Source: Christensenella minuta (GTDB lineage Bacteria; Bacillota; Clostridia; Christensenellales; Christensenellaceae). From it: a stretch of 64,000 nt of DNA. The notes beneath the pieces were generated by a model. It had not been told where the DNA came from. It saw only the letters and a list, made by a program, of their open reading frames with translations, and ran no database searches. This document shows, piece after piece, positions 1 through 64,000 of this stretch; position 1 is the stretch's first letter; each line of letters opens with the position of its first letter. The DNA lies in assembly GCF_003628755.1 (NCBI RefSeq), contig NZ_CP029256.1, forward strand, positions 577,585 through 641,584, read 5' to 3'. The position numbers and the translations under genes are program-made.

Positions 1-242
1 TGTCCGCAGCGACCGACCTTGAATTTTCAATCAGGATTGGAAAAGAGAATCCTTATGATGATTTTAAGGATATGAGTATCGTGACGGCAACCTATAAGAT
101 AGGCGGCGAGAAAATCGGATCGTTTGGTGTGATTGGGCCGACACGCATGGATTACGCGCGCGTACTTTCCGTGCTGAATTACGTAGGCATGAGTTTGAGC
201 GACATTCTTTCATGTTTGCTGCAAACAGAGAATAAAAAATAA
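1..242 (+). CDS. hrcA: Heat-inducible transcription repressor HrcA (3' end only)
   Basis: The window opens inside this gene. The last 79 codons read from base 3 to the TAA at 240-242. Visible are IRIGKEN, VTATYKIGG, GVIGPTRMDYARV and a closing helix, the conserved C-terminal block of HrcA. In the family this protein represses groE and dnaK operons by binding CIRCE operators, and its activity depends on GroEL. The winged-helix DNA-binding part and any CIRCE element lie upstream of the window. grpE begins 14 bases later, so it is the first gene of an hrcA-grpE-dnaK-dnaJ operon. Confidence 0.93.
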   Translation, partial: SAATDLEFSIRIGKENPYDDFKDMSIVTATYKIGGEKIGSFGVIGPTRMDYARVLSVLNYVGMSLSDILSCLLQTENKK

Positions 243-256
243 GGCAGGTAAGAAAA

Positions 257-853
257 TTGGCGGAAAAACAGGAGAAGCAGCAGGTGGAGCAAGAACGGGC
301 TGCGGAAGAAGTAAAAGAACAGGTTGTGGAAGAGCGGGCGGAGGAGACGAAGCCTGAGGAAAAAGAGGAAAAAAAGACGGCGAAGCATAAAGCTGCCGCC
401 AAAAAGGACAAGGCGCAGGAAAAGCTGAAGATTCTGGAAGCGGAAAAAGAGGAATATTTAAACGCGCTGCAAAGGGAACGGGCGGATTTTGAGAATTATA
501 AGAAGCGCAATGCGACCCTCGCCGCATCGTCATTTCAAAACGGCGTAGCGGATACCGTCATGGTGATATTGCCGATCCTCGACAACTTTGAACGCGCGCT
601 GGCCGCAGAATGCGGAGACAAAGCGTTCTTTGAAGGAATGACGATGATTATGCGGCAAATGCAGGACGCGCTCCGGAACTTGGGTGTGGAAGAAATCGGC
701 GCAGACGGACAGTTCGACCCGGAAGTGCATAATGCGGTGATGCAGGTGGAAGAAGAAGGGTTTGAGACCAATCAGATTGTCGAAGTGCTGCAAAAAGGAT
801 ATAGCCTGAACGGAAAGGTGCTGCGGCACTCGATGGTAAAGGTTGCAAAGTAA
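257..853 (+). CDS. grpE: Nucleotide exchange factor GrpE
   Basis: GrpE releases ADP from DnaK in the cytoplasm. The protein has 198 residues. The first 75 are a very charged Glu/Lys/Gln-rich stretch that should form the long dimeric coiled coil. RADFENYKKR, FDPEVHNAV and GYSLNGKVLRHSMV are family signatures in the helical and beta-wing parts. The start is TTG at 257, behind a GGCAGGTAAG-type ribosome site; no ATG gives a comparable N-terminus. A perfect hairpin begins just after the stop codon and separates it from dnaK. Confidence 0.95.
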   Translation: MAEKQEKQQVEQERAAEEVKEQVVEERAEETKPEEKEEKKTAKHKAAAKKDKAQEKLKILEAEKEEYLNALQRERADFENYKKRNATLAASSFQNGVADTVMVILPILDNFERALAAECGDKAFFEGMTMIMRQMQDALRNLGVEEIGADGQFDPEVHNAVMQVEEEGFETNQIVEVLQKGYSLNGKVLRHSMVKVAK

Positions 854-855
854 AA

Positions 856-874
856 ATAAGGCGGAACGCCTTAT
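856..874 (+). other. Intercistronic hairpin between grpE and dnaK
   Basis: ATAAGGCG (856-863) pairs perfectly with CGCCTTAT (867-874) across a GAA loop, three bases after the grpE stop codon. No U-run follows, so it is unlikely to terminate transcription. It may protect or mark a processed 3' end of the hrcA-grpE message, but that role is inferred. Confidence 0.6.
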
Positions 875-926
875 CTATAATCAAAAATAAAGAATTGAAA
901 AACAATTTTACAGGAGGTTTTCATAA

Positions 927-2816
<1,890 letters not shown>

Positions 2817-2847
2817 GGCGCAAAGCCACAGAGAACGGATCAATTTC

Positions 2848-2889
2848 CTCCAAAAGCCAGAGTGTCGCACTTTGGCTTTTGGAGATTTT
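2848..2889 (+). other. Strong hairpin between dnaK and dnaJ
   Basis: CTCCAAAAGCCA (2848-2859) pairs perfectly with TGGCTTTTGGAG (2873-2884). Inside it AGTG (2861-2864) pairs with CACT (2868-2871) around a TCG loop, giving a stem of about 17 pairs with one G-U. Only ATTTTC follows, so it is a leaky terminator or mRNA-processing site rather than a full terminator. It could lower dnaJ relative to dnaK. Confidence 0.6.
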
Positions 2890-2920
2890 CAAGATTCTGA
2901 TGGAAGAGGTAGCGTAAATT

Positions 2921-4030
2921 TTGGCTAAGGACTATTACGAAACGCTTGGCGTTGGAAGAGACGCAAGCGCGGACGAAATTAAAAGTGCATACAGGAAGCT
3001 TGCCAAGAAATATCATCCCGATATGAACAAGGGAGATGAGGGTGCGGCGCAGAAGTTCAAAGAAGTAAACGAGGCGTATCAGGTGCTGAGCGACGACCAG
3101 AAACGTCAGCAATACGATACGTTCGGGACTGCGGACGGCGCGGGTGGCTTCGGCGGACAAGGCGGCTTCGGCGGCTTTGAGGGCTTTGGCGGATTTGGCG
3201 ATATTTTCGATAATATTTTTGGCGGCGGGATGCGAAGCCGCCCGGCAAACGGACCTCAGCGCGGCAGCGATATCCGTGTGAATATGCGGCTTTCTTTTGA
3301 AGACGCGGCGCAGGGAATAAAGCACGATATCAGTATTACACGCCTTGAAGCATGTGACGAATGCGGCGGCACCGGGGCGGCACCGGGGACGGAGCGCAGA
3401 ACATGCCCGACATGTAACGGTACAGGGCAGGAGCGCGTACAGCAGCAGACGATGTTCGGCAGTTTTGTCAATGTGCAGCCCTGCCGCACCTGTGGGGGAG
3501 AAGGAACTATTGTAGATACGCCGTGCGAAAAATGCAAGGGAAAAGGAACGGTACAGCGCCAGCGTACGATTTCCGTAAATATTCCGGCGGGCATCGACAA
3601 CGGACAGGTACTGACGATGCGCGGCGAGGGCAATGTGGGCAAACGGGGCGGTCCGGCAGGCGATCTGCAGATTGTGATTTCCGTAAAACCGCATAAATTA
3701 TTTGAACGGCTGGGAAATGATCTTTACCTCGATATGGATATCACGATGATGCAGGCGGCGCTTGGAGACGAGGTCGAAGTCCCCACGCTCGACGGAAAGG
3801 TGCGCTATAAAATAGAGGCTGGCACTCAACCGGGAACTGTTTTCCGCCTTAAGAACAAAGGGATCAAGTACCTGAATTCCAGCCGCATGGGAGATTTGTA
3901 TGTGCGTGCCAATGTACAGATTCCAAAGAAGCTGAATGAGCGCCAGAAGAAGATACTGCGTGATTTTGAAGATAAAATCCGTTCAAAGGATAAAGAAACG
4001 ACTTTTTCCAAGCCGAATGACGCTTTTTGA
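2921..4030 (+). CDS. dnaJ: Chaperone protein DnaJ (Hsp40)
   Basis: Co-chaperone that delivers clients to DnaK and stimulates its ATPase. It has 369 residues. The J domain occupies residues 1-68 with HPD at 32-34. A Gly/Phe-rich linker with a GFGG-type repeat runs to about 105. Four CxxCxGxG zinc motifs follow ([32 protein letters not shown]), then the two-part client-binding domain. The start is TTG at 2921, giving the canonical [12 protein letters not shown] good terminator follows at 4044, so the heat-shock operon ends here and prmA has its own promoter. Confidence 0.97.
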
Positions 4031-4043
4031 GCTATTTCAGGGA

Positions 4044-4066
4044 AGAGCAGGAAACTGCTCTTTTTT
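4044..4066 (+). terminator. Terminator after dnaJ
   Basis: AGAGCAG (4044-4050) and CTGCTCT (4055-4061) form a perfect stem with a GAAA tetraloop, followed by a T-run to 4066. This is a textbook intrinsic terminator closing the hrcA-dnaJ operon. Confidence 0.85.
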
Positions 4067-4067
4067 G

Positions 4068-4097
4068 TTGCAATGGGAAATGGTTTGTGGGTATAAT
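4068..4097 (+). promoter_or_regulatory. Candidate promoter of prmA-rsmE-mtaB-hinT
   Basis: TTGCAA (4068-4073), an 18-base spacer and TATAAT (4092-4097) fit a housekeeping sigma promoter. It lies directly behind the dnaJ terminator and 30 bases before prmA. Confidence 0.55.
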
Positions 4098-4126
4098 AGA
4101 GTGAAGTTTGTTGCGAGGTACGGTAA

Positions 4127-5068
4127 ATGGATTGGCTGAAAATCGGAATACGGACACAAAAAGAAGCGGAAGAAATTTTTTCCGCCTTACTTATGGAAGC
4201 GGGTGCAAAGGGGGTCTCCGTTGAGGGGGATAACGAAGCATGCGCCAAGGGCGGGCTTCCTTGGGATTATCTGGATGAAGAAGTTCTGGAAAAGGTCCCG
4301 TTTTGCGTTGCGGCCTTTTTCCCGTGCGATGGAAGCGAACGAGAGATTCTTGCGGATATAAAGGAACGTGTGCGGCGTGTAAAAGGAATGAACCTCGGCG
4401 TTCCGCTGGGCCGCCTTGAGATCAGTGCCCGGACGGTAAGGGAGGAAGATTGGGAGAATGCGTGGAAAGCATATTTCAAGCCGGTTAAAATCTCGGATTT
4501 TGTTGTTATCAAACCAACATGGGAGGATTATTCAGCTGCGCCTGAGGATGTTGTGATAGAAATTGATCCGGGGATGGCGTTCGGGACGGGAAATCACGAG
4601 ACGACGCGGATGTGCGTACGGTTTTTGGAGGAATATATCGAGCCGGGTATGACAGTGGTCGATGCGGGCTGCGGAAGCGGTATTCTTTCCATCGCCGCGG
4701 CAAAGTTCGGTGCGGAAAAGGTCTATGCGCTCGATCTCGATCCTGTCGCGGTGGCGGTGACGGGGGAGAATGCACAGCGAAACGGCTGCGCGGATACGGT
4801 TGAGGTCAGGAAATCAGATTTGCTTGCGGAGGTCCCCGAGGGTACGCAGGCGGATATCGTGGTCGCCAATATTATTGCGGATGTGGTGATTGCGCTCAAC
4901 GGCGTAGCGCAGGAATATATGAAGCGAAATGGCATGTACATTTGTTCGGGTATTATTGATTCCCGGTTGGATGACGTGCGAAAATCGCTTGAGGAGAAAC
5001 GGTTTAAGGTGATCCAGATTCTGGAAGATGGAGAATGGCGGGCAATCGCGTGTAAGTACAGAGGATGA
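4127..5068 (+). CDS. prmA: Ribosomal protein L11 methyltransferase PrmA
   Basis: Uses S-adenosylmethionine to methylate ribosomal protein L11. It has 313 residues. The N-terminal third is the L11-recognition domain. The Rossmann methyltransferase fold starts near residue 175 with VVDAGCGSGILS (SAM-binding motif I), then ALDLDPVAV (motif II) and VVANIIADVV (motif IV). FGTGNHETTRMC just before motif I is specific to PrmA. The ATG at 4127 follows a GAGGTACGG ribosome site. The stop overlaps the rsmE start by four bases, so the two are translationally coupled. Confidence 0.96.
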   Translation: MDWLKIGIRTQKEAEEIFSALLMEAGAKGVSVEGDNEACAKGGLPWDYLDEEVLEKVPFCVAAFFPCDGSEREILADIKERVRRVKGMNLGVPLGRLEISARTVREEDWENAWKAYFKPVKISDFVVIKPTWEDYSAAPEDVVIEIDPGMAFGTGNHETTRMCVRFLEEYIEPGMTVVDAGCGSGILSIAAAKFGAEKVYALDLDPVAVAVTGENAQRNGCADTVEVRKSDLLAEVPEGTQADIVVANIIADVVIALNGVAQEYMKRNGMYICSGIIDSRLDDVRKSLEEKRFKVIQILEDGEWRAIACKYRG

Positions 5069-5796
5069 GACGTTTTTATTGGCCGGATATTACCGGAAAA
5101 CATATTACGGTCACAGGACAGGAAGCAAAGCATATTTCCCGCGTACTGCGGATGCAGGAGGGAGATATGCTTATTCTGTTTGACGGAAGCGGCATAGATT
5201 ACTATTGCACGCTTACTGGAAACGACGCGGACAGCATTTCTGTGGCGGTTGTTGAGAAAAAGGAATCCGGCAAAGAGTTGCCGGTCCAAATTACGCTTTG
5301 CCAGGCGGTCATTAAAAGCGACCATCTCGACTATGCCATACAAAAATGCACCGAGGCCGGAGTGCGGGCATTTGTTCCGTTCCTGAGCGAACGGTGCGTA
5401 AAGCGGCCGGATGCGAAATCGGCGGGGAAGCTTGTTGAGCGCGAAAGCCGTATTGCTATGGAGGCGGCGAAGCAGTGCGGACGGTCCTATGTTCCCAAGG
5501 TAGGAGACATTGTTACCCTTGAAAAAGCAGCGGAAGAGCTGCAAAATAAAAACGGTTTAAAATTGGTTGCGTATGAGAGTGAAGAGCATAGGACGATCAA
5601 AGAGGCGCTTCGGGAACAGCGGTGCCGGGAGATATTCCTGTTTGTCGGACCGGAGGGAGGTTTTACCCGGGAAGAGGTACGGTTGCTCGAGGAGGCGGGA
5701 GCGGTTTCCTGCTCTCTCGGGGAGCTGATTTTCCGGTCGGAAACGGCAGGCCTTGCCGCTGCCGCAATGATCGCTTATGAATATATGGGGAACTGA
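5065..5796 (+). CDS. rsmE: 16S rRNA m3U1498 methyltransferase RsmE
   Basis: SPOUT-fold enzyme that methylates N3 of U1498 in 16S rRNA. It has 243 residues. An N-terminal PUA-like part (residues 1-70, with HISRVLRMQEGD) is followed by the knotted SAM domain. Visible motifs are KCTEAGVRAFVPF, FVGPEGGFTREEV and LGELIFRSETAGLAAAA, the last being the knot. It overlaps prmA by ATGA and is followed one base later by mtaB, forming a tight RNA- and translation-modification operon. Confidence 0.95.
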   Translation: MRRFYWPDITGKHITVTGQEAKHISRVLRMQEGDMLILFDGSGIDYYCTLTGNDADSISVAVVEKKESGKELPVQITLCQAVIKSDHLDYAIQKCTEAGVRAFVPFLSERCVKRPDAKSAGKLVERESRIAMEAAKQCGRSYVPKVGDIVTLEKAAEELQNKNGLKLVAYESEEHRTIKEALREQRCREIFLFVGPEGGFTREEVRLLEEAGAVSCSLGELIFRSETAGLAAAAMIAYEYMGN

Positions 5797-5797
5797 C

Positions 5798-7072
5798 ATG
5801 AGAGTTGCGGCCTATACGCTTGGATGCAAAGTAAACCAATATGATACGAACGCAATGGTGGAGCTTCTGGAACGAGCCGGCTTCGAGAGGGTGGAATTTC
5901 ATGAAGAAGCTGATGTCTACTTGGTCAATACATGCACGGTAACGAATACCGCAGATAAAAAGTCGCGGAATATGATCCGCCGCCTGCATAAAAATTATCC
6001 GGAGGCGGTTATTTGCGTATGCGGCTGTCTTGCTCAACGCGACAGTGAAGGAATTCTGGAAATTGAGGGGGCCAGCGCGGTTATCGGGACAGAAGAACGA
6101 AGCAAAATCGTGCAGATCGTCAGGGAGTGCCTCACAGGGAAAAAGATCGACGGAGTATGTGAAATCGGGAACGTATTCGAGGAGATGCCGGTTTCATCGG
6201 CAGGAGAGCTTACGCGCGGGCATATCAAAATACAGGAAGGGTGCAATAATTTTTGCAGCTATTGCATCATTCCGTACGTACGCGGGCGCGTGCGCTCACG
6301 CGGCGCCGACAGCATTTTGTCGGAAGCCCGGGCGCTTGCGGCGCGCAGCGTCCGGGAGATCGTGCTCACGGGGATTCATATTTCATCCTATGGGCAAGAT
6401 AACGGAGAAAGCCTTCTGAATGTACTAAGCGACCTTAATGAGATCAAAGGCATCAGTCGCATCCGCTTGGGCTCACTCGAACCGCATATTCTGACCCGGG
6501 AATTTTTGCGGGAGCTAAAGAATATGGAAAAGGTGTGCCCGCATTTCCATGTATCGCTTCAAAGCGGCAGCGACGGCATTCTGATGAGAATGAACCGGAA
6601 ATATACTTCCGCGCAATTTTTGGAATACATTGCCAATATACGCGAAGCTTATGATAAGCCGGCGGTCACAACGGATATTATCGCCGGATTTCCAGGAGAA
6701 ACTGAGGGAGAATTTGCGGAAACGTGCACATTTGTGAAGGAATGTAGATTCTTCAGGATTCATGTGTTCCCTTATTCGGAACGTGAAGGTACGCCTGCGG
6801 CCTCAATGGAGTGCCGGGTGCCAATGAAGGTGCGCCGCGGGCGGGCGAATCAGCTGATTGAAATTGGAGAAAGACTGGAACGCGAATATGCGGAACAGTT
6901 TCTTGGAACCGTGCAGACAGTATTGTTTGAGCAGGAAACGGACGACGGCCTTGCGGAAGGATATACCGAAAGGTATCTTCGTGTCCGTGCGGCAGGCATG
7001 CCAGGTACGCTGCAAAATGTTTTGTTAAAAAAGTATAAAAATGGTATACTGTATGGAGAAATCTTGAAGTAA
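5798..7072 (+). CDS. mtaB: tRNA t6A37 methylthiotransferase MtaB
   Basis: Radical-SAM enzyme that adds a methylthio group to t6A37 of tRNAs reading ANN codons. It has 424 residues from the ATG at 5798; an in-frame upstream ATG at 5777 lies inside rsmE and lacks a ribosome site, whereas GGGG precedes 5798. The N-terminal domain supplies three cysteines for one iron-sulfur cluster (LGCKVNQ, NTCTVT, CVCGCLAQ). The radical-SAM CxxxCxxC is at Cys149, Cys153 and Cys156. A TRAM-like C-terminal domain follows. The length and the single TRAM domain fit MtaB rather than MiaB or RimO. Confidence 0.93.
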   Translation: MRVAAYTLGCKVNQYDTNAMVELLERAGFERVEFHEEADVYLVNTCTVTNTADKKSRNMIRRLHKNYPEAVICVCGCLAQRDSEGILEIEGASAVIGTEERSKIVQIVRECLTGKKIDGVCEIGNVFEEMPVSSAGELTRGHIKIQEGCNNFCSYCIIPYVRGRVRSRGADSILSEARALAARSVREIVLTGIHISSYGQDNGESLLNVLSDLNEIKGISRIRLGSLEPHILTREFLRELKNMEKVCPHFHVSLQSGSDGILMRMNRKYTSAQFLEYIANIREAYDKPAVTTDIIAGFPGETEGEFAETCTFVKECRFFRIHVFPYSEREGTPAASMECRVPMKVRRGRANQLIEIGERLEREYAEQFLGTVQTVLFEQETDDGLAEGYTERYLRVRAAGMPGTLQNVLLKKYKNGILYGEILK

Positions 7073-7083
7073 GGAGTGCAAAT

Positions 7084-7428
7084 ATGGAAGATTGCTTGTT
7101 TTGTAAAATAGTAACGGGCGAAATCCCGTCCAACAAGGTATATGAAGATGCGTTTGTATATGCGTTTACGGATATCGATCCAAAGGCGCCCGTACATATT
7201 TTGCTCATACCGAAAAAGCACCTAAAAAGCATTCTTGAGGTAAAGGGTGAAGATTTTGAATATATTAACGCGATGGTGAAAGCGGCACAGAAAATTGCCG
7301 AAGAAAAAGGGATCGCGGCGGATGGGTTCCGGCTTGTGTTTAACACCGGTGAGAACGGAGGGCAGACCGTGCACCATTTGCATATGCATCTTTTGGGCGG
7401 GCGGTATATGGAATGGCCGCCCGGCTGA
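7084..7428 (+). CDS. hinT: HIT family purine nucleoside phosphoramidase-like protein
   Basis: Small nucleotide hydrolase of the histidine-triad family. It has 114 residues. The triad HxHxH is at residues 98-102 within VHHLHMHLLGG, and the middle histidine of the family is the nucleophile. The N-terminal DCLFCKIV holds a CxxC pair (Cys4, Cys7) that binds zinc in many bacterial HinT proteins. A GAGTG ribosome site and an 11-base gap link it to mtaB. The natural substrate is usually unknown; cleavage of AMP phosphoramidates is typical for the family. Confidence 0.93.
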   Translation: MEDCLFCKIVTGEIPSNKVYEDAFVYAFTDIDPKAPVHILLIPKKHLKSILEVKGEDFEYINAMVKAAQKIAEEKGIAADGFRLVFNTGENGGQTVHHLHMHLLGGRYMEWPPG

Positions 7429-7543
7429 CACAGCGGCAGGCGGCGAATGAGCTTTATTTGCGGCGGAAAACCGCTTGACAGGAAATTTTTCGGCTCCGGC
7501 GCATCGTGCGGCGGGCATGGAGATGGTCAGCAGGAATTAGCTG

Positions 7544-7572
7544 TTGACAGAACGCTGCGCTTTTACTATAAT
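7544..7572 (+). promoter_or_regulatory. Consensus promoter of rpsU
   Basis: TTGACA (7544-7549), exactly 17 bases, then TATAAT (7567-7572). Both hexamers match the housekeeping consensus perfectly, as expected for a strongly expressed ribosomal gene. The transcript would start near 7579, about 60 bases before rpsU. Confidence 0.88.
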
Positions 7573-7640
7573 ACAGAAGTATGAAATAGCTCCCAGTTCC
7601 TATCTTGGATGGGAACAGAGTACGGGAGGAGGGGAGATTA

Positions 7641-7814
7641 ATGTCTGAGATACGCGTAGGCGAAAACGAAACACTGGAAAGTGCTCTGAGAAGATTCAAG
7701 CGTAAATGTGCAAGAGCAGGAGTTCTGGCTGAAATCCGGAAACGTGAGCATTATGAAAAACCCAGCGTAAAGAGAAAGAAAAAAGCAGAAGCGGCAAGAA
7801 AAAGAAAGCACTGA
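7641..7814 (+). CDS. rpsU: 30S ribosomal protein S21
   Basis: Small basic protein of the 30S subunit. It has 57 residues, the usual Gram-positive length: [19 protein letters not shown], then a Lys/Arg-rich tail ending RKRKH. The ATG at 7641 sits behind GGAGGAGGGGAG; an earlier in-frame ATG at 7605 would add 12 unrelated residues and lies within the leader. It is a single-gene transcript with its own promoter and terminator. Confidence 0.97.
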
Positions 7815-7839
7815 GCTTCCAATGTGAAAACAAAAAGCA

Positions 7840-7876
7840 GCAGGCCACTCGCACAATGCGGGAGGCCTGCTTTTTT
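7840..7876 (+). terminator. Terminator after rpsU
   Basis: GCAGGCC (7840-7846) pairs with GGCCTGC (7864-7870), with an inner CGCA/TGCG stem (7850-7853 and 7857-7860), followed by six T residues. Confidence 0.85.
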
Positions 7877-7958
7877 GAATAGAAATAAGGTGTGGGCTTT
7901 TTGGAAAAAATATGATACTATTCATATGTGGGTATGAAAGCAGGAGGAATTTTCAAAC

Positions 7959-8936
7959 TTGACAGAAACACAGATCGATATTTCATTCGACAGCATGGAG
8001 CAAATGGCCGGCGTGTTCGGCAATTTTGATGAGAATATCAATATTATATCAGCGGAGACGGATACGGCGATCCGCGCGACGGAAAACGGGATATGCATTA
8101 CCGGTGAAGCGAAAAAGGTCCAGGCTGCGGCCGATGTGATCGAAGTCCTGAAAAAGATGTATGGAAAGAACGAGACCATTAATCAGGATTCCGTCAATTA
8201 TGCAATGAACCTTGTATACGACGGACATCAGGAGCTGGTGAGCGAGATGATGTCTGACGTAGTGGCGATTACGGCAAAGGGCAAGCAGATCAAATGCAAA
8301 TCCTATGGGCAAAAGGAATATATCCAGGCGATCAAGGATAATACGGTAGTCGTCTGTATCGGGCCGGCGGGAACGGGAAAAACATATCTTGCAATGGCGA
8401 TGGCCGTTGTTGCGCTAAAAAATAAGCAGGTTTCACGCATCATATTGACCAGGCCAGCGGTGGAAGCGGGAGAAAACCTCGGATTTTTACCGGGAGACCT
8501 GCAAAACAAGGTCGACCCATACCTGCGTCCGCTCTATGACGCGCTTTACGACTTTATGGGCGTGGACGCATATACCCGCCTTTCGGAAAAAGGTGTGATA
8601 GAAGTGGCGCCGCTCGCCTATATGCGCGGCCGTACGCTGAATGATGCATTCATTATTCTGGACGAAGCGCAAAACTGTACGATGGAGCAGATGAAAATGT
8701 TCCTCACGCGGTTTGGAGAAAACGCCAAAGTCGTCGTTACGGGCGACATTACCCAAATAGATCTTCCGAAGGAAAGGGCATCCGGGCTTAAAAAGGTAGT
8801 TGAAATACTGAAAAACATCAAAAATATTGCAATCGTTCATCTCGATCAGAAGGATGTTGTACGGCATCCCCTGGTCAGGAATATTATAAAGGCCTTTGAG
8901 AGATATGAAAACAGGCGAAAAAATACGATCGTTTGA
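7959..8936 (+). CDS. phoH: PhoH-family ATPase
   Basis: Cytoplasmic ATPase, 325 residues. Residues 1-115 form the N-terminal domain seen in PhoH/YbeZ proteins. The P-loop GPAGTGKT is at 135-142, and Walker B FIILDEAQN is near 232. RPAVEAGENLGFLPGD and TGDITQIDLP are family motifs related to superfamily-1 helicases. In the family it partners with YbeY in rRNA handling, and ybeY lies two genes downstream. The start is TTG at 7959 behind AGGAGGA (7942-7948). The older phosphate-starvation name does not prove that role here. Confidence 0.93.
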   Translation: MTETQIDISFDSMEQMAGVFGNFDENINIISAETDTAIRATENGICITGEAKKVQAAADVIEVLKKMYGKNETINQDSVNYAMNLVYDGHQELVSEMMSDVVAITAKGKQIKCKSYGQKEYIQAIKDNTVVVCIGPAGTGKTYLAMAMAVVALKNKQVSRIILTRPAVEAGENLGFLPGDLQNKVDPYLRPLYDALYDFMGVDAYTRLSEKGVIEVAPLAYMRGRTLNDAFIILDEAQNCTMEQMKMFLTRFGENAKVVVTGDITQIDLPKERASGLKKVVEILKNIKNIAIVHLDQKDVVRHPLVRNIIKAFERYENRRKNTIV

Positions 8937-8955
8937 CCGTATGTGAGGATTGAAC

Positions 8956-11217
8956 ATGGTTTTTAAAGAAACATTCCGCAAAAAAGCAATGATGAACCTC
9001 CTGATGGCGTTTGGTTCACTTGCGATTTGCGTTGCAATTGCGCTTTTCTCCCTAATGCCGCAGACATATGACATTACAAGCGGAGAGATATCGGATATTA
9101 CGATCACCGCCCCGACCGACGTGATCGACGAAGCGGTGACACAGCGTGTTATTGAAGAAGAACAAGCGAAAATTGGCCCGGTTTATAACACGGATGCGAA
9201 TACGACACAGCAAATTGTCAAAAAGATTTCCGAAGATTTTACCGCATTTGAAAATGCCCGCGGCGCTGCCGAGGAAATTTATAGCGCCGACCAGAAAAAG
9301 AAACAGCAGGAAGTGGAGCAGGAAATTACGGCTGTGCAGCAGGCGAATGCCGCAAACCCAGCCCAGCCCACTGCCGTTCCTACGGCCTATGCGGTCGTGC
9401 CCTTCGATCCGAAGAAAACGGAGTGGGAGACGCTTCTCACAGAAGACAACGTCAACACCCTGAAGGACCTTTTGCCCGAATATGTTACGACGGCGCAGCT
9501 TTACCAGATTGTTAGTATGACTTCAACTCAGCTTACGGACATGAAGGATTCCATCACCAACCATGTGCAGGACGTTCTTTATACGGGCGTACGGGCGGAC
9601 GATATCGATTCGGCTAAAACGGATGTAATCAGCGCAGTGACGGAGCAGGGCGACATGACCGATGAAGAAAAGGAGCTAGTCTCGGCTGTCGTTACGAACG
9701 ACCTGTATCCCAACATGGTGTTTGATGAAAAAGCGACCCAGCAAAAGCGGGACGAGGTCGCGGCTATGGTCACGCCCATTGAATATAAAAAAGGGCAGAA
9801 TATTGTCCGCAAAGGCGAACTTGTTACGGACGACCAATATGAAGTTTTAAAAAGCCTTGGGATGTTATCGGCCGAATCCACTTCGATCAAGCCGTACGCG
9901 GCGGTGACGATCTACATTGTATTGATGTTTATAATGTACGCCGTATTCCTCGCGGTATTTAACCGTAAGCTTTTATTGGATACCAAAAAGATCGCAATTC
10001 TTGCGATCCTTACCGCGGCGGCCTATGGAATTACCTCGATCGCGCAGATTGTGGCAATTCACTTACTGCCCGTGTTCCTGTTCGTCATCTTGGGCGCCGT
10101 TTTGCTGTCGCCTAAAAATGCGATTGTATACAGCGTGTTCCTGTCGTTGCTCTTGATGAGTGTTACGACAGGCGGGCAAAACCTGTTCAGCACTACGTCG
10201 CTGATGCTTCTTTTGATTATGCTGACGGGAGGCTTTTTTGCGGTTTACATCCTGAAGGATATGCGCTACCGTTCGCGGCTTGTGCTCGCGGGGCTTGTAG
10301 CGGCAATCCCGGGAGTTGTCATTTCGCTGTTGGTGTGGATGCTGCAGGTGCCCCTGCTTTCCGATCAGGTCCACAATGTACAGCAAATGCTTTCGGCTAT
10401 AGCAATGGTTGTGGGCAGCGGCGTGCTGTGCGGCATCGTGAGCATTGGCGTGCTGCCGTTGATTGAGAATGCGTTCAATCTGACGACGCCGACCAAACTG
10501 CTTGAGCTTTCCGATCCCACACATCCCCTGACGAAGCGGCTGATGATTGAAGCGCCGGGCACCTATCACCACAGTATCCTCGTTGCCAATCTTGCAGAGG
10601 CGGGATGCAATGCGGTGGGCGGGTTCTCGCTGCTTGCGCGCGTGGGCGCCTATTTCCATGATATCGGTAAGATAGAGCATCCTTTGTATTTTAAGGAAAA
10701 CCAAAGAAACAATATCAACATGCACGATTCGCTTCCGCCGGAGCGAAGCGCGGAAGTTATCCGCCATCACGTACCTGCGGGCGTAGAGCTGCTGCGCAAA
10801 TACAAAATGCCGCGCGAGATCATTGATATCGTGCGCAATCACCATGGCAGCGGAACGGTAGGGTATTTTTACGCGGAAGCGCTGGAAAAGGATGCGCATG
10901 TGAACAAGGAAGACTTCCAGTATGAAGGCAATCCGCCGGAGACAAAGGAACAGGCTATCGTGATGCTCGCTGACGTTGTGGAAGCGGCGGTCAGGAGCCT
11001 GGACAGCCCGTCGCGCGAGGAAATATCGGCGATGGTGCACAAATTGATTAAGGCACGCTATGATGAAGGCCAGCTTGATAATGCACCGCTCAACAGGCGG
11101 GATCTGAAACTGATCGCCGAGGCTTTTATCAATATCTTTGACGGCGTTTACCACCAGCGGATCAAATATCCGGAAATCAAGATACATGGAGCAGAAGATG
11201 ACGATAACGTTCTCTGA
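8956..11217 (+). CDS. pgpH: Membrane HD-domain cyclic-di-AMP phosphodiesterase, PgpH type
   Basis: Membrane protein of 753 residues in the PgpH/YqfF family, which hydrolyses c-di-AMP. Order: one N-terminal membrane helix (about residues 14-34), a long extracytoplasmic 7TMR-HDED domain (about 35-310), seven membrane helices (about 315-510) and a cytoplasmic HD domain. HD residues are visible as TYHHS near 536, HDIGKIEHP with His568-Asp569, and NHHGSG. GAGGA at 8945-8949 favours the ATG at 8956 over a TTG at 8950. The 3' end overlaps ybeY by 20 bases. Confidence 0.92.
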   Translation: MVFKETFRKKAMMNLLMAFGSLAICVAIALFSLMPQTYDITSGEISDITITAPTDVIDEAVTQRVIEEEQAKIGPVYNTDANTTQQIVKKISEDFTAFENARGAAEEIYSADQKKKQQEVEQEITAVQQANAANPAQPTAVPTAYAVVPFDPKKTEWETLLTEDNVNTLKDLLPEYVTTAQLYQIVSMTSTQLTDMKDSITNHVQDVLYTGVRADDIDSAKTDVISAVTEQGDMTDEEKELVSAVVTNDLYPNMVFDEKATQQKRDEVAAMVTPIEYKKGQNIVRKGELVTDDQYEVLKSLGMLSAESTSIKPYAAVTIYIVLMFIMYAVFLAVFNRKLLLDTKKIAILAILTAAAYGITSIAQIVAIHLLPVFLFVILGAVLLSPKNAIVYSVFLSLLLMSVTTGGQNLFSTTSLMLLLIMLTGGFFAVYILKDMRYRSRLVLAGLVAAIPGVVISLLVWMLQVPLLSDQVHNVQQMLSAIAMVVGSGVLCGIVSIGVLPLIENAFNLTTPTKLLELSDPTHPLTKRLMIEAPGTYHHSILVANLAEAGCNAVGGFSLLARVGAYFHDIGKIEHPLYFKENQRNNINMHDSLPPERSAEVIRHHVPAGVELLRKYKMPREIIDIVRNHHGSGTVGYFYAEALEKDAHVNKEDFQYEGNPPETKEQAIVMLADVVEAAVRSLDSPSREEISAMVHKLIKARYDEGQLDNAPLNRRDLKLIAEAFINIFDGVYHQRIKYPEIKIHGAEDDDNVL

Positions 11218-11695
11218 CGAACAGGATAAAATTGAAGTGACAGATAAGATTTCGGCGGCAATCTGTGCCGCGCTCGACGCTGCACAGGCGGAACTGGGCG
11301 TTCCTGCATGCCTGAATCTTCTGTTTACGGACAGCGAAGGGATACGGGAGTTAAACCGTGAATTCCGTGGGATAGACCAGGCGACGGACGTATTGTCCTT
11401 TCCGGCATATGAGCTTTCCACCCCCTTGGCGGAGTGCCTTGACGAGGTTGAAGCGGAATATGTGGAAGGAGAGCTTTTTCTCGGAGATATCGCTATTTCA
11501 ATGGAGCGCGCACAGGAACAGGCGGAGGAGTACGGCCACGGGCTTGTGCGGGAGACGGCGTTTCTGGCGCTTCACGGAACGCTTCATCTGGTGGGATACG
11601 ACCACATGACGCCCGAGGAAGAGAAGATCATGACACAAAAACAGGAAGCGCTCCTGCAATCTGTGAATATTGGCAGGGAAATGGATGGAATCTAA
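11198..11695 (+). CDS. ybeY: Endoribonuclease YbeY
   Basis: Metal-dependent RNase that matures 16S rRNA 3' ends and takes part in ribosome quality control. It has 165 residues. The zinc site HGTLHLVGYDH near the C-terminus is diagnostic, and FRGIDQATDVLSFP is the second conserved block. The ATG at 11198 has GGAG six bases upstream; ATGs at 11186 and 11138 are possible but lie deeper in pgpH and lack good ribosome sites. It overlaps pgpH (20 bp) and the kinase-phosphatase gene (11 bp), so translation is coupled. Confidence 0.95.
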   Translation: MTITFSDEQDKIEVTDKISAAICAALDAAQAELGVPACLNLLFTDSEGIRELNREFRGIDQATDVLSFPAYELSTPLAECLDEVEAEYVEGELFLGDIAISMERAQEQAEEYGHGLVRETAFLALHGTLHLVGYDHMTPEEEKIMTQKQEALLQSVNIGREMDGI

Positions 11696-12434
11696 CGAAA
11701 GCGGGAAAAAATACAGGCCGAAAAAATCGTTGATGAACAGCTTCAATCATGCCATCAACGGTTTTTTGCAGTCTTTTAAAATGGAACGCAATATGAAAAT
11801 CCATGTTGCGCTTGCGGTTGTTGTCACGATTACTGCGCTTCTTACCCAGGTTACCCGGTTTGAGATGATTGCGCTGGTGCTTGTGATTGCATTCGTATTT
11901 TTTGCCGAGCTGTTTAATACGGCAATCGAAGCGGTAGTGGATATCGCATCCAAAGGTGAATATAACGAGCTCGCCCGTATTGCGAAGGACGTCGCGGCGG
12001 GAGGTGTCTTTGTTGCGGCAATGAGTGCGCTTGTTGTGGGCTACCTCGTTTTTTTCCGGAAGCTGTATACAATTTCTTATGCGTCGGTAAGCTACATCAA
12101 CAACCTGCCCGCTTATATTACGTTTGCGGCCCTGATGCTGGTGTTTGTGGCCGTAATTGTGATGAAATCCCGTTTTATGAAAAAGGGCGGGAATTATATC
12201 CAAGGGGGGATGCCAAGCGGGCATACCGCCTTTGCTTTTGCATTATTTACCGCCATTGCCTTTGTATCCGCCGATCCGGTCGCTTCGACTTTCGCGGCGG
12301 TGCTTGCCCTGATCGTTGCGGAAAGCCGCATGGAAACAAAAGTACATACCTTTGCAGAAGTGCTGGTTGGGGCGCTTATGGGCGTTGTGATTACAGTGCT
12401 TGTGTTTGAGGTGGGAGAACTGATTATTCGCTGA
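11685..12434 (+). CDS. Undecaprenol kinase (DgkA type) fused to a PAP2 phosphatase domain
   Basis: Membrane protein of 249 residues with two lipid-carrier domains. Residues 10-125 match Gram-positive DgkA/undecaprenol kinase: SFNHAINGF, MERNMKIH, ELFNTAIEAVVD and AKDVAAGGV hold the expected catalytic Glu and Asp. Residues 145-249 resemble PAP2 phosphatases: PSGHTA is intact, the third motif reads SRMETKVHTFAE (Glu in place of the usual Asp), and the first motif lacks its Arg-Pro. If both halves work, each would produce undecaprenyl phosphate. AGGGA five bases upstream supports the ATG at 11685. Confidence 0.88.
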   Translation: MESNESGKKYRPKKSLMNSFNHAINGFLQSFKMERNMKIHVALAVVVTITALLTQVTRFEMIALVLVIAFVFFAELFNTAIEAVVDIASKGEYNELARIAKDVAAGGVFVAAMSALVVGYLVFFRKLYTISYASVSYINNLPAYITFAALMLVFVAVIVMKSRFMKKGGNYIQGGMPSGHTAFAFALFTAIAFVSADPVASTFAAVLALIVAESRMETKVHTFAEVLVGALMGVVITVLVFEVGELIIR

Positions 12435-12445
12435 GGGAGAATGGA

Positions 12446-13336
12446 ATGGAATTTAAATCTGGCTTTATTGCACTGACGGGCAGCCCGAATGTGGGAAAGT
12501 CCACGCTGCTTAACGCACTTGTAGGAACGAAGATTGCCATTGTATCTAAAAAGCCGCAGACTACGCGTAACCGCATCACAGGAGTGCTTACACGGGAAGA
12601 CTGCCAGATGATCTTTATGGATACGCCCGGCCTGCAGACCCCGAAAAACAAATTGGGGGAATTTATGCTGAAAACGGCGGAGCAGACCGCGCGGGATGTG
12701 GACGCCGTTTTATTTGTAGCGGACGCCAAGGTGGGCGTGCGGGAAAAGGACGAAGAGATTCTGACGCGTCTTGCAAACAGCGAAACACCGCTGGTAATTG
12801 CGCTGAACAAAATTGATGCGGTGGACGGCGAACGCGCGGCGGAACAGGAAACGATACTGAGGAAATACGGCAAGCCGGTTTTTCGTATTTCAGCCGCCGA
12901 GAAGCTTGGACTTGCGGAGCTGGCCGAATATTTGAAGCGGTATCTGGTGGAAGGCCCGATGTATTATCCTGCCGATATGGTTACGGATCAGCCGGAGCAG
13001 GTGATTGCGGCGGAATTTATCCGGGAAAAGGCGCTGAAAAGCATCGGAAAGGAGATACCGCACGGGATCGGTGTTGTTGTGGAGAAACTCGAGCGGGAAG
13101 AAGACAGAGACCTTACAAATATTGATGCGGTAATCTACTGCGAAAAGGATTCACATAAAGGAATTATTATTGGCGCGGGGGGCAGGATGCTGAAAAAAAT
13201 TGCTTCAGCCGCGCGGGAGGATATGCAGATGCTGTTCGGTGGAAAAGTATTTTTGCAGGTATGGGTAAAGGTAAAACCGGATTGGCGGAATAAGGCCGGG
13301 GTTTTGCGGACGCTTGGCTACGACGAACGGCAATAG
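12446..13336 (+). CDS. era: GTPase Era
   Basis: Essential GTPase that binds the 3' end of 16S rRNA during 30S assembly. It has 296 residues. GTPase motifs: G1 GSPNVGKS at 12-19, G2 TTRNRI, G3 DTPG, G4 NKID. The C-terminal KH RNA-binding domain contains GAGGRMLKKI. It sits 11 bases behind the kinase-phosphatase gene; a cdd gene, which often lies between dgkA and era in Firmicutes, is absent. Confidence 0.97.
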   Translation: MEFKSGFIALTGSPNVGKSTLLNALVGTKIAIVSKKPQTTRNRITGVLTREDCQMIFMDTPGLQTPKNKLGEFMLKTAEQTARDVDAVLFVADAKVGVREKDEEILTRLANSETPLVIALNKIDAVDGERAAEQETILRKYGKPVFRISAAEKLGLAELAEYLKRYLVEGPMYYPADMVTDQPEQVIAAEFIREKALKSIGKEIPHGIGVVVEKLEREEDRDLTNIDAVIYCEKDSHKGIIIGAGGRMLKKIASAAREDMQMLFGGKVFLQVWVKVKPDWRNKAGVLRTLGYDERQ

Positions 13337-13369
13337 CTTCGCTTATGCCAAAGAAATGAAGGGAATGCT

Positions 13370-14110
13370 GTGGAAAAGCATTATTGTATTGTACTGCGTA
13401 CGGCAGACTATAAAGATTACGATAAGATACTGACGCTTTTTTCGCGCTCGGATGGGCGCCTAGATGCTCAGGCGCGCGGCGCACGGCGGCTGAAAAGCGA
13501 TATCGCTACAGCGGCGCAGCCGCTTTCATGCGGTGAGTACGAGTTTTACAAAAAAGGAGATAAGCTGTTTTTGACCGCCGCGCTTGTGAAGCAGGAATTC
13601 TATCGTGTCCAGAATGATTTTGACAAGTTTACCGCTGCCTGCGTGATGCTCGAGCTTTCCGATAAGCTGCTGCAAAACACGGATGATTACGAGGATTTGT
13701 TCCTTGCCCTTATTTATGCTCTTTTTTCGATGGAGCAGGGGACGCTTTCCCACACGCGGGCGCTCGCCTATTTCTTTGCCCGTATTGTGGAACGGATGGG
13801 TATTTTCCCGGCAATCGGCACATGTGCGGTATGCGGAAACGAAGCAGCCGGCGATCCGGCGGCTTTTTCCATGGAAGAAGGAGGGGAAATCTGTAGGGAA
13901 TGCGTTTCACATGTGGCTACCGTTTCTGTGCCCCGGTCCGCACTTTTGAGCCTTGAAAAAATGGGAGAGGCCCGGCCGCAGGATATTGTGCAGTACGCAG
14001 CCGGAGAGACGGACGCAAAAAGCGTGATCGATCTTATGAGCAGATATCTGGAAAATATGATGGAATTGCGCCTGAAAACAATGAAATGTTTCCGCGAAAA
14101 ATCTTTGTAA
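13370..14110 (+). CDS. recO: DNA repair protein RecO
   Basis: Recombination mediator that helps load RecA on SSB-coated single strands. It has 246 residues: an N-terminal OB fold, a helical core and a four-cysteine zinc module (CAVCGNEA ... CREC) near residues 145-175, as in most Gram-positive RecO proteins. The start is GTG at 13370 behind GAAGGGA. It is the last gene of the phoH-recO block and is followed by a separate promoter for ppdK. Confidence 0.93.
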   Translation: MEKHYCIVLRTADYKDYDKILTLFSRSDGRLDAQARGARRLKSDIATAAQPLSCGEYEFYKKGDKLFLTAALVKQEFYRVQNDFDKFTAACVMLELSDKLLQNTDDYEDLFLALIYALFSMEQGTLSHTRALAYFFARIVERMGIFPAIGTCAVCGNEAAGDPAAFSMEEGGEICRECVSHVATVSVPRSALLSLEKMGEARPQDIVQYAAGETDAKSVIDLMSRYLENMMELRLKTMKCFREKSL

Positions 14111-14125
14111 AAGTGTAATCTTTTG

Positions 14126-14154
14126 TTGTTTTCTTACATTTGTTCATGTATAAT
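14126..14154 (+). promoter_or_regulatory. Candidate promoter of ppdK
   Basis: TTGTTT (14126-14131), 17 bases, TATAAT (14149-14154). It lies in the 126-base gap between recO and ppdK and leaves a leader of about 75 bases. Confidence 0.6.
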
Positions 14155-14236
14155 AGACGTGGCTCTTCATTATACGCACAATACGCAAATAAGTGAAAAA
14201 AATTTTTAATAAATATAAATTCAGGAGGAGTTTTAG

Positions 14237-16864
14237 ATGGCGAAAAAGTATGTATACCTTTTTAAAGAAGGTGATGCTTCCATGAGAAACCTTCTTGGGG
14301 GCAAAGGCGCAAACCTGGCAGAAATGACCAACCTTGGTTTGCCGGTCCCCCAGGGTTTCACGGTTTCCACGGAGGCTTGTACAAAGTACTATGAAGACGG
14401 CAAAAAAATAGCCGACGAAGTAGTGGAACAGATTTATGACGCAATGGCAAAGACGGAAGAGATCGCGGGCAAAAAGTTCGGAGATCCGGAAAATCCGTTC
14501 CTCGTATCCGTACGCAGTGGTGCGCGCGCTTCTATGCCGGGCATGATGGACACGATTCTGAACCTTGGCCTCAATGACGTTGCTGTAGAGGGCATGGCTA
14601 AGAAATCCGGCAATCCTCGCTGGGCGTATGACAGCTACAGGAGATTTATCCAGATGTTCTCCGACGTTGTTATGTGCATCGATAAAGAAAAGTTTGAAGA
14701 ACAGCTCCAGGCCGCAAAAGACGCCAAGGGCGTTAAGATGGATACGGAACTGGATGCGGACGATCTGAAAGAAGTCGTCAAGAAATATAAAGAAATTTAT
14801 AAGCAGGAAATGGGCAAAGAGTTCCCGCAGGATGCAAAGGAACAGCTGCTCGAATCCGTAACGGCTGTATTCCGTTCCTGGGATAACCCGAGAGCAATCG
14901 TTTATCGCCGCATGAACGATATCCCGGCCAGCTGGGGTACGGCGGTTAACGTACAGGCCATGGTATTCGGCAACATGGGCGACGATTGCGGCACGGGCGT
15001 TGCTTTCACAAGAAACCCCTCCACAGGCGAAAAGAAGCTGTATGGCGAATATCTGATGAACGCGCAGGGCGAAGATGTTGTTGCCGGTATCAGAACGCCG
15101 CAGCCGATCTCTCACCTCGCGGACCAGATGCCCGAGGTATATGAGCAGTTCGCAAACATTGCCCAGTCCCTCGAAGACCATTACAAAGATATGCAGGATA
15201 TGGAGTTTACCATTGAAGGCGGGAAACTTTACATGCTGCAAACGAGAAACGGCAAGCGGACGGCTCCGGCTGCTCTTAAGATCGCTGTTGACCTCGTAAA
15301 AGAAGGAAAACTGACGGAAGAAGAAGCGATTTTAAAGGTAGAGCCCAAGCAGCTCGACTCGCTCCTCCATCCGATGTTCAACGCGGACGCGCTGAAGAAA
15401 GCAAAACCGATCGCAAAGGGGCTGCCGGCTTCTCCTGGCGCTGCCTGCGGTAAACTGTATTTTACGGCTGATGATGCGACGGCTGCTGCGGCAAAGGGTG
15501 ACAAGGTCGTTCTCGCGAGGCAGGAAACTTCGCCTGAAGATATCGAAGGTATGTACGCTTCCGAAGGCATCCTTACGGCGCGCGGCGGCATGACGTCCCA
15601 TGCGGCTGTTGTTGCCCGCGGCATGGGTACGTGCTGCGTAGCAGGCTGCGGTGAGCTGAGAATCGACGAATGCGCGAAGACGATGACCACGGAAGACGGT
15701 AAAGTCTATAAAGAAGGCGACTGGATTTCTCTCGATGGTTCCACGGGCAATGTGTACGGCGAAGCGATCGAGACGCAGGAAGCCCAGGTGACGGGGGACT
15801 TCGCTACGGTTATGGGCTGGGCAGACTCCATCCGCAGGCTGAAAGTCCGCACGAATGCCGATACGCCGCACGACGCGGAGCAGGCAATGGAATTTGGCGC
15901 GGAAGGTATTGGCCTGTGCCGTACGGAGCATATGTTCTTTGCGGAAGACAGAATTGCCGCGATGCGTGAAATGATCGTTTCCAAGACGGTTGAGCAGAGA
16001 GAAAAAGCTCTGGCGAAGCTCCTTCCGATGCAAAAGGAAGACTTTAAGGGCATCTATAAGGCAATGAAGGGTAATCCGGTTACGATCCGGTTCCTCGATC
16101 CGCCGCTGCATGAGTTCCTGCCTACGGATCCCGAGGATATCGCGAACCTGGCAAAAGAAATGTCCCTTGACGTAGACGAGCTGACGGGTATCATTGAAGG
16201 GCTGCATGAATTCAACCCGATGCTTGGCCATCGTGGGGTCCGTCTTGCGGTTACCTTCCCTGAGATTGCGGTGATGCAGACGAGAGCGGTTATGGAAGCT
16301 GCGATCGAAGTGACGGAAGAAACCGAATACGATATCGTCCCTGAAATCATGATCCCGCTCGTCGGCGACCTGAAGGAACTGAAATATGTAAAAGACTTCG
16401 TTGTTGAGACAGCGGAGAAAGTTATGGAAGAAAAAGGCAAAAAGATCGACTACAAAGTTGGTACGATGATCGAAGTGCCGAGAGCTGCTGTTATGGCTGA
16501 TGAAATCGCGAAGGAAGCGGAATTCTTCTCCTTCGGTACGAACGACCTCACGCAGATGACGTTCGGTTTCAGCCGTGATGATGCCGGAAAGTTCCTTGAC
16601 GACTATTACACGAAGAAAATCTACGAATCTGATCCGTTTGCGAAGCTGGATCAGGATGGCGTTGGCAAACTCGTGAAGATGGCTGTAGAACTTGGCCGCC
16701 AGACCCGCCCCGACATCAAACTCGGAATCTGCGGCGAACACGGCGGCGATCCGTCTACGGTTGAATTCTGCGACAGCCTTGGACTTAACTACGTATCCTG
16801 CTCGCCGTTCCGTGTGCCGATTGCACGCCTCGCGGCAGCGCATGCGGTTGTGAAATCAAAATAA
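14237..16864 (+). CDS. ppdK: Pyruvate, phosphate dikinase
   Basis: Interconverts pyruvate, ATP and phosphate with PEP, AMP and diphosphate; in Clostridia it often replaces or supports pyruvate kinase. It has 875 residues, close to the 874 of the Clostridium symbiosum enzyme. The ATP-grasp domain is N-terminal, with GGKGANLAEMT near residue 17. The swivelling phosphohistidine domain has GGMTSHAAVVARGMG with His455, the same number as the known catalytic histidine. The C-terminal PEP barrel has GICGEHGG with Cys832. AGGAGG precedes the ATG. Codon choice is uniform, suggesting high expression. Confidence 0.98.
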   Translation: MAKKYVYLFKEGDASMRNLLGGKGANLAEMTNLGLPVPQGFTVSTEACTKYYEDGKKIADEVVEQIYDAMAKTEEIAGKKFGDPENPFLVSVRSGARASMPGMMDTILNLGLNDVAVEGMAKKSGNPRWAYDSYRRFIQMFSDVVMCIDKEKFEEQLQAAKDAKGVKMDTELDADDLKEVVKKYKEIYKQEMGKEFPQDAKEQLLESVTAVFRSWDNPRAIVYRRMNDIPASWGTAVNVQAMVFGNMGDDCGTGVAFTRNPSTGEKKLYGEYLMNAQGEDVVAGIRTPQPISHLADQMPEVYEQFANIAQSLEDHYKDMQDMEFTIEGGKLYMLQTRNGKRTAPAALKIAVDLVKEGKLTEEEAILKVEPKQLDSLLHPMFNADALKKAKPIAKGLPASPGAACGKLYFTADDATAAAAKGDKVVLARQETSPEDIEGMYASEGILTARGGMTSHAAVVARGMGTCCVAGCGELRIDECAKTMTTEDGKVYKEGDWISLDGSTGNVYGEAIETQEAQVTGDFATVMGWADSIRRLKVRTNADTPHDAEQAMEFGAEGIGLCRTEHMFFAEDRIAAMREMIVSKTVEQREKALAKLLPMQKEDFKGIYKAMKGNPVTIRFLDPPLHEFLPTDPEDIANLAKEMSLDVDELTGIIEGLHEFNPMLGHRGVRLAVTFPEIAVMQTRAVMEAAIEVTEETEYDIVPEIMIPLVGDLKELKYVKDFVVETAEKVMEEKGKKIDYKVGTMIEVPRAAVMADEIAKEAEFFSFGTNDLTQMTFGFSRDDAGKFLDDYYTKKIYESDPFAKLDQDGVGKLVKMAVELGRQTRPDIKLGICGEHGGDPSTVEFCDSLGLNYVSCSPFRVPIARLAAAHAVVKSK

Positions 16865-16899
16865 GTCCGCTGACAGAATGAAGCTTCATTGAACAATAA

Positions 16900-16938
16900 A
16901 ACAGGCATATTCCTTCTGAGGAATATGCCTGTTTTTTA
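16900..16938 (+). terminator. Terminator after ppdK
   Basis: A perfect 13-bp stem, ACAGGCATATTCC (16901-16913) with GGAATATGCCTGT (16920-16932), loop TTCTGA, followed by a T-run. One of the strongest terminators in the window. Confidence 0.92.
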
Positions 16939-17052
16939 TTGTTTCTTAATGTTTTGCACGTGCGCATCCGGTTAGAAATAAGATACCAATCTCAGGAGAT
17001 TGTTGATATGGAATAAACAATGGGCGGAAGCTGCCGGGAAGGAGGAAAAGAT

Positions 17053-17247
17053 TTGAATAATAAGAAAACATTAGTCGAACATGCGTGGGATGAGACGGAA
17101 GGAACGGCATGCCCGATTTGCGGAAACAAAAAATGGGATGTTGGAGAAGAGACCTATATTCTAAGCGGGACGGGCACTGGCAGCGCCGAGGTTGCCTGTG
17201 CAAAATGCACCAACTGTGGTTTTGCCGCTCTTTTTACGGAGACGTGA
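17053..17247 (+). CDS. Small zinc-ribbon protein of unknown function
   Basis: I do not recognise a named family. The product has 64 residues with two cysteine pairs, CPIC near residue 20 and CAKCTNC near 53, so a single zinc ribbon is likely. The N-terminus is hydrophilic and there is no signal peptide or membrane helix. The start is TTG at 17053, seven bases behind GGAGGA (17041-17046); an ATG at 17020 would add 11 residues without a ribosome site. It stands alone between the ppdK terminator and the YitT gene, with a terminator-like hairpin downstream. Confidence 0.65.
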   Translation: MNNKKTLVEHAWDETEGTACPICGNKKWDVGEETYILSGTGTGSAEVACAKCTNCGFAALFTET

Positions 17248-17365
17248 GCAGCGGTGAGACGGTGTGGGAAGCTATTCGCGAATGAAACGGGAGTAGCTTT
17301 CCATTATTTTAAGGACTGGCATGAAGAGCCGCAGGAATCGTCTTGGGGCCTGCTTGATAGACAGG

Positions 17366-17390
17366 GAAGGCAAAAGCCTTCTTTTTATTT
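17366..17390 (+). terminator. Terminator upstream of the YitT-family gene
   Basis: GAAGGC (17366-17371), AAAA loop, GCCTTC (17376-17381), then TTTTATTT. It probably ends the zinc-ribbon transcript. Its T-run overlaps the start of the next candidate promoter. Confidence 0.65.
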
Positions 17391-17417
17391 GTAAATGTAA
17401 ATGATATCCGGTATGAT
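17389..17417 (+). promoter_or_regulatory. Candidate promoter of the YitT-family gene
   Basis: TTGTAA (17389-17394), 17 bases, TATGAT (17412-17417), 43 bases before the ATG at 17460. Confidence 0.5.
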
Positions 17418-17459
17418 AAAATAAAAAACTTTTCGGGAGACGCGGGGAGAATAACGGCT

Positions 17460-18380
17460 ATGGAAAAGAAAATACATGTAAAAGGGAAAGTGCTTACTGT
17501 TGATCTGCTTTTGTTCCTGGCAGGCAGCCTGATTTTTGCGATTGCGATCAATACTTTTATTTCGCCGAATAATATTGCTCCGGGAGGGCTTACGGGTATC
17601 GCTACAATGTTGAATTACACGTTCGGACTTCCCATTGGTACGATGGTGGCCGTAATGAACATTCCGCTTTTCATCACGGCGTTTTTTTCCTTTGGATTTG
17701 AATTTATCATCAAAACCGTTGTTGCAACGGTCATCTCCTCAGCTATGATTGACCTGACGGAGGGGCTGCTTCCAGTCTATCATGGAGACCCTTTGATTAC
17801 AATCGTTTTTGGGGGAGCGCTCTATGGCGCGGGGCTTGCGCTGATCCTGATGAGGGGCGGTACGACGGGAGGCACAGACCTCGTCGCGAATTTAATCAAT
17901 AAACGGTTCCCGCATATCCCCATGGCAAAAATGATCCTGCTGACCAATATTGTTGTCGTCGTATGCTCCGGCCTTGTTTACGAAAACCTGGAAAGCCCGC
18001 TTTACGCCGTGATTGTGATTTTTATCGAATCGAAAGTGATCGATGTGATTCTCTATGGTACCAGTGTGGCTACAGGGAAGATGCTGTTCATTATTTCCAA
18101 GGAGAACGACCGGATCGCGAACGAAATATTGTGCAGGCTGCGGCGCGGTGTAACGGCGCTTAAATCGCGGGGCGTCTATACCGGACGGGAAGGTGAGATG
18201 CTGGTATGCGCGGTACACCGGCCGGAGGTGACAAAGCTGTATCATTTGATCTATAAGATCGATCCCGGCGCCTTCATTATTGTTGGAGACGCGGGGCAGA
18301 TTCGCGGGGCAGGTTTTATGCCGAATACAGATCCGGCGGGGAAAAATATCTGTATGCCATTGAAGAATGAAAAAGTATAG
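17460..18380 (+). CDS. YitT family membrane protein
   Basis: Membrane protein of 306 residues. Five to six hydrophobic helices fill residues 15-200, with conserved ISPNNIAPGGLTGIA and GGTTGGTDLVANLIN, the hallmarks of the YitT/DUF161 domain. The last 85 residues are a soluble DUF2179 domain (ALKSRGVYTGREGEMLVC, FIIVGDAGQIRG). The biochemical role of the family is not settled; transport is often assumed. It has its own promoter and GGGGAGA ribosome site and is monocistronic. Confidence 0.88.
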   Translation: MEKKIHVKGKVLTVDLLLFLAGSLIFAIAINTFISPNNIAPGGLTGIATMLNYTFGLPIGTMVAVMNIPLFITAFFSFGFEFIIKTVVATVISSAMIDLTEGLLPVYHGDPLITIVFGGALYGAGLALILMRGGTTGGTDLVANLINKRFPHIPMAKMILLTNIVVVVCSGLVYENLESPLYAVIVIFIESKVIDVILYGTSVATGKMLFIISKENDRIANEILCRLRRGVTALKSRGVYTGREGEMLVCAVHRPEVTKLYHLIYKIDPGAFIIVGDAGQIRGAGFMPNTDPAGKNICMPLKNEKV

Positions 18381-18458
18381 CTGCTAAAATTACCATATTA
18401 GCTCGTGGATTCAATGGGAAAGCCCGATATGGAGCGCCGGTGAAAACGGCAGGGATGT

Positions 18459-18487
18459 TTGAAATGAAAAGCATTTTAAGGTATAAT
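18459..18487 (+). promoter_or_regulatory. Promoter of lon
   Basis: TTGAAA (18459-18464), 17 bases, TATAAT (18482-18487). The expected start near 18494 is only a few bases from the ATG at 18498 but leaves a leader with AAGGAG in front of the TTG at 18525. This helps choose the lon start codon. No CtsR- or CIRCE-like repeat is evident here. Confidence 0.75.
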
Positions 18488-18524
18488 TTAAACTGCAATG
18501 GAAACTAAAGGAGCGAAACAGCAA

Positions 18525-20852
18525 TTGGATAGAATAGTTATGCCCATGGTGGCACTTCGGGGGCTTGTGATTTTCCCCTATATGGTATTGCATTTTGACG
18601 TGGGACGGGAAATGTCCGTCGCCGCGGTAGAAGAATGCGTGATGCAGGGGCAGGAGATTTTCCTTGTAACGCAGAAGGACTTGAAGATCGAAATGCCGGA
18701 AATCAAGGACGTATATGAGATTGGTACGATCGCGAAAGTAAAACAGGTTTTGAAGCTTCCCGGGGATACGCTTCGCGTACTTGTGGAAGGGGAACGCCGT
18801 GCCCGCATTTTGTCTTATGCCGCGCGCGAGCCTTATTTACAGGCGGAGGTGGAAGTGGTTCCGGACGAAACGCACGACGATCCCTCCAAAGAAGTGGTGA
18901 AGGAAGCGTATATGCGCCGTGTAACAGATCTGTTTGAGCGGTTTGCAGCACTTGGCGCACGGATTCCGGGAGAAACGCTTTTTACGGTCAGCGAAGTTGA
19001 GGAACCGGGCAAATTTGCCGACATGATCGCTTCCAATGTAGCGATCAAGTTGGATGATAAGCAAAAGGTCCTAAGCTGTATTGACGAACTTGAACGGCTG
19101 CAGCTTGTGATGAATATCCTCAAAAAGGAGATCGACATTCTAGAAATCGACAAAGAAATCGCCTCTTCCGTGAAACAGCAGATCGATAAATCGCAGCGGG
19201 AATATTTCCTGCGTGAACAGATGAAGGTGATCCAAAAAGAACTGGGAGAGACTGAGAACGATGCGGACGAAATCGAAGAGCTGAGGAAAAAAATAAAGGG
19301 ACTGCCGCTTTCCGAGGAAGCGCGTACCAAGGCGGAAAAGGAGCTTGCGCGCATGGCGCGCATGGCGCCGGGGTCGCCGGAGATCAGCGTACTGCGAAAT
19401 TATATCGATTGGATCGTAAGCCTGCCGTGGGGCAAAGAAACGACGGATAATATGGACCTTGCGCATGCGCGTAGTATCCTCGACCAGGATCATTATGGAC
19501 TTGCCAAGGTGAAGGACCGCATTATTGAATTTCTGGCGGTAAGAAAACTAAAAAATGATATGCATGGGCCAATTCTTTGCCTTGCCGGACCTCCCGGTGT
19601 GGGAAAGACGTCGATTGCGCATTCGATTGCGCGTGCCCTCGATAAAAAATTCGTGCGGATGTCCCTTGGCGGCGTACATGACGAAGCGGAAATCCGCGGG
19701 CACCGCCGCACCTATATTGGAGCGATCCCGGGACGCATTATTACTTCGATTAAACAGGCGGACAGTATGAATCCGCTGTTTCTGCTTGATGAGATAGACA
19801 AGATGTCCAGCGATTTTCGCGGCGATCCTGCGTCGGCTATGCTCGAAGTGCTCGACCCGGAGATCAACAATACGTTCCGCGATCACTATCTTGACATCGA
19901 TTTTGATTTATCGAAGATCATGTTTATTACGACGGCAAATGATGTGAGTACGATCCCGGGACCGCTGTATGACCGGATGGAGATTATTCATATCGACAGC
20001 TATACGGATGTCGAGAAGCTGAATATAGCGAAAAAGCACCTGATTGCCAAACAGGCGAAAGAGCACGGTTTGAAGCCGTCTTCCGTCAAAATCAGCGATG
20101 CGGCGCTAATGGACATTATTCACCGCTATACGGCGGAAAGCGGCGTGCGCAGCCTTGAGCGGGAAATTGCGGCGATTATGCGGAAGTCTGCCGCTAAAAT
20201 TGTTGCGGATGGAATAGAACGGATTTCTGTATCGCAAAAAAACCTGAAGGAATTTTTGGGACTGCCAAAATGCAGCGAGACAAATGTTCTGAAGCGTGAT
20301 ACGGTAGGGGTTGTGACGGGCCTTGCGTGGACGGCGGTCGGCGGGCAAACCATGCCTGTTGAGGTGTCAATCATTCCGGGGACGGGAAAAATGGAACTCA
20401 CGGGGCAGCTCGGCGATGTTATGAAGGAGTCAGCGAAAACGGGAATATCTGTTGTACGGGCGATGTCTGGAAAATTGAAATTCCCTAAAGATATCAATGA
20501 AAAAACAGACCTCCATATCCATGTGCCTGAAGGGGCCATCCCCAAGGACGGACCTTCGGCAGGCGTCACGATGGTGACAGCCCTTGTTTCGGCACTGACC
20601 AAACGACCGGTGCGGCATGATATCGCAATGACAGGAGAAATTACCCTGACCGGGAGGGTGCTCAAGATCGGCGGAATCAAGGAAAAGGCGCTCGCCGCAT
20701 TGCGCGCCGGCATCCATACGATCATCCTGCCCAAGGATAACGAAAGCGATCTTGAAGAGCTCCCCGAGTCTGTAAGAAGCGAGCTTCATTTCATCTTTGC
20801 TTCGGAGATTGACGAGGTTCTGAAGCATGCCCTTGTGACGGAGAAAAAATAG
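18525..20852 (+). CDS. lon: ATP-dependent protease Lon (LonA)
   Basis: Cytoplasmic AAA+ protease, 775 residues from the TTG at 18525. The LON N-domain (MPMVALRGLVIFPYMVLHFD) leads to a coiled-coil region, then AAA+ with P-loop GPPGVGKT at 355-362 and LFLLDEIDKM. The protease domain has PKDGPSAGVTM with Ser678 and GGIKEK with Lys721, the Ser-Lys dyad at the spacing of the E. coli enzyme. AAGGAG at 18508-18513 fits the TTG start; the ATG at 18498 would give 784 residues but has no ribosome site and lies almost at the predicted transcription start. It overlaps engB by one base. Confidence 0.96.
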   Translation: MDRIVMPMVALRGLVIFPYMVLHFDVGREMSVAAVEECVMQGQEIFLVTQKDLKIEMPEIKDVYEIGTIAKVKQVLKLPGDTLRVLVEGERRARILSYAAREPYLQAEVEVVPDETHDDPSKEVVKEAYMRRVTDLFERFAALGARIPGETLFTVSEVEEPGKFADMIASNVAIKLDDKQKVLSCIDELERLQLVMNILKKEIDILEIDKEIASSVKQQIDKSQREYFLREQMKVIQKELGETENDADEIEELRKKIKGLPLSEEARTKAEKELARMARMAPGSPEISVLRNYIDWIVSLPWGKETTDNMDLAHARSILDQDHYGLAKVKDRIIEFLAVRKLKNDMHGPILCLAGPPGVGKTSIAHSIARALDKKFVRMSLGGVHDEAEIRGHRRTYIGAIPGRIITSIKQADSMNPLFLLDEIDKMSSDFRGDPASAMLEVLDPEINNTFRDHYLDIDFDLSKIMFITTANDVSTIPGPLYDRMEIIHIDSYTDVEKLNIAKKHLIAKQAKEHGLKPSSVKISDAALMDIIHRYTAESGVRSLEREIAAIMRKSAAKIVADGIERISVSQKNLKEFLGLPKCSETNVLKRDTVGVVTGLAWTAVGGQTMPVEVSIIPGTGKMELTGQLGDVMKESAKTGISVVRAMSGKLKFPKDINEKTDLHIHVPEGAIPKDGPSAGVTMVTALVSALTKRPVRHDIAMTGEITLTGRVLKIGGIKEKALAALRAGIHTIILPKDNESDLEELPESVRSELHFIFASEIDEVLKHALVTEKK

Positions 20853-21466
20853 TGGAGATCAAAAAGGCGAGCTTTCACACCAGTATGAAGAATGCCTCCG
20901 GCTATCCAAATGATGGAAAGCCGGAGATTGCTTTTGCCGGGAAATCGAACGTGGGGAAATCTTCCCTGATTAATTTTTTGACCAATAACGGAAAACTTGC
21001 CTATGTCAGCAAGCAACCGGGGAAAACACGCCTCATCAATTATTTCCTTGCAAATGATTCTTTTTACCTTGTCGACCTTCCGGGCTATGGTTTTGCGCGG
21101 GTGTCAAAATCGGAACGTGATTCGTGGGCGGAGATGATGGAATGTTATTTCGCCGCCGCTGAATATCTGCGCGCTCTTGTAATCCTAATCGACATTCGTC
21201 ATAAGCCGACGGAGGACGATTTGCAGATGATTGAGTGGGCGGCACATTTTGGTGTTCCGTTTATGGTCGCGGCAACAAAGGCGGACAAAATCGCAAAGTC
21301 GAAGCGCTACCACTATGCAGTCCGGATGGCCAAACATATTGAAGCGTCTCTTGACATGGATTTGGAATTTGAAATCATTCCTGTTTCATCGACGGGGCGG
21401 ATAGGAAAAGAAAAAGTGCTGGGGTATATTGAAAAAATGATAGGCCTGCAGGAGGCGGCGGAATGA
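20852..21466 (+). CDS. engB: Ribosome biogenesis GTP-binding protein EngB/YsxC
   Basis: Small essential GTPase of late 50S assembly. It has 204 residues. Motifs: G1 AGKSNVGKSS near residue 30, G3 DLPGYGFA, G4 TKADK, and an SS[TA]-type G5. The GTG start at 20852 shares its first base with the lon stop codon, a common lon-engB arrangement in Firmicutes. Confidence 0.96.
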   Translation: MEIKKASFHTSMKNASGYPNDGKPEIAFAGKSNVGKSSLINFLTNNGKLAYVSKQPGKTRLINYFLANDSFYLVDLPGYGFARVSKSERDSWAEMMECYFAAAEYLRALVILIDIRHKPTEDDLQMIEWAAHFGVPFMVAATKADKIAKSKRYHYAVRMAKHIEASLDMDLEFEIIPVSSTGRIGKEKVLGYIEKMIGLQEAAE

Positions 21467-22158
21467 ATATCTATGCAATCGGGGATTTGCATCTTTCCAA
21501 TGCACAGCCCAAAGCCATGGATATTTTTGGGGAACATTGGAAAAATCATTTTGAAAAGATAAGCGCTGACTGGAGGGAACGCGTTGCGGGAGAAGACGTT
21601 GTGCTGATCCCCGGCGATATCAGCTGGGCGATGAAGCTGGAGGACGCGCGGCCGGACCTCGATGCCATCTGCAGCCTGCCCGGTAAGAAGATCATGATTA
21701 AGGGAAATCATGATTATTGGTGGGGATCGCTGGCAAAAGTGAATGCCATGCTGCATAACGACACCTATATTTTGCAGAACAATTGCCTTGCAGTGGGGAA
21801 ATGGGTTTTTTGCGGTACGCGCGGGTGGACTCTTCCGCAAGACAGCAGCTTCGGAGGAAACGATTTAAAAATTTACGAACGCGAAAAGATACGTCTCCAG
21901 CTTTCTCTGGAGTCCGCGAAAAAGTATCCGGATTATGAAAAAATTGTGATGATGCATTTTCCGCCTATTTACCAAAACATGAAAAATACAGAGTTTGCAC
22001 AGATTCTGGAGCGGGAAGGCGCGGCGGAAGTGGTGTTCGGACACCTGCATGGCGACATTTTAAAAAATATAAATTTAACGGATGTAAAAACGGGTGGAGT
22101 GAATTACAATCTTGTCTCGGCGGACTACCTCGATTTCAAGCTGAAACGGATTCGTTAG
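21463..22158 (+). CDS. Metallophosphoesterase
   Basis: Calcineurin-like phosphoesterase of 231 residues. The two-metal site is complete: GDLHLS near residue 7, PGDISW near 48, GNHDYWW near 78, MMHFPP near 164 and GHLHGD near 192. The substrate is unknown; relatives act on phosphodiesters or nucleotides. It overlaps engB by ATGA, so it belongs to the lon-engB transcript, which ends at the terminator at 22187. Confidence 0.85.
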   Translation: MNIYAIGDLHLSNAQPKAMDIFGEHWKNHFEKISADWRERVAGEDVVLIPGDISWAMKLEDARPDLDAICSLPGKKIMIKGNHDYWWGSLAKVNAMLHNDTYILQNNCLAVGKWVFCGTRGWTLPQDSSFGGNDLKIYEREKIRLQLSLESAKKYPDYEKIVMMHFPPIYQNMKNTEFAQILEREGAAEVVFGHLHGDILKNINLTDVKTGGVNYNLVSADYLDFKLKRIR

Positions 22159-22186
22159 GATAACGCATAAGCAAAAAAAGCGACAA

Positions 22187-22217
22187 GACAGCGAAAAAAT
22201 AAGTTCGCTGTCTTTTT
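22187..22217 (+). terminator. Terminator after the metallophosphoesterase gene
   Basis: GACAGCGA (22187-22194) pairs with TCGCTGTC (22205-22212) and is followed by five T residues. It separates the lon operon from the division cluster. Confidence 0.85.
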
Positions 22218-22236
22218 GTATTTCTCGCGAAAACCC

Positions 22237-22299
22237 TTGCATAATGGTGGCGGAAATGGTAAAATTTGATTAAAAGTGGTGTAAAGTGGTTAAAAGTGG
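22237..22299 (+). promoter_or_regulatory. mraZ promoter with three MraZ-type operator boxes
   Basis: TTGCAT (22237-22242), 17 bases, TAAAAT (22260-22265) preceded by TGG (extended -10). Just downstream AAAGTGG occurs three times with a strict 10-base period (22273-22279, 22283-22289, 22293-22299). MraZ is known to bind short tandem repeats of this kind upstream of its own gene, so this is very probably its autorepression site. Confidence 0.75.
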
Positions 22300-22320
22300 G
22301 GAAAGGAGTATCGCGCGGAG

Positions 22321-22752
22321 ATGTTGATCGGTGAATACACGCACAACATAGATGCCAAAGGCAGAGTGTTCATGCCGGCGAAATTTCGTGACGATTTAGG
22401 CGAGACCTTTATCGTAACGAAGGGCGTAGGCAAGTGCCTTTTTGTGTTTTCATCGGAAGAATGGGCGAATTTCTCCGGCAAACTCAAGGACCTGCCGATA
22501 TCCGACGTGGCCGCCCAGAGCTTCACACGCATGCTGTTTGCGAGCGCCTGCGAGTGCGAGGGGGACAAGCAGGGGAGGATTCTCCTGCCGCAGCGTCTGC
22601 GGGACCACATCGGCGTTGTGAAGGAGACCGTTATTATCGGCGTGATGACGCGTGCGGAGATATGGTCGAAAGAAGGCTGGGAAGAATATAACGACAGCGC
22701 TTACGAGGATTACGAAGAAACGCTTGCCAAACTGGCGGAGCTTGGGATATGA
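22321..22752 (+). CDS. mraZ: Transcriptional regulator MraZ
   Basis: Ring-forming DNA-binding protein of two SpoVT-AbrB-like halves, 143 residues, the family length. [23 protein letters not shown] at the start and the second-half [15 protein letters not shown] carry the paired DxKGR and DxxGR signatures. It represses the division and wall operon through the boxes described upstream. GGAGTATCGCGCGGAG precedes the ATG at 22321. It overlaps rsmH by four bases. Confidence 0.96.
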
Positions 22753-23687
22753 GACCGCACGGGCACGTTCCGGTGCTCTACCAAGAAATGCTCGAGATGC
22801 TGAACCTTGGGGACGGAAAGATTATTGTGGATGGAACGCTTGGCGGCGGCGGACATGCGGATGGAATTCTGCAGCAGATAGGACCGAATGGAAAGCTGGT
22901 CGGCATCGACCGGGATGCGGCAGCGATCGAGCGCTGCGCACGGCGGCTCTCCGTTTATGGAAGTAAAGCAACCCTGGTTCACGATAATTTTAAAAGGATC
23001 AAGCCGATCCTGAAGGGGTTGGGGATCGAAAAAATTGACGGAGCCGTGCTGGACCTGGGCGTGTCTTCCTTTCAGCTCGACGAGGGAGAACGCGGCTTTT
23101 CCTACAATGCGGAGGCTCCGCTCGATATGCGGATGGACCGGGGCAACCCGCTTTCCGCATATGAAGTGGTCAATGGATACAGCGAAGACGAACTAAAGAG
23201 GGTCATTAGGGAATATGGGGAAGAACGCTGGGCGGCGCGCATTGCGCAATTCATTACGAAAGAACGTGAAACAAAAAAAATAGAAACAACGAAGGAATTG
23301 ACAGAAATTATAAAGCAGGCGATTCCCGCAGCTGCGAGAAGAGAGGGACCGCACCCCGCGAAGCGAACGTTTCAGGCGATCCGGATCGAAGTAAACGCGG
23401 AATTGACAGGACTCAGAGAAGCACTGGAGGATTATGTTTCTGTCCTGAGAAGTGGAGGGCGGTTAGCAGTAATCACCTTCCACTCGCTCGAGGATAGGAT
23501 CGTAAAACAAACCTTCAAAAGACTGTTTGATCCATGCGAATGTCCAAAGGATTTTCCAGTCTGTGTATGTGGAAAGGTTAGCCAGATTAAGATAATCACA
23601 AGAAAGCCCATACTGCCGGAAGCAGAAGAACTGGAAAAAAATCCACGCGCGAGGAGCGCAAAATTACGGGTAGCGGAAAAGAGATAG
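22749..23687 (+). CDS. rsmH: 16S rRNA m4C1402 methyltransferase RsmH
   Basis: SAM-dependent enzyme that methylates N4 of C1402 in 16S rRNA. It has 312 residues. [10 protein letters not shown] at the start, [14 protein letters not shown] (SAM motif I), [29 protein letters not shown] and [12 protein letters not shown] are all family signatures. [14 protein letters not shown] near residue 200 belongs to the inserted recognition domain. It is the second gene of the mraZ operon. Confidence 0.97.
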
Positions 23688-23703
23688 CGAAAGGAACAAG
23701 CAC

Positions 23704-24777
23704 ATGAACGCGATACCTCAGAGAGCATATGACAATTATGAAAGAATACAGCTGCCTCGCAGGATAAATGATCCGCAGCGCGGCCGTATTTCCGATATGG
23801 AAGCTTACCGCATGCAGAAAATCGCGGCAGAACGCCGCCGCCTTCAGCAGCAGGATGAAATTCGCACGGCCCGGAGGGTAGGGGTGCAGGAAGGACGCCC
23901 GGCACAGGCCCGCCAGCAGCAGGCATCCCGGCGGCAAGCGCAAGGCCAGACGAGAAGAACGCCGGAACAGGCTCAGCGCCAGCGTTATGCGGCTGCACAG
24001 CGGAATGAAGCGCAAGGCGAACGATACAGCATTCGCCAGACTGGCGTGAAGAATATTGTAGGCGGCAGAAGGCTTGCTCCCGCTTATGAAAGCGGATATG
24101 CAGCGGGGAACGATTATGCCTATGGAACGCAGCAAACGGGAAGGTCCGAAAGAAGGTATTCCGAAAGGTACGACCGACGTGGCGAATATGCACGGCCGCG
24201 TCAGGCGGCGAGCTATGGCGGATATGCTGCTCCAGCCCCGAAACGATATGTGCGCGGATATGAACGGGAACGACTTTCCGAGATAGAAAACACCGCATAT
24301 AGCGGCGTAAAGCCTATCGCGGTAGAATATGAAAGCCCCAAGAAGAAAGGGGTGATATCCACGATCCTGCTGATCGCTGTCGTGTTTGCAGTTTTGACCG
24401 GGATCGTGATCCGGTATGCCTCGATCAGCGATCTGAGCTATAAGAATACACAGATTCAGACGCAAAACGAAACGCTGAAAGACGAGCTGGATAAAATTAA
24501 AATGGAAAATGCACTCAGCCAGGACCTGAACAGCATTCAGGAGAAGGCATCTACAGAACTGGGGATGTACTATCCAACCGATGAGCAGATCGTCTACTTA
24601 GAACCCGAAGCAGAAGGGGAAACTGCCGCTGCGGAAAGCAGCGTGCAGCAGGCTGCGACGGAACAGGCAGCTGTTCAGGCTCGGGAAAGTACGGATGGAG
24701 AGGCCAGCTTCCTTGAAGGCATCCAGGGCTTTTTCGGAGACCTGATGGAGGCCTTGAAAGGATGGTTTCAGGCATGA
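23704..24777 (+). CDS. FtsL-like cell division protein with long N-terminal extension
   Basis: Occupies the ftsL position between rsmH and the PBP gene. It has 357 residues, far longer than typical FtsL (about 100-120). Residues 1-213 are a basic Arg/Gln/Tyr/Ala-rich, probably disordered cytoplasmic part. One membrane helix lies at about 216-238, followed by an extracellular coiled coil (about 245-285) whose tail STELGMYYPTDEQIVYLE resembles the FtsL/DivIC end. A further Glu/Ala/Gln-rich tail of about 55 residues ends in an amphipathic segment. The FtsL call rests on position and topology, not strong sequence identity. Confidence 0.7.
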   Translation: MNAIPQRAYDNYERIQLPRRINDPQRGRISDMEAYRMQKIAAERRRLQQQDEIRTARRVGVQEGRPAQARQQQASRRQAQGQTRRTPEQAQRQRYAAAQRNEAQGERYSIRQTGVKNIVGGRRLAPAYESGYAAGNDYAYGTQQTGRSERRYSERYDRRGEYARPRQAASYGGYAAPAPKRYVRGYERERLSEIENTAYSGVKPIAVEYESPKKKGVISTILLIAVVFAVLTGIVIRYASISDLSYKNTQIQTQNETLKDELDKIKMENALSQDLNSIQEKASTELGMYYPTDEQIVYLEPEAEGETAAAESSVQQAATEQAAVQARESTDGEASFLEGIQGFFGDLMEALKGWFQA

Positions 24778-24795
24778 GGATAAGGAGTTAACGGT

Positions 24796-26895
24796 TTGGC
24801 AACCTCGCATGTCCTGATTACAAGAAAAAGACTGCTTGTCTTATTGATTATATTGATTGTACTCATTATCCTGCTCATGACGCGAGTGGGATATTGGTCT
24901 TTATGGAAAGGCGCGGACCTGAAGGCGCAGGCCGAATCGCAATGGGTCAAAGATACGGAGGTCAGCGCAAAGCGCGGTTCTATTATGGACCGGAATCAGC
25001 AAATTCTTGCACAAAGCGCGGCGGCCGATACGGTAGTGCTCCTGCCAGAAAAGATTGAGAAGGCGCAAAACGCAGGGGAGGTCGCGGATCAGCTTTCGCA
25101 GATACTCGGACTGGACCGTGAGGAAGTTTATCAGAAGGCCGCCAATACGGAGAAAAAGGAAATTTGGCTGAAAAGACAAATTTCCATGGAGCAATCAGAA
25201 CAGATCGAAGCGCTCGATCTGGATGGAGTTGCTTTCCGGGACGATGTAAAACGCTTTTATCCCAATAAAGATTTTGCGGCGCAGGTGATTGGCTATACGA
25301 CGCTTGACGGCGAAGGCCAGACGGGGATCGAGAGGCGCTACAACACCACGCTTTCGGGCCGTGCGGGCAGGCAGGTTGCTGAAACGGCGAAGGATGGAAG
25401 CGGTGTACCCAATGGGCAGGAAATGATGATTCAACCGCAGGACGGCTTGAATGTAGTGCTTACTATTGACGAAATCACCCAGAGCTTTTTGGAAACCGCC
25501 TGCAAAAAGCTTTATGAAACACAATCGCCGGAGAGCGTCCAAGGGCTTGTAATGGACGTAACCAACGGAGAAGTGCTCGCTATGGCGAACATTCCCGAAT
25601 TTGACCTGAATTCTCCGCCGCGTGATGATGCGGAGGCGCTGTCTGCGCTTTCCGCCAATGTAATCACAGCTACCGCATACGAGCCGGGAAACATCTTTGG
25701 AATATTTACAGCAGCGGCGGCACTTGACAGCGGGACCCTAGGCGGCGAATACGCATGTACGGGTTCTCATATTGTGGATGGAGAAGTCATTACGTGCAGT
25801 AACGCTCATGGTTCGCAGGATATGGCGAATACGGTGCTGAACCATTGCAGCATAGGAGCGGCAATGCAGGCTGGCGCTATGGGGCGTGATGTGTTCTATC
25901 AATATTTGAAGGGATTTGGCTTCGGAACGAAAACAGGGATTGATTTCTCTACCGATACGGCAGGGGATCTGACCGAAAAACGTTATGCGCGGGAAGAAGA
26001 TGTGGCGGTGATGGGTACGGGGACGGATCTTAAAATATCCCAAATGCAGCTTGCGGGCGCTGCGGGCTCCATAATAAACGGAGGCACCCTGTATACGCCT
26101 AAGATGGTGCTTGGCCTTTCCGATGCCGATGGCAATATGGTGGAATCCTACGAGCCGGAGGCAAAGGGACAGAGCGTTACGGCAGAAACGGCTGCGCAAA
26201 TCAAAGCGGTAATGGAAAGCAGGGCACAGACGGATGGAGTTGCCGTTGCGGGCTACTCTACCGGCGCGATGTGCGGATATGCACATCAATATAAGGACGG
26301 AGCCGTCGTGCAGGGCAGAGTTGTTTCAACATATATTGCATATGCGCCGGCCGACGATCCAAAATATATGGTGATGATTACAGCTACGGGGATGCCCGCG
26401 ACCGAGACCGTGGAAACGGCGTGCGCTCCATACGTGCAGGAAACACTGGAAGGGGCGCTTAAAAATGGAAATATTATGCCCAGTGAAAATATGCAGGAAC
26501 AGGAGAAAGTAACTGTACCGAACGTCGTCGGAATGGAATTGCAGGAAGCGCGTGATGCGCTTGCAAATGCAGGCCTGCAGTCTTCCTATGATGGAAACGG
26601 CGTCGTAACCAGCCAGGTGCCGGCTGCGGATGAAACGGCCTATAAGAACAGCACGGTTACCCTTTCTATGGAGACTAAGGCGATGCAGCAGGAGGGAGCC
26701 GAAATGGTGACCGTCCCGGACTTCACAGGTATGGATATGGCGGCGGCCAGGGATACGGCAGTTTCTTCAGGGCTTGTATTTATTGCGAGAGGAAATGGCG
26801 TAGCACAGGGGCAATCGCCTGCGGCGGGAACGCAGGTCAGTAAGGGAAGTAATATCGTTGTTGATTTTAGACTACAAATTGCGTCTGCGGAGTAG
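24796..26895 (+). CDS. PASTA penicillin-binding protein lacking catalytic motifs (FtsI/SpoVD position)
   Basis: Class B PBP of 699 residues: one membrane anchor (about 13-33), dimerisation domain (about 50-215), transpeptidase-like domain (about 245-545) and two PASTA repeats (about 572-695). The fold motifs are clear (YEPGNIFGIFTAAAALDSG, FGFGTKTGIDF, IAYAPADDPKYMVM), yet the active site is gone. The SxxK position reads Asn299-Ile-Phe-Gly302, the SxN position reads His-Cys-Ser352, and the KTG position reads Met-Cys-Gly when GYSTGAMCGYAHQYKDG is aligned with the usual GYKVAGKTGTAQ block. It should not acylate penicillin or crosslink peptide. TTG start at 24796 behind AAGGAG. Confidence 0.88.
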   Translation: MATSHVLITRKRLLVLLIILIVLIILLMTRVGYWSLWKGADLKAQAESQWVKDTEVSAKRGSIMDRNQQILAQSAAADTVVLLPEKIEKAQNAGEVADQLSQILGLDREEVYQKAANTEKKEIWLKRQISMEQSEQIEALDLDGVAFRDDVKRFYPNKDFAAQVIGYTTLDGEGQTGIERRYNTTLSGRAGRQVAETAKDGSGVPNGQEMMIQPQDGLNVVLTIDEITQSFLETACKKLYETQSPESVQGLVMDVTNGEVLAMANIPEFDLNSPPRDDAEALSALSANVITATAYEPGNIFGIFTAAAALDSGTLGGEYACTGSHIVDGEVITCSNAHGSQDMANTVLNHCSIGAAMQAGAMGRDVFYQYLKGFGFGTKTGIDFSTDTAGDLTEKRYAREEDVAVMGTGTDLKISQMQLAGAAGSIINGGTLYTPKMVLGLSDADGNMVESYEPEAKGQSVTAETAAQIKAVMESRAQTDGVAVAGYSTGAMCGYAHQYKDGAVVQGRVVSTYIAYAPADDPKYMVMITATGMPATETVETACAPYVQETLEGALKNGNIMPSENMQEQEKVTVPNVVGMELQEARDALANAGLQSSYDGNGVVTSQVPAADETAYKNSTVTLSMETKAMQQEGAEMVTVPDFTGMDMAAARDTAVSSGLVFIARGNGVAQGQSPAAGTQVSKGSNIVVDFRLQIASAE

Positions 26896-26912
26896 AAGGA
26901 TACAACACTTTG

Positions 26913-26926
26913 TGGTATAATATAAT
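26913..26926 (+). promoter_or_regulatory. Possible internal promoter before murE
   Basis: TGG directly followed by TATAAT (26916-26921), overlapping a second TATAAT (26921-26926), in the 55-base gap before murE. An extended -10 could work without a good -35, which is not seen. Confidence 0.4.
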
Positions 26927-26950
26927 CCGGATTTCGGGAGGATGCTGAAA

Positions 26951-28408
26951 ATGACATTGAATGAATTGTTTCGCGATATACCTTGCAAAGTATATGGGGA
27001 CGGAGAAACAGAAATAAAGGATCTGAAATATGATTCCCGAAAAGTGCGCAAAGGAGATCTTTTCTTTTGTATCTCCGGATTTGCTGAAGATGGGCATAAG
27101 TATGCGCCGGATGCTGCGAAAAAAGGTGCGGCGGCGATCGTCGTAACGGAATATCAGGAAAAGCTTGACATACCGCAGGTCGTTGTAAAAAACGACAGGG
27201 AGACAATGGCGCTTGCAGCCTGCCGTTTTTTCGATTTTCCCGCCCGGCGGATGAAAATGATCGGCGTCACAGGGACGAATGGAAAGACGACAACTACGTA
27301 TATGATTAAGGCCATTGCGGAACAGGCAGGACTGAAGGCAGGCCTCATTGGGACGATCCGCAATATAATAGGGGACAAAGTGATCCACACGGAACGTACG
27401 ACACCCGAATCGATAGACCTGCAACGGCTGCTGAAAGAAATGGCGGATGAGGGCTGTGAAGTACTGGCAATGGAGGTGTCTTCGCATTCGCTGGTTCTGA
27501 AGCGCGTTTATGGGATTGATTTTGATATAGGTATTTTTACCAACCTGACGCAGGATCATTTAGATTTTCACGAAACGTGGGATAACTATATTCAGGCAAA
27601 AAGTATGCTGTTTGAGCAATCTGAGATTTCCGTAATCAATATCGACGATGATAGCGCAGCTAATATGATGGGGGCGGCCAAACGTGAGGTTGTTAAATAC
27701 AGCGTGCTCCAGCCTATTCAATATGCGGCGAAGGATTTGGAGCTTACGCACGAAAAAACAAAATTTTCAGTTGAAATAGACGGGCGGGATTTGCACATTG
27801 AAGTGCCGATCCCCGGCTATTTTACTGTTTATAATGCAATGGCGGCAGTTGTGACGGCCAATGCCGCAGGAATTGACAGCTATTGCATCGAGCAGGGGCT
27901 GAAAAACATGAAGCCTGTAGCAGGGCGGTTTGAACCGTTGGATACCCACGGTCATGATTTCAGCATTATACTGGATTATGCCCATACGCCGGACAGCCTT
28001 AAAAATGCGCTTGATACGGCCAAAAGTTTTGCGCCCGCGCGGGTGGTGACAATTTTTGGCTGCGGCGGGAACCGGGATTCCAGCAAACGGGCTATTATGG
28101 GGAAGATCGCGGGGGAACGCTCCGATTTCACGATCATTACGTCGGATAATCCCCGGTTTGAGGAACCGGCAGCCATTATGGCACAGATCGAGGAAGGCAT
28201 GAGGCAGACGGATGGAAAATACATCTGTATTGAGAACCGCAAGGAAGCGATCGAACACGCGGTCCGCAATGCCAAAAAGGATGATGTGATCCTTCTGGCA
28301 GGCAAGGGACATGAAGATTATCAGGAAATCAAAGGCGTAAAACACGACTTCGACGAAAAGGTGATTGTTGAGGAAATAATGAACAGGCTCGGGCCTGCGA
28401 AAAAATAA
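26951..28408 (+). CDS. murE: UDP-MurNAc-L-Ala-D-Glu:meso-diaminopimelate ligase MurE
   Basis: Adds the third residue of the peptidoglycan stem peptide in the cytoplasm. It has 485 residues from the ATG at 26951; GGGAGG at 26936-26941 is nine bases upstream, while it abuts the alternative ATG at 26942. ATP loop GVTGTNGKTTTT near residue 110, EVSSHSL near 180 and LDYAHTPDSL near 340. DNPRFEEP carries the DNPR signature of meso-diaminopimelate-adding enzymes, so this wall is probably of the m-DAP type. Usually murF follows; here mraY does. Confidence 0.96.
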   Translation: MTLNELFRDIPCKVYGDGETEIKDLKYDSRKVRKGDLFFCISGFAEDGHKYAPDAAKKGAAAIVVTEYQEKLDIPQVVVKNDRETMALAACRFFDFPARRMKMIGVTGTNGKTTTTYMIKAIAEQAGLKAGLIGTIRNIIGDKVIHTERTTPESIDLQRLLKEMADEGCEVLAMEVSSHSLVLKRVYGIDFDIGIFTNLTQDHLDFHETWDNYIQAKSMLFEQSEISVINIDDDSAANMMGAAKREVVKYSVLQPIQYAAKDLELTHEKTKFSVEIDGRDLHIEVPIPGYFTVYNAMAAVVTANAAGIDSYCIEQGLKNMKPVAGRFEPLDTHGHDFSIILDYAHTPDSLKNALDTAKSFAPARVVTIFGCGGNRDSSKRAIMGKIAGERSDFTIITSDNPRFEEPAAIMAQIEEGMRQTDGKYICIENRKEAIEHAVRNAKKDDVILLAGKGHEDYQEIKGVKHDFDEKVIVEEIMNRLGPAKK

Positions 28409-28432
28409 AGGAAAATTGAGGGTCGACGCTCT

Positions 28433-29446
28433 ATGAATTTTATAACAGGAATGCTGCTTACGGTTTTGATTGCGTTTGTGATTACCTTTGCGGCATCAAA
28501 AATATTGATTCCCATTCTGAAAAAAGCAAAGGCGGGGCAGCATGTGCGCGACGACGGTCCGCAGACCCACCTTGTGAAGGAAGGGACGCCTACCATGGGC
28601 GGAATTGCGATGCTGGCAGGCATTATTGTGTCCAGTTTCATTTTTTCTTCCGGGGATATCAAATATACGCTGTTTGCGGTCATTACTGTTCTGGCGTTCA
28701 CGGTTATCGGTTTTCTGGATGACGGTCTAAAGCTTTTCAAGAAACGCTCTCTTGGCCTGCGGGCCTGGCAGAAGATCGTATTGCAGCTCATTGCCGCGGC
28801 AGCCGTGGCCTGCCTTGCGTATTACTGGCTGGGGATTGATTTCGTAATGGTGCCGTTTTCTTCCGCGGACTGGCAGATGGGAGCGGGATTCATTCCCTTT
28901 ACGATGTTTGTCCTGCTTGCAATGGTAAACAGCGTTAACCTGACGGATGGGCTCGATGGGCTTGCAACAGGGATTACATTGATTAATTCGTCTACATTTC
29001 TGCTTATTTTTGTACTGAGCGTAATTGGAGCGGTTGCGGTGACGGATGCGGAAGTCGTTAATGACATGTCCAATATGACGATGTTTACAGCAGCGGTTGC
29101 GGGGTCCTGTATTGCTTTTTTGTGTTTCAATGTGCACCCGGCAAAGGTCTTTATGGGAGACACCGGGGCGTTTGCGCTTGGCGCAGCGCTTACGGCAATG
29201 GGAATTGCGACTGGAATGCAGCTTTTCCTGCCCATTATGGGTTTTATGTTTGTGCTGTCGGCAGTTTCGGTTATCATTCAGGTCGGGTCCTTCAAGCTGC
29301 GCGGGAAGCGCGTGTTTCGTATGGCTCCGTTGCATCATCATTTTGAACTGGGCGGGGCAAGCGAAACGCAGGTCGTAACGGGTTATATGATTGCGACGAC
29401 ACTTTTGTGTATTGGCGCGTTTCTGATGTTCTTCTTCTCGTTTTAA
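28433..29446 (+). CDS. mraY: Phospho-MurNAc-pentapeptide transferase MraY
   Basis: Polytopic membrane enzyme that makes lipid I on undecaprenyl phosphate. It has 337 residues and about ten membrane helices. Family motifs: GTPTMGGIAML near residue 42, FLDDGLKLFKKRSLGL near 90, NSVNLTDGLDGLATG near 163, FMGDTGAFALGA near 239 and APLHHHFELGG near 297. All active-site aspartates and the histidine cluster are present. Confidence 0.97.
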   Translation: MNFITGMLLTVLIAFVITFAASKILIPILKKAKAGQHVRDDGPQTHLVKEGTPTMGGIAMLAGIIVSSFIFSSGDIKYTLFAVITVLAFTVIGFLDDGLKLFKKRSLGLRAWQKIVLQLIAAAAVACLAYYWLGIDFVMVPFSSADWQMGAGFIPFTMFVLLAMVNSVNLTDGLDGLATGITLINSSTFLLIFVLSVIGAVAVTDAEVVNDMSNMTMFTAAVAGSCIAFLCFNVHPAKVFMGDTGAFALGAALTAMGIATGMQLFLPIMGFMFVLSAVSVIIQVGSFKLRGKRVFRMAPLHHHFELGGASETQVVTGYMIATTLLCIGAFLMFFFSF

Positions 29447-29467
29447 GCGTACTTCAGGAGGCATATT

Positions 29468-30823
29468 ATGGACTACAAAAATAAAAAAGTACTGGTCATC
29501 GGAATGGCGAAAAGCGGCGTTTCCTCTGCCGCGCTTCTGTGCAGGCTTGGCGCCGATGTGACGATTTATGATGTGAAGAAACGGGAAGATTTGCCGAAAG
29601 ACCTGCTCCATGAGCTGGATGGGTTTTCCTATCGTGATATGCTGGGGCAGGACCCGATGGATAAAATTCCGGAAATGGATATCCTTGTTTTGAGTCCGGG
29701 CGTTCCGCTGGGATTGCCTTTCATCCGCCGGGCCTATGAACTCGGCAAGCAAGTTATTGCCGAGATCGAGCTTGGATTCGCCGTATCGAAGGCGGATTTT
29801 ATTGCGATTACCGGCACGAATGGGAAAACGACAACGACGGCCCTGACGGGAGAAATATTTAAAAATGCCGGTATTTCAACGCATGTGCTGGGCAATATTG
29901 GGGTGCCAATCACACAAGAGGCGATGCAGACGGCACCGGGAGACGTGGTAGTCGCGGAGACAGCTGCGCTGCAGCTCGATACTATAGAATCCTATCGCCC
30001 GCGTGAAAGTGCGATCCTCAATATTACGGAAGACCATCTGGACCGTTATGGGACGATGGAAAATTATATTGCCGCCAAAGCGAAGATTTTTAAGAACCAG
30101 ACTCCAAAAGATTATTGCGTACTGAATTTTGATAATGATATTGTCAGAGAGCTGGAACCGCAAATCAAAGCAAAGGTCGTTTGGTTCAGCGTGTCCACAG
30201 TGCCGCCGAATGGGGCGTACGTAAAAGACGGAATCATTTGTTTTTCACTGGACGGAAAAGAGCTTGATATTATGCCGGCGGAGGAATTGCGTATCCCCGG
30301 GCGGCATAACCTCGAAAATGCACTCGCGGCAACGGCTCTCGCGTGTTTGTATGGAATATCGGCGGAAGTAATAGCCAATACGCTTCGAACTTTTCCGGGA
30401 GTAGAACACCGCATCGAGTTTGTGCGTACGGTAAACGGCGTTACCTTTATCAACGACTCGAAAGGGACGAATCCCGACGCGACGCTCAATGCGATTCGCG
30501 CTATGGTCCGGCCCACGGTGCTTATTCTTGGAGGGTACGACAAAAAAAGTGATTTTGTGCCGCTGTATCAGGCATTTACGCCGATGATTAAGGCGGTAAT
30601 TGTGCTTGGCGATACGGCAGGCAAGCTGATCGAGGCGGCCGAAAACTGCGGCTATCAAAACTATATCCGGGCAAATGGATTTGAAGATGCGGTTCTCAAA
30701 GCCTACAGTATAGCGGACGAGGGTGATAACGTATTGCTTTCTCCGGCATGCGCAAGCTGGGATATGTTTCGGAATTTTGAGGAGCGGGGGCGTATCTTCA
30801 AGGAAATTGTGAACGGACTTTAA
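29468..30823 (+). CDS. murD: UDP-MurNAc-L-alanine:D-glutamate ligase MurD
   Basis: Cytoplasmic Mur ligase that adds D-Glu to UDP-MurNAc-L-Ala. It has 451 residues in three domains: N-terminal Rossmann-like domain (VLVIGMAKSGVSSA), central ATPase domain (AITGTNGKTTTTAL near residue 115, NITEDHLDRYGTMENY near 180) and C-terminal domain (FINDSKGTNPDATLNAI, LLSPACASWDMF). AGGAGG precedes the ATG. One base separates it from ftsW. Confidence 0.96.
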   Translation: MDYKNKKVLVIGMAKSGVSSAALLCRLGADVTIYDVKKREDLPKDLLHELDGFSYRDMLGQDPMDKIPEMDILVLSPGVPLGLPFIRRAYELGKQVIAEIELGFAVSKADFIAITGTNGKTTTTALTGEIFKNAGISTHVLGNIGVPITQEAMQTAPGDVVVAETAALQLDTIESYRPRESAILNITEDHLDRYGTMENYIAAKAKIFKNQTPKDYCVLNFDNDIVRELEPQIKAKVVWFSVSTVPPNGAYVKDGIICFSLDGKELDIMPAEELRIPGRHNLENALAATALACLYGISAEVIANTLRTFPGVEHRIEFVRTVNGVTFINDSKGTNPDATLNAIRAMVRPTVLILGGYDKKSDFVPLYQAFTPMIKAVIVLGDTAGKLIEAAENCGYQNYIRANGFEDAVLKAYSIADEGDNVLLSPACASWDMFRNFEERGRIFKEIVNGL

Positions 30824-30824
30824 C

Positions 30825-31979
30825 ATGCAGAAAAAGAGCATTTTACAAAAGGGATCGATCGATTATTCGATCTTGATCGTAACGTTGATATTAATCGCCT
30901 ACGGGGTCATCATGGTATTCAGCGCCAGCTATTATATGGCGCAGTCTTCCAAGGAATATGATTACGATGGCTTGGCGCTTTTCAAAAAACAGTTGTTCGG
31001 CGCGGCAATCGGTTTGGCGGCAATGGTTTTTTTTGCATTTTTCGATTACAAAAAGCTGTTCAAGCTTCGCTATATTATTTTAGCGCTGGCCGGAATTTTT
31101 CTGGTTGCGGTGCTCATACCCGGCGTAGGAGTGAACCTGAATGGATCGTCGCGGTGGATCAGGGTGCTTGGCATCAGTATCCAGCCGGCGGAAATTGCAA
31201 AGATTGCGCTGATTATCTTTATCGCATCTTCAGTTTATCTCAACCGCAAGCGTATGGATACCCTGCGCTATGGAATGCTCCCCCCCCTTATTGTGCTTTT
31301 GCCAATTTGCGTACTTTTGTATTTCCAGCCGAATTATTCGGCGATCATTGTGCTGGCGGCGCTCACATTTATCATGATGTTTGTGGGTGGGGTGAAGGGC
31401 TGGCACCTTGCCGCATTGGGCGGCATCGGGGTTGTCGGAGGAGTCGTACTCATGGTGCAGGAGCCCTATCGGGTTGCGCGTCTCGCATCCTTTATGGATC
31501 CGTGGCAGAATCCGACGGGGGACGGCTACCAGGTAATACAGTCCTTATACGGCATCGGGTCGGGCGGGCTTTTCGGGCAGGGGATCGGAAACGGGACCCA
31601 AAAGCTCTCCTGGCTTCCTTATGGGGAGTCGGACTTTATTTTTTCGATCATTGCGGAGGAACTTGGACTCATCGGCGCGGTTCTGCTTCTCGCTTTGTTC
31701 ATTTTCCTGATTTACAGGGGAATCAAGGTAGCGGCGACTGCCCCGGACCTGTTCGGGACAATGCTTGCGACAGGCATTATTACGCTGATCGGTTTGCAGG
31801 TGGTGGTCAATGTAGGCGTCGTGACCGCCTCTCTGCCGCCAACGGGGGTATCCCTGCCGTTCATCAGCTATGGGAGCTCTTCGCTGATTATATTTATGAG
31901 CATGATTGGGATATTGCTCAATATATCTAAACAGGGCAGGCGGATTATGATGGCAAACACAGTGCGCCAGAAGACATAA
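30825..31979 (+). CDS. ftsW: SEDS peptidoglycan glycosyltransferase FtsW/SpoVE
   Basis: Membrane lipid II polymerase that works with a class B PBP. It has 384 residues and about ten membrane helices. SEDS signatures: GVNLNGSSRWIRV and QPAEIAKIAL near residues 105-130, FQPNYSAIIV (QPD-like; here PN), GNGTQKLSWLPYGESDFIFSIIAEELG near 250 and PPTGVSLPFISYGSSS near 340. It sits in the gene order of ftsW/spoVE. Its presumed partner in this cluster is the catalytically altered PBP at 24796. Confidence 0.93.
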   Translation: MQKKSILQKGSIDYSILIVTLILIAYGVIMVFSASYYMAQSSKEYDYDGLALFKKQLFGAAIGLAAMVFFAFFDYKKLFKLRYIILALAGIFLVAVLIPGVGVNLNGSSRWIRVLGISIQPAEIAKIALIIFIASSVYLNRKRMDTLRYGMLPPLIVLLPICVLLYFQPNYSAIIVLAALTFIMMFVGGVKGWHLAALGGIGVVGGVVLMVQEPYRVARLASFMDPWQNPTGDGYQVIQSLYGIGSGGLFGQGIGNGTQKLSWLPYGESDFIFSIIAEELGLIGAVLLLALFIFLIYRGIKVAATAPDLFGTMLATGIITLIGLQVVVNVGVVTASLPPTGVSLPFISYGSSSLIIFMSMIGILLNISKQGRRIMMANTVRQKT

Positions 31980-31989
31980 TGGAGGAATC

Positions 31990-32859
31990 ATGAAGGAACG
32001 GCGGAAAGCGCATAGTGTAGGGAAGACAATTTTGACGGTCGTGCTGGTGATCTTGATTCTTGCAGGAGCCGGTTACTTTACTTATGTTTATTTTCAGGTG
32101 GAAGACATCGAGGTGCAGGGCGATCATCCGGATTTTTCCAATGGTGATATCGCAAAGCTGGCGGATATCCAGCCAAAAACACATATGTTTTTCGTAGATA
32201 CGGATGCAATCAAAGAAAAGATAGAAACGGAACCGTACCTCGAGGTAGACAGCATTACAAAAAAATACCCAAAGACCTTGGTGGTTGCTGTCGTGGAGCG
32301 TAAACCGGCGGCAGTGGTCCTATATTCGGACCAATACCCTTACCTTCTTGTGGACGTGAATGCTAACGTTCTTGAGATGCTGGCGGAGCCTCCGGCAGGG
32401 ACATATCCTACGGTGACGGGCTTCGCGATCGATGCGGTGAACCTGGGAAAACAAATTTCAACACAGGACAGCTTTAAGCTTACAGTCTATACGGAGCTGA
32501 TAAATGCGCTTGAAGAAAAAGAAATTAAAGACCTGATAGAAACGGTGGACCTGACGGATATCAACAACATCAAAATGAAAACCCGTGACGGCCTTGAAAT
32601 TAAATTTGGGCAGTCTGACAAGGTAACTGATAAGGTGAAAATGATAAAGCGCATGATTCCAAAGCTTGCCGCGAGCGGAGGGAATACAACGGGGATATTA
32701 GACGTAACGATGGGGATATCGGCAACCTATCAGCTTACCGAAGACAGTACGCCCACAACGCAGGAGGACGGAATGCAAACTCCAGAGGATGACAACGCGC
32801 AGGGGGATGGGGGAGATGCCGATCCCAATGAAGGAGCTTCGCCGCAGAGCGGCGAATAG
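31990..32859 (+). CDS. ftsQ: Cell division protein FtsQ/DivIB
   Basis: Bitopic division protein that links FtsL and DivIC at the septum. It has 289 residues: a short basic cytoplasmic part, one membrane helix (about 12-35), a POTRA domain (VEDIEVQGDHPDFSNGDI), then the beta domain. The last 40 residues (TQEDGMQTPEDDNAQGDG) are acidic and probably unstructured. murG, murC and murB, which often precede it, are not in the window. It lies 10 bases from ftsW and 151 bases from ftsA. Confidence 0.88.
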   Translation: MKERRKAHSVGKTILTVVLVILILAGAGYFTYVYFQVEDIEVQGDHPDFSNGDIAKLADIQPKTHMFFVDTDAIKEKIETEPYLEVDSITKKYPKTLVVAVVERKPAAVVLYSDQYPYLLVDVNANVLEMLAEPPAGTYPTVTGFAIDAVNLGKQISTQDSFKLTVYTELINALEEKEIKDLIETVDLTDINNIKMKTRDGLEIKFGQSDKVTDKVKMIKRMIPKLAASGGNTTGILDVTMGISATYQLTEDSTPTTQEDGMQTPEDDNAQGDGGDADPNEGASPQSGE

Positions 32860-33010
32860 GTCTTTCTGCTATTGTGCAATATGTCCGGCCAAACGGGGCG
32901 AATATGACAAAAAATATACAAAAGTGTTTTGTTTTCCAAATAAATGTGATATTATATGCATAATGGTTTCTTATGTATAATGGAAACAGGATGCTAAGGT
33001 TGGTTTTTGA

Positions 33011-34192
33011 ATGAGAGATTTCAAAACGGTTATCGAATTCGGTACTTCAAAAATTTCCTGCACCGTCGCTGAAAAAAAACAGCGTATGGGGCTGGAGGTT
33101 TTAGGGTACTCGCAGATTCCCTATGCGGGAATTAAAAAATCAAATTGGGTGGATTCCAAAAATGTGATTTATGCCTTGGAACAGGCATTGGAATCGTGTG
33201 AACGGCAAACCGGATTTCGTATCAGAAGCGCTGATGTCGGGATACCGGGTTCTTTTATTAAGGTCATCACGCAGACGGCTCAGGTGCCGGTAAAAGGACG
33301 TGTTACCGAGCGTGATGTCGACCGTCTGGTTGACCGCGCGCGCCGGTTCGATATCCTTGACGATTTGACACTGGTGCACGAGTGGCCCGCGTGGTTCCTG
33401 CTTGACGATAAAAATGTCTATCTCGAGCCCTACGACATTCCGACAAAGACTCTGCGCGGGTGCGCTTCTTTTACGTTCGCGAATAAATTTTTCCTGAAGG
33501 ATGTCATGGATCTTTTGAATCATTTGGGAGTCCGGATAGATTATTTTATTCCCGAGCCGCTTGCCGAGGCGCTTTATCTGCTCACGGCTGAAAAACGGGA
33601 TTCTTTTGCAGCGTTAGTAGACATTGGTTATTACAGCACGAATGTTTCCCTGATCTATGGCGATTCCATCTTGTATTTTGCCACGATTCCGATGGGCGGC
33701 GGCCATATCACAAGTGATATTTCCTATGCCATGAAGGTTGAGGCGGAAACGGCGGAGCAGCTGAAACGCCGGTATACATTTGGCCTGAGCGATAACAACA
33801 GCATTTCCCAATTGTTTGCAAAGGACTCGGAAGGGAAGCTTAAAAAATATCCTTATGATTTATTAAAGGAAATTATCGATGCGCGTGTCGAACATCTGAT
33901 TACCTATATCGACCAGCATGTGGCCAAGGCGGAGGCAAAAATCGGCAGAAAAATCAACGTCTACCTTACAGGCGGAGGCCTTGCTTTCATGAAAGGCTCG
34001 GATAGCTTTTTCCGGGCGGTGTCCGGCAGGATACCTTCCCTGATAAAGGTTCCGAATACAAAGCTGCAGCCGCCGGATATGCATTCGGCGTATGCACTTA
34101 TGCAATATGCGTATGACGGTTACATTCAAAGCAAACCACCAGCCAAAAAGAAAGGACTTTTTGGGAAAGGAAAGGATGTACTGTTTGAATAA
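33011..34192 (+). CDS. ftsA: Divergent FtsA-type cell division ATPase
   Basis: Actin-like protein expected to tether FtsZ to the membrane; 393 residues, directly upstream of ftsZ. Domain 1C is recognisable (GRVTERDVDRLVDRARRF to LNHLGVRIDYFIPEPLAEAL), which separates FtsA from MreB and DnaK. The ATP site is unusual: the first phosphate loop reads VIEFGTSKISC with Glu for the usual Asp, and the second reads DIGYYSTNV with Tyr-Tyr for Gly-Gly. The adenosine motif VYLTGGGLAFMKG is normal. The C-terminal tail (GLFGKGKDVLFE) is short and a weak candidate for the membrane helix. TATAAT at 32976-32981 may be its own -10 element. Confidence 0.82.
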   Translation: MRDFKTVIEFGTSKISCTVAEKKQRMGLEVLGYSQIPYAGIKKSNWVDSKNVIYALEQALESCERQTGFRIRSADVGIPGSFIKVITQTAQVPVKGRVTERDVDRLVDRARRFDILDDLTLVHEWPAWFLLDDKNVYLEPYDIPTKTLRGCASFTFANKFFLKDVMDLLNHLGVRIDYFIPEPLAEALYLLTAEKRDSFAALVDIGYYSTNVSLIYGDSILYFATIPMGGGHITSDISYAMKVEAETAEQLKRRYTFGLSDNNSISQLFAKDSEGKLKKYPYDLLKEIIDARVEHLITYIDQHVAKAEAKIGRKINVYLTGGGLAFMKGSDSFFRAVSGRIPSLIKVPNTKLQPPDMHSAYALMQYAYDGYIQSKPPAKKKGLFGKGKDVLFE

Positions 34193-34218
34193 TTTATCCA
34201 TAACAAGGAGGAAAACAA

Positions 34219-35433
34219 ATGTCACTCGAATTTGATAATAACAGTGAAAATTTCGCGAAGATTCGCGTTTTCGGTGTTGGCGGTGCGGGAAACAATGCTG
34301 TCAACAGAATGATAGAATTTGGCGTAAAAGGAGCGGAGCTTATTGCGGTAAATACTGATAAGCAGGCTTTATTCCTGTCAAAGGCGGATCAGAAAATCCA
34401 AATCGGCGAAAAGCTTACAAAGGGTCTTGGGTCCGGAGCGGACCCGGGTACAGGCCGTAAAGCGGCAGAGGAAAGCAGGGACGAGCTGGAGCAGGCGGTA
34501 AAGGGGGCTGATCTTGTATTTGTATCCTGCGGCCTTGGCGGTGGCACAGGCACAGGTGCGGCGCCGGTTATTGCCGAAATCGCGAAGGAAGACGGCTGCC
34601 TCACGATCGGTTTTGTCACTAAGCCTTTCTGGTTTGAGGGGCATCCGCGCGCGAAGGCTGCGGAAGTGGGGTTTGAGGATTTGAAATCGGTTGTGGACAC
34701 GATCGTCACGATCCCCAACGATAAGCTGTTGAATACGGTCGGAAAGGATACTCCGCTTGTCGACGCGTTTCGCGTGGCGGACGATGTCCTGCGTCAGGGA
34801 ATCCAGGGGATTATCGACCTGATCGGCAAGCCGGCACTCATCAATCTGGACTTTGCAGATGTTAAGAAGGTTATGACCCTGCGCGGTATTGCGCACATGG
34901 GCATTGGAATCGGCTATGGCGAAAATAAAACGGTGGAAGCCGCGAAGCAGGCGATCAATAGTCCCCTGCTGGATACCACAATCGAAGGTGCACGGGGAAT
35001 CATCTTTAATGTGACAGGCGACCCTTCCCTTGGTATGTATGAGATTCAGGAAGCTGCGAAGATCATTCAGGAGGGGGCAGATCCGGAGGCGGATGTGTTC
35101 TTCGGTGTGTGCATTGATCCCTCGCTTGACGACGAAGTGCGCATTACTGTGATTGCAACCGGCTTTGACGCACCAGAGACGGCAGGTATGCCCAAAGTTC
35201 AAAAACAGAAGGTAGAAGAGAAGATCGAATTTACGGACGAGGTTTCCCTGAATCTGGAACCTCCGATTCCGCATCGTGAAAAGGCGACCTTGAATACGAA
35301 CACTTCTCCCATGCCGGAATTAAAGGAATCTGGAGTAAAAGATCCTGAGCCTTTGGATGCATTCGGGGATGAAGACCTCGAAATTCCTTCCTTCCTGAAA
35401 AAGAAGCCAAGAAGGAACCGCACCGATTATTAA
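34219..35433 (+). CDS. ftsZ: Cell division protein FtsZ
   Basis: Tubulin-like GTPase that forms the division ring. It has 404 residues. [14 protein letters not shown] near residue 15, the tubulin signature [10 protein letters not shown] at 107-116, and [11 protein letters not shown] near 208 with the catalytic T7 loop. The variable linker is followed by the C-terminal peptide [14 protein letters not shown] that binds FtsA and SepF. AAGGAGG (34205-34211) precedes the ATG. A terminator closes the cluster at 35450. Confidence 0.98.
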
Positions 35434-35449
35434 TTCCAACAGATAGTAT

Positions 35450-35483
35450 AAGGCCTTTTTCTTAAAGAAAAGGGCCTTTTTTT
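35450..35483 (+). terminator. Terminator after ftsZ
   Basis: AAGGCCTTTTTCTT (35450-35463) pairs with AAGAAAAGGGCCTT (35465-35478) with one G-U pair; a few central bases open as the loop. A T-run continues to 35483. Confidence 0.85.
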
Positions 35484-35570
35484 CATTAAATATAAATAAA
35501 CATAAAATTTCATTAAATAATTTCATTAAAACCTACATAAATCGACATAATTCATTGAGTAAATAATGTT
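35481..35570 (+). promoter_or_regulatory. AT-rich repeat region before the sigma factor gene
   Basis: TTTCATTAAA occurs three times (35481-35490, 35508-35517, 35521-35530) and a degenerate TTCATTGAG at 35551. A weak promoter, TCGACA (35542-35547), 16 bases, TAATGT (35564-35569), follows. The repeats could be operators or simply AT-rich leader DNA; no known regulator site fits. Confidence 0.35.
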
Positions 35571-35602
35571 ACCATACAGCCAAAAGCAGCAAGGGGACGG
35601 GA

Positions 35603-36208
35603 ATGAAGAAACAGCTGTGTGGCAAGGAAAATGCAGGCGTACCGCTTTTCCCGGCAAAAGACCTGCCTGAAATAAGCGGACCGGGATTGTACGAAAAAAG
35701 GTCGCTGGTTGAAAAGAATCTTGCGATCGTTACATTTGTGGCAAACAAATATACTGGACGGGCAACTGAATTTGAAGATCTGGTATCGGTGGGGAACATT
35801 GGACTGATTAAAGCGGCGGACACCTTTGACCCCTTTAAAAATGTACAATTTTCCACCTATGCTTCCCGTTGTATTGAAAATGAAATTTTGATGTATCTTC
35901 GCAAGAATACAAGACGCGAAGTGCCGCTGGGAAACTGGAAGGCAGAGAGGATGGCGGAATCGGGCGAAGATCTGGTATGGGCGGAAATGGAACGCAGTAT
36001 TGATCTTGCAAGAGTTAAGGAAACCGCGAAAAGGCTTCCGCCAAAGCAGAAAAAGATCATCTGTCTGCGTTTTGGCTTTGGAGGAGAACGGCAAAGGACC
36101 CAAAAGGAAGTTGCCAGGATCGCCGGAGTCTCTCAGTCGTGCGTCAGCAAAGTGGAACGAAAATTCAGCTTCCTTTTAAAGGCGGCTATGGGCGATGATG
36201 TCAAATAG
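35603..36208 (+). CDS. Short SigE-like RNA polymerase sigma factor
   Basis: Sigma-70 family protein of 201 residues, shorter than SigE or SigK (about 235-240). Region 2 is clear: DLVSVGNIGLIKAADTF and FSTYASRCIENEILMYLR, closest in wording to sporulation SigE. Region 4 has QKEVARIAGVSQSCVSKVE. Missing or reduced are the membrane-binding pro-sequence of SigE, much of region 1.2 and the region-3 linker. In Clostridia this spot after ftsZ normally holds spoIIGA, sigE and sigG; here no spoIIGA is present. Start ATG at 35603 behind AAGGGGACGGG. Confidence 0.8.
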   Translation: MKKQLCGKENAGVPLFPAKDLPEISGPGLYEKRSLVEKNLAIVTFVANKYTGRATEFEDLVSVGNIGLIKAADTFDPFKNVQFSTYASRCIENEILMYLRKNTRREVPLGNWKAERMAESGEDLVWAEMERSIDLARVKETAKRLPPKQKKIICLRFGFGGERQRTQKEVARIAGVSQSCVSKVERKFSFLLKAAMGDDVK

Positions 36209-36237
36209 TGAAAAACCATGTATTTCTTATGAAAATG

Positions 36238-36246
36238 TGATATACT
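36238..36246 (+). promoter_or_regulatory. Possible extended -10 promoter of nrdR
   Basis: TGA followed by TATACT (36241-36246), 39 bases before the GTG start. No good -35 is visible. No NrdR box pair was found here. Confidence 0.4.
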
Positions 36247-36284
36247 GAACACAATAGATCTAATTTACTGCGGAGGAAAAGCGA

Positions 36285-36740
36285 GTGAAATGTATTTATT
36301 GTGATTTTCCGGAAAGCAAAGTGGTTGATTCCCGTCCGGTCGACGATGGGACCTCCATCCGCAGGCGGAGAGAATGCCTGAAATGCGGGAAGCGCTTCAC
36401 AACCTATGAAAAGGTTGAGAGTCTTCCTGTTTTTGTAATTAAAAAGGACGGAAAGCGGGAAGTATTTGATATTGAGAAGGTCAAGAAGGGCATTGTGAAA
36501 GCGTGCGAGAAACGCGAAGTGTCTTTTCAGGATATCGAAGAGCTGATTAACGAGATTGAGCGTTCCGTGTATAATTCTCCAAGTCAGGAAATCACGTCCC
36601 ACGAGGTCGGGGAGATTGTGATGGAAGGCCTGCGAAAGCTCGATGAAGTCGCCTATGTGCGGTTTGCATCTGTTTATCGCCAGTTCAAAGATATCAATAC
36701 ATTCCGGGAAGAACTCAACAAGCTTTTGACGGAGAAATAA
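36285..36740 (+). CDS. nrdR: Transcriptional repressor NrdR
   Basis: ATP/dATP-responsive repressor of ribonucleotide reductase genes. It has 151 residues. The N-terminal zinc ribbon has CIYC (3-6) and CLKCGKRF; the ATP-cone follows ([47 protein letters not shown]). GTG start at 36285 behind GGAGG. pgeF starts on the base after its stop codon. Confidence 0.97.
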
Positions 36741-37583
36741 ATGAACGCGTTTGAAACAAGGGTAAAGCGCGGTTTTTTACTGCAGGAAAAAAGCGGGGTT
36801 TCTTTTCTAACGATTCCTTCTTTTCTGGAAGCGGGCTTTTGGAAGCATTGCTATACAACGCGCAAGGGCGGTGTCAGCCGGGGATGCTATGCGTCCCTTA
36901 ATCTGAGTAAAACAAGGGAAAATTCCCCGGAGAACAAAGAAGAGAATTACAGGCGTGTCTGCCGGGTTCTTGACGTATCCTATGAATCGCTTGCCCTGGT
37001 GAATTATGCGCATGGGGACGGCATTTACAATGCTTCCGTTGCGGATGCAGGCAAGGGAATTACACGCGAAAGCGATCTGCCTCCATGTGACGCGATGATT
37101 ATCTATGAGACGGGAATTACTGCGGTTACGCTGCACGCGGATTGTGTTCCTGTCTTTTTTGCGGATAAAAAACAGAAAATCGCCTGCGTAAGCCATGCGG
37201 GCTGGAGGGGCGTTTACGAAGGCCTTCCGGCCAAGATCGTACAAACGTTCCTGCATAAATACGGGTCGGCGCGGAAAGATATCCTGATTGGGATAGGTCC
37301 CCACATTATGGCTGAGTGTTTCGAGGTGCGCGAAGACGTAGCGCAGCCTTTTAGCGAACGTTTCGGGAGCGAGACGGTCATCCGTAAGAACGGTAAGCTG
37401 TATGTCGATTTGCAGCATGCAATCTTGGAGCAGCTTGACCGCGCAAATGCCTTGCCGGAGAATATCACCTGCGCAGATATCTGCACCTATACAAGGGAGG
37501 ACTTGTTCTTTTCCCACCGCAGGGATCGGGGAAATACCGGCGCAATGGGATCGTTTATCAGTCTCGAAACAAAAACTGTTTAA
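36741..37583 (+). CDS. pgeF: Multicopper-oxidase-fold purine nucleoside phosphorylase-like protein (YfiH/PgeF family)
   Basis: Protein of 280 residues in the YfiH (laccase-domain) family. Members have been shown to act as zinc purine nucleoside phosphorylase/adenosine deaminase, and in E. coli to edit wrong muropeptide precursors. YTTRKGGVS near residue 38, VTLHADCVPVFF near 131, SHAGWRG near 155, IGIGPHIMAECFEV near 185 and DICTYTREDLFFSHRRD near 245 supply the metal-binding Cys and His residues. It abuts nrdR without a gap, so the two are cotranscribed. Confidence 0.9.
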   Translation: MNAFETRVKRGFLLQEKSGVSFLTIPSFLEAGFWKHCYTTRKGGVSRGCYASLNLSKTRENSPENKEENYRRVCRVLDVSYESLALVNYAHGDGIYNASVADAGKGITRESDLPPCDAMIIYETGITAVTLHADCVPVFFADKKQKIACVSHAGWRGVYEGLPAKIVQTFLHKYGSARKDILIGIGPHIMAECFEVREDVAQPFSERFGSETVIRKNGKLYVDLQHAILEQLDRANALPENITCADICTYTREDLFFSHRRDRGNTGAMGSFISLETKTV

Positions 37584-37594
37584 AGGAAAAATGA

Positions 37595-37614
37595 CCGGTT
37601 TATTAATTAACCGG
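37595..37614 (+). other. Inverted repeat upstream of nifS
   Basis: CCGGTT (37595-37600) and AACCGG (37609-37614) flank an AT-rich centre, 12 bases after pgeF and 33 bases before nifS. No T-run follows, so it may be an operator. There is no iscR gene in the window. Confidence 0.35.
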
Positions 37615-37646
37615 ATAAGAATCTCAGATCAAAGAAGGTAGATGCG

Positions 37647-38807
37647 ATGGACAGGATTTATTTGGATTACGCAGCGACGACCTACGTAAAAGATGAAGTG
37701 CTCGAGGCGATGAAGCCTTATTATAAAGAACACTTTGGAAACCCTTCAAGTATGTATGAAAGCGGAAGATATGCGAAAAATGCGCTCGATAAGGCGCGGG
37801 AAGACGTTGCAAAGTGTATTGGCGCGAAATATGCCAATGAGGTATATTTTACGGCGTGCGGTACGGAAAGCGATAACTGGGCCCTCAAAGGCGTGATGGA
37901 GGCCAACAAGGCCAAGGGAAAGCATTTGGTTACGACCGCTGTTGAGCACCACGCGATTATGGATACGGCTGAATATCTAAAGAAAAATGGCTATGACGTT
38001 ACCTTTTTACCGGTAGATGAATATGGAATGGTAACAGCGCAGCAGGTAAAGGATGCAATACGGGACGATACGGTTCTCGTGTCTGTGGTTTATGCCAACA
38101 ATGAAGTGGGTACGATTAACCCCATTGCCGAGATCGGCAAGGTGACGCGTGAGGCGGGCGTGCTTTTCCACACGGATGCGGTACAGGCCGCCGCCCATCT
38201 GCCGCTTGACGTTCAGGCGGCTAATGTAGATTTATTGTCCGTTTCGGCGCATAAGTTTTATGGCCCGAAGGGAATTGGAATGCTCTACATTCGCAATGGA
38301 GTTAAGATTGAGCGCTTTATGCACGGCGGCGCGCAGGAGCGGAAACGCCGCGGGGGGACGGAAAACGTGCCGGAGATTATTGGGCTCGCCAAGGCACTCG
38401 TCATGGCGACGGAAGAATTGGAGGAAACAAACAGCAGGCTCACAGAGCTGAGGGACTACATGATCCATGAGATCATGGAAAAGATTCCTTACACCAAGCT
38501 CAATGGACATCCGGAAAAGAGATTGTGCAACAATGTAAATATTTCGCTGGAATTTATTGAAGCGGAGGCCTCGCTTCTGAGCCTTGACCTTGCGGGGATC
38601 GAGTGTTCGAGCGGTTCTGCGTGCGCCAGCGGTTCGCTGGAATCCTCGCATGTATTGCTTGCTATGGGAATCCCGCCGGAGATTGCAAAGGGCGCGCTTC
38701 GCTTTACCATGGGAGAAACGACCACCAGGGAACAGGTGGACTATACGGTAAATGAGCTCGTGAAGCTTGCGGAACGGCTGCGGAAAATATCGCCGTTGTT
38801 CAGGTAG
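37647..38807 (+). CDS. nifS: Cysteine desulfurase NifS/IscS
   Basis: PLP enzyme that removes sulfur from cysteine for iron-sulfur cluster assembly. It has 386 residues. YLDYAATTYV at the start, the PLP lysine in SVSAHKFYGPKG near residue 203 and the catalytic cysteine in SSGSACASGS near 325 are present. The cysteine loop is of the long IscS/NifS type. The paired scaffold gene iscU follows after 32 bases. Confidence 0.95.
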   Translation: MDRIYLDYAATTYVKDEVLEAMKPYYKEHFGNPSSMYESGRYAKNALDKAREDVAKCIGAKYANEVYFTACGTESDNWALKGVMEANKAKGKHLVTTAVEHHAIMDTAEYLKKNGYDVTFLPVDEYGMVTAQQVKDAIRDDTVLVSVVYANNEVGTINPIAEIGKVTREAGVLFHTDAVQAAAHLPLDVQAANVDLLSVSAHKFYGPKGIGMLYIRNGVKIERFMHGGAQERKRRGGTENVPEIIGLAKALVMATEELEETNSRLTELRDYMIHEIMEKIPYTKLNGHPEKRLCNNVNISLEFIEAEASLLSLDLAGIECSSGSACASGSLESSHVLLAMGIPPEIAKGALRFTMGETTTREQVDYTVNELVKLAERLRKISPLFR

Positions 38808-38839
38808 GCGCACGCATAAAGAAAAAGGAGACAGAAGAA

Positions 38840-39208
38840 ATGTATACGGAAAAACTAATCAAACATTTTCAGGAGCCTCATAATGTAGGCGTTATGGAGG
38901 ATGCGGATATTGTAGGCGAGGCGGGAAGCCCTACCTGTGGAGATACCACGACGGTCTATCTGAAGATGGACGGTGATGTCATCAAGGATATTTCCTTTCA
39001 GACCTATGGCTGTGCCGCAGCGATTGCAAGTTCAAGTATCCTGACGGATATGGTCAAGGGAAAGACGATAGAAGAAGCGCTGAAAATCACCAAGAATGAT
39101 ATTGTAGATGAACTTGGCGGAATGCCGGCTGAAAAGGTGCATTGTTCGCTTCTTGCGGAGGATGCTCTTAAGGCTGCGCTTAGTAAGGTGCTCGCGGAGA
39201 ACAAATAG
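38840..39208 (+). CDS. iscU: Iron-sulfur cluster scaffold IscU/NifU N-terminal type
   Basis: Scaffold on which iron-sulfur clusters are built, 122 residues. Three cluster-binding cysteines are seen in GSPTCGDTT, YGCAAAIASSS and VHCSLLAEDAL. It matches the short NifU-like proteins paired with NifS in Clostridia. AAAGGAG precedes the ATG. Confidence 0.94.
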   Translation: MYTEKLIKHFQEPHNVGVMEDADIVGEAGSPTCGDTTTVYLKMDGDVIKDISFQTYGCAAAIASSSILTDMVKGKTIEEALKITKNDIVDELGGMPAEKVHCSLLAEDALKAALSKVLAENK

Positions 39209-39211
39209 CAA

Positions 39212-39240
39212 TTTACTTCCTGGCCCGTTTGGGTTATAAT
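39212..39240 (+). promoter_or_regulatory. Candidate promoter of ireB
   Basis: TTTACT (39212-39217), 17 bases, TATAAT (39235-39240), directly after the iscU stop codon. Confidence 0.5.
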
Positions 39241-39274
39241 AAAAGCAGGCAGTTACAGTAAAGGAGGCGGGGCA

Positions 39275-39529
39275 ATGTCAGATTTCGATAAGACGATGCA
39301 ATTCAATTTCGATAAGGAACTGGAGAATCCTGTGCGCGGTATCATCCGTATCGTAAGCGAGGCAATGCGTGAAAAAGGTTATGATCCGGTGAACCAGCTC
39401 ATAGGCTACATCGTTTCCGGTGACCCGACCTACGTGACAGGGTATAAAAACGCGCGTTCCCTTATTGCAAGCGTCGACCGTGACGAACTGCTTGAGGAAC
39501 TCGTAAGTTACTATATCAAGCAAATGTAA
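39275..39529 (+). CDS. ireB: IreB family regulatory phosphoprotein (UPF0297)
   Basis: Small protein of 84 residues. In Enterococcus the homologue IreB is phosphorylated by the PASTA kinase IreK and tunes cephalosporin resistance. Conserved KTMQFNF with the phosphorylatable threonine, GIIRIVSEAMREKGYDP, GYIVSGDPTYVTGYKNAR and the YYIKQ end are present. AAGGAGG precedes the ATG. It keeps its usual partners ruvX and yrzB, but a terminator stands between it and ruvX. Confidence 0.93.
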   Translation: MSDFDKTMQFNFDKELENPVRGIIRIVSEAMREKGYDPVNQLIGYIVSGDPTYVTGYKNARSLIASVDRDELLEELVSYYIKQM

Positions 39530-39537
39530 AACAATTG

Positions 39538-39577
39538 AATCACGCCTGAATCAGAAACTGGCAGGCGTGATTTTTTG
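39538..39577 (+). terminator. Terminator between ireB and ruvX
   Basis: AATCACGCCTG (39538-39548) and CAGGCGTGATT (39562-39572) form a perfect 11-bp stem with a 13-base loop, followed by a T-run. ruvX lacks a clear promoter, so partial read-through is likely. Confidence 0.8.
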
Positions 39578-39596
39578 TATATATAAGGAGAATTGA

Positions 39597-40007
39597 GTGG
39601 GCAGGGTTTTAGGATTAGACGTAGGAGATGTACGTATCGGCGTGGCGCTTTCCGATTTATTGATGATTACCGCGCAGGGGATTGAAACCTATACGCGCCG
39701 GGATGAAGAAGCGGATATTCGTTATTTTTGCGAACTTATGGACTGTCGGGATGTAGATACCCTTGTGGTGGGACTTCCTAAAAACATGAATGGAACGTTA
39801 GGCGAACAGGCGGAAAAGGTTCAGGATTTTGCCGAAAAATTGAAAGCCGCCTGCGGCAGAAAGCTTGTTTACTGGGATGAACGGCTGACAACTAAAAGCG
39901 CCCATCGGACATTGCTGGAAGCTGATATGAGCCGGAAAAAACGAAAGGCGGTCGTGGACAAAATTGCCGCCGTATATATTTTGCAAGGTTATATGGACAG
40001 CTTATAA
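39597..40007 (+). CDS. ruvX: RuvX/YqgF family Holliday-junction-resolvase-like nuclease
   Basis: RNase H-fold protein of 136 residues involved in 16S rRNA 5' processing in E. coli; a Holliday junction role has also been proposed. GLDVGDVRIGVALSD near residue 5 holds the first acidic residue, VVGLPKNMNGTLG near 60 and WDERLTTKSAH near 97 follow, and DKIAAVYILQGYMD is the conserved C-terminus. GTG start at 39597 behind AAGGAG. Confidence 0.93.
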   Translation: MGRVLGLDVGDVRIGVALSDLLMITAQGIETYTRRDEEADIRYFCELMDCRDVDTLVVGLPKNMNGTLGEQAEKVQDFAEKLKAACGRKLVYWDERLTTKSAHRTLLEADMSRKKRKAVVDKIAAVYILQGYMDSL

Positions 40008-40018
40008 GGAGGAGAACA

Positions 40019-40306
40019 ATGAACGAAGAAGAAATGAACTTGATTGAAATGCAGGACGAAGACGGGAATGTAATGAAGTTCGAGCATCTGCTTACTTTTG
40101 AAGTGGATGAAGATTTTTATGTCGCCTTTACGCCCATTGAGAAAATGGAAGAGTTTGACGTGGGCGAAGTTTTGATTATGCGGATCAGGGAGGACGATGA
40201 AGGGGATGTATATTTGCCTATTGAAACGGAAAAGGAGCTGGACGAACTGTGGGCGATTTTTCAGCAGCTTTATTATGAAGACGATGGCGAAGAAGGGGAG
40301 GAATAA
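40019..40306 (+). CDS. DUF1292 family protein (UPF0473, YrzB-like)
   Basis: Acidic protein of 95 residues with the DUF1292 pattern: VEHL-like EHLLTFEVDEDFYVAF and VLIMRIREDDEGDVYLPIE, ending in a Glu/Asp/Gly tail. The function is unknown. It regularly follows ruvX in Firmicutes, 11 bases here, with AAGGAGG at its start. The mildly acidic tail is common in the family. Confidence 0.88.
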   Translation: MNEEEMNLIEMQDEDGNVMKFEHLLTFEVDEDFYVAFTPIEKMEEFDVGEVLIMRIREDDEGDVYLPIETEKELDELWAIFQQLYYEDDGEEGEE

Positions 40307-40353
40307 TCGGAAGGATGGCCTGGACAAAACTTTAAAAAAAGTTTCATGAAGGC

Positions 40354-40382
40354 TTGACAGGGACGTGAGTTTATAATAAAAT
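40354..40382 (+). promoter_or_regulatory. Promoter of the tRNA Val-Asp-Gly-Cys cluster
   Basis: TTGACA (40354-40359), 17 bases, TAAAAT (40377-40382). The first tRNA begins 38 bases later. A TATAAT at 40372 is too close to the -35 to be used with it. Confidence 0.7.
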
Positions 40383-40420
40383 AATAAACGCGCTGTGAAT
40401 TCGGTGCGTATGTGATGTGT

Positions 40421-40496
40421 GGGAGTATAGCTCAGCTGGGAGAGCATCTGCCTTACAAGCAGAGGGTCACAGGTTCGAGCCCTGTTACTCCCACCA
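40421..40496 (+). tRNA. tRNA-Val (anticodon TAC)
   Basis: 76 bases including encoded CCA. Acceptor GGGAGTA pairs with TACTCCC; the anticodon stem TCTGC/GCAGA encloses loop CTTACAA; GGTTCGAGC forms the T arm. Confidence 0.97.
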
Positions 40497-40522
40497 TTCA
40501 ATTCTTGCTAATTTATTTCTAT

Positions 40523-40599
40523 GGCCTGGTAGTTCAGTTGGTTAGAACGCTAGCCTGTCACGCTAGAGGTCGAGAGTTCGAGTCTCTTCCAGGTCGCCA
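40523..40599 (+). tRNA. tRNA-Asp (anticodon GTC)
   Basis: 77 bases including CCA. Acceptor GGCCTGG pairs with CCAGGTC (one G-U); anticodon stem CTAGC/GCTAG encloses CTGTCAC; the T arm contains GTTCGAGTC. Confidence 0.96.
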
Positions 40600-40640
40600 T
40601 AGAATCCCTTTCCGGGCTTCCGGGCCCGGAGGGAACATAA

Positions 40641-40715
40641 GCGGGAGTGGCTCAGTGGTAGAGCGTCGCCTTGCCAAGGCGAATGTCGCGAGTTCGAATC
40701 TCGTCTTCCGCTCCA
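40641..40715 (+). tRNA. tRNA-Gly (anticodon GCC)
   Basis: 75 bases including CCA. Acceptor GCGGGAG pairs with CTTCCGC (one G-U); anticodon stem TCGCC/GGCGA encloses TTGCCAA; the T arm contains GTTCGAATC. Confidence 0.96.
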
Positions 40716-40718
40716 AAT

Positions 40719-40792
40719 GGCGCCATAGCCAAGTGGTAAGGCAGGGGCCTGCAAAGCCCTTACCCCCAGTTCAAATCTGGGTGGCGCCTCCA
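40719..40792 (+). tRNA. tRNA-Cys (anticodon GCA)
   Basis: 74 bases including CCA, three bases after tRNA-Gly. Acceptor GGCGCCA pairs with TGGCGCC; anticodon stem closes around CTGCAAA; the T arm is CCCAGTTCAAATCTGGG. Confidence 0.96.
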
Positions 40793-40811
40793 GCCGCTAA
40801 AGCGGTACCGG

Positions 40812-40849
40812 ATATCGCAACTTACATTTGTGAGTTGCGATATTTTTTT
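40812..40849 (+). terminator. Terminator of the tRNA cluster
   Basis: ATATCGCAACT (40812-40822) pairs perfectly with AGTTGCGATAT (40833-40843) and seven T residues follow. This marks the end of the conserved block; the carbohydrate region starts after it. Confidence 0.88.
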
Positions 40850-40962
40850 GCTCGAAAGCCGTACGAAGCGGCTGATGCTGGCATTTTTATTCAGAAAATG
40901 AAAACATTTAAGGAATTGGCAAAATATGTTGTGATTATTCCTGAAATATTTCAAAATAATAG

Positions 40963-41027
40963 TTGACGAATGTGGCTTTTTGTTGTACTATAGCATTAAA
41001 CAAACAGAAAACAACTAAAATCAACAA
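40963..41027 (+). promoter_or_regulatory. Promoter and operator-like repeats of the first DeoR gene
   Basis: TTGACG (40963-40968), 17 bases, TACTAT (40986-40991). At the expected start lies a 20-base sequence (41001-41020, core ACAGAAAACAACTAAAA) found with one change at 57867-57886. CAAAC, ACAAC and TCAAC recur with a 10-base step, as expected for a multimeric DeoR-type repressor. Autoregulation by the product of the gene at 41076 is inferred. Confidence 0.65.
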
Positions 41028-41075
41028 TTCCAAACAAGAATAGATGATCGTATCATGGAAGACAGGAGGTGCAAA

Positions 41076-41858
41076 ATGCTGGCAGTAGAGCGCAAAAGTA
41101 AAATTATTGATCTTCTGGAAGCCAGGGGGCAGGCGGAAGTGAGCGAGCTTGCGCAGATGCTGAGCGTTGTGCCGGAAACGATACGCCGCGATTTGAAAGA
41201 ACTGGAAATGCAGGGAGTCTTGCAGCGAACCCATGGAGGGGCTGTGCTTGCGGAGAAAAAGGAAGCCGACACGCTGCATTCGCTTAGAATAAAGCAACAT
41301 TATAAAGAAAAGGTAAAGCTGTGCAAAAAGGCTGCACAGTTCATCGAAGAAGGAGATACGATTTTTGTCGACAACAGCACCACTCTTTTAAACCTGATTC
41401 GTTTTATTAATCCGGAATATAGCGTAACCCTGCTCACCAATTCCGTAGATGTGCTGCAGCTTGCGTCGACGCTTGAAAACCAGGTTACCGTTATCAGCAG
41501 CGGAGGAGTGCTGCACCGGGAGAAAATGTATCTTTCAGGATCGATTGCCGAATATATGCATACCGAATTTATTCCGTCAAAGGCATTTATTTCGTGTTAT
41601 GGGATTTCACTGGAGTATGGGCTTTCGGATTGCAGTATGAATGAAGCGGCGTTCAAAAAAAATATGATGCAGGTAAGCCAAAAAACGTTTTGTATCGTGG
41701 ATCATACTAAATTTGAAAAAAACGGCCCGGTGAAGCTTACCGGGATCGACGCATGCGACGTTCTGATTACAGATAAGCGCCTAGAGCCCCGTTATCAGGA
41801 GATGCTGCAATCGGACAATGTAATTATGGATATTTTTCATTGCGAAGAGCGTGAATGA
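41076..41858 (+). CDS. DeoR-family transcriptional regulator (first)
   Basis: Sugar-phosphate-responsive repressor type, 260 residues. The N-terminal winged helix shows RKSKIIDLLEARGQAEVSELAQML and VVPETIRRDLKELEMQGVLQRTHGGAVL, the GlpR/DeoR signature. The C-terminal DeoRC effector domain has FVDNSTTLLNLIRF, VTLLTNSVDVL and TKFEKNGPVKLTGIDACDVLITD. AGGAGGT supports the ATG at 41076 over one at 41055. It heads a short operon with the first TIM-barrel copy and an Old Yellow Enzyme homologue. The effector is unknown, probably a phosphorylated sugar. Confidence 0.9.
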   Translation: MLAVERKSKIIDLLEARGQAEVSELAQMLSVVPETIRRDLKELEMQGVLQRTHGGAVLAEKKEADTLHSLRIKQHYKEKVKLCKKAAQFIEEGDTIFVDNSTTLLNLIRFINPEYSVTLLTNSVDVLQLASTLENQVTVISSGGVLHREKMYLSGSIAEYMHTEFIPSKAFISCYGISLEYGLSDCSMNEAAFKKNMMQVSQKTFCIVDHTKFEKNGPVKLTGIDACDVLITDKRLEPRYQEMLQSDNVIMDIFHCEERE

Positions 41859-41886
41859 TAAATAATTTAAATAAAATAAAAAATGC

Positions 41887-42885
41887 GGAGGTAAGGAAAT
41901 GAAGTTAGGATTCTTTGCGGCAAACTATGCGCATCTGAGCCTTGAAGAAGTGGCAAAGATCATGAGCGAGCATGGTTATGAGATGATGGAGATTCCGGCG
42001 TACATAGGGAATGGGCAGTTCGACTGCGACGAGATTCTGAAAGGGAACAATGCGGAAACCCTGAAAAAGATGCTGGAGAGTTATGGGATTACGATCTCGG
42101 CGCTGTCAAACCATGCGGACTCACTGCTGATCCTGGGGCCGTGGGGAGAGGATACGGACGGACTGTACAAAGGAACGAAGGAAGAAAAGATCAAGTACGG
42201 AACGGAGAGCCTTATCAAGACGGCGCAGGCGGCGAACGCGCTGGGGGTTCCGGTGGTAAACGGCTTTACGGGAGTGACGAACTGGGGGAGGTATTTTCCG
42301 TTTCCGTGCCCCCAGGGATGGGAAATGATGGAGAGGGATTTCGTGAAGTATTTCACGCCGATCCTGGACAAATTCAAGGAATATGGAGTGAAGTTTGCGG
42401 TAGAGCCGCATCCGAACAACTTCATCTATGATATTCACACGGCGAAGAAGGCGATCGAGCTTGTGGACGGGCATCCGTGCCTCGGGTTCAATATGGACCC
42501 GGCGAACCTGATCTACCTTGGGCTTCGGATCGAGAACTTTGTGGACGAGCTGGGAGACAGGATATTCCATGTACACGCAAAGGACGGGGAGATCGTAGAG
42601 CACAACATCCAGTACGGAGGGATTCTGATGCAGGGGGACTGGCAGAGGCTTGACCGTACGTTCCGGTTCCGGATACCTGGCTGGGGGAGCGTGCCGTGGA
42701 AGAAGGTGATTACGGAGCTGTCGATGGTGGGATATGATTACGTTCTGAGCTATGAGCATGAAGATGTGACGATGAGCGTAGGAGACGGAGTGGAGAAGGT
42801 ATCGGCCTTCCTGAAGCCATTGATTATCAAGGCGCCGTATGAGGGAAGACGCGATAAGATATTCAACAATCCCTGCGAGAAATAA
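41887..42885 (+). repeat. Direct repeat, copy 1 (999 bp, one TIM-barrel gene with its ribosome site)
   Basis: By direct reading this segment matches 57948-58946 base for base except T at 42051 against C at 58112, a synonymous Asn codon change. Identity begins at GGAGGTAAGG and ends on the stop codon; both flanks are unrelated. No terminal inverted repeats or target-site duplications are seen. Confidence 0.95.
41899..42885 (+). CDS. Sugar phosphate isomerase/epimerase-type TIM-barrel protein (copy 1)
   Basis: AP-endonuclease-2/xylose-isomerase-like TIM barrel, 328 residues. Likely metal ligands are Glu169 (VEPHPNN), Asp200 (NMDPAN), His226 (HVHAKDG) and Glu286 (SYEHED), in the order seen in sugar isomerases and epimerases of this superfamily. 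Aromatic and glycine-rich loops (NWGRYFPFPCPQGW, RIPGWGSVPW) would form the substrate pocket. It lies between the first DeoR gene and the flavin oxidoreductase. The substrate is not predictable; relatives include D-psicose epimerase-like, inosose-related and 3-keto-glycoside lyase-type enzymes. The protein is identical to that at 57960. Confidence 0.88.
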   Translation: MKLGFFAANYAHLSLEEVAKIMSEHGYEMMEIPAYIGNGQFDCDEILKGNNAETLKKMLESYGITISALSNHADSLLILGPWGEDTDGLYKGTKEEKIKYGTESLIKTAQAANALGVPVVNGFTGVTNWGRYFPFPCPQGWEMMERDFVKYFTPILDKFKEYGVKFAVEPHPNNFIYDIHTAKKAIELVDGHPCLGFNMDPANLIYLGLRIENFVDELGDRIFHVHAKDGEIVEHNIQYGGILMQGDWQRLDRTFRFRIPGWGSVPWKKVITELSMVGYDYVLSYEHEDVTMSVGDGVEKVSAFLKPLIIKAPYEGRRDKIFNNPCEK

Positions 42886-42935
42886 GTCTATTAAATAAGC
42901 TAAGTATATTAGAAAATTTTTAGGAGGATAGTGAA

Positions 42936-44177
42936 ATGAGTTACAAGGAAACCCTGCTTGATCCGATTAAGATCGGGACAAGAGAGTGCAAAAACAGATT
43001 TTTTGTACAAGCGATGGAATGTACGGACGCGGATGCGGACGGCAATCCGACCGATCTCACCTATCAGAGATATGAGAACCTGTATAAAGGCGGATGGGGG
43101 CTAATCGATTTAGAGGCAATTTCCATTACGCAGGAAAGCCGTTCAAGACTGGCTCAACTGATGATTATGGAAAAAAATGTTCCGGCACTCACGAATTTTA
43201 TGAAAAAGCTGAAGGAGGTAAACAAAGATCCGCTGATCGTATTCCAATTGACGCATTCGGGAGAACTGAGCAATCCGAAGTTCTCGCGCAGGGTTACTGT
43301 TATGCCTTCCTATAGCTATGGCGGAGACCTGCTTTCGGAAGAAGAAGTGGATAAAATCATTGACGATTTCGTTCTGGCGGCGAAGATTGCTCATGACGTT
43401 GGTGCGGATGGCATTGATATGAAGCTGTGCCATGGTTACCTTGGTTCGCAAATTCTGCGTCCGTTCAACAGCCGCAAGTGGAAATACGGCGGAAGCTGGG
43501 AGAACAGAAGACGCTTTGCTTTTGACCTGTACGAGAGGATTGCGAAGGAAGTCAATGATAAGAACTTCCTGATCGGTTCCAAAATCTCCGCATGGGAAGG
43601 CTTCCCGGGCGGATTCGGAACGGAAGGCCCGGATTCTCCGATTCTTGACCTGACAGAGCCGCTCGATCTGATTAAAGGCCTTGAAGAGCGTGGAGCGCAG
43701 TATATCGTTCAGTCCGCAGGCAGCCCGTCTATTACGGTTACACTTACGCAGGCAGAAAAGAACTATCCCTATATTGCCTACCTGCATCCGTATTTCCAGA
43801 AGGAATTCAAGAAGGTTCTTAAACCGGAGACTGTCCTGATTGGTTCCAACTATTCCGTATGGGGCAATGGCAACAAGAACTTGCAGATGATCGATCCGAA
43901 AGACAACACGATGTTCAAGGTTGGTTCGCATAATATCGAGAGAGGCATCGTCGATATGATCGGCCTTGGCCGGCAGTCCTTTGCTGATCCGCTGCTGCCT
44001 AAAAAGCTTGCGGACGGCAACGAGAAAGATATTCATTTCTGCACGCTGTGCGACAACTGCCTCGAGCTATTAATCAGGCAGGAGCACATTGGTTGCTGCA
44101 CCTACAATAAGTATTACACGAACGTACTGGTTAACGTGCGAAAGGAAAAAGGGAAATTAACCCAAAATCATACCTGA
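42936..44177 (+). CDS. Old Yellow Enzyme-type NADH:flavin oxidoreductase
   Basis: FMN TIM-barrel oxidoreductase of 413 residues. KIGTRECKNRFF near residue 13, HSGELSNPKFS near 108, DGIDMKLCHGYLGSQILRPFNSR near 160-180 and YGGSWENRRRFAFDLYERI follow the OYE pattern. VDMIGLGRQSFADPLLPKK is the conserved C-terminal barrel motif. After it Cys369, Cys372, Cys375 and Cys387/388 resemble the iron-sulfur motif of 2,4-dienoyl-CoA reductase-type members, but the protein stops there and lacks their NAD(P)H domain. It may reduce an unsaturated or keto intermediate; the electron donor is unclear. AGGAGGA precedes the ATG. Confidence 0.87.
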   Translation: MSYKETLLDPIKIGTRECKNRFFVQAMECTDADADGNPTDLTYQRYENLYKGGWGLIDLEAISITQESRSRLAQLMIMEKNVPALTNFMKKLKEVNKDPLIVFQLTHSGELSNPKFSRRVTVMPSYSYGGDLLSEEEVDKIIDDFVLAAKIAHDVGADGIDMKLCHGYLGSQILRPFNSRKWKYGGSWENRRRFAFDLYERIAKEVNDKNFLIGSKISAWEGFPGGFGTEGPDSPILDLTEPLDLIKGLEERGAQYIVQSAGSPSITVTLTQAEKNYPYIAYLHPYFQKEFKKVLKPETVLIGSNYSVWGNGNKNLQMIDPKDNTMFKVGSHNIERGIVDMIGLGRQSFADPLLPKKLADGNEKDIHFCTLCDNCLELLIRQEHIGCCTYNKYYTNVLVNVRKEKGKLTQNHT

Positions 44178-44275
44178 TTCAAAATAATTACAGCAGCTCC
44201 GGGGGGTCTGGACGACGGCCTCCCGGGGCATAATCTAAGTTGCAGCACGGAATGCAAAAATCATGACGGACCATA

Positions 44276-44304
44276 TTGTATTACACCGGCATTTATGGTA
44301 AAAT
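44276..44304 (+). promoter_or_regulatory. Promoter of tRNA-Leu
   Basis: TTGTAT (44276-44281), 17 bases, TAAAAT (44299-44304) with TGG in front (extended -10), 29 bases before the tRNA. Confidence 0.6.
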
Positions 44305-44333
44305 ATATGGGTCAAATTGATATTTGTTTTTAT

Positions 44334-44422
44334 GCCGAAGTGGCGGAATTGGCAGACGCACAGGACTTAAAATCCTGCGGGATTTAACCCCCGTACCGGT
44401 TCGATCCCGGTCTTCGGCACCA
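44334..44422 (+). tRNA. tRNA-Leu (anticodon TAA)
   Basis: 89 bases including CCA, with the long variable arm of leucine tRNAs. Acceptor GCCGAAG pairs with CTTCGGC; anticodon stem CAGGA/TCCTG encloses CTTAAAA; the T arm is CCGGTTCGATCCCGG. It lies alone inside the carbohydrate region. Confidence 0.97.
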
Positions 44423-44459
44423 AAACCGTTCCTTGCGCTATTCCAGAGGAGCGGTTTTA
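44423..44459 (+). terminator. Terminator after tRNA-Leu
   Basis: AAAACCGTTCC (from 44422) pairs with GGAGCGGTTTT (44448-44458) with one G-U pair; the T-run is the 3' side of the stem. It could act in both directions. Confidence 0.6.
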
Positions 44460-44742
44460 CCATATTAAACAGGTATTACATGCAAAAGCGCGTATCCGGC
44501 TGTGGATTTGGTATTGACAAATCTGCAAAAACTGATTATATTTAGAGAGCAAAAGATAATCATCAGGGTTTGGGGTATGTCGAATACAGGAGTGTTACGA
44601 TTTTAATACAGAAAATCCTGATTTTTTTATGAGGTTTTACGAAAAGATAACAAAATGGTATCAAATAACAATATATGCTAGCGAAGGGTTTCGAAAAAGA
44701 AGAGAAAACAATAAACTTTTAATAACAAATAAAAAATAAATG
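44460..44742 (+). other. Gene-free stretch with a terminator-like hairpin and A-rich boxes
   Basis: No credible coding sequence is seen. ATCAGGGTTT (44562-44571) can pair with AAAATCCTGAT (44612-44622, one G-U) across a 40-base loop, followed by seven T residues, so a terminator or attenuator is possible. Just before the next promoter, three A-rich segments (44706, 44720, 44731) weakly resemble the boxes at 48707 and 51136. Confidence 0.45.
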
Positions 44743-44771
44743 TTGAAAAATGTATGCTCGTGAAGTATAAT
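44743..44771 (+). promoter_or_regulatory. Promoter of the sugar ABC transporter operon
   Basis: TTGAAA (44743-44748), 17 bases, TATAAT (44766-44771). The leader of about 90 bases contains a CTCAA/TTGAG stem with an inner GGC/GCC pair (around 44810-44834) before the ribosome site. Confidence 0.72.
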
Positions 44772-44867
44772 ACATTTTAACAGGGTGAGAACCGCCCTAA
44801 CACTTCTTGCTCAATATGGCATAAGCCGTTTGAGATATTCTAAGAACTAAGTAGGAGGAAACAAAAC

Positions 44868-45911
44868 ATGAAAAAGTCTTTGATTCTTGTGGTCTGCGTC
44901 GTTCTGGCAGTGGCCATGTTCGTAGGCTGTGCGGCTCCGGCTGCAACGCCTTCGGCGGAAGCGTCCACGGAAGCATCCACAGAAGCTTCTGCCGAAGCGT
45001 CCACGGAAGCATCTGAACCGGCGGCAGATGGCGAAGGTCCGCTCGTAGGTATTTCGGTACCGAACAACCCGACGGGTTGGGTTGCGGCAGTTCAGTGGTC
45101 TGCAAAGCAGAAAGCTGAAGAGCTCGGCCTCAACTACGTACTGGTTGCGTCCGACAGCGTAAACGATCAGGCAAACAAGATCGACGAGCTGATCCAGATG
45201 GGCTGCGAGTACATCGTTATGATGCCTGAGAACGACGAACTGGCAGTTGCTGCTCAGAAAGTTCTCGATGCTGGTATTACGCTGATCGACTTCGACCGTA
45301 CTCTTGGCGACGTGCAGCCTGACTATTATGTAGCTGGTGACAACCCGGGCATGGGTGTTGCAGGCGGCGAATACATCGTTGACAAGCTTGGACCGGAAGG
45401 CGGCAAAGTTGTTATCATGAACATCCCGGCTTATGGCGAGATCTTCAAAGAACGTGTCGACGGCTTCAAATCCGTTGCGGCTGAGCATCCGGAACTTGAA
45501 ATCCTTGGCGAATACGCTTCCGACAATGGCGCTCCCGAGACGGTTCTGACGGTTATGACGGACGTGCTGACCAAGCATCCGGAAATCGATGCGATCTATT
45601 CTTCCGACGATGAAATGTCCCAGGGTATCCTGCAGGCTATTAAAGAAAATGGCCGTACGGACATCAAAGTTATCACCGGTGGCGGCGGCGCGAAGACATA
45701 CTTCGACCTGTTCGATGATTATCCGGACATCTGGGCTTCTTCTCAGACGTATGCTCCTTACATGATGGCGGATGCAGTACAGGTTGCTGCTGACCTGATC
45801 GCTGGTAAGGAAGTTGAGAAAGAACTCATCATCCCGACCACAAGCGTTGACCGCGAAAACGTTGAGCAGTATCTGAAAGACAACAACATCACGGAGGACG
45901 CTCCTTACTAA
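44868..45911 (+). CDS. Sugar ABC transporter substrate-binding lipoprotein
   Basis: Extracellular sugar receptor of the RbsB/XylF type (peripla_BP_4), 347 residues. The signal peptide ends in a lipobox AMFVGC with Cys21 as the lipidated residue. Residues 30-50 are a low-complexity EAST/EASA linker that lifts the receptor from the membrane. The binding domain starts at LVGISVPNNPTGW, with DELIQMGCEYIVMMPEND and VAGDNPGMGVAGGEYI. AGGAGGA precedes the ATG, and codon choice suggests strong expression. Together with the next two genes it forms a complete CUT2-type importer. Confidence 0.94.
   Translation: MKKSLILVVCVVLAVAMFVGCAAPAATPSAEASTEASTEASAEASTEASEPAADGEGPLVGISVPNNPTGWVAAVQWSAKQKAEELGLNYVLVASDSVNDQANKIDELIQMGCEYIVMMPENDELAVAAQKVLDAGITLIDFDRTLGDVQPDYYVAGDNPGMGVAGGEYIVDKLGPEGGKVVIMNIPAYGEIFKERVDGFKSVAAEHPELEILGEYASDNGAPETVLTVMTDVLTKHPEIDAIYSSDDEMSQGILQAIKENGRTDIKVITGGGGAKTYFDLFDDYPDIWASSQTYAPYMMADAVQVAADLIAGKEVEKELIIPTTSVDRENVEQYLKDNNITEDAPY
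44958..45017 (+). repeat. Five 12-bp tandem repeats in the lipoprotein linker
   Basis: Five units on the pattern GAAGCxTCxxCx (44958, 44970, 44982, 44994, 45006) encode Glu-Ala-Ser-Thr/Ala units. Slippage could change linker length without changing the frame. Confidence 0.85.
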
Positions 45912-45952
45912 GCCTTGGCTTTGTAAAGAGGATTGTGACACTATGAGGAAAT

Positions 45953-45987
45953 ATCCAACGGGGCCATATGACCCCGTTGGATTATTT
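45953..45987 (+). other. Intercistronic hairpin after the binding-protein gene
   Basis: ATCCAACGGGG (45953-45963) pairs perfectly with CCCCGTTGGAT (45972-45982). Only TATTTC follows. Such hairpins behind binding-protein genes commonly stabilise the 5' message or partly stop transcription so the receptor exceeds the transporter. Confidence 0.65.
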
Positions 45988-46056
45988 CAAGAGGATTTTT
46001 GTAACTGGCAGTGATGAGAGAGAATTGCCAGACCATGAACGAGGAGACATGCGTAA

Positions 46057-47568
46057 ATGGAATATGCACTGAAAATGAATGATATCCATAAAGGTTTCGG
46101 CGGTGTTCCTGTGCTTAAGGGTGTTGATTTCAATGTTGAAACAGGAAAAATCCATGCGCTGCTTGGCGAGAATGGTGCCGGAAAAACAACACTGATGAAT
46201 ATCTTGGGCGGAGTCATTTCCATGGACAGCGGTAGCATCGAATTATTCGGAAACCAGGTAAAAATCAACAGCCCGGCAGAAGCCCAGAAGAACAGGGTTG
46301 CGTTCATTCACCAGGAATTAAATGTTGTAAACGACTTGTTCGTATACGAGAATATGTTCCTGGGCCATGAGCTGCGCAAAAAAAGCGGGGCGATGGATGC
46401 AAGCACGATGATCGACAAGACAAAAGAAGTTTTCGAGCGTATGCACGTTGATATAAACCCACGCGCAATGATGGGCGATCTGCAGGCGTCCTACAAGCAG
46501 ATTGTAGAGATCGCAAAATCGATCCTGATGGACGCCAAGCTTATCATCATGGATGAGCCTACGACATCACTGACGCAGCCTGAGGTAGAAAACGTATTTG
46601 CGATCATGCGCAACCTGATCGAGGAGCATGGCGTTACCATTATCTTTATTTCGCACAAATTGGGGGAAGTTGTAGAGTTCTGCGATTATTATACCGTGCT
46701 GCGCAATGGCGAAATGGTAGGAACCCACCCAATCAGGGAAGAAAACGGAGAGCTTGCAAAACAGGCCGATATTGCCAGAATGATGGTTGGCAAAAGCGTT
46801 ATGGATGTTGAGGTATATAAGCCCCATGAAATCGGAGAGGTTATCCTGAAGGCGGACGACTTATGCATCGACAGGCACGTTGAGCATGTAAGCTTCGACC
46901 TGCATGCGGGAGAAATCCTCGGTATCACCGGATTGCTTGGGGACGGCAAAGACGAATTGGTACGCGGTTTGTTTGGCGATATGCCTTTTAACAGCGGAAC
47001 TATTGAGAAAAACGGGAAAGTTGTAAAGTATAATCATCCTGCGAAAGCGAAAAAAGCAGGCATTGGAATGCTTCCTTCCAACCGGAAAGAAAATGCAATC
47101 ATAAAAGATCTGACGGTTATGCAGAATATGACGATCGTTACGCTGGATCAGTATAAAAACGGATTGTCCCTTTCGCACACCAAGGAAAGCAAAGTTGCTC
47201 TGGAATATAAAGAAAAACTAAATATAAAGGTGGACAATCTTGCCAATCTGATTACAAGCCTTTCCGGCGGAAATCAGCAGAAGGTAGTACTTGCAAAATG
47301 GTTGACCGCGAATCCTGATATTATGATCCTGTCAAACCCGACACAGGGTGTTGACGTCGGCGCTAAGAATGAGATTTATGGAATTATTATGGAACTTGCA
47401 AAAGCCGGGATGGGAATCATTGTCACTTCGGGTGAAGCACAGGAAATCCTAAAAATTTGCGACCGTGTATTGGTTATGTATCATGGCGTGCTTAAGGGAG
47501 AACTGCGTCGCAGCGAGCTCTCGGAAGAAGCCATTATGATACTCTCTACCGGCGGTGTATTAGATTGA
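46057..47568 (+). CDS. Sugar ABC transporter ATP-binding protein (RbsA/XylG/MglA type)
   Basis: Tandem ATPase of 503 residues that drives the CUT2 importer. First domain: P-loop GENGAGKT at 37-44, signature region LQASYKQIVEIAKSI, Walker B LIIMDEPTTSL. Second domain: P-loop position GLLGDGKDEL without the usual Ser/Thr, and LSGGNQQKVVLAKWL. The degenerate second P-loop is normal for this family. It follows the binding-protein gene after an intercistronic hairpin. Confidence 0.95.
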   Translation: MEYALKMNDIHKGFGGVPVLKGVDFNVETGKIHALLGENGAGKTTLMNILGGVISMDSGSIELFGNQVKINSPAEAQKNRVAFIHQELNVVNDLFVYENMFLGHELRKKSGAMDASTMIDKTKEVFERMHVDINPRAMMGDLQASYKQIVEIAKSILMDAKLIIMDEPTTSLTQPEVENVFAIMRNLIEEHGVTIIFISHKLGEVVEFCDYYTVLRNGEMVGTHPIREENGELAKQADIARMMVGKSVMDVEVYKPHEIGEVILKADDLCIDRHVEHVSFDLHAGEILGITGLLGDGKDELVRGLFGDMPFNSGTIEKNGKVVKYNHPAKAKKAGIGMLPSNRKENAIIKDLTVMQNMTIVTLDQYKNGLSLSHTKESKVALEYKEKLNIKVDNLANLITSLSGGNQQKVVLAKWLTANPDIMILSNPTQGVDVGAKNEIYGIIMELAKAGMGIIVTSGEAQEILKICDRVLVMYHGVLKGELRRSELSEEAIMILSTGGVLD

Positions 47569-47582
47569 GAGGGGGCAAAATA

Positions 47583-48551
47583 ATGTCTGAAGAAGTAAAA
47601 GAGCTAAAAAAGAATACCGGGTGGCATAAATTTGTCAGAGAATATTCCATTATCCTGGTAGCCGTTGGACTGATTATCGTTGCTACGATTCTTGGCGGTT
47701 CGACGTTCATGAACGGGCAAAACTTTATCAATATATTCCGTAACAATACGGTACTTGGAATTATCGCCTTTGGTATGGCGTTTGTCATTATCACGGGAAA
47801 CATCGACTTATCGGTCGGTACGCAGCTCGTTGTTGTTGGTATCGTCCTTTTGTCTGTGCTGAATGCGACGGGAAATATCGTTATTGCACTGATCGTGGCG
47901 GTATTGTTCAGCTGCGCATTGTCTGCGGGCGTAGGCGCGATCATAACAAAGGGACGTGTTCCTTCGTTCATCGTTACCTTAGGTATGCAGTACATTTACC
48001 GTTCTCTGGCGATATTTATTCTGGATGCCCGTGGGATTTCCGGCGAGGTAGATAATTTCCTGCAGATTTCAAACTATGAAATCGGTGGAGTCTTCCCGCT
48101 GCCGCTGATCTACTTTGCGGTTGTTTTCTTTGTCTGTTTCTACATTTCCAAGTATACGGTGCTCGGCCGGAGAATCTATGCGGTCGGCTCTAACGAGCAG
48201 GCAACCAGACTGTCCGGTATCGATACGGATAAGGTTAAGATTATGGCGTTTGTGCTGATGGGCCTCACTGTTGCAATCGCAACGATCATCGAAGCCTCGA
48301 GAATGAATTCCATCAACTCCGCATCTTCCGGTAATGGCTACGAGCTGAATGCAATCGCTATGGCGGTTGTCGGCGGTATCGCGATGGAGGGTGGCAAGGG
48401 CCATATGATTGGCGTTCTGTTCGGCGTTATCATTCTTGGTGTTATCAACAATATCCTGACGATCGTCGGCATGAACGTATATCTGGTCAATGCGGTAAAA
48501 GGCGCGATTATCATTGGCGCAGTATTGCTACAGCATAAGAAAAAAGATTAA
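47583..48551 (+). CDS. Sugar ABC transporter permease (RbsC/XylH type)
   Basis: Membrane component of the importer, 322 residues with eight to ten helices. GMAFVIITGNIDLSVG near residue 65 is the BPD_transp_2 signature, and ALNAIAMAVVGGIAMEGGKG-like wording near 255-275 is also typical. GAGGGGG in front supports the ATG at 47583; a TTG at 47565 would add six residues. The terminator at 48579 ends the transporter operon. Confidence 0.95.
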   Translation: MSEEVKELKKNTGWHKFVREYSIILVAVGLIIVATILGGSTFMNGQNFINIFRNNTVLGIIAFGMAFVIITGNIDLSVGTQLVVVGIVLLSVLNATGNIVIALIVAVLFSCALSAGVGAIITKGRVPSFIVTLGMQYIYRSLAIFILDARGISGEVDNFLQISNYEIGGVFPLPLIYFAVVFFVCFYISKYTVLGRRIYAVGSNEQATRLSGIDTDKVKIMAFVLMGLTVAIATIIEASRMNSINSASSGNGYELNAIAMAVVGGIAMEGGKGHMIGVLFGVIILGVINNILTIVGMNVYLVNAVKGAIIIGAVLLQHKKKD

Positions 48552-48578
48552 TAAAATTTCATGCTTTAAAAACAGAGT

Positions 48579-48619
48579 AAGACTCCTGTCCGCCAGTTTG
48601 GCGGGCGGGAGTCTTTTTT
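48579..48619 (+). terminator. Terminator after the sugar permease
   Basis: A 16-base arm (48579-48594) pairs with 48600-48615 with two G-U pairs, loop AGTTT, then a T-run. Very stable. Confidence 0.9.
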
Positions 48620-48678
48620 ATGCCGAAAGGCCCTTACAATATCTAATATGGGAAAAACAGAGGAAATTTTCTTTTATA

Positions 48679-48741
48679 TTGACACGCTTCTGCAGAAGCA
48701 TTATAATGATAACAAACGAAAATAAACAATCGCAAATAAAA
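48679..48741 (+). promoter_or_regulatory. Consensus promoter of the kinase operon with palindrome and repeat boxes
   Basis: TTGACA (48679-48684), 17 bases, TATAAT (48702-48707), a perfect consensus. The spacer holds a perfect 14-bp palindrome GCTTCTGCAGAAGC (48686-48699). Downstream are boxes TGATAACAAAC (48707), CGAAAATAAAC (48717) and CGCAAATAAAA (48731). Such a strong promoter inside operators should be tightly repressed, probably by the DeoR protein at 50317. Confidence 0.75.
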
Positions 48742-48778
48742 ACATAAATCATGTGAAAATGAAACAGGGGGATTTATC

Positions 48779-50299
48779 ATGCAGTATATTATTTCTTTGG
48801 ATATCGGGACTCAGGGGACGAAATGTATTCTTTTTGATACGAATATGAATATGGTGGCGGACGCATTTGAAGTATCTAACCTGATTAGCCCTAAACCGGG
48901 GGTGGTATGGCAGGAGGCCGATGAAATCTATGGTTCCTGCGTACGAACTATAAAGGAAGTTATGGAAAAGTCTCAGATAGCGCCGTCGGATGTATGTTCC
49001 ATTGGAATCGACAGCCAGTCTGCCGGAATTATGGGTGTGAGTGCTGACGGAGAGGCTTCCACATATTACGATTCATGGCTTGATATGCGCTGCGGAAAAT
49101 ATATGCATGAAATGCAGGAGCGGGCGGGCAAGCGGATCATTGAAATCTGCGGCGGACCGGCTTCTTATACGCATGGGCCTAAAATATTATGGTGGAAAAA
49201 TGAACAGCCGGAAGCTTATGCAAAAACAGCAAAATTTGTGCTTCCAAGCGGATACGTCGTGGGGAAAATATGTGGTCTGAGGGGAGAAGAGGCAACCTTT
49301 ACACATACTTGTATTCATTTCTCTAATTTTGGCGACAACCTGAAAAAGGAATGGTCGGAGGAACTGCTTGATCTCTTTGGGGTAGCAAAAGAGAAGATGG
49401 CACGGATCGCGTCCTCATTTGAGATCGCCGGGACGACGACAGCGGAATTTGCGAAGCAGAGCGGCCTGGTAGAAGGAATTCCAGTTGTAGTCGGTGCTGG
49501 AGATACTGCTGCGGGGGCCTTTGGCTCTGGAATCATAGAAGCGGGTATGTTGATGGATACGGCGGGGACGGCCTCGGTACTCTGCTGTGCGTCTGATGAA
49601 TACCATCCTGATACGGAATTTGAAACGCTGGTACAGATGCCTTCTCCGGTCGAAGACCTGTGGCATCCGCTTGCGTATATCAACGGAGGCGGCCTGTGTA
49701 TAAGATGGTTCCGGGATGAATTTACTGGAAAACCCGCCGCTTCCTATGATGAGCTGATGGCGGAGGCAAAAGACCTTCCTGCCGGAAGCGAAGGGATATT
49801 ATTTGTTCCTCATTTCTGCGGGCGCGTTCTGCCTAACAATCCTTATGTAAAGGGAAGCTTTATCGGCCTCGACTGGAAGCATGGCAGGGGACATATGTAT
49901 CGGGCTGTCATGGAGGGAATTGCCTATGAATATGCATATTATTTCAGTATTCTGAAAAAGGAGCATCAGAGCACAAAATTTGAAAAGCTGTATACAACGG
50001 GCGGCGGTTCCAAGAGCCCTCTTTTCAACCAGATTAAAGCAGATGTTTTAGGAATTCCTGTAGTAGCTTATGAACAGGGCGAAACGGCGCTTGCCGGAAG
50101 CGCGATTATTGCAGGTTGCGGAGCAGGCGTGTTCAGCGACTACAAGGAGCCGATGAAAAACCTTGGCAAGGAGGGAGCCGCTTTCCAGCCGAATATGGAA
50201 AATCATGAGAAATACCAAAAATATGCGGAGCAGTATCTGAATGTAATCAGCGCCCTGGAGCCGGTTTACAAGAGCGGCGTATATGAGATTGAAGGATAG
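48779..50299 (+). CDS. FGGY-family carbohydrate kinase (xylulokinase-like)
   Basis: ATP-dependent sugar kinase of 506 residues. The N-terminal phosphate loop is SLDIGTQGTKCILFD; GIDSQSAGIMGV near residue 78 lies at the sugar pocket; VVGAGDTAAGAFGSG near 239 holds the catalytic Asp242; TTGGGSKSPLFNQIKADVLG near 405 is the adenine-side FGGY motif. It most resembles XylB-like members, but the family phosphorylates many pentoses, hexoses, polyols and ribulose derivatives, so the substrate is open. It is followed after 17 bases by a DeoR gene. Confidence 0.9.
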   Translation: MQYIISLDIGTQGTKCILFDTNMNMVADAFEVSNLISPKPGVVWQEADEIYGSCVRTIKEVMEKSQIAPSDVCSIGIDSQSAGIMGVSADGEASTYYDSWLDMRCGKYMHEMQERAGKRIIEICGGPASYTHGPKILWWKNEQPEAYAKTAKFVLPSGYVVGKICGLRGEEATFTHTCIHFSNFGDNLKKEWSEELLDLFGVAKEKMARIASSFEIAGTTTAEFAKQSGLVEGIPVVVGAGDTAAGAFGSGIIEAGMLMDTAGTASVLCCASDEYHPDTEFETLVQMPSPVEDLWHPLAYINGGGLCIRWFRDEFTGKPAASYDELMAEAKDLPAGSEGILFVPHFCGRVLPNNPYVKGSFIGLDWKHGRGHMYRAVMEGIAYEYAYYFSILKKEHQSTKFEKLYTTGGGSKSPLFNQIKADVLGIPVVAYEQGETALAGSAIIAGCGAGVFSDYKEPMKNLGKEGAAFQPNMENHEKYQKYAEQYLNVISALEPVYKSGVYEIEG

Positions 50300-50316
50300 G
50301 AAAGGAGGAGGGAGTA

Positions 50317-51108
50317 TTGAACAAAAGTGGTGAAGACGGTATGTTTGCGGAAGAACGCAAGCATATGATTGTCGATTTGGTAAATAAGAATATCAAAACG
50401 ACAGTAAATAATTTGTGCGAGGAGTTCTCCGTTTCCCCGGCGACGATCCGCAATGACCTGCGTGAGCTTGAAGAGGCCGGCCTCTTGAAGCGTACGCATG
50501 GCGGCGCGATCAGCAATATCAAGGCCAATTACGAGCCGAACGCCTATCAAAAGGAAATAGAGCATGTAAACGAAAAAAAGGCGATTGCAAAACGTGCGGC
50601 ACAATATGTGCACGAGGGCGATACGATTGCCCTTGACACGGGGACTACAACCTTTGAGCTTGCCAAGCTGCTGGTGACGTACGAAAACCTGACGGTTGTG
50701 ACAAACGATTTACAGATTGCGGCTTTTCTCGAGCGCAATGGCAAGGCGAACATTATTATGGCAGGAGGGGCGGTACGAAGGAATTTTCATTGCACCGCCG
50801 GACAGAAAGCGATCGATACGCTTTCCGACCTCAATGTGGATAAAACCTTTTTGGCGGCAAACGGCGTGAGTGCGAAACGGGGAATTTCGACTCCCAATAT
50901 TGATACCGCGCATGTCAAGGAGAAACTGGTATCATTGGGTGATGAAGTCATTTTGCTTGTGGACAGCGCTAAATTCGATACGTCGACCTTTGTGAAGTTT
51001 GCCGACCTTAAGGGGATTGATTTAATTATTACCGACAGCGGAGTAGACCCTGAATATGTTGAACTTTTGGAACGCGAAGATGTGACGATTGAAATTGCTA
51101 AAATGTAA
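50317..51108 (+). CDS. DeoR-family transcriptional regulator (second)
   Basis: Repressor of 263 residues. Winged helix: ERKHMIVDLVNKNIKTTVNNLCEEF and VSPATIRNDLRELEEAGLLKRTHGGAI. Effector domain: IALDTGTTTFELAKLL, VTNDLQIAAFLE, MAGGAVRRNFHCTAG and SAKFDTSTFVKFADL. AAAGGAGG eight bases upstream supports the TTG start at 50317; an ATG at 50341 is possible. It lies between the kinase and Gfo/Idh genes, both of which carry the same candidate boxes in their promoters. Confidence 0.9.
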   Translation: MNKSGEDGMFAEERKHMIVDLVNKNIKTTVNNLCEEFSVSPATIRNDLRELEEAGLLKRTHGGAISNIKANYEPNAYQKEIEHVNEKKAIAKRAAQYVHEGDTIALDTGTTTFELAKLLVTYENLTVVTNDLQIAAFLERNGKANIIMAGGAVRRNFHCTAGQKAIDTLSDLNVDKTFLAANGVSAKRGISTPNIDTAHVKEKLVSLGDEVILLVDSAKFDTSTFVKFADLKGIDLIITDSGVDPEYVELLEREDVTIEIAKM

Positions 51109-51135
51109 ACAAAACGCTACTGTTTTCATGAAAAG

Positions 51136-51187
51136 CGAAAATAAATGATAATAAACTATTGCAAAACGATAATAAATTCAGTATAAT
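51136..51187 (+). promoter_or_regulatory. Promoter of the Gfo/Idh operon with three operator-like boxes
   Basis: TTGCAA (51159-51164), 17 bases, TATAAT (51182-51187). Boxes CGAAAATAAAT (51136-51146), TGATAATAAAC (51146-51156) and CGATAATAAAT (51167-51177) lie 10 and 21 bases apart, on one face of the helix. The third is inside the promoter spacer. They match those before the kinase gene. Confidence 0.72.
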
Positions 51188-51248
51188 AAAGGTAATGAAA
51201 AATTTGAAATTCCATATCAGATTTTGAGCGTTCCGGAGGAGGAAAACT

Positions 51249-52268
51249 ATGAAAAACGGCAGAATTGGAATTTGTCTGATCGGCGCAGGACGTGCGGGAA
51301 TGATCCATGCAAACAATTTTAAAAACAAGGTGAACGGCGCTTATATGGCGGCAGTTGTCGATGTTGTGGAAGATGCGGCAAAAGCTGCTGCGGAAGAACT
51401 GGAAATCACAAAATATTATACGGACTATAAAGAAGTACTGAAAGACGACGAGATTGACGCCGTGGTTGTGGTTTCACCCACCAATCTGCATAAAGATATC
51501 GTGATTGACTGCGCAAACGCGGGAAAACATATTTTTTGCGAAAAACCAATGGCTATGGATTCCCGGGAATGCGAGGAGATGGAAGCAGCCGCAAAGAGGA
51601 ACAATGTGAAGTTGCAGATTGGCTTTATGAGGCGGCATGACGCAAGTTTTATCCAAGCGAAGGAAGTGATTGATTCGGGCGTAATCGGAGATGTCGTGCT
51701 GATTCGCTCCAATACGCGCGGACCCAGCAAACCGCGGCCGTGGATGTATGATATCAAGAAGAGCAACGGCGTCCTTGCCGAACTCAACAGCCATGATATT
51801 GACTGTGTAAGGTGGCTTGCCGGGAGCGAAATTAAGTCTGTCTATGCGATTGCGGGAAATTACCGGAACCGTGAAGTTGCAGAGGAGTATCCAGATTATT
51901 ACGACAGCGTTGTAATGACGGGCGTATTCGAGAATGGAATCCAGTACTCCATCGACGGCGCCGCGTATGTGCAATATGGTTACGATGCGAAGGTGGAGGT
52001 CGTAGGCACGAAGGGCGTGATTCATATTGGGAAGGAAAACGGAAGCAACTATACGGTGGCAGCTCCGGAAAGCGGAATTTCCACGCCCTATATCAACAGT
52101 TGGATGACTCTCTTCAAGGATGCGTATCTGGCAGAGGACATTGGGTTTGCGGAGTGCATTCTGAACGATACGGAGCCGAAAGTAACGGGACACGACGGAA
52201 AAATGGCGGTAAAGATTGTAGAGATCGGGAACCAGTCGATTGCGGAAAAGCGCATTATTGAGCTTTGA
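51249..52268 (+). CDS. Gfo/Idh/MocA family oxidoreductase
   Basis: NAD(P)-dependent sugar or cyclitol dehydrogenase type, 339 residues. The Rossmann domain begins CLIGAGRAGMIHANNF; the catalytic region has EKPMAMD with Lys99; VLAELNSHDIDCVRWLAG near residue 178 carries the HDIDxxRW motif common in inositol dehydrogenase-like members. Substrates in the family include inositol, glucose and keto-sugars. GGAGGAGG precedes the ATG. It starts an operon that appears to run through the SDH-like gene. Confidence 0.9.
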   Translation: MKNGRIGICLIGAGRAGMIHANNFKNKVNGAYMAAVVDVVEDAAKAAAEELEITKYYTDYKEVLKDDEIDAVVVVSPTNLHKDIVIDCANAGKHIFCEKPMAMDSRECEEMEAAAKRNNVKLQIGFMRRHDASFIQAKEVIDSGVIGDVVLIRSNTRGPSKPRPWMYDIKKSNGVLAELNSHDIDCVRWLAGSEIKSVYAIAGNYRNREVAEEYPDYYDSVVMTGVFENGIQYSIDGAAYVQYGYDAKVEVVGTKGVIHIGKENGSNYTVAAPESGISTPYINSWMTLFKDAYLAEDIGFAECILNDTEPKVTGHDGKMAVKIVEIGNQSIAEKRIIEL

Positions 52269-52279
52269 GGAGGAAAACT

Positions 52280-53323
52280 ATGTTAGCATTGAGATTATAT
52301 GGACCGAATGATATCCGGCTGGATGATATTCCGGTGCCTGCGATTAATGAAGATGAGATTCTGTTGAAGGTAGACGCGGCGGCCGTATGCGGTACGGATG
52401 TCCGTATGTGGCAGAATGGCTATGCGGGAGTGGATGAAGCGCATCCGCGTGTGCTCGGTCATGAATTCGGCGGCACGATCGTTGAGGTCGGAAAAAATGT
52501 AAAATTCTATCAAAAAGGCATGAAAGTAGCGCTTGCGCCGAATATCGGCTGCGGAATCTGCGACAGATGTGTTGCAGGACAACCGCATTTGTGCGATAAT
52601 TATAGAGCATTCGGAATTAATATGGACGGGGCGTTTGCCGAATATGTAAAAGTTCCGAAGGAAGCAATTATCTACGGGAACCTGATGGTGATGCCAGAGG
52701 GAGTGACCGCGGAAGAAGCGGCGGTGAACGAACCGCTCTCCTGCGCATATAACGGTTCGTTGAAATGCGATATCAAGCCAGGTGAATATGTTCTGGTTGT
52801 GGGCGCGGGGCCAATCGGTATCATGCATGCGATGCTTGCCAAGATGGCGGGCGCGGCGAAGGTTATGATGAATGACCTGTCGGCGGAACGCCTTGCGGAA
52901 TGCGAAAAGATCATTCCGGGAATCGTGACGTATTGCGGTGAAGATCTTCCGGGATTTGTGAAAGAGCAGACACGTGGGAAAGGCCTTGACGTGGCGATCA
53001 CAGCGTGCCCGGTGCCAGCTGTACAGGCGGCGATGCTTCCGCTTATGAACTATGGCGGCCGCGTAAATTTCTTCGGCGGCATACCGGCGTCAAAGCAGCC
53101 TGTTCCGATTGATACGAATCTCGTGCATTATAAGGAATTGTTCCTGACGGGTTCGACACGTGCAAGCATTTGCCAGTTCAGGCAGACCCTTGACTTTGTT
53201 TCGGAAGGCCTGATCGACATTAAGAGCATCATCACGGGACACTACGATATTAAGGATATCCTGGTAGCGTTTGATAATGCGAAAGCGGCAAAAGGACTCA
53301 AGAATGTAATAACATTCGGATAA
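52280..53323 (+). CDS. Zinc-dependent medium-chain alcohol/polyol dehydrogenase (first)
   Basis: MDR-superfamily dehydrogenase of 347 residues, similar to sorbitol/threonine dehydrogenases. Catalytic zinc: AVCGTDVRMW with Cys, VLGHEFGG with His and Glu. Structural zinc: four cysteines in CGICDRCVAGQPHLC. NAD(H)-binding VVGAGPIGIMHAMLA near residue 175. GAGGAGG supports the ATG at 52280. The substrate is probably a sugar, sugar phosphate or polyol of the local pathway. Confidence 0.92.
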   Translation: MLALRLYGPNDIRLDDIPVPAINEDEILLKVDAAAVCGTDVRMWQNGYAGVDEAHPRVLGHEFGGTIVEVGKNVKFYQKGMKVALAPNIGCGICDRCVAGQPHLCDNYRAFGINMDGAFAEYVKVPKEAIIYGNLMVMPEGVTAEEAAVNEPLSCAYNGSLKCDIKPGEYVLVVGAGPIGIMHAMLAKMAGAAKVMMNDLSAERLAECEKIIPGIVTYCGEDLPGFVKEQTRGKGLDVAITACPVPAVQAAMLPLMNYGGRVNFFGGIPASKQPVPIDTNLVHYKELFLTGSTRASICQFRQTLDFVSEGLIDIKSIITGHYDIKDILVAFDNAKAAKGLKNVITFG

Positions 53324-53337
53324 AGGAATGGGTATAG

Positions 53338-54294
53338 ATGAGTGATTTTGTAAGAACCGTAACAGGGGATGTTTCCCCAGAGACGCTGGGGCATTGCCAA
53401 TGCCATGAGCATATTTTCCTCGAGATGGATAAGTCTTACGAGGTGACCCCGGTGCTGTATATGGACGACTACGAAAAATCTCTTGCTGAATTAAACGACT
53501 ATCGCGCCGCAGGCGGCGGCGCGATAGTCGATGCACAGCCTGTTCTCGGCGGACGTATGGCGGAGCTGCTCGAAAAGGCTTCGGTGGAAAGCGGTATTAA
53601 GATTATTGCGTCCACCGGCTTTCATAAGACGGTATTTTATTACGAAAACAGCTATATCTTCGAGAAAGATGCAGACGAGATCACGAGGCTTTATATCGGG
53701 GAAATCGAAGACGGTATGCTTTCATCCAAACGGGATGGGGCAAAGCGCCTTGGCTGCCGTGCAGGGCAGATTAAAACGGCGATCGATAAAAATGGAATCC
53801 ACGCAGATGCAACGTATGAAAAACTGTTTGAAGCTGCCGCAGGCGCGGCGCTCAGTACAGGAGCTCCCGTTATGGTCCACATCGAACAGGAAGCGGATGC
53901 GCTGCATGTTGTGGATTTTTTTGTGAAAAAGGGCCTTAGCACGGATCAGTTGATCCTGTGCCATCTGGACCGTGCGCGGTATGACTTCGGCTATAACAAA
54001 GAATGTGCGCAAACGGGCGCGTTTATGGAATATGACACCATCCATAGGCTGAAATACCACGACGATACGCAGGAAGCCGAGCTGATTGAGTTTATGCTCA
54101 AGGAAGGCTTTGATACACAGCTTTTGTTGGGACTGGATACTACAAATGCCCGCCTCCGCAGCTATGGCGCAGATATGGGGCTTGATTTTATCCTCAAAAC
54201 GTTTATTCCGTTTATGGAAGGCCGCGGTGTAGAGGAACAAACCATGCATAAGATGCTCGTTGCAAATCCGCAGCAGGCATTGAAAATAAAGTAA
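53338..54294 (+). CDS. Phosphotriesterase-family metal hydrolase
   Basis: Amidohydrolase-superfamily TIM barrel of 318 residues. Metal ligands: His23 and His25 in CHEHIF, Lys146 (carboxylated in the family) in AGQIKTAI, histidines in VMVHIEQ and LCHLDRA, and Asp in LLGLDTTN. Several bacterial PTE-like proteins hydrolyse phosphorylated sugar lactones, which would fit a place after the dehydrogenases. A perfect 15-bp inverted repeat lies in the coding sequence at 53496-53530. GGAATGGG precedes the ATG. Confidence 0.87.
   Translation: MSDFVRTVTGDVSPETLGHCQCHEHIFLEMDKSYEVTPVLYMDDYEKSLAELNDYRAAGGGAIVDAQPVLGGRMAELLEKASVESGIKIIASTGFHKTVFYYENSYIFEKDADEITRLYIGEIEDGMLSSKRDGAKRLGCRAGQIKTAIDKNGIHADATYEKLFEAAAGAALSTGAPVMVHIEQEADALHVVDFFVKKGLSTDQLILCHLDRARYDFGYNKECAQTGAFMEYDTIHRLKYHDDTQEAELIEFMLKEGFDTQLLLGLDTTNARLRSYGADMGLDFILKTFIPFMEGRGVEEQTMHKMLVANPQQALKIK
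53496..53530 (+). repeat. Perfect 15-bp inverted repeat inside a coding sequence
   Basis: CGACTATCGCGCCGC (53496-53510) is the exact reverse complement of 53516-53530, with loop AGGCG. It encodes Asn-Asp-Tyr-Arg-Ala-Ala-Gly-Gly-Gly-Ala-Ile-Val-Asp. No T-run follows, so it is not a terminator. Confidence 0.9.
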
Positions 54295-54323
54295 GGAATA
54301 AGAAAAAAGGAGTGTGTAAGAAA

Positions 54324-55277
54324 ATGTTTAACTTTGAACCCGCAACACAACCGACAATGTACTTCATTGGGGTAACGACAGGGAAATCTTCTATCATGAA
54401 GGTGTTCCCGGAATGGGCGAAAGCTCTTGGCCTGAAGGATACGGTCATGAAGGGAATCGATATCGAGATCCATGCCGAGCCTGAAAAATACAGAAAAGTC
54501 GTTGAATTCATCAAAAATGATCCGCTGTCCTATGGCGCGCTTGTAACGACGCACAAGATTGATCTCTACAACGCGACAAAAGATATGTTTGAATATCTTG
54601 ATCCATATGCGCAGAAGTTTGGCGAGCTGTCGTCTATCTCCAAGCGGGGAGACAAGCTGTGCGGACACGCGAAAGACCCGATTTCGAGCGGTCTTGCACT
54701 GGAAGAGTTTGTTCCGAAAAATTATTGGAAAGACCATCCGGAAGCGGGTGTGTTTATCATGGGTGCGGGCGGAAGCGCGATCTCCATGTGCTCTTACTTT
54801 ATGCGCCCTGAATTCGCAGGGAACTATCCGTCGGAAATCGTGATCGGCAACCGCTCCAAGCCGAGGCTAGATGAGATTGAAGCGATCAACAAAACGCTCA
54901 ATCCGGGCAGCGTGAAGTGCTCTTATTATCTGACTCCCGAACCGGGCCAGAATGATAAGGTGATGGAAGAAATGGGCAAGGGGTCTTTGATTATCAATGC
55001 GACCGGCCTTGGGAAAGACCGCCCGGGCAGCCCGCTTACGGATGCGGCTCAGTTCCCGCAGGATGGTCTTGTATGGGAGATCAACTACCGCGGAGACCTT
55101 CTGTTTATGCATCAGGCGGAAGCGCAGGAGAAGGAAAAGAACCTCCATGTGGAAGATGGCTGGAAATATTTTATTTACGGCTGGACTCAGGTTATTTCGG
55201 AAGTGTTTGATATTCCGATCGAAGGCGAAGTTCTGGATGAGCTTGATAAGATCGCTGCGAAATTCAACCAGAGATAA
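54324..55277 (+). CDS. Shikimate/quinate dehydrogenase-like protein
   Basis: AroE-family oxidoreductase of 317 residues. It keeps the catalytic pair: Lys78 in ALVTTHKIDLYNA and Asp118 in CGHAKDPISSG. NAD(P)-binding IMGAGGSAISMCSYF near residue 150, and IINATGLGKDRPGSPL near 225. It is longer than AroE (about 280) and lacks the NVTIPHK wording, and no other aromatic-pathway gene is near, so the substrate is probably a sugar-derived or cyclic polyol acid. AAAGGAG fits the ATG at 54324 better than the GTG at 54312. Confidence 0.78.
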   Translation: MFNFEPATQPTMYFIGVTTGKSSIMKVFPEWAKALGLKDTVMKGIDIEIHAEPEKYRKVVEFIKNDPLSYGALVTTHKIDLYNATKDMFEYLDPYAQKFGELSSISKRGDKLCGHAKDPISSGLALEEFVPKNYWKDHPEAGVFIMGAGGSAISMCSYFMRPEFAGNYPSEIVIGNRSKPRLDEIEAINKTLNPGSVKCSYYLTPEPGQNDKVMEEMGKGSLIINATGLGKDRPGSPLTDAAQFPQDGLVWEINYRGDLLFMHQAEAQEKEKNLHVEDGWKYFIYGWTQVISEVFDIPIEGEVLDELDKIAAKFNQR

Positions 55278-55292
55278 ACTAAAAATGGATCG

Positions 55293-55328
55293 GATTCCGC
55301 CGCCGGTCCGGCGGCGGAATCTTGTTTA
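55293..55328 (+). terminator. Terminator-like hairpin after the SDH-like gene
   Basis: GATTCCGCCGCCGG (55293-55306) and CCGGCGGCGGAATC (55308-55321) are exact reverse complements, followed by TTGTTTAT. The T-run is imperfect, but the stem is extremely stable. Confidence 0.7.
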
Positions 55329-55419
55329 TCAATGATTACTCCCAGGCAGCGCTGTGAGCGCGCGGGGATTCTCCAGTGAACCGTGAATATGCGGCACTGA
55401 CGTTCGGAGGTTACTAAAA

Positions 55420-56013
55420 ATGGGTAATGCGGAAAAATTTGATTGGGTACGTGGTTTTACGTGTGACTTTGACCTTATAAACGGTCTTTCTAAAACAGCG
55501 GAAAGCACAAAGCGTTATCTTTCCCAAATGAAGGGAATGTATGCGGACGATGCAGCGTTTGATAAAATGCTGGAAGGCGGAAATGATCCGCTTGTATATG
55601 AGTTCTATGAAATGGGCGCTCCCGAGCTTCCCGGCGACCTTGCGTTTGGCACAAGCATCACATATCCGGGAAAAGTAGGCGACGAATATTTCATGACGAA
55701 GGGGCATTTCCATACCATCCTCGATACCGGGGAAGTGTATTATTGTCTGAGCGGACATGGTTATATGCTGCTCGAAAGTCCGGAGGGAGATTGGTCGCTG
55801 CAGGAAATGACGGCTGGCGAGGCTGTTTATGTCCCTAAGCGTTATGCTCACAGAAGCATCAATATCGGCGATACACCGCTGGTGACGTTCTTCGTATTCC
55901 GTGGGGATGCGGGCCACGACTATGGCACGATTGAAACGAAGGGATACAGGAATCTCGTTGTAGAAAAAGATGGCAAGGCGGTAGCTGTACCGAATCCTAA
56001 GTGGGGTGAATGA
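55420..56013 (+). CDS. Cupin-type glucose-6-phosphate isomerase family protein
   Basis: Single-domain cupin of 197 residues in the archaeal-type phosphoglucose isomerase family. Metal ligands His96, His98, Glu105 and His144 have the same spacing as His88, His90, Glu97 and His136 of the Pyrococcus furiosus enzyme. GHFHT, GEVYYCLSGHGYML and YVPKRYAHRSIN are the visible motifs. It would interconvert an aldose- and ketose-phosphate; the local pathway may use a different sugar phosphate. GGAGG precedes the ATG. It overlaps the next gene closely. Confidence 0.87.
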   Translation: MGNAEKFDWVRGFTCDFDLINGLSKTAESTKRYLSQMKGMYADDAAFDKMLEGGNDPLVYEFYEMGAPELPGDLAFGTSITYPGKVGDEYFMTKGHFHTILDTGEVYYCLSGHGYMLLESPEGDWSLQEMTAGEAVYVPKRYAHRSINIGDTPLVTFFVFRGDAGHDYGTIETKGYRNLVVEKDGKAVAVPNPKWGE

Positions 56014-56015
56014 GC

Positions 56016-56972
56016 ATGAAGATATTGGTAACTCCCACTTCCTTTCTGAAGCCGGAGAATGCTGCTGCAAAGGCGAAGCTGGAAGCGTTTGCGGACGAGG
56101 TTGTTTACAATGACCTCGGGCGGCCGTTACAGGCGGAAGAGATTCTGGAGCGCCTTGATGGTGTGGACGGTTATGTAGCCGGCCTTGATTATATCACTGC
56201 GGACGTGCTCAGCAAGGCGCCGGACTCTTTGAAGGTAATTTCGCGTTATGGCGCGGGTGTTGACCGTGTGGATATGCCTGCGGCAACGGCAAAAGGGATT
56301 AAAGTAACCAATACCCCGGGTACGAACTCGGTAGCGGTGTGCGAGCTTGCATTTGCATTGATGCTATGTGCGGCGCGGAATATCCCCAAGCTGCATGCTG
56401 CGGTTGAGAAAGGCGAATGGCCGCGAAGCCAGGGAATTGAGCTTCGCGGGAAGACGCTTGGCATTGTAGGCATGGGTGCGATTGGAAAGAATCTCGCAAC
56501 ACGCGCAAAAGCGTTCGGAATGACGGTCAATGCATACGATCCTTATTTTGACGAAGCGTTTGCAAAGGAAAACGGAATCGGCAGGATGGACCTTGACGAG
56601 GTCCTTACGACTTCAGATTTCATTTCCCTGCATGTACCGCTCAATGATTCGACACGGCATATGATTGACGCGGAAAAAATCGCAGAAATGAAAGACGGCG
56701 CAGTTGTAATCAATACGGCACGCGGAGGAATTATTGACGAACAGGCTGCCGCGGATGCGGTGAAGAGCGGCAAACTCGGCGGTCTTGGTCTTGATGCGTT
56801 TGAGCAGGAACCGCTGATCGAGTCTCCTTTGAAGGGACTTGATAATGTAATTTTCACGCCCCATACAGGCGCACATACGGCGGAAGCGGTGAGCGGAATG
56901 GGAAGCATGGCGGTCGATAATGTGATCGCGGTTCTTTCGGGCGAGAATTGCCCGTATGTCTTAAATAAATAA
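56016..56972 (+). CDS. D-2-hydroxyacid dehydrogenase (phosphoglycerate dehydrogenase-like)
   Basis: NAD-dependent dehydrogenase of 318 residues. Substrate-domain ISRYGAGVDRVDMPAA, NAD-binding GIVGMGAIGKNLA near residue 148, the catalytic Arg in NTARGGIIDEQA, Glu in DAFEQEP and His in FTPHTGAHT are all present. It lacks the regulatory ACT domain of SerA, and the context is catabolic, so it may act on a sugar-derived 2-keto or 2-hydroxy acid. GGGGTG favours the ATG at 56016; the ATG at 56010 overlaps the upstream stop. Confidence 0.88.
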   Translation: MKILVTPTSFLKPENAAAKAKLEAFADEVVYNDLGRPLQAEEILERLDGVDGYVAGLDYITADVLSKAPDSLKVISRYGAGVDRVDMPAATAKGIKVTNTPGTNSVAVCELAFALMLCAARNIPKLHAAVEKGEWPRSQGIELRGKTLGIVGMGAIGKNLATRAKAFGMTVNAYDPYFDEAFAKENGIGRMDLDEVLTTSDFISLHVPLNDSTRHMIDAEKIAEMKDGAVVINTARGGIIDEQAAADAVKSGKLGGLGLDAFEQEPLIESPLKGLDNVIFTPHTGAHTAEAVSGMGSMAVDNVIAVLSGENCPYVLNK

Positions 56973-56985
56973 GCAGGTGGATAAT

Positions 56986-57627
56986 ATGGAAAAATTAGAA
57001 GTTCTGAGAAGACTTGAAGAATGCGGAGTTGTGGCGGTTGTACGCGGCAACAGCGAAGAAGAAGTTATGAAGATCATTGATGCGTGCATTGCAGGCGGGA
57101 TTATCGGTATTGAAGTAACGTTTACGGTACCGGGTGCCGTGGATATTATCAAAGCACTTGCGAAGCGCTATGATCCTAAAGACGTGCTGATCGGCGCGGG
57201 TACGGTTCTCGACCCGGAGACGGCGCGCGCAGCAATTCTGGCCGGAGCTCAGTTTATTGTGGCCCCCTGCCTTAATGCGGATACGGTAAAAATGTGCCTG
57301 CGTTACCAGGTTGCGTGCATGCCCGGCGCAATGACGATTAAAGAAACGGTTGACTGCCTGGAGGCAGGGGCGGATATCGTGAAGTTGTTCCCCGGAAACC
57401 TCGCGGGTCCGAAGATGATTAAAAACATTAAGGGGCCGCTGCCGCAGGTGCGTATTATGCCTACGGGTGGTGTGAACGCCGCAAATGCGGGTGAATGGAT
57501 TGCCGCCGGCGCAGTTGCAGTCGGCGCAGGCGGAGACCTGACGGCGGGAGCGAAAACCGGCGATTATGAATCCATTACGCGGATTGCCAAGGAAATGGTG
57601 GCAGCCGTAAAGGAAGCGCGCAAATAA
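56986..57627 (+). CDS. KDPG/KHG-type aldolase
   Basis: Class I aldolase of 213 residues that cleaves 2-keto-3-deoxy-phosphogluconate or a related acid into pyruvate and an aldehyde. The catalytic Glu43 (GIEVTFTVPGA) and Schiff-base Lys133 (IVKLFPGN) stand where the E. coli enzyme has Glu45 and Lys133. GAGTVLDPETA and MPTGGVNAANAGEWI bind the phosphate. AGGTGG precedes the ATG at 56986; a GTG at 56977 is an alternative. It is last in its operon. No matching dehydratase was found nearby. Confidence 0.93.
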   Translation: MEKLEVLRRLEECGVVAVVRGNSEEEVMKIIDACIAGGIIGIEVTFTVPGAVDIIKALAKRYDPKDVLIGAGTVLDPETARAAILAGAQFIVAPCLNADTVKMCLRYQVACMPGAMTIKETVDCLEAGADIVKLFPGNLAGPKMIKNIKGPLPQVRIMPTGGVNAANAGEWIAAGAVAVGAGGDLTAGAKTGDYESITRIAKEMVAAVKEARK

Positions 57628-57655
57628 ATAAAAATTTTTCAGTTTGATATGCACG

Positions 57656-57700
57656 AGGGCTGCGGCAACCTATGTTTCGCAGCCTTTGCTGTATTTTGGG
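57656..57700 (+). terminator. Terminator after the aldolase gene
   Basis: GGCTGCG (57658-57664) pairs with CGCAGCC (57678-57684), extended by a G-U and an A-U pair, followed by TTGCTGTATTTT. The rest of the 332-base gap up to 57960 holds only the promoter and operator described next. Confidence 0.6.
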
Positions 57701-57826
57701 CGGAAAAAAGGGGCGGTTTTAGACATGAATTTAGCGGCTGTTTCGATTGGAAATGCGCGAAGGAATAATCGGAAAAATGTCCGTACATTCTATCAAAAAA
57801 TTCATGGCATATTTCTCTTGTTGCTG

Positions 57827-57890
57827 TTGACTTGGAGCGGCTTTTGGTATATCATAGAAACATAAACAGACAGAAAACAACTAAAAACAA
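57827..57890 (+). promoter_or_regulatory. Promoter and shared operator before TIM-barrel copy 2
   Basis: TTGACT (57827-57832), 17 bases, TATCAT (57850-57855). The 20 bases at 57867-57886 match 41001-41020 at 19 positions, and CAACA follows in both. Spacing from the -10 is nearly the same (11 and 9 bases). This suggests that the DeoR protein at 41076 controls both copies. Confidence 0.65.
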
Positions 57891-57947
57891 CATTTTCAAA
57901 AATGTAGTGTGAAAAAAATGGACTTGTAAGCTATATGAAAATAAACA

Positions 57948-58946
57948 GGAGGTAAGGAAATGAAGTTAGGATTCTTTGCGGCAAACTATGCGCATCTGAG
58001 CCTTGAAGAAGTGGCAAAGATCATGAGCGAGCATGGTTATGAGATGATGGAGATTCCGGCGTACATAGGGAATGGGCAGTTCGACTGCGACGAGATTCTG
58101 AAAGGGAACAACGCGGAAACCCTGAAAAAGATGCTGGAGAGTTATGGGATTACGATCTCGGCGCTGTCAAACCATGCGGACTCACTGCTGATCCTGGGGC
58201 CGTGGGGAGAGGATACGGACGGACTGTACAAAGGAACGAAGGAAGAAAAGATCAAGTACGGAACGGAGAGCCTTATCAAGACGGCGCAGGCGGCGAACGC
58301 GCTGGGGGTTCCGGTGGTAAACGGCTTTACGGGAGTGACGAACTGGGGGAGGTATTTTCCGTTTCCGTGCCCCCAGGGATGGGAAATGATGGAGAGGGAT
58401 TTCGTGAAGTATTTCACGCCGATCCTGGACAAATTCAAGGAATATGGAGTGAAGTTTGCGGTAGAGCCGCATCCGAACAACTTCATCTATGATATTCACA
58501 CGGCGAAGAAGGCGATCGAGCTTGTGGACGGGCATCCGTGCCTCGGGTTCAATATGGACCCGGCGAACCTGATCTACCTTGGGCTTCGGATCGAGAACTT
58601 TGTGGACGAGCTGGGAGACAGGATATTCCATGTACACGCAAAGGACGGGGAGATCGTAGAGCACAACATCCAGTACGGAGGGATTCTGATGCAGGGGGAC
58701 TGGCAGAGGCTTGACCGTACGTTCCGGTTCCGGATACCTGGCTGGGGGAGCGTGCCGTGGAAGAAGGTGATTACGGAGCTGTCGATGGTGGGATATGATT
58801 ACGTTCTGAGCTATGAGCATGAAGATGTGACGATGAGCGTAGGAGACGGAGTGGAGAAGGTATCGGCCTTCCTGAAGCCATTGATTATCAAGGCGCCGTA
58901 TGAGGGAAGACGCGATAAGATATTCAACAATCCCTGCGAGAAATAA
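57948..58946 (+). repeat. Direct repeat, copy 2 (999 bp)
   Basis: Second copy of the segment at 41887-42885, offset by 16061 bases, with one synonymous difference (C at 58112). Upstream promoters and downstream genes differ between the copies. Confidence 0.95.
57960..58946 (+). CDS. Sugar phosphate isomerase/epimerase-type TIM-barrel protein (copy 2)
   Basis: The 328-residue product is identical to that of the gene at 41899, including the four likely metal ligands (Glu169, Asp200, His226, Glu286). Here the gene heads an operon with a zinc alcohol dehydrogenase and a VOC protein instead of the DeoR and flavin enzyme genes. The base identity shows recent duplication or gene conversion. The shared operator suggests co-regulation, so the second copy may serve to couple the enzyme to a different partner or raise its dose. 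Confidence 0.88.
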   Translation: MKLGFFAANYAHLSLEEVAKIMSEHGYEMMEIPAYIGNGQFDCDEILKGNNAETLKKMLESYGITISALSNHADSLLILGPWGEDTDGLYKGTKEEKIKYGTESLIKTAQAANALGVPVVNGFTGVTNWGRYFPFPCPQGWEMMERDFVKYFTPILDKFKEYGVKFAVEPHPNNFIYDIHTAKKAIELVDGHPCLGFNMDPANLIYLGLRIENFVDELGDRIFHVHAKDGEIVEHNIQYGGILMQGDWQRLDRTFRFRIPGWGSVPWKKVITELSMVGYDYVLSYEHEDVTMSVGDGVEKVSAFLKPLIIKAPYEGRRDKIFNNPCEK

Positions 58947-58968
58947 ACTTAACAGGAGGAAAAATGAA

Positions 58969-60027
58969 ATGGCAAGAATGATGAAGGCACAGGTTGTGGA
59001 ATCACCAAACAATATGGTTCTGAAGGAAGTTCCGGTTCCGGAAATCAATGATGATGAAGTGCTGATCAAGGTAAAATATTGCGGCATTTGCGGTTCTGAC
59101 TGGAGCATCTATACCGGGAAATATGCGGCAGACCAGCTTCCGCTGATTACAGGGCATGAGATTTTCGGTGTGATCGAAGAAGTGGGCCAAAATGCGAAGG
59201 GAATCAAAAAAGGTGATCGAGTTGCGGTGGACATCTGCCTCACCTGCGGAACCTGTTATTTCTGCCGCCGGGGCGACGGGCTGCTCTGCGAATCCTTTAC
59301 GCAGCTTGGTATCCATACGGACGGCGGCTTTACCGAATATGTAAAAGCACCGTGGAAAAATATCTATCATATTCCGGACAGCATGGACGATTATACGGCA
59401 ACGTTTGTAGAGCCTCTTACTGCGACTCTGCAGGCAAGTAAAAAGATGGATGCCAGGATTGGCTCTTCCTGCGTTGTGATTGGCTGCGGTCTTGGAGTCG
59501 TGCATGCCCTGTTAGCAAAGCTGCGCGGCTGTGCACCGGTAATTCTGGTGGGTGACAGTGAGCTGCGCCTCAATATGGCCAAAGAGATGGGGATCGATTA
59601 TACGATCAATATCAAAGAGGTGGACGATCCGATCGCGGAAGTGAAAAGGCTTACGGGCGGCGTTGGCGCAGACTATGCAATTGAAGCGGTCGGGCATCAC
59701 AGCACATATGAACAGGCGTTCGCCATGCTTCGCCGCGGCGGAAAGCTGGAAGCGTTCGGCGTGTGCGCGACGGACGATCTGATGCAGCTCGCACCCTATG
59801 ATTTTGTTCTGGGAGAGAAGAAGGTCAGTGGTTCGTGCGCAGGGATTGGCAATGACTGGGGCGATGCGATTCGCCTGCTCGAATACAAGAGAATTGATCC
59901 GAAGCCGATGATTTCCATGGTGGTTCCGCTGGAAGAGCTGGAGGATGCGCTTAAGGAACTGCGCACTAATCCTAACCTCTTTAAGGTTTTGGTATCTCCC
60001 GAAATCAAGGAACGGGTGGTATTTTAA
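58969..60027 (+). CDS. Zinc-dependent medium-chain alcohol/polyol dehydrogenase (second)
   Basis: MDR dehydrogenase of 352 residues. Catalytic zinc site in YCGICGSDW and ITGHEIFG; structural zinc cysteines in CLTCGTCYFCRRGDGLLC. The nucleotide loop reads VIGCGLGVVHALLA, one residue shorter than the usual GxGxxG of its paralogue at 52280, which may alter cofactor binding. AGGAGGA (58954-58960) eight bases upstream fixes the ATG at 58969; a longer frame would overlap the previous gene. Probably oxidises a sugar or polyol together with the isomerase upstream. Confidence 0.9.
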   Translation: MARMMKAQVVESPNNMVLKEVPVPEINDDEVLIKVKYCGICGSDWSIYTGKYAADQLPLITGHEIFGVIEEVGQNAKGIKKGDRVAVDICLTCGTCYFCRRGDGLLCESFTQLGIHTDGGFTEYVKAPWKNIYHIPDSMDDYTATFVEPLTATLQASKKMDARIGSSCVVIGCGLGVVHALLAKLRGCAPVILVGDSELRLNMAKEMGIDYTINIKEVDDPIAEVKRLTGGVGADYAIEAVGHHSTYEQAFAMLRRGGKLEAFGVCATDDLMQLAPYDFVLGEKKVSGSCAGIGNDWGDAIRLLEYKRIDPKPMISMVVPLEELEDALKELRTNPNLFKVLVSPEIKERVVF

Positions 60028-60029
60028 GT

Positions 60030-60422
60030 ATGAAAATAGAAGGAGCGGATCATATCGGAATTAATGTCAGTAATATGGAAAGAGCGCTTCATTTTTACCA
60101 TGATTTGCTGAAGTTGCCGATTTTGCGGGAAAAGATTGACAATGGGGATAACGATATCTACTACCTACAGCTGGGAGCAGATTCCCGGATTGAGCTTTTC
60201 GATTATCATGGCTCCAGTGAAAAGAAAGAAGTTGCGGAAAGCGATCTCGGTTACCGACATCTTGCAATACGCGTCGATGATGTAGACGAATGGGCGGCGT
60301 ATTTGAAAGAGAAAGGCGTACCGATTCGCTATGGCCCGGAAAGCCTTACGCACCTGGGTTCACGCGTATGCCTGATTGAAGATCCGGATGGAACGGAAAT
60401 CGAGATTTGCGCAGCATTATAA
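60030..60422 (+). CDS. VOC/glyoxalase-family protein
   Basis: Vicinal-oxygen-chelate protein of 130 residues built from two beta-alpha-beta-beta-beta units. GADHIGINVSNMERALHFYHDLL, YRHLAIRVDDVDEWAAYL and LIEDPDGTEIEICA carry the usual His and Glu metal ligands. The family includes glyoxalase I, epimerases and dioxygenases; here an epimerase or an aldehyde-detoxifying role is plausible. It starts two bases after the dehydrogenase stop codon and is followed by a terminator. Confidence 0.85.
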   Translation: MKIEGADHIGINVSNMERALHFYHDLLKLPILREKIDNGDNDIYYLQLGADSRIELFDYHGSSEKKEVAESDLGYRHLAIRVDDVDEWAAYLKEKGVPIRYGPESLTHLGSRVCLIEDPDGTEIEICAAL

Positions 60423-60429
60423 GTCTGAC

Positions 60430-60459
60430 AAAAAGCCACCGGAAACGGTGGCTTTTTTT
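60430..60459 (+). terminator. Terminator after the VOC gene
   Basis: GCCACCG (60435-60441), GAAA loop, CGGTGGC (60446-60452), flanked by A and T runs. A classic intrinsic terminator, possibly bidirectional. Confidence 0.9.
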
Positions 60460-60594
60460 AGTAAATCCATTGATTTATTTTCGTTTTGTGTTACAATAAA
60501 GATATATTAGTGTTGGATGTTATTTTTTACTAGCTTTTTAGTGCGAAATTATTATCGAATTTTGTTGTTTGAGGTAGATGCTTCTATCATTTGG

Positions 60595-60648
60595 TGCTAT
60601 AATAAGAGAGTGTTATGATAAGTTTGAAATGGTTTCTCGATCGAGAAA
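60595..60648 (+). promoter_or_regulatory. Extended -10 promoter and 16-bp palindrome before the isomerase operon
   Basis: TGC followed by TATAAT (60598-60603) forms an extended -10; no good -35 is seen. About 30 bases downstream TTTCTCGATCGAGAAA (60633-60648) is a perfect palindrome, placed where a repressor would block early elongation. It differs from the DeoR-type boxes, so another regulator, not in the window, probably acts here. Confidence 0.55.
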
Positions 60649-60670
60649 AAATGAGGGAGGTTAACCTGTT

Positions 60671-62008
60671 ATGATGAAAGCACGTCTGGTGCCGCTTTAT
60701 TTTGATGCGGCAAATGAGAGGGAACGGGGAGAGTTTAAAGAGCAACTTGACAGGCTGAAAGAAATGTACGGTGATGTTGCTGAATTTCTTGAACCGGTTT
60801 GTGTAGGAAACGCCCTGCCGGAAGCGGCGGATGCGGTTGTATTTCCGCAGTTGATCGGTGCGGCATTCAAGGAGAGTGAAAGCCTTAAAAAGTACGATTT
60901 GCCGATGATCGTTCTGACATCGAAGTTTGGTACGGTGGAAATGTGGGACTGGGAGATTGTATACTATCTCCGCGAAAAAGGTATGAATGTCTTTTCACCC
61001 TACAACATTGAACTGGCCAAGGTTGTCATTCGTGCAATTGCGGCCAAGGTGCAGCTTAAGCAAGGCGTAAAATTCCTGATGTTTCAGGATACGCCGGGCG
61101 AAGGTATGCAGGCCTATATCTTCAAGCGTTTTTACTGGTGGGAGGATGAAGCGACTCAGACAATGGCAAACGCCTTCGGCATGAAGTTGATTCATAAGAG
61201 CTGGAGAAAACTTGCGGAGGATGCGAAGGCTATATCTGATGACGAAGCGCGCAAGATAAGTGCCGACTGGGATATCAACAAAGCCGAAGACCTTACAGAA
61301 AAGTCTTTTCTTTCGGCAGTAAAGCTATATATTGCCGCTAAAGCGGAATGCGAAAAAGAAGGCAATGTAGTTGGTATCGGCTGCAATTGCCTGAACGAAA
61401 GTTTCTATTCCGACAGCACTCCGTGCCTCGCATGGAATATGCTGTTTGAACGGGACGGCATCATATTTGCTTGCGAGGGAGATACGCTTACGCTACTTTC
61501 CAATTATATGATCTACCAGTCGCTGAAAGCACCGTTTATGATGAGTAATGTCTATCCGTTCCTCGTTGGGATGGCTGCTCTTGCGCATGAGAAAATCGAT
61601 AAATTTCCGGACATTGAGGATCCGGACAACCATGCACTCGTAGTGCACTGCGGATATTTCGGACTCGTGGCACGACAGTTCTGCTCGCGGTGGATTCTCC
61701 GGCCGAAGGCGCTTGAAATCGTAGATGACAACGCTGTTGTAGTGGATTGCGAATTGCCGAAAGGGCCCGCAACGTTGGCAAAAGTCACGGCGGATATGAA
61801 GCATATTGTTATTATTGAGGCTGAGATTGAAGACTATGTGCAGTATCCGGGCAGCGATTGCCGCAATGGTGCCCTGATCCGCTATAATGACGGTCACAAG
61901 GTAATGGAGGGATTAAGCTCGCACCATGCTATTGTGATGTCCGGCGACTGGAAGGTCCAGCTGCTTCAAATGGCAAAGGTATTCGGCTTGGAGCCGACAG
62001 TTCTATAA
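60671..62008 (+). CDS. L-fucose/L-arabinose isomerase-like protein
   Basis: Protein of 445 residues with the fold and motifs of the fucose isomerase-related family. ADAVVFPQLIG near residue 55 and NAVKL-like SAVKLYIAAKAECEKE precede FACEGDTLTLLSNYMIYQSL near 262, where Glu and Asp would bind the metal; HHAIVMSGDW near 418 supplies the C-terminal histidine. The protein is shorter than L-fucose isomerase (about 590), so it is a relative of unknown substrate. GGGAGG lies 10 bases before the ATG. It begins an operon with a TIM-barrel and a Gfo/Idh gene. Confidence 0.82.
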   Translation: MMKARLVPLYFDAANERERGEFKEQLDRLKEMYGDVAEFLEPVCVGNALPEAADAVVFPQLIGAAFKESESLKKYDLPMIVLTSKFGTVEMWDWEIVYYLREKGMNVFSPYNIELAKVVIRAIAAKVQLKQGVKFLMFQDTPGEGMQAYIFKRFYWWEDEATQTMANAFGMKLIHKSWRKLAEDAKAISDDEARKISADWDINKAEDLTEKSFLSAVKLYIAAKAECEKEGNVVGIGCNCLNESFYSDSTPCLAWNMLFERDGIIFACEGDTLTLLSNYMIYQSLKAPFMMSNVYPFLVGMAALAHEKIDKFPDIEDPDNHALVVHCGYFGLVARQFCSRWILRPKALEIVDDNAVVVDCELPKGPATLAKVTADMKHIVIIEAEIEDYVQYPGSDCRNGALIRYNDGHKVMEGLSSHHAIVMSGDWKVQLLQMAKVFGLEPTVL

Positions 62009-62042
62009 TAATTATTAAGCTCAGGAAAGGGAGGACTAGAAG

Positions 62043-62903
62043 ATGAAAATAGGTATTGACAGTTATTGCTACCATAGATTTTTTGGCGAGGTATATGACG
62101 ATCAGGAAGCACCTAAAAAAAATATGACGATGGAAGATTTCCTGTGCCGGGCGAAAGAGCTTGATGTAGACGGCGTTTCGCTGGAATCGTGCTTCTTCCC
62201 AAGTTTCGATGAAGCCTATCTTGCTGACCTGAAAGGCCAGCTTGACGAATATGGCTTTGACCGGGTATTTGCATGGGGACATCCGGACGGACTTGAAAGA
62301 GGCGGAAATCCGCAGGCCTTTGAGGATATGAAAAAATTGATTCCCTGCACGAGGATGATCGGCGCGGATACGATGCGCGTAACCGGATCGAGCCTGATGT
62401 TCCGGCATGAAGACCACGGTCCACAGGTGAAAGCGCTGATTAAACAATTTAAAGAAGCAGTCAAAATCGCGGAAGACAATGGTGTGAGAATGGCCGTTGA
62501 AAATCATATCGACTTCACGGCAGATGAAATTTATCAGATTCTTGAAGGGGTTGATTCTCCGAATTTTGGCGTGAATTTTGATACTGGGAATTTCCTGCGC
62601 CTGCTTGACGATCCAATTGCGGGGATGGAAAAATTGGCTCCCTACGTATTTGCCACACACATCAAGGACCTGAAGATTGAGCCTTCCGCAAACCCCACCG
62701 ATTGGTTCTTCTTTGCTGGTGTACCGGTAGGAATGGGCCTCATTGACAACCAGAAACTGGCCGAAATCCTCCACAAGAACGGCTATAAGGGATTCCTTGC
62801 CGTTGAGATCGACCATCCGCACAGTGACTGGGCTGGCTTTGAGGATGAAGCAGTTGGCATCAGCGTAAAGAATCTTCGCAAAATTGGCGATTCACTGAAA
62901 TAA
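62043..62903 (+). CDS. Sugar phosphate isomerase/epimerase-type TIM-barrel protein (third)
   Basis: AP-endonuclease-2-like TIM barrel of 286 residues, unrelated in detail to the duplicated 328-residue protein. Likely metal ligands: Glu in VENHIDFTADE, Asp in VNFDTGNFLRLLDDP, His in THIKDLKI and Glu in AVEIDHPHSDW. Metal-dependent epimerases, isomerases and keto-sugar enzymes share this pattern. GGGAGGA precedes the ATG. The next gene, 16 bases downstream, is a Gfo/Idh oxidoreductase, a frequent pairing in sugar catabolism. Confidence 0.87.
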   Translation: MKIGIDSYCYHRFFGEVYDDQEAPKKNMTMEDFLCRAKELDVDGVSLESCFFPSFDEAYLADLKGQLDEYGFDRVFAWGHPDGLERGGNPQAFEDMKKLIPCTRMIGADTMRVTGSSLMFRHEDHGPQVKALIKQFKEAVKIAEDNGVRMAVENHIDFTADEIYQILEGVDSPNFGVNFDTGNFLRLLDDPIAGMEKLAPYVFATHIKDLKIEPSANPTDWFFFAGVPVGMGLIDNQKLAEILHKNGYKGFLAVEIDHPHSDWAGFEDEAVGISVKNLRKIGDSLK

Positions 62904-62919
62904 ACAAAGGAGATTTGCT

Positions 62920-64000
62920 ATGAAGAAAAAATTGAATATTGCCCTGATGGGCAGTGGTTTTATGGGAAAAGCCCACAGCTATGCGTGGACGCTCGTCAAT
63001 AAGTTTTTTGATGTCGATTACGAACCCGTACTCAAAGTAAACTTTGGAACGGATGAAGAGCTGACGAGGGAGTTTGCTGAAAAGTGGGGATGGGAAGAGA
63101 TTTCCACTAATTGGGAAGAAGTGATTAACCGCGACGATATTGATATCGTAGACATCGTGACACCTACCTACATCCACAAGGATATGGCAGTTGCCGCTGC
63201 CAAAGCGGGAAAGCACATTTTCTGCGAGAAACCCTGTGCGGTTACATACGACCAGACTAGGGAAATGGCGGAAGCAGCGGACAAGGCCGGTGTAGTAAAT
63301 TATTTAAACCATAACTACCGCAGGGTCCCGGCGGTTGCATTTGCAAAGCAGATGATCGAAGAGGGTAAACTGGGTACGATCTATCACTGGAGAGGTGTAT
63401 ATTTGCAGGATTGGGTCATGGACCCGAATTTCCCGCTGACTTGGCATTTCAAGAAGGATCTCGCGGGCGGAGGTCCGCTGTTTGATCTGAGTTCTCACGC
63501 GATTGACCTTGCCAGATATCTGATTGGTGAAGTAAAGGCAGTTACGGCTGTGAATAAGACGTTTATCGAAGAGCGGCCGCTTCCGGGCCAGCGTGCGGCA
63601 ACGTTCTCCGCAGGTGGCGAAGTAAACAGTGAAAAGGGCAAGGTAGAGGTAGAGGATGCGAGCTTCATGATCGCCGAATTTGAAAACGGCGCGCTGGGCT
63701 CCTTTGAGTCTTCGAGATTTGCGGCAGGCCGTAAAAATTACAATACGTTTGAAGTTTATGGCAGCAAGGGCGCGCTTACGTTCAATTTTGAACGTATGAA
63801 CGAGCTTCAATATCTAAATCTCGACGATCCGGCCGACGAACAGGGCTATAAGACGATTCTCGTTACTAACATGACGCATCCGTATGCGGGCGCGTGGTGG
63901 GCTGCCGGCCATGTAATCGGTTATGAGAATACGTTTGTACATGCGATGGCAGACTTCCTCAAAGCTGTCGAGAAAAATGAAACGATCGAGCCGAATTTCC
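62920..64000 (+). CDS. Gfo/Idh/MocA family oxidoreductase (3' end beyond window)
   Basis: At least 360 codons, open at the window end. Rossmann start ALMGSGFMGKAHSYAW, catalytic EKPCAVT with Lys104, NHNYRRVPAVAFAKQMI, and GGGPLFDLSSHAIDLARYLIG near 185 with the HxxDxxR motif. NLDDPADEQGYKTILVTN near 300 and HPYAGAWWAAGH suggest the longer GFO_IDH_MocA C-terminal form. AAAGGAG lies seven bases before the ATG. Paired with the TIM-barrel gene upstream, it probably oxidises a sugar or glycoside at a ring carbon. Confidence 0.9.
   Translation, partial: MKKKLNIALMGSGFMGKAHSYAWTLVNKFFDVDYEPVLKVNFGTDEELTREFAEKWGWEEISTNWEEVINRDDIDIVDIVTPTYIHKDMAVAAAKAGKHIFCEKPCAVTYDQTREMAEAADKAGVVNYLNHNYRRVPAVAFAKQMIEEGKLGTIYHWRGVYLQDWVMDPNFPLTWHFKKDLAGGGPLFDLSSHAIDLARYLIGEVKAVTAVNKTFIEERPLPGQRAATFSAGGEVNSEKGKVEVEDASFMIAEFENGALGSFESSRFAAGRKNYNTFEVYGSKGALTFNFERMNELQYLNLDDPADEQGYKTILVTNMTHPYAGAWWAAGHVIGYENTFVHAMADFLKAVEKNETIEPNF

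Follow-up and report, generated by a model that had tools for sequence, protein, structure and literature searches.

The window analysed here is a 64,000-nucleotide stretch of the Christensenella minuta genome (contig NZ_CP029256.1, positions 577,585 to 641,584 of the forward strand). It holds a dcw cluster with the gene order mraZ-rsmH-ftsL-PBP-murE-mraY-murD-ftsW-ftsQ-ftsA-ftsZ. The PBP gene is an open frame of 699 codons encoding a class B penicillin-binding protein (PBP), in which Pfam reports a PBP_dimer domain (residues 56–202), a Transpeptidase domain (residues 251–531, 145 bits) and two PASTA stretches. A preliminary description of this DNA had read the product as an intact frame with a membrane anchor, a dimerisation domain, a transpeptidase-like fold and two PASTA repeats, and the open frame, the Pfam matches and a structural model all agree with it. 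The features of the locus are collected in Table 1. The ftsL frames of six Christensenella-group loci are 339–476 codons long, against 152–224 codons in the 13 other relatives in which ftsL was found. Elsewhere in the window, four tRNA genes are clustered at 40421–40789 and a fifth lies at 44334–44419.

Table 1. Features of the dcw locus, in window coordinates
Feature	Position	Strand	Basis
FtsL-like, 357 aa; extended N-terminal part	23704..24777	+	
AAGGAG, ribosome-binding-like site, 8 bases 5' of the TTG	24782..24787	+	sequence
Class B PBP of SpoVD type (pseudo-transpeptidase); 699 aa, TTG start	24796..26895	+	frame, profiles, model
Predicted N-terminal membrane-anchor helix, residues 4–37	24805..24906	+	model
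Pedestal / PBP_dimer domain, residues 56–202; conserved in degenerate lineages	24961..25401	+	Pfam, column conservation
SxxK site, now N299-I-F-G302	25690..25701	+	alignment
C321, first putative Zn2+ ligand, kept in 17/17	25756..25758	+	alignment, motif as in PMC9334274
C334, second putative Zn2+ ligand, kept in 17/17	25795..25797	+	alignment
H338, third putative Zn2+ ligand, kept in 17/17	25807..25809	+	alignment
SxN site, now H350-C351-S352; C351 is the putative fourth Zn2+ ligand, kept in 17/17	25843..25851	+	alignment
KTG site, now M492-C-G494	26269..26277	+	alignment
Two PASTA repeats, approximately residues 572–692	26509..26871	+	Pfam (best stretch from 572), model strands to 692
SEDS glycosyltransferase of the cluster (FtsW/SpoVE), the proposed partner, with the ESDFIF Asp kept	30825..31979	+	

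An active class B PBP carries the motifs SxxK, SxN and KTG. In the window PBP the sequences NIFG, HCS and MCG fall exactly at these three sites, both in the alignment with relatives and in the profile match to Clostridioides difficile SpoVD (PDB 7rcz), which confirms the reported loss of all three transpeptidase motifs and rules out an intact set elsewhere in the protein. An isolated allele is likewise ruled out. The losses recur in the five other Christensenella genomes searched, among them the named records of C. intestinihominis, Christensenella sp. Marseille-P2438 and C. hongkongensis (88%, 80% and 64% protein identity, respectively), and in other genera and families. Given this recurrence across the genus, neither sequencing error nor chance explains the losses. 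An AlphaFold2 model built with 28 sequences has a mean pLDDT of 86, and the fold is well modelled. Among the best 50 Foldseek matches, the TM-score by target is 0.82–0.84 for C. difficile SpoVD and 0.83–0.90 for Pseudomonas aeruginosa PBP3, so that the fold is predicted to stand without an active site. Catalytic residues lost from a fold that is predicted to be kept, in a gene under purifying selection (see below), are the marks of a pseudoenzyme and support the earlier reading of the protein as a pseudo-transpeptidase. If this is true, the dcw PBP of Christensenella would be no β-lactam target.

Which PBP has been inactivated? The protein had been called a division-locus PBP. Its place in the dcw cluster agrees with that name, but its closest relative is SpoVD and not a vegetative FtsI. 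Among solved structures C. difficile SpoVD is the nearest (521 bits, against 310 for the next), and the best NCBIfam model is spoVD_pbp (TIGR02214), at 452.8 bits and below the curated cut-off of 688. The gene lies between ftsL and murE, the product has the class B architecture with PASTA, and the residues of the Cys/Cys/His/Cys Zn2+ motif known from C. difficile SpoVD are present. A vegetative FtsI is a catalytic septal transpeptidase, and the catalytic residues are absent here. It has been argued that the dcw SEDS and class B PBP genes of sporulating Firmicutes are in fact SpoVE and SpoVD (Shrestha and others, PMC10693644). With this argument, the SpoVD match and the best family model, we treat the protein as a descendant of SpoVD rather than as a vegetative FtsI. 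SpoVD of C. difficile is a spore-cortex transpeptidase; a cortex role in the present genome is unlikely, judging from its gene content, since it has no match to SpoIVA or SpoIIIAE.

Across the order, 72 dcw-encoded homologues were read. Of these, 55 are intact and 17 are degenerate, defined as having lost at least one of the three motifs. Degenerate copies are present in 12 of the 18 genomes of the window's own family, including all six of the genus, and in five genomes of three other families: G027 (f11), G061, G117 and G157 (f18), and G038 (f22). The residues at the lost positions differ among the degenerate proteins, even between close species. In the protein tree there are seven separate losses, all forced by starred branches and constant in bootstraps (7–7), so the refuting alternative of one isolated decayed allele fails. 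The events are those of the Christensenella group with two sister genera, G011, G007 with G014, G038, G027, G061 with G157, and G117. The tree takes 16 of the 17 degenerate rows. The remaining copy, of G009, was left out for an assembly gap; unknown bases split it into two pieces, which were not joined, and the first piece was counted among the 17. None of the 16 ungapped degenerate copies contains an internal stop. The weakest degenerate case is that of G038 (L023), in which SxxK reads STLE, a Lys-to-Glu change, and SxN and KTG are intact; this may be decay at its beginning or an error of the assembly.

The distribution of the losses follows the absence of two sporulation markers. Among genomes with neither SpoIVA nor SpoIIIAE, 17 of 21 have a degenerate PBP, against 0 of 51 with at least one of these markers (Fisher p = 4e-13, kinship ignored). 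Four genomes that have neither marker have intact motifs: G015 (80% complete), G021 (97%), G071 (90%) and G113 (73%). Either decay is not automatic, then, or the loss of spore markers in these genomes is recent or only apparent. SpoIVA alone was rejected as a marker, as it left ten intact "non-sporulators". In six of these (G039, G063, G064, G080, G132 and G159) SpoIIIAE was found, and both markers were therefore used. The search for SpoIIIAE covered 50 genomes (those negative for SpoIVA, plus controls), and SpoIIIAE matches were below the curated cut-off in five of those six genomes and in 17 of 23 overall, as they were in most of the SpoIVA-positive controls. SpoIVA itself has a match in 122 of the 151 genomes of the order; nine of the 29 SpoIVA-negative genomes were found by elimination. 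In the order sample, all 22 SpoIVA-negative genomes with a dcw PBP match were read, as were 40 of the 116 SpoIVA-positive ones. The 51 marker-positive genomes are these 40, five family members outside the order sample and the six with SpoIIIAE only, and they were picked as sisters of the losers and as a spread of other families, not randomly.

The markers are no proof of sporulation. The SpoMAG classifier, applied to 19 Christensenellales MAGs from a single host, called only one of them spore-forming (PMC12536801), against the 122 of 151 with SpoIVA, and some marker-positive genomes with intact motifs may thus be non-sporulators. C. minuta and C. intestinihominis have been described as non-spore-forming (PMC11536998). 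That the motifs were lost several times in relatives that appear to have lost sporulation points to a further role of the protein that is not enzymatic. The scaffold too can be lost. In six genomes of family f4 (G020, G073, G093, G110, G126 and G140) there is no match to SpoIVA, SpoIIIAE, dcw SpoVD or MecA_N; each has two SEDS matches, in G020 both near other PBPs, and the dcw SpoVD-SEDS pair seems to be gone altogether. This counts against reading the protein as a scaffold.

In the same cluster a small sigma factor gene follows ftsZ (window 35603–36208). Its best match is the sporulation sigma factor SigE (TIGR02835, 146 bits against a cut-off of 348.6). It is fast evolving, with orthologues in the five other Christensenella genomes and none found in the stretches examined from G006, G009 and G012. 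It is possibly a second repurposed sporulation relic.

The degenerate genes of Christensenella are under purifying selection. Whole-gene dN/dS is 0.05–0.06 in the three closest Christensenella pairs and 0.10 in a more distant one (G000, the window genome, with G005), and was not computable for G000-G002; many of the dS values are near saturation. In the pair G000-G003, dN/dS rises from 0.03 for the pedestal through 0.05 for the transpeptidase part to 0.08 for PASTA; MurE has 0.03. What is kept differs between the parts of the protein. At 16 anchor and pedestal columns that are at least 98% conserved in the 55 intact proteins, the degenerate ones keep a mean of 98%; at 40 transpeptidase columns chosen in the same way they keep a mean of 68%. 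Similarity was also compared, together with MurE, in 31 chosen pairs of genomes. Where both proteins are intact (11 pairs), similarity in the transpeptidase part always exceeds that in the pedestal, by 2 to 21 points. In each of the 14 pairs of an intact with a degenerate protein this margin is below that of every intact pair of the same family, and in the six pairs in which both are degenerate it is -18 to 0.

Some residues of the dead active site have been spared. In C. difficile PBP2, PBP3 and SpoVD, Zn2+ is bound in the active site through two Asp (in PBP2) or Cys residues, a His and the Cys at the X position of SxN (PMC9334274). The corresponding Cys, Cys, His and Cys are kept in all the degenerate proteins (Table 1), while the residues flanking C351 are still Ser in 5 and Asn in 6 of the 17. 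Of the 40 transpeptidase invariants 10 are fully kept, and three ligands of the tetrad are among them (p = 0.012). The window protein may bind Zn2+, and metal ligands kept inside a dead active site would serve something besides catalysis, whether structural or regulatory.

The proposed partner is the SEDS glycosyltransferase of the same cluster. The Asp of its ESDFIF-like motif, which we take to be the counterpart of D297 of Escherichia coli FtsW (a sequence outside our alignment), is kept in 12 of the 12 degenerate genomes read. D297 is a putative catalytic residue of E. coli FtsW (PMC8765783). The reading covered 12 of the 17 genomes, all except G004, G011, G061, G117 and G157; G007 and G014 are represented by the named records L064 and L062, which have the same PBP motifs. 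With the anchor and pedestal conserved and the SEDS Asp intact, evolution supports the structural partner proposed in the preliminary description, and the core of that proposal holds.

If the dcw PBP is dead, another enzyme would have to form the cross-links. The window genome has four other proteins that match PF00905, and all are intact: L010 (SSFK/SDN/KTG), L007 (STMK/SCN/KTG), L008 (SIFK/SCN/KTG) and L009 (SSAK/SLN/KTG). None of the PF00905 matches is a second dcw-type SpoVD that could act as a replacement. The L007 locus (G000:C1:1680000-1696000) has a second SEDS gene of 417 codons beside the intact PBP of 512 codons, in which Pfam reports the transpeptidase domain only. A PBP with MecA_N is present in 15 of the 17 degenerate genomes, with SxxK, SDN and KTG intact in all 15, and was not found in G012 and G157 (72% and 68% complete). 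Its presence is weakly associated with decay (Fisher p = 0.03, kinship ignored). The cross-linker is most likely to be this MecA_N-type class B PBP; the alternatives are a class A PBP (L009), the second SEDS-PBP pair (L007) and a PBP2-like protein (L008). A simple case is G027 (98% complete), which has a single SEDS match, that of the dcw cluster, on the same contig as its degenerate SpoVD, and whose other PF00905 matches lie in two frames, one of 913 codons that includes MecA_N and one of 925 codons. Cross-linking by other PBPs or by LD-transpeptidases had been suggested at the outset. Other PBPs with intact motifs are indeed present, but LD-transpeptidases are not supported as a general substitute: of the 12 loss genomes of the family nine have one YkuD match and three (G006, G007 and G014) have none.

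We consider it probable that, once sporulation was lost, the catalytic activity of SpoVD was no longer needed, and that the protein was retained in a non-catalytic partnership with the dcw SEDS enzyme, with cross-links made in trans. The ancestor would have been a functional SpoVD, encoded in the dcw cluster as its class B PBP, with its catalysis serving a spore-specific task, most likely cortex synthesis. Loss of sporulation would have freed the transpeptidase site from selection and so let it decay. The anchor and pedestal would still bind and activate the SEDS glycosyltransferase in vegetative cells, and the dead transpeptidase domain, held by the Cys3His Zn2+ site, would stay as a folded part of the SEDS complex. 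The trans cross-links would come from the MecA_N-type PBP or, failing that, from a class A PBP or another SEDS-PBP pair. The link with sporulation and the retained Zn2+ ligands are additions to the preliminary description.

Or is spoVD simply a relict, decaying since sporulation was lost and surviving through its location in an operon? The faster evolution of the transpeptidase part in degenerate lineages would fit this, as would the six f4 genomes with no dcw SpoVD match. Against it are the absence of stops from the 16 ungapped copies, the low dN/dS of the close pairs, purifying selection across species that are 62–88% identical, and the near-complete retention of the pedestal invariants and of the Zn2+ ligands; we hold it to be quite improbable. 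Still harder to believe is a cryptic enzyme that uses another nucleophile, either the Cys of MCG or the Ser kept by some relatives. Ser still stands at the first position of SxxK in 7 of the 17, yet the Lys of SxxK and that of KTG are each kept in one of the 17, the residues at the lost positions vary between close species and further cleft residues are lost as well.

More chance may be allowed to a Zn2+ or redox switch, a low one all the same, in which the dead domain, as a thiol sensor with bound Zn2+, would gate the SEDS enzyme instead of being a passive scaffold. The universal retention of the four ligands, the loss of most residues flanking the SxN Cys and the enrichment of ligands among the surviving invariants agree with such a switch, and in active PBPs the motif has been proposed to sense redox state (PMC9334274). 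A Zn2+ site with a structural function alone, however, would be retained just as well. In a wider form of this reading, to which we give about the same small credence, SpoVD of this order would be two proteins in one, with catalysis serving the spore and a conserved non-catalytic role in vegetative cells that rests on the SEDS-facing half and on a Cys3His Zn2+ switch within what was the active site, so that the loss of sporulation would leave a Zn2+-gated, redox-dependent regulator of the dcw SEDS enzyme. The sensing of muropeptides or lipid II through PASTA, as put forward in the preliminary description, gained no support and is improbable. The two repeats are present and the PASTA domains of Staphylococcus aureus PBP1 bind peptidoglycan (PMC9426605), but in all five species pairs compared PASTA exceeds the other three parts of the protein in pN/pS. 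Catalytically intact relatives also carry PASTA, and sensing would therefore leave the loss of the motifs unexplained.

The preferred reading, a non-catalytic SEDS partner, has to be set beside the observation that deletion of spoVD in C. difficile causes no defect of vegetative growth or shape (PMC10693644), which counts against a scaffold. The main text of that paper has no mention of "Christensenell", and among the matches listed in a search of open-licence papers we found no published report of a dead SpoVD, of a pseudoenzyme FtsI or PBP, or of PBP loss in Christensenella. The case bears on whether the dcw SEDS and class B PBP pair has any vegetative role in Clostridia without a canonical FtsW-FtsI pair. 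The studies of division and sporulation PBPs considered here used engineered mutants to split catalysis from scaffold; here evolution seems repeatedly to have done so, and the outcome of natural decay tells which residues each function needs.

Three engineered systems offer precedents, by analogy, for a dead class B PBP that can persist in a structural role, with another PBP standing in for it. In Bacillus subtilis, division can proceed with PBP2B S309A provided that the MecA-like PBP3 is there (PMC5656894). There too a dead division PBP stays structural and a MecA-like PBP supplies the activity, although PBP2B S309A is a laboratory point mutant, whereas the window protein is of the SpoVD type and its whole site has been lost and naturally fixed. 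In S. aureus the division PBP1 can do without its transpeptidase activity when the MRSA apparatus (mecA rpoB) is present (PMC9426605), a likeness in the dispensability of catalysis, but in an engineered strain and for a vegetative division PBP. In C. difficile the catalytic activity of SpoVD is essential for the cortex and partly dispensable for asymmetric division (PMC12713402). SpoVD S311A, with its dead site, still supports asymmetric division with the SEDS partner; unlike the present case it is engineered, in a sporulating host, and the helper PBP3 works there without catalysis of its own (PMC12713402). The window protein shares with C. difficile SpoVD, its best sequence match in the PDB, the place in the dcw cluster, the predicted fold and the Cys/Cys/His/Cys positions, and differs from it in having none of the three catalytic motifs and in a host genome without SpoIVA and SpoIIIAE matches.
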